A program made the position numbers and the translations under genes. This document shows positions 1 to 32,626 of a stretch of DNA of 32,626 nt, piece by piece. Positions within the stretch are counted from its first letter, which is position 1. Each line of letters begins with the position of its first letter. The DNA lies in assembly GCA_018712725.1 (NCBI GenBank), contig DVGN01000046.1:1-32626 (forward strand). Direction: 5' to 3'. The stretch comes from Candidatus Scatosoma pullicola. Its GTDB lineage: Bacteria; Bacillota; Clostridia; Christensenellales; Borkfalkiaceae. The notes under the pieces are model-generated. The model searched no databases and was not told the origin of the DNA. It saw only the letters and a list, made by a program, of their open reading frames with translations.

Positions 1-1211
<1,211 letters not shown>

Positions 1212-1231
1212 AACAAGGGAAGATCGGTCGG

Positions 1232-1280
1232 AAAGCGGTGCCCGTAGTCAAAGACATGGGTGCCGCCTTTCGGCTTTTTC
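1232..1280 (+). terminator. possible terminator or attenuator between guaB and guaA
   Basis: An imperfect hairpin pairs AAAGCGGTGCCC (1232-1243) with GGGTGCCGCCTTT (1258-1270), with two G-U pairs and one bulge. A nested GCCG/CGGC stem sits directly before TTTTT (1275-1279). This could end guaB transcription or regulate read-through into guaA. The stem is imperfect, so confidence is moderate. Confidence 0.4.
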
Positions 1281-1327
1281 TGTCAGAAAATCATAAAAAT
1301 TCGACGAAAGGAAGAATCGGAAAAATT

Positions 1328-2872
1328 ATGGAAAAACACGAAAGAGTTCTCGTCCTCGACTTCGGCGGACAATACAACCAGCTCATCGCGCGGCGGGTGC
1401 GCGACCTCAACGTCTACTGCGATCTGAAATCCTGCGACATGACGATAGAGGAGATCAGGGCGTATGATCCCATCGGCATCATCTTCACGGGCGGGCCCAA
1501 CAGCGTCTATGCGGAGGATTCCCCCCACGTCTCCCCGGAGATCTTTACGCTCGGCATCCCCGTGCTCGGCATCTGCTACGGCTGCCAGCTCATCGCGTAC
1601 ACGCTGGGCGGCGAAGTCACCCACGCCAGGACGAGCGAATACGGCAGGCGGGAGATCCGCGTCCTGAAAAAAGGAGCGCTTTTCGACGGCGTTCCCGCCC
1701 GCAGCGTCAGCTGGATGAGCCATACCGATTACGTCTCCCGCGCGCCCGAGGGATTCGAAGTGCTGGCGGACACGGAGGCGGGGACCTGCCCCGTCGCGGC
1801 GTTCGGTTCGGCGGAAAGAAAAATTTACGGGGTGCAGTTCCATCCCGAAGTCGTGCATACCGAATACGGCAATCTCATCCTCAAAAATTTCCTCTATGCC
1901 GTCTGCAAGGCAAAGGGGGACTGGACGATGAGCGGCTTTGTCTCCGAACAGGTCAGGGCGCTCAAAGAGAAGATCGGGGACAAAAAAGTGCTGTGCGCGA
2001 TGAGCGGCGGGGTGGATTCGGCGGTCGCCGCCACCCTCATCCACAAGGCGGTGGGCAGTCAGCTCATCTGCGTGTTCGTCGATCACGGGCTTCTGCGCAA
2101 ATACGAAGCGGACGAAGTCATGGAGGTATTCCGCGACAAACTCGGCATGAATCTCGTCAAGGCGGACGCGGGCGAAGTGTTCCTCTCCCGGCTCGCGGGC
2201 GTGACCGACCCCGAAAAGAAGCGCAAGATCATCGGCGAAGAGTTCATCCGCACCTTTGAAAAAGAGGCGAAGAAGATCGGCGCGGTGGACTATCTCGTGC
2301 AGGGTACCATCTATCCCGACGTCATCGAGAGCGGCAAGGGCAAATCCGCCGTCATTAAGAGCCATCACAACGTCGGCGGGCTGCCTTCCGTCGTCGATTT
2401 CAAGGAGATCATAGAGCCGCTCCGCGACCTCTTCAAGGACGAAGTGCGCCGGGTGGGATTCGAACTCGGCCTGCCCCGCAAGGTGGTCATGCGCCAGCCC
2501 TTCCCCGGTCCGGGGCTCGCCATCCGCATCATGGGCGAAGTGACGAAGGAGAAGCTGGAGACCCTGCGCGACGCCGATTTCATCTTCCGCGACGAGATCG
2601 CCAAAGCGGGTCTGGACGAAAAGATCTGGCAGTATTTCGCGGTGATCACCAACAGCCCGACGGTGGGGGTGATGGGGGATTTCCGCACTTACGAAAACGT
2701 GATCGCCCTGCGCGCGGTGACGAGCGTGGACGCCATGACGGCGGACTGGGCGCGCATCCCGTACGACGTTCTGGAAAAGATCAGCACCCGCATCGTCAAC
2801 GAAGTGAAGCACGCCAACCGCATCGTGTACGACATCACCTCCAAACCGCCCGCAACCATCGAATGGGAGTGA
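1328..2872 (+). CDS. guaA: GMP synthase (glutamine-hydrolysing)
   Basis: Converts XMP to GMP using ATP and ammonia released from glutamine. The protein is 514 aa, normal for the family. The N-terminal class I glutamine amidotransferase has the nucleophile loop GICYGCQ and the His-Glu pair in FHPEVVH. The ATP pyrophosphatase domain starts with the P-loop SGGVDS, and the C-terminus ends in the conserved [10 protein letters not shown] chose the ATG at 1328 because the protein then begins directly before the conserved [14 protein letters not shown], and an AAAGGAAG ribosome site lies 13 bases upstream. The longer in-frame ORF from 1238 runs back into the intergenic hairpin and adds no conserved sequence. 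Eleven bases follow before the next gene, so read-through is possible. Confidence 0.97.
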
Positions 2873-2882
2873 AGGAAGAAGA

Positions 2883-3257
2883 ATGAAACGCGAATTGGGA
2901 ATTGCCCGCTGCGGGCTTGCCTGCTGTCTGTGTTCCGAAAACGAAGTTTGCGGCGGGTGCAATTCCGGCTCCTGTCCCGATAAGGAGCGGTGCGAGAACA
3001 GAAGATGCACGATTTCCAAAGGGATCGGGCATTGTTATGAGTGCGGCGAAACATGCAGAAAGGGATTGTTGGCGAAGATCAGGCCGTATGCCTTTACCGA
3101 ATTTGCCAAACGGTACGGGGAAGAAACGCTTTTGGATTGTCTCGAAAGAAATGAGAAAAGGGGGATCATCTATCATCGCGCGGGTATTGCGGGCGATTAC
3201 GACGATTTTGACGACGCGGAGGCGCTCATCCGATTTATACAAACGGGAGAGCGGTAA
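2883..3257 (+). CDS. Cys-rich DUF3795-type small protein
   Basis: A 124-residue protein with 12 cysteines in its first 58 residues. They are arranged as RCGLACCLC, a CGGC pair, C..C around 31-42, and CYEC (51-54), followed by a mostly charged helical half. This matches DUF3795 proteins, which probably bind zinc or an iron-sulfur cluster but have no established function. A purine-rich site (GAAGGAAGAAG) precedes the ATG and the gap to guaA is only 10 bases. It is the first of four accessory-looking genes between guaA and dinB. There is no signal peptide or membrane segment. Confidence 0.75.
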   Translation: MKRELGIARCGLACCLCSENEVCGGCNSGSCPDKERCENRRCTISKGIGHCYECGETCRKGLLAKIRPYAFTEFAKRYGEETLLDCLERNEKRGIIYHRAGIAGDYDDFDDAEALIRFIQTGER

Positions 3258-3318
3258 TTTATACGGCGTTTCGGAGAAGCCCGCATCGTCGGCGAAGTTT
3301 TGAAAGGAAGCAGTTCAA

Positions 3319-4077
3319 ATGAACGAAGCAGAATTAAAATTTCTTTGGAAAAAAGAAGAGGAATCGGCGCATATTCAGGGATGGGATTTTTCACATATAT
3401 ATGGGAGATTTGAGGAAGAGAAGGATTTGCCGTGGGATTATGAGAAGATAGTAAGACAATATCTGAGAAAGGATTCCAATATGCTGGATTATGATACCGG
3501 CGGGGGTGAATTTTTATTGTCGTTGAATCATCCGTTTGACAAAACATCGGCAACCGAAGGATTCAAACCGAATGTGCAGTTATGCCGGGACAAACTGTTG
3601 CCTTTGGGAATCGATTTCAAAGAGTGCGGTACTCCTTCAAAAATTCCGTATAATAATGAAACTTTTGATATAATTATTAACAGACATGGAGGTTTTGACG
3701 CCAAAGAGTTATATCGCCTTTTGAAAAAAGAGGGGATTTTTATTACGGAGCAAGTCGGCGGAGATAATGAAAGGGATTTGGTTGAAATGGTTCTTCCCGG
3801 AACGGAAAAACCCTTCCCGCATCTGAATCTTAAAGAACAGAAAAGAGTATTTGAAGATGCCGGTTTTCACATTATCCGCGCAGAGGAAGCGTATCGGCCG
3901 ATCAGGTTTTATGATGTAGGTGCTTTTGTTTGGTTTGCCCATATTATCGAATGGGAATTTCCCGGCTTTTCAGTCGATAAATGTTTTCAAAGATTATTGA
4001 AAATGCAGCGAATGATTGAGGATGAAGGAACCATTGAAGGGACTATTCATCGTTATCTGATTATAGCCAAGAAATAA
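3319..4077 (+). CDS. class I SAM-dependent methyltransferase
   Basis: A 252-residue protein with a Rossmann-type methyltransferase core. A motif I-like LDYDTGGGEFL lies near residues 57-67, an acidic strand end (ATEGFKPN) follows, and NETFDIIINRHG is the typical motif IV/post-II region; EGIFITEQVGG resembles the beta-5 region. The substrate cannot be told; small molecule, RNA or protein are all possible. AAAGGAAG lies about 8-15 bases before the ATG. The gene is clearly AT-richer than guaA or dinB, with many AAA, ATT and TAT codons, which suggests recent acquisition. The assignment to a methyltransferase is good; finer function is not claimed. Confidence 0.75.
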   Translation: MNEAELKFLWKKEEESAHIQGWDFSHIYGRFEEEKDLPWDYEKIVRQYLRKDSNMLDYDTGGGEFLLSLNHPFDKTSATEGFKPNVQLCRDKLLPLGIDFKECGTPSKIPYNNETFDIIINRHGGFDAKELYRLLKKEGIFITEQVGGDNERDLVEMVLPGTEKPFPHLNLKEQKRVFEDAGFHIIRAEEAYRPIRFYDVGAFVWFAHIIEWEFPGFSVDKCFQRLLKMQRMIEDEGTIEGTIHRYLIIAKK

Positions 4078-4169
4078 ATTTGGTTATGCGGCAGAGTTTA
4101 TTTGTAATAAAAATTCCAAGTTACAGAGTGGAGAGAAATTTAAAGATATAACTCGGATGAGGAGAAAAC

Positions 4170-4604
4170 ATGATTTATACGCCTTTGACCAATAAGGCCT
4201 TGCGCATTGCCTGCGCCGCCCATCGGGATCAGACGGATCAGAGCGGACTGCCGTATATTTTTCATCCCTATCATCTGGCGGAGCAGATGCCGGACGAAAT
4301 CAGCGTCTGCACGGCGCTGCTGCACGATGTTGTGGAGGACACCTCCGTCACGTTGGAGGAGTTGGAACGGGAATTTCCGCGGGAGGTCACGGATGCCGTG
4401 CGCTTGCTGACGCACGATCCGGAAACGGATTATTTCGATTATGTGCGCGCCATCCGGCAAAATCCCGTGGCGGTACGGGTCAAACTTGCCGATCTGGCGC
4501 ACAATTCCGACGAAACGCGTTTTGCCGGCTGCGCCGTGCCGGAAGAGCAGCTCGCCCGCTGGCGGGAAAAATACAAAAGGGCACAAGAGATTTTGTCGGA
4601 GTGA
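4170..4604 (+). CDS. small HD-domain (p)ppGpp hydrolase-like protein
   Basis: A 144-residue stand-alone HD protein. Its motifs match the hydrolase domain of RelA/SpoT homologues: AHRDQ near residue 17, HP at 32-33, the LLHDVVEDT block with H52-D53 and E56-D57, and VKLADLAHN with D108. These are the metal ligands and catalytic acidic pair used to remove the 3' pyrophosphate from (p)ppGpp. There is no synthetase, TGS or ACT domain, so it resembles small alarmone hydrolases (MESH1-like). Alternative substrates for stand-alone members include other nucleotide pyrophosphates. GATGAGGAG upstream of the ATG is a good ribosome site. It lies in the accessory group between guaA and dinB. Confidence 0.8.
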   Translation: MIYTPLTNKALRIACAAHRDQTDQSGLPYIFHPYHLAEQMPDEISVCTALLHDVVEDTSVTLEELEREFPREVTDAVRLLTHDPETDYFDYVRAIRQNPVAVRVKLADLAHNSDETRFAGCAVPEEQLARWREKYKRAQEILSE

Positions 4605-4746
4605 TTTCTTTGAATGGGAGGACAAAATTCAGCCTTTCGGGTCTTGCCGTAAGGAATTTTTTCGGCAGGGCAAGTTTTGCGGCGGATGACGGCGGAGTAT
4701 TTTTCCGCATTCGAAAATACGTATTTATTTATATAAAAGGTAAAGT

Positions 4747-5580
4747 ATGAGTTACGGTAAAGCAATAGAACTGTTTTGGGCGGACGGAACTTCGGACGGT
4801 ATCATCACGGCGGAACTTTCCAACTGGAACGGCAAGGGGATAAAAATACCCCGGACAGAAGTAATGGCCTGCCAACGGGAAGACATATGCGGACCGGGCG
4901 TCTATTTTTTGCTTTGTCAGGAAGATGACGGAACGGATTCGGTGTATATCGGCGAAGCGGAAAATGCGCACGAAAGACTGATTCAGCACCTTCGCGATTA
5001 TCGGGCGGGAAAGGAAAAATTTTATTGGAATACCGCCATCGTGTTTGTGGGACGGGATCTGAATAAGACGTTGATTCGCTATATGGAAAATCGCCTTGTC
5101 GAAATCGCGAAAGAATGCGGCCGCTATACCCTTTTAACAAAAAATACTTACAGAAACACCGTTATCAAAGAATCGCAGGTAGCGGGGATGGAAGAGTTTA
5201 TCGACAATCTCGAAGTCCTTCTCAATGCCATGGGGTATAAGATTTTGGCGCCGAATCCGAATCCCGCTTCCGACACGGTATATTTGTATTGCAGGAGCGG
5301 AAGTGCGGAGGGAAAAGGTTTTGTCAGTTCCGGCGGATTTACCGTAATGAAAGGCTCCAAAGTTTCGGATCATTTGGCGAACTCTTTTCAGACGGGGGCA
5401 AAATCTTATTATGAACTGCGCCGGAAGCTGGAAGCGGACGGAACAATTGCAGCCGGTGTGTTTACGAGAAATTACGAGTTCAGCGCGCCGTCGGCGGCTT
5501 CTGCCGTCGTTTTGGGTTGCGCGTCCAACGGAAAGAATGTATGGAAGACGGAGCAGGGACTTAGTCTCAATAATTTATAA
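4747..5580 (+). CDS. GIY-YIG nuclease-fold protein with DUF4357 domain
   Basis: A 277-residue protein. Residues 50-70 carry the GIY and YIG elements in the form GVYFLL and VYIGEA, followed by catalytic-type Arg77 and a helix with Glu114 (RYMENRL), the usual GIY-YIG active-site pair. The C-terminal part, about residues 215-270, contains SAASAVVLG..NG..VWK, the DUF4357 signature. Such proteins occur in accessory and defence-associated regions, but their cellular role is not settled. The active-site residues look complete, so nuclease activity is plausible. Base composition is AT-richer than the core genes. The ribosome site is modest (AAAGGTAAAG). Confidence 0.8.
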   Translation: MSYGKAIELFWADGTSDGIITAELSNWNGKGIKIPRTEVMACQREDICGPGVYFLLCQEDDGTDSVYIGEAENAHERLIQHLRDYRAGKEKFYWNTAIVFVGRDLNKTLIRYMENRLVEIAKECGRYTLLTKNTYRNTVIKESQVAGMEEFIDNLEVLLNAMGYKILAPNPNPASDTVYLYCRSGSAEGKGFVSSGGFTVMKGSKVSDHLANSFQTGAKSYYELRRKLEADGTIAAGVFTRNYEFSAPSAASAVVLGCASNGKNVWKTEQGLSLNNL

Positions 5581-5787
5581 AAATTTCCTTTTTTGACCGC
5601 TGTACAGAGCGGGGCAGTCAGGTTCCGGGGAGCGATGGAAAAAGTGACGGCAGGGGTCAGTTAAACATCTGCGGTTCGGCATATGCTCTATGGGTTTTGA
5701 CGTTGCGAAAGGGAACGAAAAGAAAGGCGCCGCGCATAGGATACAGTATGAGGTTTCTCCTCAAATACGCAAGAGGATTTTCGGACT

Positions 5788-6246
5788 ATGTGCAATACTT
5801 GTTATCAATCCTGTAATTCCTGCAATTCGTGCAATACCTGCGGCTCCTGCTCGTTCGGCAGCGGGCTGCTGAATTTTCTTTTCGGCAATTCGCGCAGCTG
5901 CGGGTGCGGATGCGGCTGTGCCGCCGCCCGCAACGCCGCGATCGCCCGCAATGCCGCCGCCAATGCGTGCAGATGCGCCGCGGCTGCCGCCCGGGCAGCC
6001 GAAAGGGCCGCTTGTGCGGCGCGCTCGGCGGGGAACTGCTGCAATACCTGTTCCTGCTGCTCGGGCTGCGGTTCGTGGAGTACCTGCGGAACGTACGGAA
6101 TCTGCGGCAATTCGTATTCCGGTACTTCGGCGACGGGTACGTACGGCGGATGCAGCGGCTATGACGCCTACTATGCGCGGCAGTACCGCCTGTATCCGTA
6201 CAATACGGACAACGGGTGCGGCTGCCGTTCGGGCTGCGGCGATTGA
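5788..6246 (+). CDS. Cys-rich, Ala-rich low-complexity small protein
   Basis: A 152-residue protein I do not recognise. It begins with tandem CxxC-type units (CNTC, SCNSC, NSCNTC, GSC) and a run GCGCGC. An Ala/Arg/Asn-rich segment follows (about 45-80) that would form a helix. A second Cys/Gly/Ser/Tyr-rich part ends in NGCGCRSGCGD. About 26 cysteines make up some 17% of the chain. The pattern resembles metal-binding or disulfide-crosslinked surface or spore-coat-like proteins, but that is a guess. AGAGGA lies 10 bases before the ATG, and a perfect terminator follows the stop by 18 bases, both supporting a real gene. There is no signal peptide. Confidence 0.6.
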   Translation: MCNTCYQSCNSCNSCNTCGSCSFGSGLLNFLFGNSRSCGCGCGCAAARNAAIARNAAANACRCAAAAARAAERAACAARSAGNCCNTCSCCSGCGSWSTCGTYGICGNSYSGTSATGTYGGCSGYDAYYARQYRLYPYNTDNGCGCRSGCGD

Positions 6247-6264
6247 CGGACTGCGACGGGCAGG

Positions 6265-6294
6265 CGGCGGAGCGTAAGCTCCGCCGTTTCCTTT
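6265..6294 (+). terminator. rho-independent terminator after the Cys-rich gene
   Basis: A perfect 9-bp stem CGGCGGAGC / GCTCCGCCG with GTAA tetraloop (6265-6286) is followed by TTTCCTTT. It separates the Cys-rich gene from the dinB promoter. Confidence 0.8.
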
Positions 6295-6314
6295 CGCCGG
6301 ACGGGCATAAAGAC

Positions 6315-6343
6315 TTGACAGGCGGCTCCGGAAGGGCTATAAT
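6315..6343 (+). promoter_or_regulatory. perfect consensus sigma-A promoter of dinB
   Basis: TTGACA (6315-6320), exactly 17 bases, then TATAAT (6338-6343). The spacing and both hexamers are ideal. It lies just after the upstream terminator and 35 bases before the dinB start. So strong a promoter on an error-prone polymerase gene suggests control by a repressor (see 6349-6362). Confidence 0.88.
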
Positions 6344-6348
6344 AGGAA

Positions 6349-6362
6349 AAAACAAATGTTTG
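6349..6362 (+). promoter_or_regulatory. possible LexA/DinR operator of dinB
   Basis: AAAACAAATGTTTG matches the Gram-positive SOS box CGAACRNRYGTTYC at 10 of 13 defined positions, keeping AAC..GTT and the central purine/pyrimidine pattern. It overlaps the expected transcription start of the consensus promoter, where a repressor would act. No experimental support is available. Confidence 0.45.
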
Positions 6363-6377
6363 AATCCGGAGGGGAAA

Positions 6378-7649
6378 ATGCGGGACAGGGTGATTCTGTA
6401 CTCCGATCTGAATAATTTTTTTGCTTCCGTGGAGACGCTTCTGCATCCGGAATACCGCGGCAAGCCGCTGATCGTCTGCGGCGATCCCAAGGAGCGGCGG
6501 GGGGTGGTGTTCGCCAAGAACGAAGAGGCGAAAAAGTACGGCATCCGCACGGCGGAGACGGTGGTTTCGGCGCTGAAAAAGTGCCCGCAGGTGCTGCGGG
6601 CGGAAACCCATTTCGGGGAATATAAAAAATATTCCCGGAAAGTAAAAGAGATCTACGGGCGCTTCACCGATCTCGTCGAGGCGTGCAGCATCGACGAATG
6701 CGCGCTCGACATGACTGCCAGCGTCGCCGTGTTCGGCAGCGGGGAGGAGATCGCGGAAAAGATCCGCCGCGCGGTGAAAGAGGAGCTGGGGCTTACCGTG
6801 TCCGTCGGGGTGAGCTTCAACAAGGTGTTTGCCAAGATCGCTTCGGACATGAAAAAGCCGGACGCCGTGACCGTCGTTTCCCGCGAAAATTATAAGCAAA
6901 AATTATGGCCGCTGCCCGTGGGGGCGATGCTGTTCGTCGGGAAAGCCACGGAAGAGACTTTGGTGCGCAAGGGCATCCGCACGATCGGCGATCTCGCCGC
7001 GGCGGATCCCGAGATGCTCGCGCGGCTGTTCGGCAAGCGGGGGCGGCTGCTCGGCGTCTATGCGCGCGGAGAGGACGACGAACCCGTCCGGGGAGAGGAC
7101 GAAAGAGAGAATCTGAAATCGGTGGGCAATTCCATGACCCTGCCCGCGGACGTGACCGATCGGGCGGAGATCAAGCGCCTTTTGTACGTCCTGGCGGAGA
7201 GCGTGGCGGCAAGGTTGCGGGACGCGGACGTGGGAAAGGCGGACACGGTGCACGTCGTCGTCCGCAACGAGCGGATGGAAGTCATCACCTTTCAGAAAAA
7301 AGTGCCGCCGACGGCGCTCTGCGGCGAAATCGCCGAAGCGGCGTTCGACCTCTTCTGCCGGCACTGCCCGCCGGGGACAAGGGCGCATATGCTCGGCATC
7401 ACCGTTTCGGGGTTCGATTATCACGTCGAACAGCTCGCGCTCGGGGAGGAAACGGGAGGCAGGAATTACGAAAAAAAGGAACGGGCGGAAAAGGCGGTGG
7501 CAAAACTTCGGGAAAAATACGGCTACGCCACCGTCCAGCGCGGGCTGATGTTGGAGGACGAGCGGCTCGCGGCGCTCGATCTGCGGGGGAGAAAGGAAGA
7601 ATCGCCGGAAGAAGAGGGGGAAAAGGGAGCGCGGAACGGAAAAATATGA
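6378..7649 (+). CDS. dinB: DNA polymerase IV (Y-family translesion polymerase)
   Basis: Replicates past damaged bases without proofreading. At 423 residues it is slightly longer than usual Pol IV. The catalytic acids are Asp10 (SDLNNFFASVE) and Asp106-Glu107 (CSIDECALD); the aromatic steric gate is Phe15. The thumb helix-hairpin-helix region follows SVGVSFNKVFAKIASDMKKP, and the little-finger domain runs to about residue 390. The start is the ATG at 6378 with GGAGGGG 5-10 bases upstream; the ORF extends to 6216, but that would cross the terminator and promoter. The C-terminal ~25 residues are a Glu/Lys/Arg-rich tail without obvious family similarity. It is a single-gene transcription unit with its own promoter and a probable terminator. 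Confidence 0.95.
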   Translation: MRDRVILYSDLNNFFASVETLLHPEYRGKPLIVCGDPKERRGVVFAKNEEAKKYGIRTAETVVSALKKCPQVLRAETHFGEYKKYSRKVKEIYGRFTDLVEACSIDECALDMTASVAVFGSGEEIAEKIRRAVKEELGLTVSVGVSFNKVFAKIASDMKKPDAVTVVSRENYKQKLWPLPVGAMLFVGKATEETLVRKGIRTIGDLAAADPEMLARLFGKRGRLLGVYARGEDDEPVRGEDERENLKSVGNSMTLPADVTDRAEIKRLLYVLAESVAARLRDADVGKADTVHVVVRNERMEVITFQKKVPPTALCGEIAEAAFDLFCRHCPPGTRAHMLGITVSGFDYHVEQLALGEETGGRNYEKKERAEKAVAKLREKYGYATVQRGLMLEDERLAALDLRGRKEESPEEEGEKGARNGKI

Positions 7650-7695
7650 AAAAATACGTATAGGCGGCGCTTTATTCGCAGATACTTTGAATGTC

Positions 7696-7724
7696 GGCGG
7701 AAAAGACCGCCTTTATATATTTTC
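7696..7724 (+). terminator. probable dinB terminator
   Basis: GGCGG (7696-7700), loop AAAAGA, CCGCC (7707-7711), then TTTATATATTTT. The stem is only 5 bp. The same region can also pair over a longer distance: GTCGGCGGAAAAGAC at 7693 with GTCTTTCCGCCGGC at 7732. Confidence 0.55.
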
Positions 7725-7810
7725 AGGCGTCGTCTTTCCGCCGGCTGCCGGGGCGTTTGTGCGCCTCCGCTTCCCGCGGACGGACGGCGTTTTGCTTGTC
7801 TTTCGAATCG

Positions 7811-7870
7811 GGCAGACAATCCCTCGGTCTGTCCTACGGACAGCCGGCTCCCATTGCACAAGGGAGCCGG
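7811..7870 (+). repeat. palindromic intergenic repeat, type A
   Basis: A unit beginning GCAGACAATCCCTC with two hairpins: CTGTCC/GGACAG with a TAC loop, and CCGGCTCCC (7844-7852) with GGGAGCCGG (7862-7870) around ATTGCACAA. A clearly related unit with the same order and partly different stem bases lies at 18753-18805. I recall similar sequences scattered through gut Clostridia, but no copies outside the window can be checked here. No ORF in it looks real. Confidence 0.75.
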
Positions 7871-7879
7871 AATAAAAAA

Positions 7880-8016
7880 CACCTCCCCTTTTGGAAAGGG
7901 GAGGTGTCGCACCCACCAATCATGCCTCCCCTTATGATAAGGGGAAGTGACACACCACCCATGCCTCCCCTTTTGGAAAGGGGAGGTGGTGCGTAGCACC
8001 GGAGGGGATAAGAGTC
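7880..8016 (+). repeat. tandem palindromic repeats, type B, three units plus 3' module
   Basis: Three hairpins start at 7880, 7925 and 7964. The first pairs CACCTCCCCTTT with AAAGGGGAGGTG around TGG, a perfect 12-bp stem; the second is CCTCCCCTTAT..ATAAGGGGAAG with one mismatch; the third repeats CCTCCCCTTT..AAAGGGGAGG. The spacing is about 40 bases. The last unit continues into a 3' module: a small hairpin GGTGC-GTA-GCACC (7988-8000), then GGAGGGGATAAG. The same module recurs at 8214 and 18681. Confidence 0.8.
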
Positions 8017-8019
8017 AAT

Positions 8020-8203
8020 CCGCAAAAAGGGCGTCACTTGTTATGCTCTTTTTGCCCTTGTGAAAAATGGAAACAAGGTGAAACGAGCGGCAACGCCGCG
8101 AGAGACAAACCGGCAGTCAGCCGTATGGCGTGCCGCAGGTAGGAGTCCTGTATAAATCTTTCCGCAGACTCTCGTTAAATTTTTTCTCCGAAAAAATTTA
8201 ACG
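8020..8203 (+). other. block of consecutive hairpins, possible structured RNA or mobile repeat
   Basis: No credible ORF. Six stems follow each other: GCAAAAAGGGC (8022) with GCTCTTTTTGC (8045); CCTTG (8056) with CAAGG (8074); GCGGC-AAC-GCCGC (8087-8099); CGGCA (8111) with TGCCG (8131) enclosing GCC-GTAT-GGC; CAGG (8136) with CCTG (8147); and a perfect 14-bp stem CGTTAAATTTTTTC (8173) with GAAAAAATTTAACG (8190). The block sits between two copies of the type B 3' module, as if inserted in a repeat. It could be an RNA, a non-autonomous element or DNA-level structure. I do not recognise a known family. Confidence 0.4.
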
Positions 8204-8213
8204 AAATGGAGAT

Positions 8214-8256
8214 GTAAGGGGAGGTGTCACGAAGTGACGGAGGGGATAAGAAAGTC
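8214..8256 (+). repeat. type B repeat 3' module (43-base exact copy)
   Basis: This 43-base stretch is identical to 18681-18723. It holds GGGGAGGTG, hairpin GTCAC-GAA-GTGAC, and GGAGGGGATAAGAAAGTC. The left half of the palindrome is missing here, replaced by the hairpin block upstream. The rest of the gap to 8398 holds no gene that I can see; a CGCGCGGG/CCCGCGCG dyad lies at 8334-8362. Confidence 0.75.
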
Positions 8257-8398
8257 GGAAAACGGAGAGACCGGAGGCAAATGCGTTTTTTTGGGCACGA
8301 ATGAAGGTGCCGGTTGCGCCAAGGCGCTGCGGGCGCGCGGGGGGGCCGATTTCGCCCGCGCGGGCATGCGGAAAGAAAGGCGGGCATATATATAAACC

Positions 8399-9388
8399 AT
8401 GAAAAAATTTCGCGTTGTCGAAACGGTTGCGTGCCTGCTGCTTGCCGGCGCGCTGTTCGCGCTCACCTTTCTCCGGGCGATCCCCGGGCTTAAAAGCGGC
8501 GCGGGCGAAGAGGGGCGCATCCGCGTCGTGCGGCTTTGGAATATAGACACGTTCGAAGGGGGCAGGGGTTCGCGCACCGCGTTTTTGAGCCGGATCGCCG
8601 CGGCGTACGAAAAGGGCAATCCCGGCGCGCTCGTCATGGTCTCTTCCTACACGGCGGAAGGGGCGCTGGCGGCGTTTGCGGAGGGGAATTATCCCGATAT
8701 GCTCTCCTTCGGTCCCGGTTTTTCCGCGGCGGCGGAAAAGTGCGTCGTTCTGGACGGATATTCCTTCGCGGGCGGGGAGGTGGCGGGGGAATGCCGCGCG
8801 GTGCCCTGGTGTCGGGGCGGGTACGCCCTCTTTTCCCTGACCGACGATTTTTCGGACGCAGGCGGGGACAATACCGTCGTCTCGCTGGGCGGAAGCAACC
8901 TGCCTCTCGTCGCGGCGGCGTTTCTCTCCCTCGGCGGCGCGCCGGCGGAGGAGTCCGTCTCCGCCTATGTGCGGTTTCTGAACGGGAAATATAAATACAT
9001 GCTCGGCACCCAGCGGGACGTCTGCCGTTTCGCCTCCCGGGGGACGCAGGTATACTGCCGGCCGGCGGGGGAATTTTCCGATCTCTGGCAGTATATCGCC
9101 GTGCTTGCGGAAGGGGCGGAAGATCGGGAGATCTGCGGGGAATACGTCCGCCTCCTCCTGGGGGAGGAGAGCCAGAAAAGGCTGACGGAAATCGGGATGT
9201 TCAGCCCCTATTTCGACGTTTACGGCGCGGACGGCGGGCTTGCGGACGAGATGGAGAGGGTGACCGCCCGCTACACGATCGGCGCCTTTGCCTCCCCGGA
9301 GGGGCTGAAAAGCGTCGACGACGCGGCGAAGTCGGTGCTGAACGGCGGAGACGCGGAAGTTTTGAAAAATTTTTTGAAAGCGATTTGA
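8399..9388 (+). CDS. membrane-anchored extracellular solute-binding-like protein
   Basis: A 329-residue protein with a basic start (MKKFR) and one hydrophobic segment (about residues 8-26), so it is exported or membrane-anchored. There is no Cys lipobox after that segment. The rest resembles family 1 solute-binding proteins: VVRLWNIDTF near the start, an AAYEKGNPGALVMV strand-helix region, and DMLSFGPG, similar to the W..D..FSP ligand-lobe pattern. No ABC permease or ATPase gene is adjacent, so the partner is unknown and a sensory or structural role is possible. The ribosome site is weak (AAAGGCGG). The upstream region is the repeat block and no convincing promoter is visible. Confidence 0.6.
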   Translation: MKKFRVVETVACLLLAGALFALTFLRAIPGLKSGAGEEGRIRVVRLWNIDTFEGGRGSRTAFLSRIAAAYEKGNPGALVMVSSYTAEGALAAFAEGNYPDMLSFGPGFSAAAEKCVVLDGYSFAGGEVAGECRAVPWCRGGYALFSLTDDFSDAGGDNTVVSLGGSNLPLVAAAFLSLGGAPAEESVSAYVRFLNGKYKYMLGTQRDVCRFASRGTQVYCRPAGEFSDLWQYIAVLAEGAEDREICGEYVRLLLGEESQKRLTEIGMFSPYFDVYGADGGLADEMERVTARYTIGAFASPEGLKSVDDAAKSVLNGGDAEVLKNFLKAI

Positions 9389-9393
9389 AACAC

Positions 9394-9422
9394 TTTCAAA
9401 AACAAAAAAAATATGCTATAAT
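9394..9422 (+). promoter_or_regulatory. extended -10 promoter at the 5' end of murB
   Basis: TTTCAA (9394-9399), 17 bases, TATAAT (9417-9422), with TG one base before the -10. The -35 is weak. A dyad TTTGAAA-CAC-TTTCAAA (9384-9400) overlaps the -35 and the stop of the upstream gene and could be an operator. The -10 abuts the murB ATG, which makes the start choice awkward. Confidence 0.5.
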
Positions 9423-10319
9423 ATGGGAGAAAAAATATTGAGCGATTGGCGCCGGATTCAGGAGGAGTGCGCGGGTATCGCGTGCGAAATGCCCTTTTCC
9501 TTTCCGCCCCGCTGTTCGATCGGCTGCGGCGGTATCGCGCGGGCGGCATTTTTCCCCGCAAACATCGCGGAAATGCTGTTCCTGTCCGAGTTTTTTACGC
9601 GGGAGGGCGTAAAATTTGCCGTTCTCGGCAACATGACCAACGTCCTGCCCCCCGACGGCGTGTACGAAGGGGCGTTGATTTTCACCGACCGCCTGAAATC
9701 GATCGGCTTCGGCAGGACGGTGTTCGCGACGGCGGGCGTGCGCGCCAAAGCCCTGCTCGACGCCTGCGAGCGGGAGGGCAGGACGGGCGCGGAATTTCTG
9801 GCGGGGATCCCCTGTTCGGTGGGCGGCGCCGCCTTCATGAACGCGGGGGCGGGCGGCAGGTATTTTTCCGACATCGCCGAAAGCGTCCTCGTCTGCCGTT
9901 CCGGCCGCATCCGCGTGCTTTCGCGGGAGGAGTGCGGCTACGGGTATAAAAAGAGCGCCTTTATGGAGGACGGCTCGATCGTTCTCGGCACTTCTTTCGC
10001 CCTGGATAGGGCGGACGGAAAGACGGTGAAGAAAAAGCGGGCGGAATATCTCGCCGCGCGCGCTTCCCTGCCCAAGGGGCGGAGCATGGGCTGCGTGTTC
10101 AAGAACCCGCCCGAAGCGCCGGCGGGGAAACTCATCGAAGGCGCGGGGATGAAGGGGCTGCGCCTGGGCGGCGCGGTCGTTTCCGAGAAGCACGCCAATT
10201 TTATCCTGAATACGGGCGGGGCGACCTCTTCGGAGATCAAAGCGCTCATCTCCGTCGTGAAAAACGCCGTGTTTTCCCAATACGGCATCGCGCTGGAAGA
10301 GGAAATACGCCGTCTTTAA
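9423..10319 (+). CDS. murB: UDP-N-acetylenolpyruvoylglucosamine reductase (MurB), divergent
   Basis: Reduces UDP-GlcNAc-enolpyruvate to UDP-MurNAc with NADPH through FAD, an early cytosolic step of peptidoglycan synthesis. The 298 residues fit type II MurB. Conserved blocks are GIPCSVGGAAFMNAGAGG, YGYKKSAF, AGKLIEGAGMKG and VSEKHANFI. Two active-site features differ: the usual GGGSN FAD loop reads GNMTN, and the catalytic-Ser motif (AGSxFKNP) reads SMGCVFKNP, with Cys in place of Ser. The ATG at 9423 has no ribosome site and touches the -10 box. The in-frame TTG at 9438, with GGGAGA 7 bases upstream, is a strong alternative start. It heads the murB-PHP-whiA group. Confidence 0.85.
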   Translation: MGEKILSDWRRIQEECAGIACEMPFSFPPRCSIGCGGIARAAFFPANIAEMLFLSEFFTREGVKFAVLGNMTNVLPPDGVYEGALIFTDRLKSIGFGRTVFATAGVRAKALLDACEREGRTGAEFLAGIPCSVGGAAFMNAGAGGRYFSDIAESVLVCRSGRIRVLSREECGYGYKKSAFMEDGSIVLGTSFALDRADGKTVKKKRAEYLAARASLPKGRSMGCVFKNPPEAPAGKLIEGAGMKGLRLGGAVVSEKHANFILNTGGATSSEIKALISVVKNAVFSQYGIALEEEIRRL

Positions 10320-10379
10320 GTTTTTTATAAATAACGGATAACGGGGAAAAGGGCGGGAAAAGAGGTGTAAGAGGTACAT

Positions 10380-11159
10380 ATGAAACTTGCTCTCACAGCG
10401 GACTACCATACCCATACCCCCTATTCGCACGGAAAGGGGACGGTGGCGGAAAACGCCGCGCGCGCCAGGGAATTGGGGCTGAAACAGATCGGCATCACCG
10501 ACCACGGCTTTGCCCATCTCGCCTTCGGGCTGAAACGAAAGGCGGTGCCTTCCCTGATCTCCGAATGCCGCGCCGCCTCCCGCGAACTCGGGATCGACGT
10601 GCTCGTCGGCATGGAGGCGAATATTTTGGGAGAGGACGGAAGCACGGACATGAAGGAGTCCGATTACGAAAATTTCGACCTCTTCGTCTGCGGCAAGCAC
10701 GTCCTGGTCGCCTACGCCTCCGCAAGGGACTGGTGGCATTATTTCGGCGGGAATTTCACGGCGGACAAATTCCGCCGCAAGCCGCCGCGCGCCCTCGTCG
10801 AGCGCAATACCCGGGCGTATATCGCCATGATCAGAAACAATCCCGTGGACATCCTGTCCCATCTCGGGTATCTCTGTCCCGCGGACGCGGCGGAGGTGGC
10901 GAAGTGCGCCGCCGATTACGGGACGTATATCGAACTCAATTCCAAAAAGACCCATTTATCCGACGAAGAACTGTACGCCGTGGGGCGTTCGGGAGCGCGG
11001 TTTGTGGTCGATTCGGACGCCCATTCGGTCGATCGGGTGGGGGACGCGAAGCGGGTGGAAGAACAGCTTTCGCGGGTGGATTTCCCGCTCGATCGGATCG
11101 ACAACATCGACGGGCGGCTTCCCGCTTTCCGCTTTGCGGAATACAAAAGGCGCCGCTGA
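10380..11159 (+). CDS. PHP-domain phosphoesterase
   Basis: A 259-residue protein of the polymerase/histidinol phosphatase (PHP) superfamily, YcdX-like. The expected metal ligands are present: DYHTHT with a following SHGKG, ITDHG, GMEANI (Glu), SHLGY (His), and DSDAHSVDRVGD (Asp, His). Such proteins hydrolyse phosphate monoesters, usually with three metal ions; the natural substrate of this subgroup is not known. Genes of this type are often found next to murB and ahead of rapZ-yvcK-whiA in Clostridia. Here whiA follows directly after 18 bases. AGAGGT is a plausible ribosome site. Confidence 0.85.
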   Translation: MKLALTADYHTHTPYSHGKGTVAENAARARELGLKQIGITDHGFAHLAFGLKRKAVPSLISECRAASRELGIDVLVGMEANILGEDGSTDMKESDYENFDLFVCGKHVLVAYASARDWWHYFGGNFTADKFRRKPPRALVERNTRAYIAMIRNNPVDILSHLGYLCPADAAEVAKCAADYGTYIELNSKKTHLSDEELYAVGRSGARFVVDSDAHSVDRVGDAKRVEEQLSRVDFPLDRIDNIDGRLPAFRFAEYKRRR

Positions 11160-11177
11160 GGCGGGGCGCGGGTGAAC

Positions 11178-12167
11178 ATGAATTTTACTTCGGACGTCAA
11201 AAAGGAGATCATATCCCGGAAAATCGCGGGCAACGCCGAAAAGAAAGCGGCGCTGTCCGCCTTCGTCCGCACGAGCGGTCAGCTCTTTGCGGAGGAGGGA
11301 AAGCCGGGCTTCCGCATCGTCACCGAGACGGAGAACGTCGCGGAATTTTTCACTTCTCTCTTTTCGGAGCTGTTCGGCGGGGAACTCTCGGTCGCGCGCG
11401 CGTCCGTGGACAGAATGAGCGGCAGGGGCAAACTCTCCCTCGAATGCCCGCCCCGCCTGCGGGAAAGGGTGTTGAAGGAACTGGGATTCCTGCGCCGTTC
11501 GGGCGGGTTTGCCGCGGGCATTTCCGCGCGGATCGTCCCCGACGCGGCGTGCGCGCTCGCCTATGTCAAAGGGGCGTTTTTGGGGGGCGGAAGCTGCATT
11601 CTGCCCGGCGGTGAGGGCGGAAAGACGGGGTATCATCTCGAATTCGTCTTTCCCGAAAAGCGGGCGGCCGCCGATTTCTGCCGGCTGCTGGAAGAGAACG
11701 ACCTGCTCGCCAAGCGGGTGCAGCGCAAGGACACCGCCGTCGTCTACATCAAGAGCAAGGAGACCATCTCCGACTTTCTCGCCGCGATCGGCGCGGAGAA
11801 CGCCCTCAGAAAATTTTCCGGGCTGGTGGAGAAGCGGGACGAAGCCAATTACAGCAACCGCGCCGCCAACTGCTTTTCGGGCAACGCGGACAAGTCCGCG
11901 GCGGCGTCCGTGCGGCAGGTGATGGCGATTTCTTCGCTCGCCGAACGGGGCGGGCTGGAAGGGCTGGACGCCGGGCTTCGGGCGACCGCCGAGGCGCGCA
12001 CGGAAAATCCGTCGCTGTCCTTAAAGGAGCTGGCGGCGGCGCTGAAAATCAGCAAGAGCTGTCTCAGCCATCGCCTGCGGCGGCTGGAAGAACTCGCCGC
12101 GAAGGCGGCGGAAGAAGGGGAGGGACGGGACAAGGCGCCCGCCGCGTCCCCGGATCAAAAAGATTAA
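11178..12167 (+). CDS. whiA: sporulation/division regulator WhiA
   Basis: DNA-binding protein found across Gram-positives, linked to cell division and chromosome segregation in Bacillus and to sporulation in Streptomyces. The 329 residues have the LAGLIDADG-like domain in the middle (LAYVKGAFLGGGSCI, then YHLEFVF) and a C-terminal helix-turn-helix (SLSLKELAAALKISKSCLSH). I prefer the ATG at 11178, giving MNFTSDVKKEI, because family members start this way; a GTG two codons earlier is also open. The ribosome site is poor. The Ala/Glu/Lys-rich tail after the HTH is unremarkable. dnaE follows after 21 bases. Confidence 0.93.
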   Translation: MNFTSDVKKEIISRKIAGNAEKKAALSAFVRTSGQLFAEEGKPGFRIVTETENVAEFFTSLFSELFGGELSVARASVDRMSGRGKLSLECPPRLRERVLKELGFLRRSGGFAAGISARIVPDAACALAYVKGAFLGGGSCILPGGEGGKTGYHLEFVFPEKRAAADFCRLLEENDLLAKRVQRKDTAVVYIKSKETISDFLAAIGAENALRKFSGLVEKRDEANYSNRAANCFSGNADKSAAASVRQVMAISSLAERGGLEGLDAGLRATAEARTENPSLSLKELAAALKISKSCLSHRLRRLEELAAKAAEEGEGRDKAPAASPDQKD

Positions 12168-12188
12168 GGAAGATACGGAAGGGATAAA

Positions 12189-15100
12189 ATGACGGATTTT
12201 GTACATTTGCATCTGCATACGGAATACAGTCTTCTGGACGGCGCCGCGAAGGTGGACGACCTCGTCGATCACATGGTGAAAAACGGGATCGACTGCTGCG
12301 CGGTGACCGATCACGGCAACATGTACGCCTCCCTGTATTTTGCGGAGGAGTGCGTGAAAAGGGGACTCAAATACATCATCGGCTGCGAGCTGTACGCCAC
12401 GGACGATTATCTGGACAAGCGCCCCGGCACCAGGACGGAGCACATCATCGTGCTCGCCAAAAACAAGACTGGGTATAAAAACATCGTCAAGCTGGATTCC
12501 CTTTCCTATATCGACGGCTTTTACGGCAAGCCGCGCGTCGACTACAAACTCCTCAAAGAGCACCATGAAGGGGTCATCTGCCTCTCGGCGTGTCTGGCGG
12601 GGCGGATGCCCCAGCTTCTCATGCAGGGGGATTACGACGGCGCCAAGGCGTGGGCGAAAGAGATGCAGGACGTGTTCGGCGAAGATTTCTATATCGAATT
12701 GCAGGATCACGACCTCCCCGAAGAAAAGGCGGTCATCCCGCAGCTCATCCGGATCGCCCGGGAACTCGGCATCCAGCTCGTCGCCACCAACGACGTGCAT
12801 TATATAAACAAAGAGGATTGGGAAGCGCAGGACATCCTCCTGTGCATTCAGACGAAAAAGACGCTCGCCGACCCCAAGCGGATGAAATTCGGTTCCCGCG
12901 AATTTTACATGAAGACGGGGGAGGAGATGGCGGAACTCTTCTCCTATGTCCCCGAAGCGATCTCCAATACCCGGGTCATCGCCGACAAGATCGAAGAGCC
13001 GGTGTTCGACTTAAAGCCCAACGGCACTCCCATCCGGGACACGTCGCTCATCCCCCTGTATACCCCCGACGACGGCTCCACCTCCCCCGAATATCTCACG
13101 AGACTGACGTGGGAGGGGCTCCCCAAGCGGTATAAGGACATCACGGAAGACATCAAAAAGCGGGTGGAATACGAACTCGGCATCATCATCAAGATGGGCT
13201 TTGCCGACTATTTCCTCATCGTCTGGGACTACATCAACTGGTCGCGGCTGCACGGGATTCCCGTGGGGCCGGGCAGGGGCTCGGGCGTCGGCAGCATCGT
13301 CGCCTATTCCATCGGGATCACGGACGTCGACCCCTTGCGCTACGAACTCATCTTCGAGCGCTTCCTCAACCCCGACCGCGTCTCCATGCCCGACTTCGAC
13401 GTCGATTTCTGCACCAAGCGGCGGTACGAGACGATCGAATACGTGCGGCAGAAATACCACCCCGAAAACGTGGCGCAGATCGTCACCTTCGGGACGCTCG
13501 CTTCCCGCGCGGTCATCAAGGACGTGGGGCGGGTGATGGGGATTCCCTATTCGGAGACGGACAAAGTCGCCAAGCTCATGGACGGGAAGTCCACCATCCG
13601 CGAGCTTCTGGGCATGAACATCCCCAAGATAGAGGCGAAGCTCGCCGATCCTTCCCTGCCCGAAGACAAGCGCATCGACACGCAGAAGACGCTGGAAGAG
13701 CAGAGGAAGAAAAAGAATCCCGAATTCATCGAAGTGTACGAGACCAACCCCGAACTCCGCCGGGTCATCGACATGGGGCTGAAGCTGGAAGGCATGCCCA
13801 AAAACACTTCCGAACACGCCGCCGGCGTCGTCATCTGCCGCAAGGTGCTTTCGGACAACGTGCCGCTCGCCCGCAACGGCGACGACATCGTCACGCAGTT
13901 CGACATGAAGGAGGTCGAAGCGGTGGGGATGCTGAAAATGGACTTCCTCGCCCTGACCACCCTCACCGACATCCAGAACACGCTCGACTACATCAAAGAG
14001 GATTACGGCATCGACGTCGATTTCCACGAAATCGGCTACGACGTGCCGGAGGCATATCAGCTCATCTCGTCCGGGGACACGGACGCGGTGTTCCAGCTCG
14101 AACAAGGGGGCATGAAGCGGTTCATGAAGGACTTGCAGCCCACCTGTCTCGAAGATCTCATCGCGGGCATTTCCCTCTACCGCCCCGGTCCCATGGACTT
14201 CATCCCCACCTATATCCGCAACAAAAATCATCCCGACCAGATCGTGTACGACACCCCGCTGCTCGAACCCATCCTGAAAAATTCCTACGGCGTCATCATC
14301 TACCAGGAACAGGTCATGCAGATCTTCCAGCGGCTCGCCGGGTATTCGCTGGGGCAGGCGGATCTCGTCCGCCGCGCCATGGCGAAGAAGCACAAGGACG
14401 AGCTGATGGCGCAGAAGGACAAGTTCATCTACGGCGACATCGACAAGGGGGGCAACATCACGGGCTGTGCCGCGCAGGGCATCCCGGCGGACGTGGCGGC
14501 GAAGATCTTTGCGGACATGGAGAGCTTTGCCTCCTACGCCTTCAACAAATCGCACGCGGCGGCGTATGCGGTCGTCGCCTACCGCACCGCCTATCTCAAA
14601 TATTTCTACCCCAAGGAATTTCTCGCGGGCATCCTGAACGACCGCATCGACAAGATCGAAGAAATTTCCAAGTATATCGCCTACATGAAGGAGAAGAACA
14701 TCGAAGTCCTTCCCCCCGACATCAACAAGTCCAAGGCGATCTTCTCCGTGCAGGGGAACGGACTGCGCTTCGGCCTGGGCGCGCTGCGCGGGGTGGGGCA
14801 GGCTCCCATCGAAGCGGTCATCGCCGAGCGGGAGGAAAACGGGGAGTTCAAGGATTTCGCCGATTTTGCCATCCGCTGCGCCAGGCACATCAACAAGCGC
14901 ATCGTCGAAAGCCTGATCTACGCGGGGGCGTTCGATTGTTTCGGGCATCCGCGCGCGCAGCTCGCCGCCGTCTACGACGGGGCGATCACCCGGGTCAACG
15001 CGATGGACAAGCAGAAGGCGGGCGCGCAGATCTCCCTGTTCGGCGGGATCATCGAAGAACAGAGCATCGAGATCGACTATCCCGACATCCCCGAATACGA

Positions 15101-15821
15101 GCCGACGGAACGGCTCTCCAAGGAAAAATCCGTCCTGGGCGTGTATGTCAGCGGTCATCCCTTCGAAAAATACGCCGCGTATTTCCGGGACAGGACCTTC
15201 AACTGCTCCATGCTCACCGAGTACACCGAAGACGAAGACACGGGCGTCAGAAACTACACGGAAATTTCGGACGGACAATCGGTGACGATGGGGGGGATGA
15301 TCTCCTCCTATAAAAAATTGCAGACCCGCTCGGGGTCGTTCATGGCGTTCGTGACCGTGGAAGACCTGTACGGGACGGTGGAGTGCGTCTGCTTCCCCAA
15401 CGTCTACGACAGGATCAAGAGCTTTCTCGCCCCCGACACGGTGGTCTCTCTGAGCGGCAAGATCGACATCGACGAAGAAAAGGCGCCCACGATCATCGTG
15501 GACAGGATGACGGAATTTCTGCCCGAAGAGGGGGAGGAGAAGCCGGCTTCTTCCGCGGGGCATCCTTTCCCCGTCCGCCCTTCCGCTCCGGCGGGGACGG
15601 CGCCCGGAAAGGAAAGGGCGCTGTGGCTGAAAATCGGCGGCATGGCGGACGAAGACGTGGAGGAACTCATGGAGACCCTTTGCAGCTACGAAGGGGATAC
15701 GCCCGTCTATTTCGTGCGGGACAGGAAAAAGATGCTCTGTTCCCAGCGGGTGACCCCCGGCAGGGCGCTGATGGCGGAGCTTTCCAGCTTTCTTTCCGAC
15801 GATTGCATAAAACTCGTCTGA
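12189..15821 (+). CDS. dnaE: DNA polymerase III alpha subunit (DnaE)
   Basis: Replicative C-family polymerase of 1210 residues. It begins with the PHP domain (FVHLHLHTEYSLLDG and TDHGNM). The palm carries the catalytic acids Asp402 and Asp404 in PDFDVDFC, preceded by the GPGRGSGVGS loop. The fingers, tandem HhH and clamp-binding region follow. The OB-fold lies around residues 1030-1110 (GGMISSYKKLQTRSG..MAFVTVEDLYGTVE). The last ~100 residues include a Pro/Ala linker and a conserved C-terminal fold. GGAAGGG lies just before the ATG. Gene order whiA-dnaE-pfkA is common in Clostridia. This is the DnaE type, not PolC; Firmicutes usually also carry PolC elsewhere. Confidence 0.97.
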   Translation: MTDFVHLHLHTEYSLLDGAAKVDDLVDHMVKNGIDCCAVTDHGNMYASLYFAEECVKRGLKYIIGCELYATDDYLDKRPGTRTEHIIVLAKNKTGYKNIVKLDSLSYIDGFYGKPRVDYKLLKEHHEGVICLSACLAGRMPQLLMQGDYDGAKAWAKEMQDVFGEDFYIELQDHDLPEEKAVIPQLIRIARELGIQLVATNDVHYINKEDWEAQDILLCIQTKKTLADPKRMKFGSREFYMKTGEEMAELFSYVPEAISNTRVIADKIEEPVFDLKPNGTPIRDTSLIPLYTPDDGSTSPEYLTRLTWEGLPKRYKDITEDIKKRVEYELGIIIKMGFADYFLIVWDYINWSRLHGIPVGPGRGSGVGSIVAYSIGITDVDPLRYELIFERFLNPDRVSMPDFDVDFCTKRRYETIEYVRQKYHPENVAQIVTFGTLASRAVIKDVGRVMGIPYSETDKVAKLMDGKSTIRELLGMNIPKIEAKLADPSLPEDKRIDTQKTLEEQRKKKNPEFIEVYETNPELRRVIDMGLKLEGMPKNTSEHAAGVVICRKVLSDNVPLARNGDDIVTQFDMKEVEAVGMLKMDFLALTTLTDIQNTLDYIKEDYGIDVDFHEIGYDVPEAYQLISSGDTDAVFQLEQGGMKRFMKDLQPTCLEDLIAGISLYRPGPMDFIPTYIRNKNHPDQIVYDTPLLEPILKNSYGVIIYQEQVMQIFQRLAGYSLGQADLVRRAMAKKHKDELMAQKDKFIYGDIDKGGNITGCAAQGIPADVAAKIFADMESFASYAFNKSHAAAYAVVAYRTAYLKYFYPKEFLAGILNDRIDKIEEISKYIAYMKEKNIEVLPPDINKSKAIFSVQGNGLRFGLGALRGVGQAPIEAVIAEREENGEFKDFADFAIRCARHINKRIVESLIYAGAFDCFGHPRAQLAAVYDGAITRVNAMDKQKAGAQISLFGGIIEEQSIEIDYPDIPEYEPTERLSKEKSVLGVYVSGHPFEKYAAYFRDRTFNCSMLTEYTEDEDTGVRNYTEISDGQSVTMGGMISSYKKLQTRSGSFMAFVTVEDLYGTVECVCFPNVYDRIKSFLAPDTVVSLSGKIDIDEEKAPTIIVDRMTEFLPEEGEEKPASSAGHPFPVRPSAPAGTAPGKERALWLKIGGMADEDVEELMETLCSYEGDTPVYFVRDRKKMLCSQRVTPGRALMAELSSFLSDDCIKLV

Positions 15822-15850
15822 AAAATTTTCGGAAAAGGCATAAAAAGACT

Positions 15851-15878
15851 TTGTTTTTTTCCGAATATTTGTTATAAT
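15851..15878 (+). promoter_or_regulatory. pfkA promoter with extended -10, long leader
   Basis: TTGTTT (15851-15856), 16 bases, TATAAT (15873-15878), with TG one base before the -10. Transcription would begin near 15885, giving pfkA a leader of about 140 bases with small dyads (GACGG..CCGTC; GGGG-GTAT-CCCC). I recognise no known riboswitch in it. Confidence 0.7.
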
Positions 15879-16026
15879 AGTATGGAATGTCTCGGACGGC
15901 GATATGATAAAGAGGGACCGTCGGGGGGTATCCCCGCGGCGGAGATGAGAAAATTTCGCGAATTAACGGATTTTGCCCTCAGAGGCGGGGTCCTCGTATA
16001 TTTATCAATCGACGGAGGATTTGGTT

Positions 16027-16989
16027 ATGAAACGTATCGGCTTGTTGACGAGCGGCGGCGACGCCCCCGGCATGAATGCGGCTATCCGCGCCGTGGTCAG
16101 GACGGCCATTTATTTCGGGTTGGAGGTTTTCGGCATCGAGCGCGGCTATGCAGGCCTGATGGAGGACGACGTCATTCCCATGGAAATGCGCAGCGTTTCC
16201 GACATCGTACAGCGGGGCGGGACCATGCTCCGCACGGCGCGCTGTCTGGAAATGCTGACCAAAGAAGGTCAGCAAAAGGCGGTGGAGACCCTGTCCCGTC
16301 ACGGGATCGAAGGGCTTGTCGTCATCGGCGGCGACGGGTCTTTCCGCGCCGCGAAAGTTTTGAGCGAGGACTACGGCGTACCCACGATCGGCATTCCCGG
16401 AACCATCGACAACGATCAGCAGTACACCGATTATACGCTCGGTTTCGATACGGCGGTCAATACCTGTCTGGACATCATCAATAAGCTGCGCGATACGATG
16501 ACTTCGCACGAGCGCATTTCCGTCGTGGAGGTCATGGGCAGGCACTGCGGCGACATCGCGCTGTACAGCGGCATCGCGTCGGGCGCGGAGATCATCGTCG
16601 TGCCCGAAATCGCCTTCGACATGGACGACATCGTCATGCGCATCAACCGTTCCCGCGCCAACGGCAAGCACTCCAACATCATCGTGGTGGCGGAAGGGGT
16701 CATGAGCGCGGAACAGTTCGCCAAGCAGCTGCAGGAAGTGACCACCTATTCGGTGCGTCCCACCTGCATCGGTCACGTCCAGCGGGGCGGTTCGCCTTCC
16801 ATGGCGGACAGAATGCTGGCGGCGCAGTTCGGCAACAAGGCGGTCCGCCTCCTCAAAGAGGGGATCGGCAACCGCGCCGTGGGCATCCACAAAAACGAGA
16901 TCATAGACATGGACATTATCGAAGCGGTTTCCATGAAGAAGGAATTCAATTACGAGCTCTACGAAACGTTGCAGATGATTTCCATGTAA
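16027..16989 (+). CDS. pfkA: ATP-dependent 6-phosphofructokinase
   Basis: Phosphorylates fructose 6-phosphate to fructose 1,6-bisphosphate, the committed glycolytic step. The 320 residues equal the bacterial ATP-PFK length. Motifs: TSGGDAPGMNA (ATP site), GGDGSFRAA with Gly104, where PPi-dependent enzymes have Asp, PGTIDND with catalytic Asp128, MGRHCGDIA, and GHVQRGGSP. The start is fixed by GGAGGA seven bases before the ATG; the ORF can be read from 15973, but the extra residues are not conserved. It has its own promoter and terminator. Confidence 0.97.
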   Translation: MKRIGLLTSGGDAPGMNAAIRAVVRTAIYFGLEVFGIERGYAGLMEDDVIPMEMRSVSDIVQRGGTMLRTARCLEMLTKEGQQKAVETLSRHGIEGLVVIGGDGSFRAAKVLSEDYGVPTIGIPGTIDNDQQYTDYTLGFDTAVNTCLDIINKLRDTMTSHERISVVEVMGRHCGDIALYSGIASGAEIIVVPEIAFDMDDIVMRINRSRANGKHSNIIVVAEGVMSAEQFAKQLQEVTTYSVRPTCIGHVQRGGSPSMADRMLAAQFGNKAVRLLKEGIGNRAVGIHKNEIIDMDIIEAVSMKKEFNYELYETLQMISM

Positions 16990-16998
16990 ATCCGTCCG

Positions 16999-17027
16999 AA
17001 AACAGCTTCCCGAAAGGAGCTGTTTTT
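16999..17027 (+). terminator. pfkA terminator
   Basis: AAAACAGCTTCC, loop CGAA, AGGAGCTGTTTTTT: a stem with one bulge followed by a run of six T (17022-17027). Confidence 0.85.
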
Positions 17028-17066
17028 TCGGGAATGAGGGGAGGAAAAGCGCGGCTCTTCCGCCGT

Positions 17067-17092
17067 GAAAAATTTTTTCGGAAAAATTTTTC
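17067..17092. repeat. AT-rich dyad, recurrent in the window
   Basis: GAAAAATTTT-TTCGG-AAAAATTTTTC, an 11-bp self-complementary stem just upstream of the sugar-kinase promoter. Related dyads with the TTTTTTCGGAAAAA core occur at 18111-18130 and, with the loop TCC, at 8173-8203; a shorter form follows the dnaE stop (15821-15836). Confidence 0.5.
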
Positions 17093-17100
17093 TTTTCATC

Positions 17101-17129
17101 TTGAAATTTCCGTCGGTTTGTTGTATAAT
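17101..17129 (+). promoter_or_regulatory. sigma-A promoter of the PfkB-family kinase gene
   Basis: TTGAAA (17101-17106), 17 bases, TATAAT (17124-17129). Start of transcription is expected near 17136, leaving a 48-base leader with AAGGAG at 17165. Confidence 0.82.
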
Positions 17130-17183
17130 AAACGGGGAACGGGAGGCGCACTTCCCCCGCCCGGAAGGAGAACGATTTTTTCC

Positions 17184-18110
17184 ATGATTTTAACCGTTTG
17201 TTTGAGTCCCTGTACGGACATTACCATAGAACTCGATTCCCTCAACATAGGCAGGACGAATATCGTCAAGAGCAAGACTCTCTCCTTTACGGGCAAGGCG
17301 CTCAACGTCGCCATCGGCGTCGCCCGGCTGGGCGGCGAACCGTACGCCACCGGGCTCATGTATAACGAGAACGGGTATATGTTCGAAAACGCGCTGGACA
17401 AGGAAGGGGTTCCCTTCACCTTCGTCTGGAACAAGGGCAGGGTGCGCGAGAATTATAAGTTCATCGACCATAAATCCATGCTCACCGAAGTCAACGACGT
17501 GGGCGAAGAGGTCAGCGAAGGAAAGACGGAGGAGCTTCTGAATATGGTGCAGATGCTCTCCGCGCGCAGCAGCGTCACCGTCGTTTCGGGGAGCCTCCCC
17601 CGCGGCGTGGACGCGAAGTATTACGGCAGTCTGTTCCGCGCCGCCGATCCCAAGACCATCCGCATCGCGGACGCGGAGGGGGAAAGGCTTCTCGCCGCGC
17701 TGGACGCGGGGGTGGATCTCGTCAAGCCCAATCTCGACGAGTTGCAGAACACTTTGGGCAGGGAAATCGCCGATAAGGACGATATGCTGGCGGGCTGCCG
17801 CGAGCTTCTCGACCGGGGCGCGAGAATCGTCCTGCTCTCTCTCGGCAAGGACGGGGCGGTCATCACGGACGGGACGCACAACTATTATTGCAAGAGCATC
17901 AACGTCGCCGTCAATTCTACGGTGGGCGCGGGGGACGGCATGGTTGCCGCCGCGGCGATGATGATGGAACAGGGCGCCCCCCTTCCCGACGTGTTGCGAG
18001 CGGGGGTCGCGGCGGGCACCGCCACGGTCACCACGGTCGGCAAGATCTCCTTTACAAAGGACAAGTACGAAGAGATTTTAAGCAATCTGCGCGTCGCCGA
18101 GATCCGCTGA
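17184..18110 (+). CDS. pfkB: PfkB-family sugar-phosphate kinase (1-phosphofructokinase/tagatose-6-phosphate kinase type)
   Basis: A ribokinase-fold kinase of 308 residues, the FruK/LacC subgroup. Evidence: TGKALNVA near residue 36 (the GKGxNVA motif, here with Ala), VVSGSLPRGV, KPNLDEL, and STVGAGDG with the catalytic base Asp251. It likely phosphorylates fructose 1-phosphate or a related ketohexose phosphate to a bisphosphate. The N-terminal TVTLNPALD motif usual in FruK reads TVCLSPCTD here, so substrate specificity is open. There is no PTS gene or DeoR-type regulator beside it, unlike fru operons. The ATG at 17184 has AAGGAG 13 bases upstream; the ORF extension to 17034 crosses the promoter. 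Confidence 0.85.
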   Translation: MILTVCLSPCTDITIELDSLNIGRTNIVKSKTLSFTGKALNVAIGVARLGGEPYATGLMYNENGYMFENALDKEGVPFTFVWNKGRVRENYKFIDHKSMLTEVNDVGEEVSEGKTEELLNMVQMLSARSSVTVVSGSLPRGVDAKYYGSLFRAADPKTIRIADAEGERLLAALDAGVDLVKPNLDELQNTLGREIADKDDMLAGCRELLDRGARIVLLSLGKDGAVITDGTHNYYCKSINVAVNSTVGAGDGMVAAAAMMMEQGAPLPDVLRAGVAAGTATVTTVGKISFTKDKYEEILSNLRVAEIR

Positions 18111-18130
18111 AAATTTTTTCGGAAAAATTT
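18111..18130. repeat. AT-rich dyad directly after the kinase stop codon
   Basis: AAATTTTTTC followed by GGAAAAATTT, an 8-bp stem with a TCGG loop, beginning at the base after TGA. It has no T-run outside the stem, so termination is uncertain. It resembles the dyads at 17067 and 8173 and the shorter one after dnaE. Confidence 0.45.
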
Positions 18131-18153
18131 GCGGATAAAGACATCAAAAATAT

Positions 18154-18408
18154 TCCTGCGGCATAGAATATAGTATTGTTCCCCGAAAAAAGCCGCAGGG
18201 AGGAGAACGCCGAGGAAAATCGGCTTTCGTCTTTTCGGAAGACCCGGACGCCGGGAAAGGCGTCGGACGGAAGGAAGCGGCTCGGGCGCAAAAGAAGATG
18301 CCGGTCCGTCGCTTTGCAACGTTTTTGTTGCAAAGGCGGGGCTGTGCGGGGCGGGACAAAAAGATTATCCGACCGCGGCTTTCAAGCCGCGGTTTTTGTA
18401 TTGTCCCG
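18154..18408 (+). ncRNA. candidate structured RNA of unknown family
   Basis: No credible ORF. Successive stems: CCTGCGGC (18155) with GCCGCAGG; GCCG-AGGAAAAT-CGGC; GTCTT-TTCGG-AAGAC; GACGCC-GGGAAA-GGCGTC; CGGAC with GTCCG; TTTGCAAC-GTTTTT-GTTGCAAA with flanking CGC/GGCG (18310-18339). A long closing arm CGGGACAAAAA..TTTTTGTATTGTCCCG contains the terminator at 18373. A terminator reading in the + direction after a hairpin series suggests a transcript. No good promoter is visible upstream, so it may be cut from, or simply be, the 3' UTR of the kinase mRNA. Confidence 0.35.
18373..18397 (+). terminator. rho-independent terminator
   Basis: CCGCGGCTT and AAGCCGCGG form a perfect stem around TC (in practice a TTCA loop), followed by TTTTT. 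It ends the candidate RNA and any read-through from the kinase gene. Confidence 0.8.
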
Positions 18409-18427
18409 AACTTCGACGTCCTCTTTC

Positions 18428-18723
18428 CATACCTCCCATTATGGTAAGGAAGTGTCACCCCTTTTTCCATGCTTCCCTTGTGGTAAGGGAGTGCTCTTTC
18501 TCCCCGTCTTCCCTTGTGGTAAGGAGGTGTTGCACCCTCCCATGCCTCCCCTTATAGTCGGGGAAGGTGTCGCACCTATCAACTATGTCTCCTTTTTGGA
18601 AAGGGAGTGGGGCAAAGCTCTCTCTTCATGCCTCCCCTTTTGGAAAGGGGAGGTGTCCCCACCCCATGCCTCCCCTTATGGTAAGGGGAGGTGTCACGAA
18701 GTGACGGAGGGGATAAGAAAGTC
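18428..18723 (+). repeat. tandem array of seven type B palindromes with 3' module
   Basis: Seven degenerate hairpins of about 26-29 bases start at 18428, 18468, 18505, 18541, 18584, 18627 and 18665, spaced 36-43 bases. The consensus is CATGCCTCCCCTTnTGGnAAGGGGAGGTG. Units nearest the 3' end are the most perfect; those at the 5' end are eroded. The last unit runs into the 43-base module identical to 8214-8256 (hairpin GTCAC-GAA-GTGAC then GGAGGGGATAAGAAAGTC). Spacers are short and variable, so this is not a CRISPR. Confidence 0.8.
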
Positions 18724-18752
18724 TGTTCTCGATGAAGAAAAATGAAACTCGT

Positions 18753-18892
18753 GCAGACAATCTCTCAGTCAGCTGCGCTGACAGCTCCCTTTGCACAAGG
18801 GAGCCAGGGGTGGGGGATGTGGTGTCGGTTCTCTTTGCGCAAGGGAGCCAAGGTTGGGCGGCTGTGCCGACAGCTTTTTCGCAAGGGAGCCA
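18753..18892 (+). repeat. type A palindromic repeats, one full and two partial units
   Basis: A full unit starts at 18753 with GCAGACAATCTCTCAGTC, has CAGC-TGC-GCTG inside, and ends with the hairpin GCTCCCTTTGCACAAGGGAGC (inverted arms GCTCCCTT/AAGGGAGC). Two shorter units end with AAGGGAGCC at 18849 and 18891, giving a period of about 42-44 bases. It corresponds to 7811-7870 but lies downstream of the type B array here and upstream there. Confidence 0.7.
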
Positions 18893-18933
18893 TGAAATGG
18901 AAGGAGGCGGCAGCTTTTTGTATAAAGGGGGGG

Positions 18934-18964
18934 CAAGCGCGGGGCGTTTTGCCGCGTTTTTTTG
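18934..18964 (+). terminator. probable terminator after the repeat region
   Basis: GCGCGG (18937) with CCGCG (18952) around GGCGTTTTG, followed by TTTTTTT (18957-18963); flanking GCAA..TTGC pairs can extend it. The stem has bulged G residues, hence moderate confidence. Confidence 0.5.
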
Positions 18965-19025
18965 CTTTTTGCGGGCTATACCAGAATATACATAAAAAAT
19001 TTTTGCATTTTTTTGTCGCAAAAGG

Positions 19026-19054
19026 TTGAAAAATTCTTCGCAATCTATTATAAT
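19026..19054 (+). promoter_or_regulatory. sigma-A promoter of the 19120 gene group
   Basis: TTGAAA (19026-19031), 17 bases, TATAAT (19049-19054). It would drive the small Cys4 protein and possibly the two genes after it, up to the terminator at 20352. Confidence 0.82.
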
Positions 19055-19119
19055 ATAGACAGGAAGTCAGAGGGCGGAGCCGTACGGCTTGCCCGGGCAT
19101 CGCGGGAGGTCGAAAAATT

Positions 19120-19314
19120 ATGAGTTTCAGAACGGAACAGGATCAATTCGATAAAATCAAGTGGTTTGACAGCATGCGCGAAGGGAGAGATCTTTGCGGC
19201 AGTTACGAATTTTGCGGCGAATGCCGTAAAGAATCCAAATATCCCTGCGCCCGTGCGGCGCACCGCTGGCAGAACGGCTATATCCGTCTCGCCGTTCTCC
19301 GCGCGCAGAAATAA
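19120..19314 (+). CDS. small Cys4 protein of unknown function
   Basis: A 64-residue protein with four cysteines at 26, 32, 35 and 43 (C-x5-C-x2-C-x7-C) inside DLCGSYEFCGECRKES, followed by a basic-aromatic tail. The spacing suggests a small zinc- or cluster-binding unit. I do not recognise the family by name. It is believable as a gene because a good promoter lies 65 bases upstream and CGGGAGG precedes the ATG at a normal distance. A +1 ORF over the same bases (19166) has no ribosome site. Confidence 0.6.
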   Translation: MSFRTEQDQFDKIKWFDSMREGRDLCGSYEFCGECRKESKYPCARAAHRWQNGYIRLAVLRAQK

Positions 19315-19371
19315 CATCCGCGCGAAAATAAAATTTTCCGCGCCTTGCGGCGTCGGATAAAGGAGACAGAT

Positions 19372-19794
19372 ATGGGCCGGGATTTTGAAAAGACCGCGGG
19401 CACGCTCATCGACAAGGCATCGTATGCGCTGCTTTCCTATCTGGACGAAGAGGGGTATCCCGTTACGAAGGCGATGCTGAAACCGCGCGAGCGGGAGGGG
19501 ATTAAAGTGTTCTGGTTCTCCACCAATACCTCTTCCTGCAAGGTGGCGCGTTTCAGGAAAGACCCGCGCGCGGGGTTGTATTTCGTCGACCGCCGCTTTT
19601 TCCGGGGCGTGAGCCTGACGGGGACGGTGGAAGTTCTGGAAACGCCCGAAGCCAAGGAACGCATCTGGCGGGAAGGGGACACGATGTATTATGCGGGCGG
19701 CGTGACCGATCCCGATTATTGCGTGCTCCGTTTTACGGCCGTTCGCGGCAGTTTCTATGCAAATTTCCGCTCGGAAAAATTTACGGTGGAATGA
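19372..19794 (+). CDS. pyridoxamine 5'-phosphate oxidase-like FMN-binding split-barrel protein
   Basis: A 140-residue single-domain protein of the PNPOx-like/general-stress-protein-26 type. Evidence: YALLSYLDEEGYPVTKAML near the start, then VFWFSTNTSSCKVARFRKDPRAGLYF, and SLTGTVEVLETPEAKE, the usual order in this flavin split-barrel fold. Such proteins bind FMN or F420-like cofactors and reduce small substrates; the substrate here is unknown. The ATG at 19372 has AAGGAG 7 bases before it; the ORF opens at 19345 but without a ribosome site. A GC/AT hairpin (19319-19342) lies between it and the previous gene. Confidence 0.82.
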   Translation: MGRDFEKTAGTLIDKASYALLSYLDEEGYPVTKAMLKPREREGIKVFWFSTNTSSCKVARFRKDPRAGLYFVDRRFFRGVSLTGTVEVLETPEAKERIWREGDTMYYAGGVTDPDYCVLRFTAVRGSFYANFRSEKFTVE

Positions 19795-19864
19795 GCCGAA
19801 GCCGCCCGGGAAAGGAGTTTTCCGCGCGCGGAAAAGCGGCGGATCCCCGAAGGAGGTAGGATAA

Positions 19865-20344
19865 ATGAAAATTACGCAAAAGATCGTTTCGTCGGTACTC
19901 GTCATCGTACTCGGCGTATTGTGTCTCATCATGAAACGGGACGTCATCACCGTCGCCATGACCCTGCTCGGCGCGCTGCTCATCCTGTCGGGTCTGTTCG
20001 ACATCGCGGGCAAACTGATCCCTTCCGCCGTCGTGAAGATCGTCGTGGGCGTTCTGTTCATCATCTTCGGATTTACCATCGTCAGCGCGGTGCTGTACAT
20101 CGTCGCGGCGCTCCTTCTGATCTGGGGGATCGTGTCGCTGTACTACCGCATCCGTTTCCGGGTAAAGGGCGCCCGCGCCATCGATACGATCGCCGCATAC
20201 GCCGCGCCCGTTCTCGGCATCGTCATCGCCTTCCTGCTTTTCTTCAACCAGGGCGGAACGGTGGACTGGGTGTTTATCGTCGTCGGTATCTTCCTGATTC
20301 TCGAAGGGATTATCTCCTTCTTTATCCCTTCGCGCAAAAATTGA
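19865..20344 (+). CDS. DUF308 (HdeD-like) membrane protein
   Basis: A 159-residue very hydrophobic protein with five or six predicted membrane segments, in paired hairpins. Repeated phrases such as VVGVLFIIFGF, IVGIFLILEGIISF and LLGALLILSGLFDIAG are typical of the DUF308/HdeD family, in which a short two-helix unit is repeated. HdeD is tied to acid resistance in enterobacteria; in Clostridia the role is unknown. It has a near-ideal ribosome site (GAAGGAGGT). It is the last gene before a terminator. Confidence 0.82.
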   Translation: MKITQKIVSSVLVIVLGVLCLIMKRDVITVAMTLLGALLILSGLFDIAGKLIPSAVVKIVVGVLFIIFGFTIVSAVLYIVAALLLIWGIVSLYYRIRFRVKGARAIDTIAAYAAPVLGIVIAFLLFFNQGGTVDWVFIVVGIFLILEGIISFFIPSRKN

Positions 20345-20351
20345 GCGTCTT

Positions 20352-20378
20352 GCCGTCCGGTTTTCGGGCGGCTTTTTT
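20352..20378 (+). terminator. terminator after the DUF308 gene
   Basis: GCCGTCCG, loop GTTTT, CGGGCGGC (one G-T pair), followed by TTTTTT. It isolates the downstream fumarate/Hdr operon from upstream transcription. Confidence 0.88.
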
Positions 20379-20467
20379 ACGGCATGCCGGCTCATCGGCA
20401 AGAACTTAATCGATAAAAAAATCACAAAAAATTATCGCTTAAATTTCCGACTATGCGGCCCAAGAAG

Positions 20468-20496
20468 TTGAGTTAAAGAAAAAATTGTGCTATAAT
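20468..20496 (+). promoter_or_regulatory. promoter of the dehydrogenase-fumC-hdr-flx-frd operon
   Basis: TTGAGT (20468-20473), 17 bases, TATAAT (20491-20496) with an extended -10 TG one base upstream. Transcription should start near 20503, leaving a leader of about 160 bases. I looked for a Rex-type TTGTTAA-TTAACAA operator and did not find one. Confidence 0.8.
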
Positions 20497-20572
20497 AGAA
20501 TAGCATAACGTGGGAAAATGGTCGGGTGAGCGAGCGCAGTGAAGCGCGTGTCCGGGTGGCTGTTTATCGGCA

Positions 20573-20597
20573 GGGCGGAAATCATCCGCCTTTTTTT
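20573..20597 (+). terminator. rho-independent hairpin inside the operon leader (possible attenuator)
   Basis: GGCGGA, loop AATCA, TCCGCC (20574-20590), then TTTTTTT, lying between the operon promoter and the first gene. A terminator here would cut the operon mRNA to about 95 bases unless bypassed. TCCG at 20551 can pair with CGGA of the stem and would compete with it, weakly. No known riboswitch class is recognised. There is no equally good promoter between it and the gene. Confidence 0.7.
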
Positions 20598-20663
20598 ACG
20601 GCCGGATTTCGGTTTGCACGGCTCTTTCGGCAGGACAAAATTCAACATACGGAGAATACAGGT

Positions 20664-21614
20664 ATGAACAACAAGGTTACTATCATCGGTGCAGGTTCTG
20701 TGGGCGCGACGATCGCATACACGCTGGTCGTGGACAGCCCCGTTTCGGAAATCGTTCTCATCGACGTCAATCACGACAAGGCGCGCGGCGAAGCGCTGGA
20801 CATCAAGCAGGCGACGCCTTTCCTCTCTCCCACGAAGGTGTACGAAGGGACGTATGAGGACGCGGAAGGCTCCGACATCGTCGTCGTGACCTCCGGGATC
20901 GGCAGAAAGCCGGGACAGTCCCGCATCGACCTGACGCAGACAAACGTGGACATCATCAAGAGCATCGCGCCCGAAATCGTCAAACACGCGCCCGACGCCA
21001 TTTACGTCATCGTCGCCAATCCCGTGGATATTCTTACCTATGTATTCGCGAAGGTGACGGGGCTGCCCAAGAGCCGGGTGTTCGGTTCGGGCACCATTCT
21101 GGACACCATCCGCCTGCGCACCCGCCTTTCCGAACTCTATTCCATCAACCAGAAGCAGGTGCACGCCTACGTTCTCGGCGAACACGGCGACACCTCTTTC
21201 GTGGCGTGGTCGACAGCGGATATCACGGGGATTCCCCTGAACGATTACGACGACGCGCTCACCAATAAATCCGTCCTGCCCATCACGCCCTATCAGCGGG
21301 AAGAGGTGGAGGAATACGTCCGCAAATCGGGCGGCAAGATCATCGCGGGCAAGGGGGCTACCTTCTACGGCATCGCCGCCTCCCTCTGCCACATCATCAA
21401 GTGCATCTATTCGGGCGCGGACACCGTGATGACCCTGTCCACCCTTCTGGAAGGGGAATACGGCATTTCCGACGTCTGCCTGTCCACGCTGTGCGTGTTG
21501 GGCAGCCGGGGTATTCTGTCCACGCTCGCGCCCAAGATGTCCGAAGAGGAAATGGCGAAATTCCGCCACAGCGCGGAGGCGCTCAAATCGGTCATCGCGC
21601 AGGTGAACATCTGA
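20664..21614 (+). CDS. ldh: LDH-fold NAD-dependent 2-hydroxyacid dehydrogenase with malate-type Arg
   Basis: A 316-residue member of the lactate/malate dehydrogenase family. It has the NAD motif IGAGSVGA, the active-site Asp147/Arg150 (GTILDTIR) and catalytic His174 (GEHGDTS). Overall sequence, including KGATFYGIA, is LDH-like and it would be annotated L-lactate dehydrogenase. The substrate-specificity residue, Gln102 in classical LDH (NQKPGETR), is Arg81 here (GRKPGQSR). Arg at that site binds the second carboxylate of oxaloacetate and turns LDH scaffolds into malate dehydrogenases. With fumC 10 bases downstream, oxaloacetate-to-malate is a natural role. GGAG lies 9 bases before the ATG; an in-frame GTG at 20526 is rejected because it reads through the leader hairpin. 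Confidence 0.9.
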
Positions 21615-21624
21615 GGTGACGGAC

Positions 21625-23001
21625 ATGGAATATCGCATCGAAAAGGATACGATGGGGGAGATGAAGGTCCCCGCCGATAAATACTGGGGGGCGCAGACGG
21701 AGCGCAGCCACGAAAATTTCCAAATCGGCACCGAAGTGATGCCGCGGGAAATCACCCACGCCTTCGGCATTCTCAAAAAGGCGGCGGCGCTCGCCAATTT
21801 CGAGCTGGGCATTCTTCCCGCGGAGAAAAAAGACTTGATCTGCGCGGCGGCGGACGAAGTGATCTCGGGAAGTCTCAACGAGCATTTCCCCCTCGTCGTC
21901 TGGCAGACGGGCAGCGGTACCCAGTCCAACATGAATGCCAACGAAGTCATCGCCAACCGCGGCAACGAGATGGCGGGCAAAAAGCTGCTGCACCCCAACG
22001 ACGACATCAATAAGAGCCAGAGTTCCAACGACACCTTCCCCACGGCGATGCACATCGCGGCGGTGATCGCGATAGAGGATTCTCTCTTCCCCGCGATGGA
22101 CAAGCTCATCGCCACCTTCCGCCGTCTGGAAGCGGAAAACGAAGGGATCGTCAAGAGCGGCAGAACGCATTTGCAGGACGCCGTTCCCGTCGCCTTCTCG
22201 CAGGAGATCAGCGGCTGGCGGAACATGATCGAAAAGACCAGGGCGCAGATTTCGCTGGCGCTGCCGGGGCTGAAAGAACTCGCGCTCGGCGGCACGGCGG
22301 TCGGCACGGGTCTCAACGCGCCCAAGGGCTTTGCCGAAAAGGTCGCCGAAAAGGTGAGCGAGCTGACGGGCAAGAAGTTCGTGACGGCGGAAAATAAATT
22401 CCACGCGCTCACGTCCAAGGACGATCTCGTATTCGCGCACGGCGGACTCAAAGCGCTGGCGGCGAACCTCATGAAGATCGCCAACGACGTGCGCTGGCTG
22501 GCGTCCGGTCCCCGCGACGGGCTGGGGGAGATCTTCATCCCCGAAAACGAGCCGGGTTCGAGCATCATGCCCGGCAAGGTCAACCCGACGCAGTGCGAAG
22601 CGATGACGATGGTCGCCGTGCAGGTGATCGCCAATGACGTGGCGGTCGGCATGGGGGCGTCGCAGGGCAATTTCGAACTCAACGTCTTTATGCCCGTCAT
22701 CATCTACAACTTCCTGCAATCGGTGCGGCTGCTGGCGGACGGGATCACCTCTTTCGAAAAGAACTGCGTCACGGGGATTCGCGCCAACCGCGAAAAGATG
22801 AAGCACAACCTCTACAATTCGCTCATGCTGGTCACGGCGCTCAACCCGTACATCGGGTACGAGAACGCGGCGAAGACGGCGAAGAAGGCGTATAAGGAAA
22901 ACATCTCCCTGAAAGAGGCGTGTGTGGCGCTCGGATTTCTGACTGCGGAGAAGTTCGACGAGGTGTTCAAGCCCGAAGAAATGGCGTACCCGCAGAAATA
23001 A
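21625..23001 (+). CDS. fumC: class II fumarate hydratase
   Basis: Interconverts malate and fumarate without an iron-sulfur cluster. The 458 residues begin [12 protein letters not shown], the usual FumC start, and contain the superfamily signature [11 protein letters not shown] near residue 312, the B-site/active-site regions [10 protein letters not shown] and SGRTHLQDA. The ATG at 21625 is preceded by GAGG 8 bases upstream, next to the stop of the dehydrogenase, so the two are translationally close. In this operon it would supply fumarate to the FrdA-like flavoprotein encoded 7 kb downstream. Aspartase is the main alternative in the superfamily, but the sequence reads as FumC. Confidence 0.95.
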
Positions 23002-23018
23002 AAAAGGGCATATAAGAT

Positions 23019-23798
23019 ATGAAGATCAGTTATTATCCCGGCTGTACCCTGAAAACCAAGGCGAAGGATCTGGACGTGTACGCCCGCCTTTCCGCCGCGG
23101 CTTTGGGGATAGAAATGGAAGAAATCGAAAATTGGCAGTGCTGCGGCGCGGTGTATCCGATGGCGCGGGACGAGATCGCCACCAAGCTCTCGGCGGTGCG
23201 CGCGCTCGATTACGCCAAGCATCACGGCGGGAAGCTGCTCACCCTCTGTTCCGCCTGCCACAACGTCATCAAGCGGACGAACGAAGACATGCGTTCGGAT
23301 AAGGACATCTCTTCGCGCGCGAACAACTATCTCGCGCTCGAAGAGCCGTACAGAGGGGAGACGCAGGTTCTGCACTATCTCGAACTCCTGCGCGACGTCG
23401 TGGGCTTTGACAACATCGCCAGAAAGGTGGTAAAGCCCCTGAATAAGAAGGTGGGCGCCTATTACGGATGCCTGCTGCTCCGCCCGAGCGGCGTGATGGC
23501 GTTCGACGACCCGGAAAATCCGCACATCATCGAAGATTTTATCCGCGCGATCGGCGGCACCCCCGTCGTCTATCCCTTCCGAAACGAATGCTGCGGCGCG
23601 TACGTGGCGCTCAAAAATGCCGAACTTCCCAAAAAGCGGAGTACCATGGTTTTGACGAGCGCGAAGGAGAAGGGGGCGGAAGAGGTCATCACCGCCTGCC
23701 CGCTCTGCCTGTATAACCTGCAGGCGAACGGGGAGGGAATTCTGCCCGTCCGCTATTTCACCGAACTTTTGGCGGAAGCATTGGGGGTGAAAGAATGA
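23019..23798 (+). CDS. hdrB: heterodisulfide reductase subunit B-like (CCG-domain) protein
   Basis: A 259-residue protein with two complete CCG repeats: Cys9, Cys41-Cys42, Cys77, Cys80 and Cys151, Cys191-Cys192, Cys227, Cys230. In methanogen HdrB these bind two non-cubane [4Fe-4S] clusters that cleave a disulfide. Bacteria lack CoM-S-S-CoB, so the partner must differ. In Desulfovibrio the DsrC disulfide has been proposed for Flx-Hdr, but no dsrC is in this window. It starts the hdrB-hdrC-hdrA-mvhD series and overlaps hdrC by 4 bases (ATGA), implying coupled translation. The fumC gap is 17 bases. The cysteine set is intact, so the clusters should form. Confidence 0.92.
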   Translation: MKISYYPGCTLKTKAKDLDVYARLSAAALGIEMEEIENWQCCGAVYPMARDEIATKLSAVRALDYAKHHGGKLLTLCSACHNVIKRTNEDMRSDKDISSRANNYLALEEPYRGETQVLHYLELLRDVVGFDNIARKVVKPLNKKVGAYYGCLLLRPSGVMAFDDPENPHIIEDFIRAIGGTPVVYPFRNECCGAYVALKNAELPKKRSTMVLTSAKEKGAEEVITACPLCLYNLQANGEGILPVRYFTELLAEALGVKE

Positions 23799-24181
23799 CG
23801 AGAGAAGAACAGAAAGAAAATCTCCTCCGCATGAGCGGCACGGACGTGAGAAAGTGCATGAAGTGCGGCAAGTGTTCGGGGCGCTGCCCCGCCTTCCGCG
23901 AGATGGACATCAAGCCCCATCAGTTCGTCTCCCTGCTCGCGCAGGGGAAGGTGGAGAAGCTGCTCGCGGGGAAGGCGATCTGGAACTGCCTCTCCTGCAT
24001 GGCATGCGTGGAGCGCTGCCCGCGCGGCGTCGCGCCCGCGGCGGTGGTGGAGGCGGTGCGGGACACCGTCGTGCGGATGCAGAACGGAAACGGCATAAAG
24101 GCGGAGGACATCCCGCCCATCGTGGACGAACTCATTCCCCAGCAGCTCCTCGTCAGCGCGTACAGAAAGTACAACAAATGA
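23795..24181 (+). CDS. hdrC: heterodisulfide reductase subunit C-like ferredoxin protein
   Basis: A 128-residue protein with two classical [4Fe-4S] motifs, CMKCGKCSGRCP (Cys21-31) and CLSCMACVERCPRGV (Cys65-75). It is the HdrC subunit that wires HdrA to HdrB. Length and motif spacing match stand-alone HdrC. The helical C-terminus lacks extra domains. It overlaps hdrB, and hdrA follows after 21 bases. Confidence 0.92.
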   Translation: MTREEQKENLLRMSGTDVRKCMKCGKCSGRCPAFREMDIKPHQFVSLLAQGKVEKLLAGKAIWNCLSCMACVERCPRGVAPAAVVEAVRDTVVRMQNGNGIKAEDIPPIVDELIPQQLLVSAYRKYNK

Positions 24182-24202
24182 ATTTGAAAAGAGAGTTATA
24201 AC

Positions 24203-26194
24203 ATGCAAAGAATCGGTGTTTTTATCTGTTGGTGCGGAAGCAACATCGCCGCGACGGTGGACGTGGAACGGGTGGCGGAAGTCATCCGCCGGGAGCCGGG
24301 CGTGGTCTTTTCCGCAAACTATCAGTACATGTGTTCGGAGAACGGACAGCAGCTCGTCAAAAACGCGATCAGGGAATACAATCTGACCGCGGTCGTCATC
24401 GGTTCCTGTTCTCCCCGGATGCACGAAGCCACCTTCCGCAAGGCGGCGGAAGAGGCGGGGCTGAATCCGTACATGGTGGAGATCGCCAACATCCGCGAGC
24501 ATTGCTCGTGGATCCATAAGGACAGGGAAGAGGCGACGGAAAAGGCGCTCGTCCTCGTCCGCACGGCGATCGCGAAGGTCAATCTCGACGCGCCTTTGCA
24601 GGTGGGCGAAAGCCCCGTCACCAAGCGGGCGCTGGTCATCGGCGGCGGCATCGCGGGCATCCAGGCGGCGCTCGACATCGCGGAGGCGGGGTTCGAAGTG
24701 GACATCGTGGAGAAAAATCCCACGATCGGCGGGCGCATGGCGCAGCTGGACAAGACCTTCCCCACCCTCGACTGCTCGGCGTGCATCCTCACCCCCAAGA
24801 TGGTGGACTGCGCTCAGAACGAGAAGATCGACATCCTCTCCTATTCGGAAGTGGAGGAGGTCAAGGGCTTCGTCGGCAACTTCACGGTGAAGATCCGCAA
24901 AAAGGCGCGGTACGTGGACGAGACGAAATGCACGGGCTGCAAGGTGTGCATGGAAAAATGCCCGTCCAGAAAGGGACTCAACGAGTTCAACATGGGGCTG
25001 AACAACCGCACGGCGATCTATATCCCGTTCGCGCAGGCGATCCCCAACGTGGCGGTCATCGACCCCGAACAGTGCATCAAGCTCAAGACGGGCAAGTGCG
25101 GCATCTGCCAGAAGTTCTGCGGCGTCGGCGCCATCGACTACACGATGAAGGACGAATTCGTCGAGCGCAAGTACGGCGCGATCGTCGTCGCCACCGGCTT
25201 CCGTCCCATGAAGCCGGATAAGTTCAACGAATACGGCTATGCGGACAATAAAGACGTCATCACTTCCCTCGAATTGGAGAGGCTGATGAACGCGGCGGGG
25301 CCTACGGACGGCGTCCTGCTCCGCCCTTCGGACGGCAAGCATCCCAAGGTCATCACCTTCATCCAGTGCGTCGGTTCCCGCGATACGTCGGGCTGCGGCA
25401 AGCCGTACTGCTCCAAGATCTGCTGCATGTACACCGCCAAGCACGCGATGCTCATCCGCGAGAAATACCCCGACACCGAAGTGCACGTCTTTTACATCGA
25501 CGTCCGCACGCCGGGCAAGAATTACGACGAGTTCTACCGCCGCGCGGTGGAACAGTACGGCGTCGATTACATCAAGGGCATGGTCGGGAAGGTGTATAAC
25601 GAGAACGGCAAGCTGATGGTGCAGGGCTCCAACCTCATCGACAACGAGCAGGTGGTCATTCCCTCCGATCTCGTCGTCCTCGCCACGGCGATCGAGCCGG
25701 AACCCTCCGTGCGGAAGGTGGCGACGCTGCTCACGGCGAGCATCGACACCAACAACTTCCTCACCGAGTCGCACGCCAAACTCCGCCCGGTGGAGAGCCC
25801 GACGGCGGGCGTGTATCTCGCCGGCGTCTGCCAGGGACCCAAGGACATCCCCGAAACGGTGTCCCAGGCGTCCGCGTGCGCGGCGAAGGTCATCGGACTT
25901 CTCGTCAAGGATAAACTCAAAACCAATCCCTGCATCGCGCATCCCGACGAATCGATGTGCAACGGGTGCAGCCAGTGCGCCAATGTCTGCGCTTACGGCG
26001 CGATCACTTACGTCGACAAGGAATTCCGCCTGGGCGGCGGCAAGACGGAAGTGCGGCGGGTGGCGTCCGTCAATCCGGCGGTCTGCCAGGGCTGCGGCGC
26101 CTGCACGGTGACCTGCCCTTCGGGCGCGATGGATTTGAGCGGATTCAGTTCCGGACAGATCATGTCGGAGGTGGAAGCGATATGCAAGATGTAA
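24203..26194 (+). CDS. hdrA: heterodisulfide reductase subunit A-like flavoprotein
   Basis: The 663-residue FAD protein that performs flavin-based electron bifurcation in Hdr complexes. Order: an N-terminal domain with FICWCG and GSCSPRMHE; a thioredoxin-reductase-like FAD site (VIGGGIAGIQAAL, 145-157); DCSACILTPKM (190-200); an inserted ferredoxin region (CTGCKVCMEKCP, 243-254, and KCGICQKFC, 298-306); the second FAD half with ATGFRP and YLAGVCQGPKDIPE; and a C-terminal two-cluster ferredoxin (CNGCSQCANVC, 586-596; CQGCGACTVTC, 628-638). All clusters appear intact. It would take electrons from the MvhD/Flx side and split them between ferredoxin and HdrB. Weak ribosome site (AAAAGAGAG). It overlaps mvhD by 13 bases. 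Confidence 0.94.
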   Translation: MQRIGVFICWCGSNIAATVDVERVAEVIRREPGVVFSANYQYMCSENGQQLVKNAIREYNLTAVVIGSCSPRMHEATFRKAAEEAGLNPYMVEIANIREHCSWIHKDREEATEKALVLVRTAIAKVNLDAPLQVGESPVTKRALVIGGGIAGIQAALDIAEAGFEVDIVEKNPTIGGRMAQLDKTFPTLDCSACILTPKMVDCAQNEKIDILSYSEVEEVKGFVGNFTVKIRKKARYVDETKCTGCKVCMEKCPSRKGLNEFNMGLNNRTAIYIPFAQAIPNVAVIDPEQCIKLKTGKCGICQKFCGVGAIDYTMKDEFVERKYGAIVVATGFRPMKPDKFNEYGYADNKDVITSLELERLMNAAGPTDGVLLRPSDGKHPKVITFIQCVGSRDTSGCGKPYCSKICCMYTAKHAMLIREKYPDTEVHVFYIDVRTPGKNYDEFYRRAVEQYGVDYIKGMVGKVYNENGKLMVQGSNLIDNEQVVIPSDLVVLATAIEPEPSVRKVATLLTASIDTNNFLTESHAKLRPVESPTAGVYLAGVCQGPKDIPETVSQASACAAKVIGLLVKDKLKTNPCIAHPDESMCNGCSQCANVCAYGAITYVDKEFRLGGGKTEVRRVASVNPAVCQGCGACTVTCPSGAMDLSGFSSGQIMSEVEAICKM

Positions 26195-26637
26195 CCAAAG
26201 AATATTCCCCCAATATCGTGGCGTTCTGCTGCAATTGGTGTTCGTATGCGGGGGCGGATCTCGCGGGATCCAGCCGTCTCAGCTATCCCGCCAACGTCAA
26301 GATCATCCGCGTGCCCTGCTCCTGCCGGGTCAATCCGATGTTCGTGCTGAAGGCGTTCCAGCGGGGGGCGGACGGGGTCATCCTCTGCGGCTGCCATCCC
26401 GGCGACTGCCATTACGTCACGGGCAACTACTATACGCGGCGGCGGATGGCGCTGCTGTTCAGTTTTCTCGACTATCTCGGTATCGAACGGGAACGCACCC
26501 GCGTGGAGTGGGTTTCCGCCGCGGAGGGCGCGCGCTTTTCCGCCGTCATGAACGATTTCGTCAGGACGGTGGCTTCGCTCGGCGAAAACAAGCGGCTTAC
26601 CGATCTCAGGTGCAAGGAGGAAACGGAAAATGCGTGA
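26182..26637 (+). CDS. mvhD: MvhD/FlxD-family [2Fe-2S] protein
   Basis: A 151-residue protein with the MvhD cysteine pattern: FCCNWCSYAGADLAG (Cys16, 17, 20), VPCSC (46, 48) and CGCHPGDC (69, 71, 76). In methanogens MvhD hands hydrogenase electrons to HdrA; in bacterial Flx-Hdr the homologue FlxD hands over NADH electrons. The start is the ATG at 26182, with GGAGG 10 bases upstream inside hdrA; the ORF can be read from 25957, but that part is a shadow of hdrA. No hydrogenase genes (mvhAG) are present, so the donor is most likely the NAD(P)H protein at 28630. Confidence 0.92.
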   Translation: MQDVTKEYSPNIVAFCCNWCSYAGADLAGSSRLSYPANVKIIRVPCSCRVNPMFVLKAFQRGADGVILCGCHPGDCHYVTGNYYTRRRMALLFSFLDYLGIERERTRVEWVSAAEGARFSAVMNDFVRTVASLGENKRLTDLRCKEETENA

Positions 26638-27616
26638 CGTGGAACTCAAGATGAAAGAGAGGGCGGCGGCGCTTTTGAAGAGCGGCGAAGTCGCCCGCGT
26701 GATCGGCTGGAAGAAGGGCGAATTTTACTTCGACCCCAGCCCCGCCTCCTTCGAGACGGAAGAGGAGCTTTCGGAATTCGTGTACAACGGATTCTGCGGC
26801 GCCAATCTCTCCAAATACCTCATCGCGGCGAGCAAGAAGCCGGGAAAAACGGCGGTATTTCTGAAACCCTGCGATACATACAGCTTCAATCAGCTCGTCA
26901 AGGAACACCGCGTCGCGCGCGAGAACATCCTCGTGATCGGCGTCGAATGCCAGGGGAAACTCGACATCGAAAAGATCCGCCGCAAGGGCGTGACGGGCGT
27001 CACGGAAGTGGAGGAAGAAAAGGACGGCGTGGAGGTCACTTCCCTGTACGGGACGGATAAGTTCCCGCGGGAGGAGATCCTGCTGGAAAAGTGCCTGTGC
27101 TGTAAGGGCAAGAAGTTCATGGTCGCGGACGAGACCATCGTCCTGCACGAGATGCCCGAAACGAAAAACGACCGTTTTGCGGGCGTGGAAAAGCTGGAAA
27201 AGATGACGGCGGAAGAGCGGTTTGCCTTCTGGCAGAAGGAACTGTCCAAGTGCATCCGCTGCAACGCCTGCCGCAACGTCTGCCCGGCGTGTTCGTGCGT
27301 GAAATGCGTGTTCGACAACCCCGCGTCGGGGATCGCCGCCAAGGCGAACGATACGTCGTTCGAAGAGCAGATGTTCCACATCATCCGCGCCTTCCACGTG
27401 GCGGGGCGCTGCACCGACTGTGGCGAATGCAGCCGCGTCTGCCCGCAGCACATCCCCCTGCATCTTCTGAATCGCAAATTCATCAAAGACATGGATACCC
27501 TGTACGGGGAATTTCAGGCGGGCGAGACCGCCGACGGCAAGACGCCCCTGACCGAATATACGGAAGGGGACGCGGAGCCGAAGGACGCATTCAAGGCGGA
27601 GGGACAAAATGCTTAA
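26630..27616 (+). CDS. FrhB/AsrA-like protein with two [4Fe-4S] motifs (FlxB/FlxC type)
   Basis: A 328-residue protein. The N-terminal half resembles the FrhB/FdhB-like domain (KPCDTYSFNQLVKEHRV, then ILVIGVECQG) with a CLCC pair (155-158). The C-terminal half is a two-cluster ferredoxin: CIRCNACRNVCPACSCVKC (from 208) and CTDCGECSRVCPQHI (261-275). It corresponds to one of the two iron-sulfur subunits (FlxB, FlxC) of Flx-Hdr complexes; I cannot tell which. The N-terminal domain might bind flavin, as FrhB does. It overlaps mvhD by 8 bases with AAGGAGG upstream, so expression is coupled. The last ~30 residues are an acidic tail without clear homology. Confidence 0.82.
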   Translation: MRDVELKMKERAAALLKSGEVARVIGWKKGEFYFDPSPASFETEEELSEFVYNGFCGANLSKYLIAASKKPGKTAVFLKPCDTYSFNQLVKEHRVARENILVIGVECQGKLDIEKIRRKGVTGVTEVEEEKDGVEVTSLYGTDKFPREEILLEKCLCCKGKKFMVADETIVLHEMPETKNDRFAGVEKLEKMTAEERFAFWQKELSKCIRCNACRNVCPACSCVKCVFDNPASGIAAKANDTSFEEQMFHIIRAFHVAGRCTDCGECSRVCPQHIPLHLLNRKFIKDMDTLYGEFQAGETADGKTPLTEYTEGDAEPKDAFKAEGQNA

Positions 27617-28637
27617 AATCGCAAAAGAAAAACTCGGCGGGCTGTATGGGGAGATATCCGCGTCCATGCCCCTCTGGCTGCCCGTGAAAAAGGCGGGCGA
27701 AGTCAATTACGCCCCGTATAAAGAGGACGCCGAAGTCTCTCTCGAAACCCTCAAGACGGTCAAGTCCCCCAAGGATCTGTTCTTCCCGCAGAGCGAAGAG
27801 ATGATGCGCTTCAAGACGGAGGGCAAGAACATCGAGATCATCGACGTGCGGACGGAGAAACAGCCCTTCGTGCTGTTCGGCGTCAAGGGGTGCGATTTCC
27901 GCGCCTTCGACGTCTTGGACAACGTCTTTCTCGACGAGCCGGTGGACACCTATTACAAGGAGCGGCGGGAGGCGGCAACGGTCGTCACGCTCGCCTGTTC
28001 GCGGCCGGAAGAGAGCTGTTTCTGCAAGGTGTTCGGCATCGACGCGACGGCGCCCGGCGGGGACGTCACGACCTGGCTGGACGAAAAATACCTCTATTGG
28101 CAGCCCAACACCCGAAAGGGCGAAGCGCTCACGGAAAAGGTGAAGGGGCTGTTCGAAGAGGGGGGCGAAAGCGAAGTGGAAGCGCAGCGGGAAAAGACGA
28201 AGGAGATCGTCGATAAGCTCCCCTTCTCCGCGCTCAATCTCTCCCGCTTCAAGCCGGAAAATCTCAACGAACTCTTCGATCTGCCCGTCTGGCAGTCGCT
28301 GTCCGAAGCCTGTCTCGGCTGCGGGGCATGCACGTTCGTCTGCCCCACCTGCCAGTGCTTCGACATCCGGGATTTCAGGACCAACGACGGGATCATCCGC
28401 TTCCGCTGCTGGGATTCCTGCATGTATTCCGACTTCACGCAGATGGCGGCGGCGAACAGCCGCACGACGCAGATGCAGCGGTACCGCCAGCGGTTCATGC
28501 ACAAGCTCGTGTATTATCCCGCCCGCTACAACGGCGTGTATTCGTGCGTGGGGTGCGGCAGGTGCGTCAACAAGTGCCCGCAGCATCTCAACATCGTCAA
28601 GGTGGTCAAAACGATAGGAGGCGAGAAGCATGATTAA
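27609..28637 (+). CDS. AsrA/sulfhydrogenase-beta-like iron-sulfur protein (FlxB/FlxC type)
   Basis: A 342-residue protein of the family of anaerobic sulfite reductase subunit A and sulfhydrogenase beta. Markers: FGVKGCDFRAF near residue 90, LACSRPEESCFC (128-139), CLGCGACTFVCPTCQC (235-250), FRCWDSCMYSDFTQMA, and CVGCGRCVNKCPQHL (313-327). In Asr and Flx complexes this subunit carries electrons between the NAD(P)H flavoprotein (next gene) and the partner enzyme. No sulfite reductase siroheme subunit (AsrC) is present, so sulfite reduction is unlikely. It overlaps both neighbours by 8 bases. Confidence 0.85.
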   Translation: MLKIAKEKLGGLYGEISASMPLWLPVKKAGEVNYAPYKEDAEVSLETLKTVKSPKDLFFPQSEEMMRFKTEGKNIEIIDVRTEKQPFVLFGVKGCDFRAFDVLDNVFLDEPVDTYYKERREAATVVTLACSRPEESCFCKVFGIDATAPGGDVTTWLDEKYLYWQPNTRKGEALTEKVKGLFEEGGESEVEAQREKTKEIVDKLPFSALNLSRFKPENLNELFDLPVWQSLSEACLGCGACTFVCPTCQCFDIRDFRTNDGIIRFRCWDSCMYSDFTQMAAANSRTTQMQRYRQRFMHKLVYYPARYNGVYSCVGCGRCVNKCPQHLNIVKVVKTIGGEKHD

Positions 28638-29457
28638 CGAAAATCTCATTCCGAAAATCGGCGTGATCACGGACATCCGCCGGGATACCCCCGACGTCAA
28701 GACCTTCCGGGTCGTGGGCACGGACGGCAAAAAGCTGTTCGAGCATATGCCCGGTCAGTGCGCGATGGTCTCCGTGCCCGGCGCGGGCGAGTGCATGTTC
28801 TCCATCACCTCTTCGCCGACGAACGAAGAATACATGGAATTTTCCATCAAGAAGTGCGGCTGCGTGACGAGCATCATCCACTCGCTGGAAGTGGGGCAGC
28901 AGATCACCGTGCGCGGTCCCTACGGCAGGAATTTCCCCGTCGAAGGGGAGTTCAGGGGTAAAGACCTCCTGTTCATCGCGGGGGGCATCGGGCTGGCGCC
29001 GCTGAGGAGCGTCATCAACTACGTCCGGCATTACAGAAAGAATTATGGCAAAGTCGTCGTCGTGTACGGCGCGCGGAGCAAGGACGATCTCGTAGACATC
29101 GAAGAGATTCAGAGCGAATGGGAAAAAGAACCCGATTTCAAGGTCTATCTCACGATCGACCGCCCGCAGGAGGGCTGGGACGGACACGTCGGATTCGTGC
29201 CCGCCTACGTCAGCGAACTGGGGCTGGATCCCTCGATGACGGCGGTGCTGTGCGGTCCGCCCATCATGATCAAATTCACGCTGGCGGGGCTTTTGCAGCT
29301 CGGCTTTGACAAATCCCGCGTATATACGACGCTGGAACTGAGAATGAAATGCGGCATCGGCAAGTGCGGCAGGTGCAACGTGGGGGACAAATTCGTCTGC
29401 AAGGACGGCCCCGTCTTCCGCTTTGACGAGCTGGACGAACTGCCCGACGAGTATTGA
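28630..29457 (+). CDS. flxA: NAD(P)H:FAD/[2Fe-2S] electron-entry protein (FlxA/AsrB/PyrK-like)
   Basis: A 275-residue ferredoxin-NADP reductase-fold protein. The FAD region includes GQCAMVSVPG and FSITSSP; the NAD(P) region includes FIAGGIGLAPLRSVI and VLCGPPIM. The C-terminus has the PyrK-type [2Fe-2S] set Cys241, Cys246, Cys249 and Cys257 (MKCGIGKCGRCNVGDKFVC). It resembles FlxA, AsrB and sulfhydrogenase gamma. It is the only NAD(P)H-binding subunit in the Hdr/Flx/Frd set, so it is the predicted entry point for NADH. AGGAGG precedes the ATG; it overlaps the previous gene by 8 bases. Confidence 0.9.
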   Translation: MINENLIPKIGVITDIRRDTPDVKTFRVVGTDGKKLFEHMPGQCAMVSVPGAGECMFSITSSPTNEEYMEFSIKKCGCVTSIIHSLEVGQQITVRGPYGRNFPVEGEFRGKDLLFIAGGIGLAPLRSVINYVRHYRKNYGKVVVVYGARSKDDLVDIEEIQSEWEKEPDFKVYLTIDRPQEGWDGHVGFVPAYVSELGLDPSMTAVLCGPPIMIKFTLAGLLQLGFDKSRVYTTLELRMKCGIGKCGRCNVGDKFVCKDGPVFRFDELDELPDEY

Positions 29458-29472
29458 TTGGAGGAAGAAGCA

Positions 29473-30147
29473 ATGGAAAAAACGGTCAACGTCTATTTTT
29501 TCGGCAAGAGGTATCAGGTGCCCGAAGACCTCACCATCATGAAGGCGATGGAATACGCGGGGTATCAGTTGGTGCGCGGATGCGGCTGCCGGAACGGATT
29601 CTGCGGCGCCTGCGCCACCATCTACCGCATCAAAGGTCAGCAGGAGCTTAAAACCTGTCTCGCCTGCCAGACGCAGGTGGAAGAGGGCATGTACGTCGCC
29701 ACTCTTCCCTTCTTCCCGCTCGTCAAGCAGGTGTACGACATCGAAAAGATCAGGCCCACCCAGCAGATCATGATGCAGCTGTACCCCGAAATCTATTCGT
29801 GCATCGGCTGCAACGCCTGCACCAAGAGCTGCACCCAGGGGCTCAACGTCATGCAGTACATCGCCTACGCGCAGCGCGGCGAATACGAGAAGTGCGCGGA
29901 GGAGAGCTTCGACTGCGTCATGTGCGGCGTATGCTCCGCCCGCTGCCCGGCGGGCATCTCCCATCCGCAGGTGGCGGAACTTGCGCGGCGGCTCACGGGC
30001 AAGTACATCGCGCCCAGGAGCGAGCATCTCGAAAAGCGGGTGCAGGAGATCGGCGAAGGCAAATTCGAAGCCTTGCTCGAAAGCCTGATGGGCAAGCCCG
30101 TCGAAGAGCTGAAAGAACTGTATAATCACAGAGTCATCGAGAAATAA
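29473..30147 (+). CDS. frdB: fumarate reductase iron-sulfur subunit-like protein (FrdB/TfrB N-terminal type)
   Basis: A 224-residue protein. Residues 1-90 are a ferredoxin domain with [2Fe-2S] ligands in GCGCRNGFCGACATIY and CLAC (62-65). Two [4Fe-4S] motifs follow, CIGCNACTKSC (110-120) and CVMCGVCSARCP (148-159). Usual FrdB/SdhB has one [4Fe-4S] and one [3Fe-4S]. Two complete 4Fe-4S motifs recall TfrB of methanogen thiol:fumarate reductase, whose C-terminal HdrB-like half is absent here but present as the separate hdrB gene. I start at the ATG at 29473, 6 bases after GGAGGAAG, rather than the TTG at 29458. frdA follows after 11 bases. Confidence 0.85.
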   Translation: MEKTVNVYFFGKRYQVPEDLTIMKAMEYAGYQLVRGCGCRNGFCGACATIYRIKGQQELKTCLACQTQVEEGMYVATLPFFPLVKQVYDIEKIRPTQQIMMQLYPEIYSCIGCNACTKSCTQGLNVMQYIAYAQRGEYEKCAEESFDCVMCGVCSARCPAGISHPQVAELARRLTGKYIAPRSEHLEKRVQEIGEGKFEALLESLMGKPVEELKELYNHRVIEK

Positions 30148-30158
30148 AGGAGAAGCGT

Positions 30159-31763
30159 ATGTATCAGTACACCGAAGAACAGATTGTCTCCATGAAGAAG
30201 GTGGAAGCGACGCGCGCTTCCCGTCTGGGCGCGGAACTCCGCCGCATGACGGCGGAGGAAAAGGACGAAGTCCTCGCTTCCTTCCATCCCGATTATATCG
30301 CGTCCGCCTACGAAGAACTCAAAGCCGGCCCCAATAAAGGGGGCAAAGTCCTGCACGAGCTCGCCGCGCTCCTGCAGGGGCGCTCCCGCGTGCTGGGCAA
30401 AAAGATCGATCTGAAAAATCCCGATTACGACGTGGACGTGCTCGTCATCGGCGGCGGCGGCGCGGGCTCTTCCGCGGCGATCGAAGCGGATAACTGCGGC
30501 GCCAACGTCATGATCGTCACCAAACTCCGCCTGGGCGACGCCAACACCGCGATGGCGGAAGGGGGCATCCAGGCGGCGGATCGGGAGAACGACAGTCCCG
30601 CCATTCACTATCTCGACGCGCTGGGCGGCGGGCATTTCAAAAACAAGCCCTCCCTGCTGTACAAACTCGTCACCGAAGCGCCCGAAGCGATCAAGTGGCT
30701 GAACGACCTCGGCGTCATGTTCGACAAGGCGCCCGACGGAACGATGATCGAAACGCACGGCGGCGGCACGTCCGTCAAGCGCATGCATGCCTGCCGCGAC
30801 TATTCCGGCTCCGAAATCATGCGGGTGCTGCGGGACGAAGTCCTCAACCGCGGCATCACGGTGGTGGATTTTACCTCCGCCATCGAACTCATCAAGGACA
30901 AAGAGGGCAAGGCGGCGGGCGCCGTTCTCCTGAACATGGAGACGGGCGAAATTCTCGTCGCGCGCGCCAAGACGGTCATCATCGCCACGGGCGGCGCGGG
31001 GCGGCTGCACTACCAGGGCTTCCCGACCTCCAATCACTACGGCGCCACGGCGGACGGGCTGGTACTCGCCTATCGCGCGGGCGCAAAGCTCCTCTATCCC
31101 GAAACCCTGCAATATCATCCCACGGGCGCGGCGGCGCCCACGCAGATCTTCGGCGCGCTCGTCACCGAAAAGGTGCGTTCGCTGGGCGCGCAGCTCGTCA
31201 ATAAAGAGGGCGTGGCGTTCGTCAATCCTTTGGAGACCCGCGACGTCACCGCGTCGTCCATCATCCGCGAATGCAAACAGAACGGCGGCGGAGTCAGGAC
31301 GGCGGACGGCGAAGGGGTCTGGCTGGATACGCCGCTCATCGATCTTCTCAACGGAGAGGGGACGATCGAAAAGCGCATCCCCGCCATGCTGCGCATGTTC
31401 GGGAAATACGGCATCGACATCCGCAAGGAGCCCATTCTGGTCTATCCGACGCTGCACTATCAGAACGGCGGCATCGACATTTCTCCGGACGGCATGTCGG
31501 GCGTGGAAAATCTGTACGTCGCGGGCGAAGCGGTCGGGGGCATTCACGGCACCAACCGCCTGATGGGCAACTCCCTCCTGGACGTCATCGTGTTCGGCAG
31601 AAACGCGGGAAAGCACGCGGGCGAAAAGAGCAAAACGGTGAAACTCGGCGCGCTCACGCTCGATTTTGTCAAGGCGTTTGAAAAGGAATTGGAGGGGGCA
31701 GGGTTGCGTCCATCGATGCCTTCGCCCCGCCTTCTGCCCGATTACAGAAGAAAGGATCTTTAA
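30159..31763 (+). CDS. frdA: fumarate reductase flavoprotein subunit with N-terminal extension, non-covalent FAD predicted
   Basis: A 534-residue FrdA/SdhA-family protein. The FAD motif VLVIGGGGAGSSAA (94-107) comes after an unusual ~90-residue, mostly helical extension. Catalytic residues of the family are present: His320 (LQYHPTG), Glu337/Arg340 (VTEKVR), Arg361 (ETRDVTAS) and His433 (TLHYQNGGI), plus GNSLLDVIVFGR. The usual covalent-FAD His (SHTxAAEGG) is replaced by Asn129 (ANTAMAEGG), so FAD should be non-covalent, which in known enzymes favours fumarate reduction over succinate oxidation. No FrdC/FrdD anchor genes follow, so it is probably soluble. Other 2-enoate reductases of the family are possible, but fumC in the operon supports fumarate. 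Confidence 0.88.
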   Translation: MYQYTEEQIVSMKKVEATRASRLGAELRRMTAEEKDEVLASFHPDYIASAYEELKAGPNKGGKVLHELAALLQGRSRVLGKKIDLKNPDYDVDVLVIGGGGAGSSAAIEADNCGANVMIVTKLRLGDANTAMAEGGIQAADRENDSPAIHYLDALGGGHFKNKPSLLYKLVTEAPEAIKWLNDLGVMFDKAPDGTMIETHGGGTSVKRMHACRDYSGSEIMRVLRDEVLNRGITVVDFTSAIELIKDKEGKAAGAVLLNMETGEILVARAKTVIIATGGAGRLHYQGFPTSNHYGATADGLVLAYRAGAKLLYPETLQYHPTGAAAPTQIFGALVTEKVRSLGAQLVNKEGVAFVNPLETRDVTASSIIRECKQNGGGVRTADGEGVWLDTPLIDLLNGEGTIEKRIPAMLRMFGKYGIDIRKEPILVYPTLHYQNGGIDISPDGMSGVENLYVAGEAVGGIHGTNRLMGNSLLDVIVFGRNAGKHAGEKSKTVKLGALTLDFVKAFEKELEGAGLRPSMPSPRLLPDYRRKDL

Positions 31764-31778
31764 GGAGTAAACAGCGGT

Positions 31779-32117
31779 ATGGGAACGTTTGCAACTATTT
31801 TTGAAATCGTCATGGTGCTTTGTTTCGGGGCGTCCTGGCCCTTCAACATCGTCCGCGCCTATAAGGCGAGAACGACCAAGGGGACCAGCCTGCAATTCAC
31901 GATTTTGATCGGGATCGGCTACATCGGCGGGATTTTGAGCAAGATTTTCGCGTCGGCGGATCAGGGCGCCGGCTATTGGAAGCCGCTGACGGTGCTTGCG
32001 TTTGTCTTTTATATCATCAATCTGTGCATGATTCTGACGGCGCTCGCGATCTATTTCCGGAATAAGAAGCTGGACGCCGCACGGGCTGCGGCAGGGAAGG
32101 CGGAGAAAGCCGAATAA
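31779..32117 (+). CDS. PQ-loop (SemiSWEET-like) small membrane protein
   Basis: A 112-residue protein with three membrane segments (about 5-20, 38-56 and 70-93) and a Lys/Ala/Glu-rich cytosolic tail. The first helix ends in SWPFNIVRAYKARTTKGTSL, matching the PQ-loop pattern with Phe in place of Gln, as in some SemiSWEETs, which work as dimers. SemiSWEETs move small sugars, but the substrate here is unknown. AAGGAG precedes the ATG and only 15 bases separate it from frdA, so it is the last gene of the fumarate/Hdr operon. Confidence 0.75.
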   Translation: MGTFATIFEIVMVLCFGASWPFNIVRAYKARTTKGTSLQFTILIGIGYIGGILSKIFASADQGAGYWKPLTVLAFVFYIINLCMILTALAIYFRNKKLDAARAAAGKAEKAE

Positions 32118-32140
32118 TCGAAATCCGGCTGTACGGCAGG

Positions 32141-32175
32141 AGACGCCCCCGCGCGATGGCGCGGGGGCGTCTTTT
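32141..32175 (+). terminator. strong terminator of the fumarate/Hdr operon
   Basis: AGACGCCCCCGCGC pairs perfectly with GCGCGGGGGCGTCT (14 bp, loop GATG), followed by TTTCTTT. Confidence 0.93.
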
Positions 32176-32212
32176 CTTTGCGAAAAACCTTTGAAAAGAA
32201 GGGCAAAAAGAG

Positions 32213-32241
32213 TTGCTTTTTTTCGGCGGATAGTATATAAT
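32213..32241 (+). promoter_or_regulatory. promoter of tRNA-Ser
   Basis: TTGCTT (32213-32218), 17 bases, TATAAT (32236-32241), about 45 bases upstream of the mature tRNA 5' end. Confidence 0.8.
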
Positions 32242-32285
32242 AACAATGCTGTGCCGATGAGCGCGTCGTCGGCGTCATATAGAAT

Positions 32286-32375
32286 GCAGAGATGGCGGAG
32301 CGGCTGAACGCGCACGATTCGAAATCGTGTTATGCAGGAATGTATACGAGGGTTCAAATCCCTCTCTCTGCGCCA
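32286..32375 (+). tRNA. tRNA-Ser (anticodon CGA)
   Basis: A 90-base class II tRNA with encoded CCA. The acceptor GCAGAGA pairs with TCTCTGC, the discriminator is G (32372), and CCA lies at 32373-32375. The anticodon stem CACGA/TCGTG encloses TTCGAAA with anticodon CGA at 32320-32322, reading UCG. A long variable arm (TTATGCAGGAATGTATAC) marks tRNA-Ser. The T arm is GAGGG-TTCAAAT-CCCTC. Confidence 0.97.
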
Positions 32376-32381
32376 TATGGG

Positions 32382-32420
32382 AATAATACGAACCCCAAAA
32401 AGGAGTTCGTATTATTTTTT
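32382..32420 (+). terminator. terminator after tRNA-Ser
   Basis: AATAATACGAAC (32382-32393) pairs perfectly with GTTCGTATTATT (32405-32416), followed by further T residues. It begins 6 bases after the tRNA CCA. Confidence 0.9.
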
Positions 32421-32547
32421 GCCCGCGATTTCTTCGGAATGATTGTCCGTCTAAAATAGCCCTCCAGCCCTCCGAATTTGCTTTTTCGGGAGGCTTAGGG
32501 TAGCATAGTTCCTCGTATAATAAGAAGTAGTAGTTTTTCATGTTCCT

Positions 32548-32576
32548 TTCCAAGGACGAGCAAAAAGTGCTATACT
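32548..32576 (+). promoter_or_regulatory. possible promoter near the window edge
   Basis: TTCCAA (32548-32553), 17 bases, TATACT (32571-32576). It would drive a gene beyond the window. Between it and the tRNA terminator I see only an imperfect dyad (AGCCCTCCGAA with TTCGGGAGGCT near 32465-32496) and no gene. Confidence 0.45.
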
Positions 32577-32626
32577 GTTGTAAGATACTGTGGATCAGTT
32601 CATAGCTCCTATCGGTTAACGATTTC

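Follow-up and report, generated by a model that had tools for sequence, protein, structure and literature searches.

A succinate-branch operon of Candidatus Scatosoma pullicola encoding a candidate soluble bifurcating NADH:fumarate reductase

Described Flx-Hdr and fumarate reductase systems

The closest described system is the "succinate operon" of Pseudoclostridium thermosuccinogenes (CDQ83_RS03365-RS03315), which holds a fumarase, Flx-Hdr (RS03360-30), a fumarate reductase (RS03325-20), and a hypothetical protein regarded as a possible succinate transporter (PMC7282089). In the part of that report that treats the operon, its case is made from transcription and flux data, expression being roughly 4-fold higher at low CO2, with a rise that was not significant for all subunits (PMC7282089). 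If the tag numbering steps by five, RS03360-30 comprises seven tags by our own count. A 2019 preprint by Koendjbiharie and van Kranenburg reportedly proposed the same role for this operon. The first-pass annotation of our locus knew of no characterised enzyme with this combination, and we found no biochemical test of the bifurcating NADH-fumarate reductase proposal in the literature; the hypothesis is not new, however, as the same gene set with the same role had already been proposed for P. thermosuccinogenes (PMC7282089, 2020).

Our window, the whole stretch of 32,626 nucleotides analysed, comes from a bacterium whose nearest relatives are animal-gut dwellers. By the published description, fumC, Flx-Hdr, two frd genes, and a small gene lie in the P. 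thermosuccinogenes operon in the order seen in the window, whereas mdh, the first gene here, is not named there. The Flx-Hdr part can also be likened, by domain content, to FlxABCD-HdrABC of Desulfovibrio vulgaris, reportedly described by Ramos in 2015 as an NADH dehydrogenase/heterodisulfide reductase; the HdrA, HdrB, HdrC, MvhD/FlxD, FlxA, FlxB, and FlxC types are common to both, the FlxB and FlxC assignments being putative. The Desulfovibrio Flx-Hdr operon is tied to alcohol or aldehyde dehydrogenases, and frdBA is unmentioned in the relevant part of that source (PMC4287179).

At the fumarate reductase end, the best NCBIfam model for FrdA was TfrA of the methanogen enzyme TfrAB (341.8 bits, cut-off 718), and the TfrB profile (36.6 bits, cut-off 385) was matched collinearly by FrdB, HdrC, and HdrB. 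Here these are separate subunits, and FrdB carries no fused CCG domain; identity as the thiol:fumarate reductase TfrAB was rejected. FrdA shares its fold (E. coli FrdA, Foldseek E 1.2e-31) and active-site residues with complex II/quinol:fumarate reductase. The differences are an ~90-residue N-terminal extension and two full [4Fe-4S] motifs in FrdB, where the complex II iron-sulfur subunit has a [3Fe-4S], together with the lack of a membrane-anchor gene in the operon (hydropathy) and N129 in place of the covalent-FAD His. The genome searched, a metagenome-assembled genome 89.8% complete, also gave no UbiA-family prenyltransferase (14/14 control genomes positive), and identity as quinol:fumarate reductase was rejected.

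HdrB itself scored highest in NCBIfam against SdhE of methylmenaquinol:fumarate reductase (MFR), which would make it a quinone-linked SdhE-type subunit and FrdBA-HdrB an MFR-like enzyme. We give this reading almost no weight: the 132 bits fall far under the cut-off of 500, FrdA reached 226 bits against 1100 for MFR SdhA, the MFR SdhB model gave no hit in FrdB at E <= 0.001, and the lack of a UbiA hit in the genome searched and of hydrophobic segments in HdrB, FrdB, and FrdA also speaks against it. With both scores below the equivalog cut-offs, identity as SdhABE was rejected.

Gene content of the operon

Twelve + strand genes fill positions 20664-32117 in the order mdh, fumC, hdrB, hdrC, hdrA, mvhD, flxC, flxB, flxA, frdB, frdA, and a gene for a small membrane protein, with a promoter before and a strong terminator after. 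The first-pass annotation had described a co-directional set with overlaps or short gaps, and this was borne out, the count being 12 with the small membrane protein. Overlaps measure 4, 13, 8, 8, and 8 bases, the remaining gaps are short, and no named gene has an internal stop. Pfam and NCBIfam scans backed all gene assignments except that of the small PQ-loop-like protein.

The product of mdh (20664..21614) is an LDH-fold enzyme that clears the cut-offs of an LDH model and an MDH model alike (NCBIfam); its R81 (GIGRKPG) is Arg in 45/45 aligned rows, and we take Arg at this substrate-specificity position to indicate the malate dehydrogenase type. Next, fumC (21616..23001) encodes a class II fumarase (TIGR00979, 733 bits, cut-off 665).

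Two CCG domains (PF02754) with all ten cluster cysteines, kept in 61/61 rows, were found in HdrB (23019..23798), for which the HdrB profile, like that of SdhE, stayed below cut-off. HdrC (23795..24181; TIGR03290 below cut-off) has two [4Fe-4S] motifs with eight cysteines kept in 61/61. The FAD/Fe-S bifurcation subunit HdrA (24203..26194; HdrA2 profile 800 bits, below the cut-off of 1100) carries E359 and K413, which align with E356 and K409 of 5odc and are kept in 63/63, and its ferredoxin-type C-terminal domain keeps its cysteines. The [2Fe-2S] linker MvhD/FlxD (26182..26637; PF02662, 185 bits) aligns collinearly with the C-terminal end of the HdrA2 profile. It is followed by a FlxC-like dicluster ferredoxin protein (26630..27616; Fer4 domains), the AsrA/sulfhydrogenase-beta-like Fe-S protein FlxB (27609..28637; PF17179, with ShyB, HydB, and AsrA profiles below cut-off), and the AsrB/HydG-like FlxA (28630..29457), which binds FAD and NAD(P)H and has a [2Fe-2S] motif (PF00970, PF00175, PF10418). 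The sequence features expected of Flx-Hdr were found: the HdrA FAD domain and E/K pair, the HdrB CCG clusters, two [4Fe-4S] in HdrC, and, by domain content, MvhD/FlxD plus a FlxA that binds NAD(P)H, alongside the Fe-S partners FlxB and FlxC. The E/K pair has been proposed as a mark of bifurcating enzymes and is present in most HdrA proteins, so it is no proof of bifurcation (PMC12054007, in the part dealing with HdrA).

FrdB (29458..30147) has [2Fe-2S] and two [4Fe-4S] motifs, with cluster cysteines invariant in 24 diverse rows; an ATG at 29473 is a likelier start than the annotated 29458, and the predicted model was moderate (pLDDT 80, pTM 0.59). FrdA (30159..31763; PF00890) is a soluble flavoprotein of the noncovalent-FAD type. 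The residues that we take to serve at the fumarate site as H, T-E, R (proton shuttle), H, and R are kept in 86/86 rows (H320, T336, E337, R361, H433) or 84/86 (R467, two gaps), and all of them in 20/20 distant rows, which fits fumarate as the predicted substrate.

Hydropathy gave no membrane-like hydrophobic segment for any of the HdrB-to-FrdA subunits. The small protein (31779..32117) has three hydrophobic segments, and in alignment its homologues share a SWP...(R/K)(T/S)xKGxS stretch reminiscent of SemiSWEET proteins; no Pfam or NCBIfam model matched this protein, which the first-pass annotation had labelled a PQ-loop protein. Of 75 loci long enough to show it, 15 have its gene directly 3' of frdA, and it is possibly, as a guess, a succinate exporter.

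Gene order, electron path and alternatives

The hdrBCA-mvhD-flx-frdBA order, which the first-pass annotation expected to recur in related genomes, does so. The nine-gene core hdrB-frdA keeps its order in 8/8 fetched relatives, and among the 80 best named loci 55 have it whole (on one strand throughout, gaps <300 b), several genomes being common to the two sets; in the remaining 25 it is unbroken as far as the contig end. Because the order recurs in the examined relatives that have room for it, it is not due to chance. Upstream of the complete core stands fumC in 51/55 loci, with mdh as well in 42; the other four had no recognisable fumarase, mdh, or aspartase gene within 2.5-2.9 kb, which speaks against the reading given below. 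Ilyobacter has the core with aspartase in place of fumarase, and aspartase (best tblastn match) also occurs in two of four distant genomes with the permuted order frdB-frdA-hdrB-hdrC-hdrA-mvhD-flxC-flxB-flxA. The fumarate-making upstream genes therefore differ in chemistry, and FrdA of the four permuted loci forms a separate clade.

Further off, one locus has just hdrC-hdrB-frdB-frdA, and three have Hdr and MvhD without FlxA beside 2-oxoacid:ferredoxin oxidoreductase-like genes. No hdr gene was present in the fetched stretch at 12/20 distant frdA loci, three of these stretches beginning at a contig end and one (L128) having no recognised frdB. Frd may therefore use other donors or serve other pathways, and these loci argue against an obligate Frd-Hdr link.

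We read the operon, with a probability of roughly 0.65, as the branch from oxaloacetate through malate and fumarate to succinate, joined to a soluble bifurcating Flx-Hdr-Frd complex carrying electrons from NADH to fumarate. The sequence shows every subunit, cofactor motif, and fumarate-site residue to be intact. NADH would reduce FlxA, the NAD(P)H-binding protein by domain content, and electrons would reach the HdrA flavin by way of FlxB/FlxC and MvhD. There each pair would be split, one electron travelling via HdrC and the HdrB CCG clusters directly to FrdB and the FrdA flavin, where fumarate would be reduced to succinate as the high-potential branch, and the second leaving by the HdrA ferredoxin domain to reduce ferredoxin. 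The net reaction would be 2 NADH + fumarate + Fd(ox) -> 2 NAD+ + succinate + Fd(red), for which redox potentials give a standard free-energy change of about -33 to -49 kJ/mol. This path had been suggested at first pass; the sequence and comparative evidence fits it and none contradicts it, with bifurcation, complex formation, and ferredoxin reduction as its predicted parts.

The collinear TfrB match and the minimal hdrC-hdrB-frdB-frdA locus offer a parallel for a direct wire from HdrB to FrdB. Flx-Hdr might instead reduce a disulfide, with a thiol or other carrier separately reducing FrdBA. The methanogen thiol:fumarate reductase is a precedent, both CCG motifs of HdrB are complete, many distant frdA loci have no nearby hdr, and Flx-Hdr is said, in the part of the P. 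thermosuccinogenes paper concerned, to pass electrons to ferredoxin and thiols (PMC7282089). Yet the minimal locus exists, FrdB lacks the CCG domain of TfrB, genome-wide CCG hits were confined to the two domains of the operon HdrB, and DsrC was not found in the 89.8%-complete genome (only 1/14 control genomes positive), and we consider such a shuttle improbable.

Only slightly better placed, and still unlikely, is a non-bifurcating NADH:fumarate reductase in which Flx-Hdr is a mere wire and all electrons reach fumarate. NADH to fumarate alone is strongly downhill (-68 kJ/mol, from redox potentials), so coupling is not needed, and E/K-bearing HdrA proteins are common (PMC12054007). Against this, the HdrA C-terminal cysteines and E359/K413 are kept, FrdBA pairs occur elsewhere without Flx-Hdr subunits, and retaining seven such subunits just as a wire seems uneconomical.

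In vivo the complex could also run in reverse and act as a confurcating succinate dehydrogenase, making 2 NADH from succinate and reduced ferredoxin. Some distant FrdBA loci adjoin sucCD or 2-oxoacid:ferredoxin oxidoreductase genes, which is compatible with oxidation there. At our locus we think it very improbable, as it would be uphill by 33-49 kJ/mol (standard conditions, from redox potentials), and mdh, fumC, and the genome's GTP-PEPCK form a reductive branch. N129 is present in 20/20 distant rows and in 86/86 others, the latter partly picked by a pattern that includes it; covalent FAD is reported to raise the potential by ~100 mV and to be needed for succinate oxidation (PMC10238741).

For the bifurcating reading, the genome also bears on where ferredoxin electrons would go. 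In the 89.8%-complete assembly, RnfC gave nothing above cut-off (six weak partial hits) and Complex1_49kDa (Ech-type) gave none (11/14 control genomes positive), while [FeFe]-hydrogenase gave three hits. With no Rnf or Ech found, the most likely sinks for reduced ferredoxin are [FeFe] hydrogenases or biosynthesis.

More broadly, we lean somewhat towards the view that HdrABC has another natural high-potential partner beyond heterodisulfide and other disulfides, namely soluble FrdBA wired directly and thiol-free to HdrB. The resulting enzyme would have been combined more than once and be an overlooked source of succinate and ferredoxin/H2 in gut Clostridia that lack quinones and in some Fusobacteriota, with FrdBA a plug-in acceptor module for several donors. 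If so, many fermenters that have no quinone chain would save energy during succinate formation in the form of reduced ferredoxin, and hence H2, redox accounting for communities that form succinate, propionate, and H2 would change, and the high-potential exit of HdrABC could be re-plugged to a carbon substrate. As the gene set is widespread, with at least two FrdA clades, cultured organisms, Ilyobacter polytropus among them, allow a direct test of the published hypothesis.

Promoter, terminator and leader

A strong intrinsic terminator at 32142..32179 (+) closes the operon, as first annotated, with a 13-bp GC-rich stem (32142-32171) and a T-run to 32179 by sequence and fold; a simple terminator scan picked up only part of it. 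The single promoter proposed before the operon has a candidate in TTGAGT-17-TATAAT with an extended -10 at 20468..20496 (+; consensus scan, 10/12 positions), although the region held 5 sites where shuffled sequence gave 3.7, a count that by itself is no better than chance. A TTG...TATAAT site upstream of mdh was also seen in at least 15 of 40 other loci examined, ten of them near kin (L027, L029, L031-L034, L036, L038, L039, L015). The same scan found weaker 9-of-12 sites before hdrA (24184-24213) and within it (24354-24382) and one site inside frdA; from 24382 to frdB the + strand had none, in keeping with the first-pass view that frdB has no separate transcription start.

Between the promoter and mdh, a scan showed a terminator-like hairpin followed by T7 (20572..20592, +), absent from the first-pass annotation and possibly an attenuator. 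No Rfam family matched the mdh leader, which is kept in only 2/25 genomes, this one and its nearest relative.

Organization of the operon and its conservation among relatives

The window, contig C13 of a 1.99-Mb draft genome (89.8% complete), carries twelve genes on one strand at 20664-32117 with no internal stops (mdh, fumC, hdrB, hdrC, hdrA, mvhD, flxC, flxB, flxA, frdB, frdA, and a gene for a small membrane protein). Overlaps of 4, 13, 8, 8, and 8 bases, and otherwise short gaps, fit a single transcript. A sequence scan placed a promoter-like site with an extended -10 (TTGAGT-17-TATAAT) at 20468-20496 on the forward strand, and a terminator with a 13-bp GC-rich stem and a T-run closes the operon at 32142-32179 on the same strand. 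These gene calls and the operon had been proposed in a first-pass annotation, and both were confirmed by same-strand reading frames free of stops and by supportive family scans, in which the Hdr and Flx models were mostly matched below equivalog cut-offs. FlxB and FlxC were named from position and from likeness to AsrA and ferredoxin, without comparison to the Desulfovibrio proteins. We predict that the operon likely encodes a soluble NADH-driven fumarate reductase.

Between the promoter and mdh lies a leader of ~100 nt with its own terminator-like hairpin (20497-20600). Searching 25 genomes returned its own copy, one clear copy (87%) in the nearest relative, and two short matches, and an Rfam search gave chance-level matches only and no family. 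The leader may act as an attenuator, or it may be a small RNA gene. Just 3′ of the operon terminator is a tRNA-Ser(CGA) gene (32286-32375). At 18418-18900, a short palindromic repeat array holds six copies of ~32 nt, mostly 36-39 nt apart, followed by three copies of ~41 nt. The 2-Mb genome has 100 sites (50 per strand) that match a related 19-bp pattern, CTCCCTTNNGNNAAGGGAG, and 0 that match the reversed control; the pattern is a REP-like element.

The first-pass annotation had proposed synteny as a check on the Hdr-Flx-Frd association, and the hdrB-to-frdA order did recur. All eight relatives compared have the nine core genes in identical order, accompanied by fumC in eight and mdh in seven. 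A scan of species genomes by FrdA alignment then confirmed at least 554 relatives, the best 80 of which were used; several of the eight are also among these. The full core was present in 55 of the 80, always on one strand with gaps of <300 bases, and in the other 25 the order was unbroken to within 805 bases of a contig end. There was thus no counterexample to core linkage in the best 80 of at least 554, these being the closest relatives. Most are titled as MAGs of Clostridia or Oscillospiraceae, animal guts being the source of many, and one is titled Planctomycetaceae. By frdA, the closest named relative among the matches listed is Candidatus Scatosoma pullistercoris (Bacillota, Clostridia; 92% identity). 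Upstream of the 55 full cores we found mdh-fumC in 42, fumC alone in nine, and neither in four. One fumC-only locus had no room for mdh, and eight had 1.3-1.5 kb upstream in which no mdh was recognized; at the remaining four loci, no fumarase, mdh, or aspartase was recognized in 2.5-2.9 kb.

The accessible part of a paper on Pseudoclostridium thermosuccinogenes describes the same arrangement (PMC7282089), which places our operon within an already published kind. No biochemical test of such an operon was found in the open-access literature searched, with subscription papers and bioRxiv outside the scope, and that literature yielded no description of wide occurrence in Clostridia MAGs, of aspartase-linked and permuted variants, or of FrdBA with other partners. 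Passages from work on P. thermosuccinogenes tools, Rnf, propionate, and bifurcation (a review) added nothing about this enzyme.

Fumarate supply, subunit composition, and proposed electron path

The LDH-fold product of the first gene scored above both the L-LDH equivalog and the malate dehydrogenase subfamily cut-offs, leaving profiles alone ambiguous. It has an arginine (R81) in GIGRKPG, kept in 45 of 45 rows. Under the Gln/Arg-102 rule, Arg at the specificity position is what we take to denote malate dehydrogenase; the gene was assigned accordingly and lactate dehydrogenase was rejected. A GTP-type PEP carboxykinase is encoded elsewhere in the genome, in which (at 89.8% completeness) no ATP-type enzyme was found. 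Together with mdh and fumC, the GTP-type enzyme makes up a reductive PEP-to-fumarate route.

FrdA has its FAD_binding_2 domain at residues 93-473, and its predicted fold (pLDDT 86) matches E. coli FrdA (Foldseek E 1.2e-31, TMq 0.67); structure predictions left out Ilyobacter rows. Counting near-complete proteins only, the fumarate-site residues H320, T336, E337, R361, and H433, positioned by complex II alignment, were kept in 86 of 86 close rows and R467 in 84, the other two being gaps. All six were kept in 20 of 20 distant rows. Whereas a histidine binds FAD covalently in complex II, the same position in FrdA is N129 in every row of both sets, the close set having been partly picked by a pattern containing this asparagine and the distant set without it. 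Covalent attachment, according to the accessible part of a 2023 review, raises the FAD potential by ~100 mV and is needed for succinate oxidation (PMC10238741), so N129 favors the reductive direction. An N-terminal extension of ~90 residues has invariant residues across 26 of 26 diverse rows, including rows without Hdr neighbors. FrdA-like proteins on Cupriavidus and Paraburkholderia plasmids (47-48% identity) give matches that take in part of this extension. The frdA of one relative (L017:11343-12923) has one in-frame TAG and was excluded from the FrdA alignments.

Aspartate oxidase was rejected for frdA, as the NadB-like protein of this genome is its other FrdA-like match, on contig C24, which is 30-32% identical and scores just under the NadB cut-offs. 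A quinone-linked fumarate reductase was also rejected, since no UbiA was found in the genome (89.8% complete) and the products of hdrB through frdA have no membrane segments.

FrdB carries one [2Fe-2S] motif and two [4Fe-4S] motifs, which did not vary across 24 diverse rows; among 82 close rows, a few deviate at single cysteine positions. When relatives of FrdB were sought by structure and by sequence, the matches were generic Fe-S, Rnf, complex I, HdrC-like, and SdhB-like proteins. Membership in TfrAB, the methanogen thiol:fumarate reductase, was rejected because profile cut-offs were missed and a domain scan found no CCG domain in FrdB.

HdrA aligns over its full length with Methanothermococcus HdrA (5odc; 696 bits), and HdrA and MvhD collinearly span the HdrA2 profile. 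The E356/K409 pair, here E359/K413 in 63 of 63 rows, is a proposed mark of bifurcating versus non-bifurcating proteins, yet is present in most HdrA according to the accessible text of that study (PMC12054007). HdrB retains ten of ten CCG cysteines and HdrC eight of eight cluster cysteines, each in 61 of 61 rows.

The TfrB profile was matched weakly but collinearly by FrdB (19-99), HdrC (124-219), and HdrB (262-465), and HdrB scored highest against the model for methylmenaquinol:fumarate reductase subunit SdhE but fell far short of that model's cut-off. With a locus comprising hdrC-hdrB-frdB-frdA alone (see below), these sequence matches support direct transfer, in which electrons would pass from HdrB to FrdB. 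A thiol shuttle carrying electrons to FrdBA is less likely, because searches of this genome (89.8% complete) returned no CCG protein besides HdrB and no DsrC. Direct transfer would be the wire of a putative ferredoxin-coupled bifurcation, which we consider on balance probable. With potentials of +33, -320, and -420 to -500 mV, the coupled reaction was computed to yield -49 to -33 kJ/mol. The genome (89.8% complete) gave no RnfC over cut-off, no Complex1_49kDa-type subunit, and three [FeFe]-hydrogenase matches.

Variants in distant genomes

The nine genes recur in Ilyobacter polytropus (Fusobacteriota) at 44-66% identity, flanked by aspartase (5′) and an aspartate aminotransferase family gene (3′); the upstream aspartase indicates a different fumarate-supplying reaction. 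Of 249 genomes sampled phylum-wide, 24, our own included, matched FrdA at E ≤ 1e-100. Twenty of the 24 non-own phylum-level matches were examined (G220, G245, G050, and G270 were left out), with four stretches extended. Four loci had all nine genes in permuted order with frdB-frdA first, two of them with an aspartase-like gene ahead. Three (L114, L116, L125) had hdrC-hdrB, three or four HdrA-like stretches, mvhD, and a weak flxC match, then frdBA; FlxA was not found in these stretches. Behind frdBA they carry 2-oxoacid:ferredoxin oxidoreductase-like genes, with a family scan covering one of these loci, and they form a distinct Hdr-Frd combination that may serve a TCA-type pathway. One locus had hdrC-hdrB-frdB-frdA alone. 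No hdr was found in the stretches examined for the remaining 12, three of which start at a contig end, and at one, L128, frdB was not recognized. Neighbors at these hdr-less loci include pyruvate carboxylase, class I fumarase with malic enzyme, an mdh-like gene, malic enzyme, and succinyl-CoA ligase.

A FrdA tree of 38 rows, including 13 hand-picked from the best 80 named loci, placed full-module rows in two separated clades, with starred branches forcing at least three gains or losses. FrdBA and the full Flx-Hdr set were thus combined more than once or repeatedly lost. Together, these comparisons make it very likely that the enzyme acts on fumarate/succinate, and FrdBA is a module that occurs with several partners. 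Five loci with frdBA and no Hdr (L118, L127, L129, L130, L131) also encode an extra protein sharing an N-terminal pattern of roughly PVxRxRLxSxG, with CxxCGNC-like cysteines in some, which is possibly an alternative electron donor subunit.
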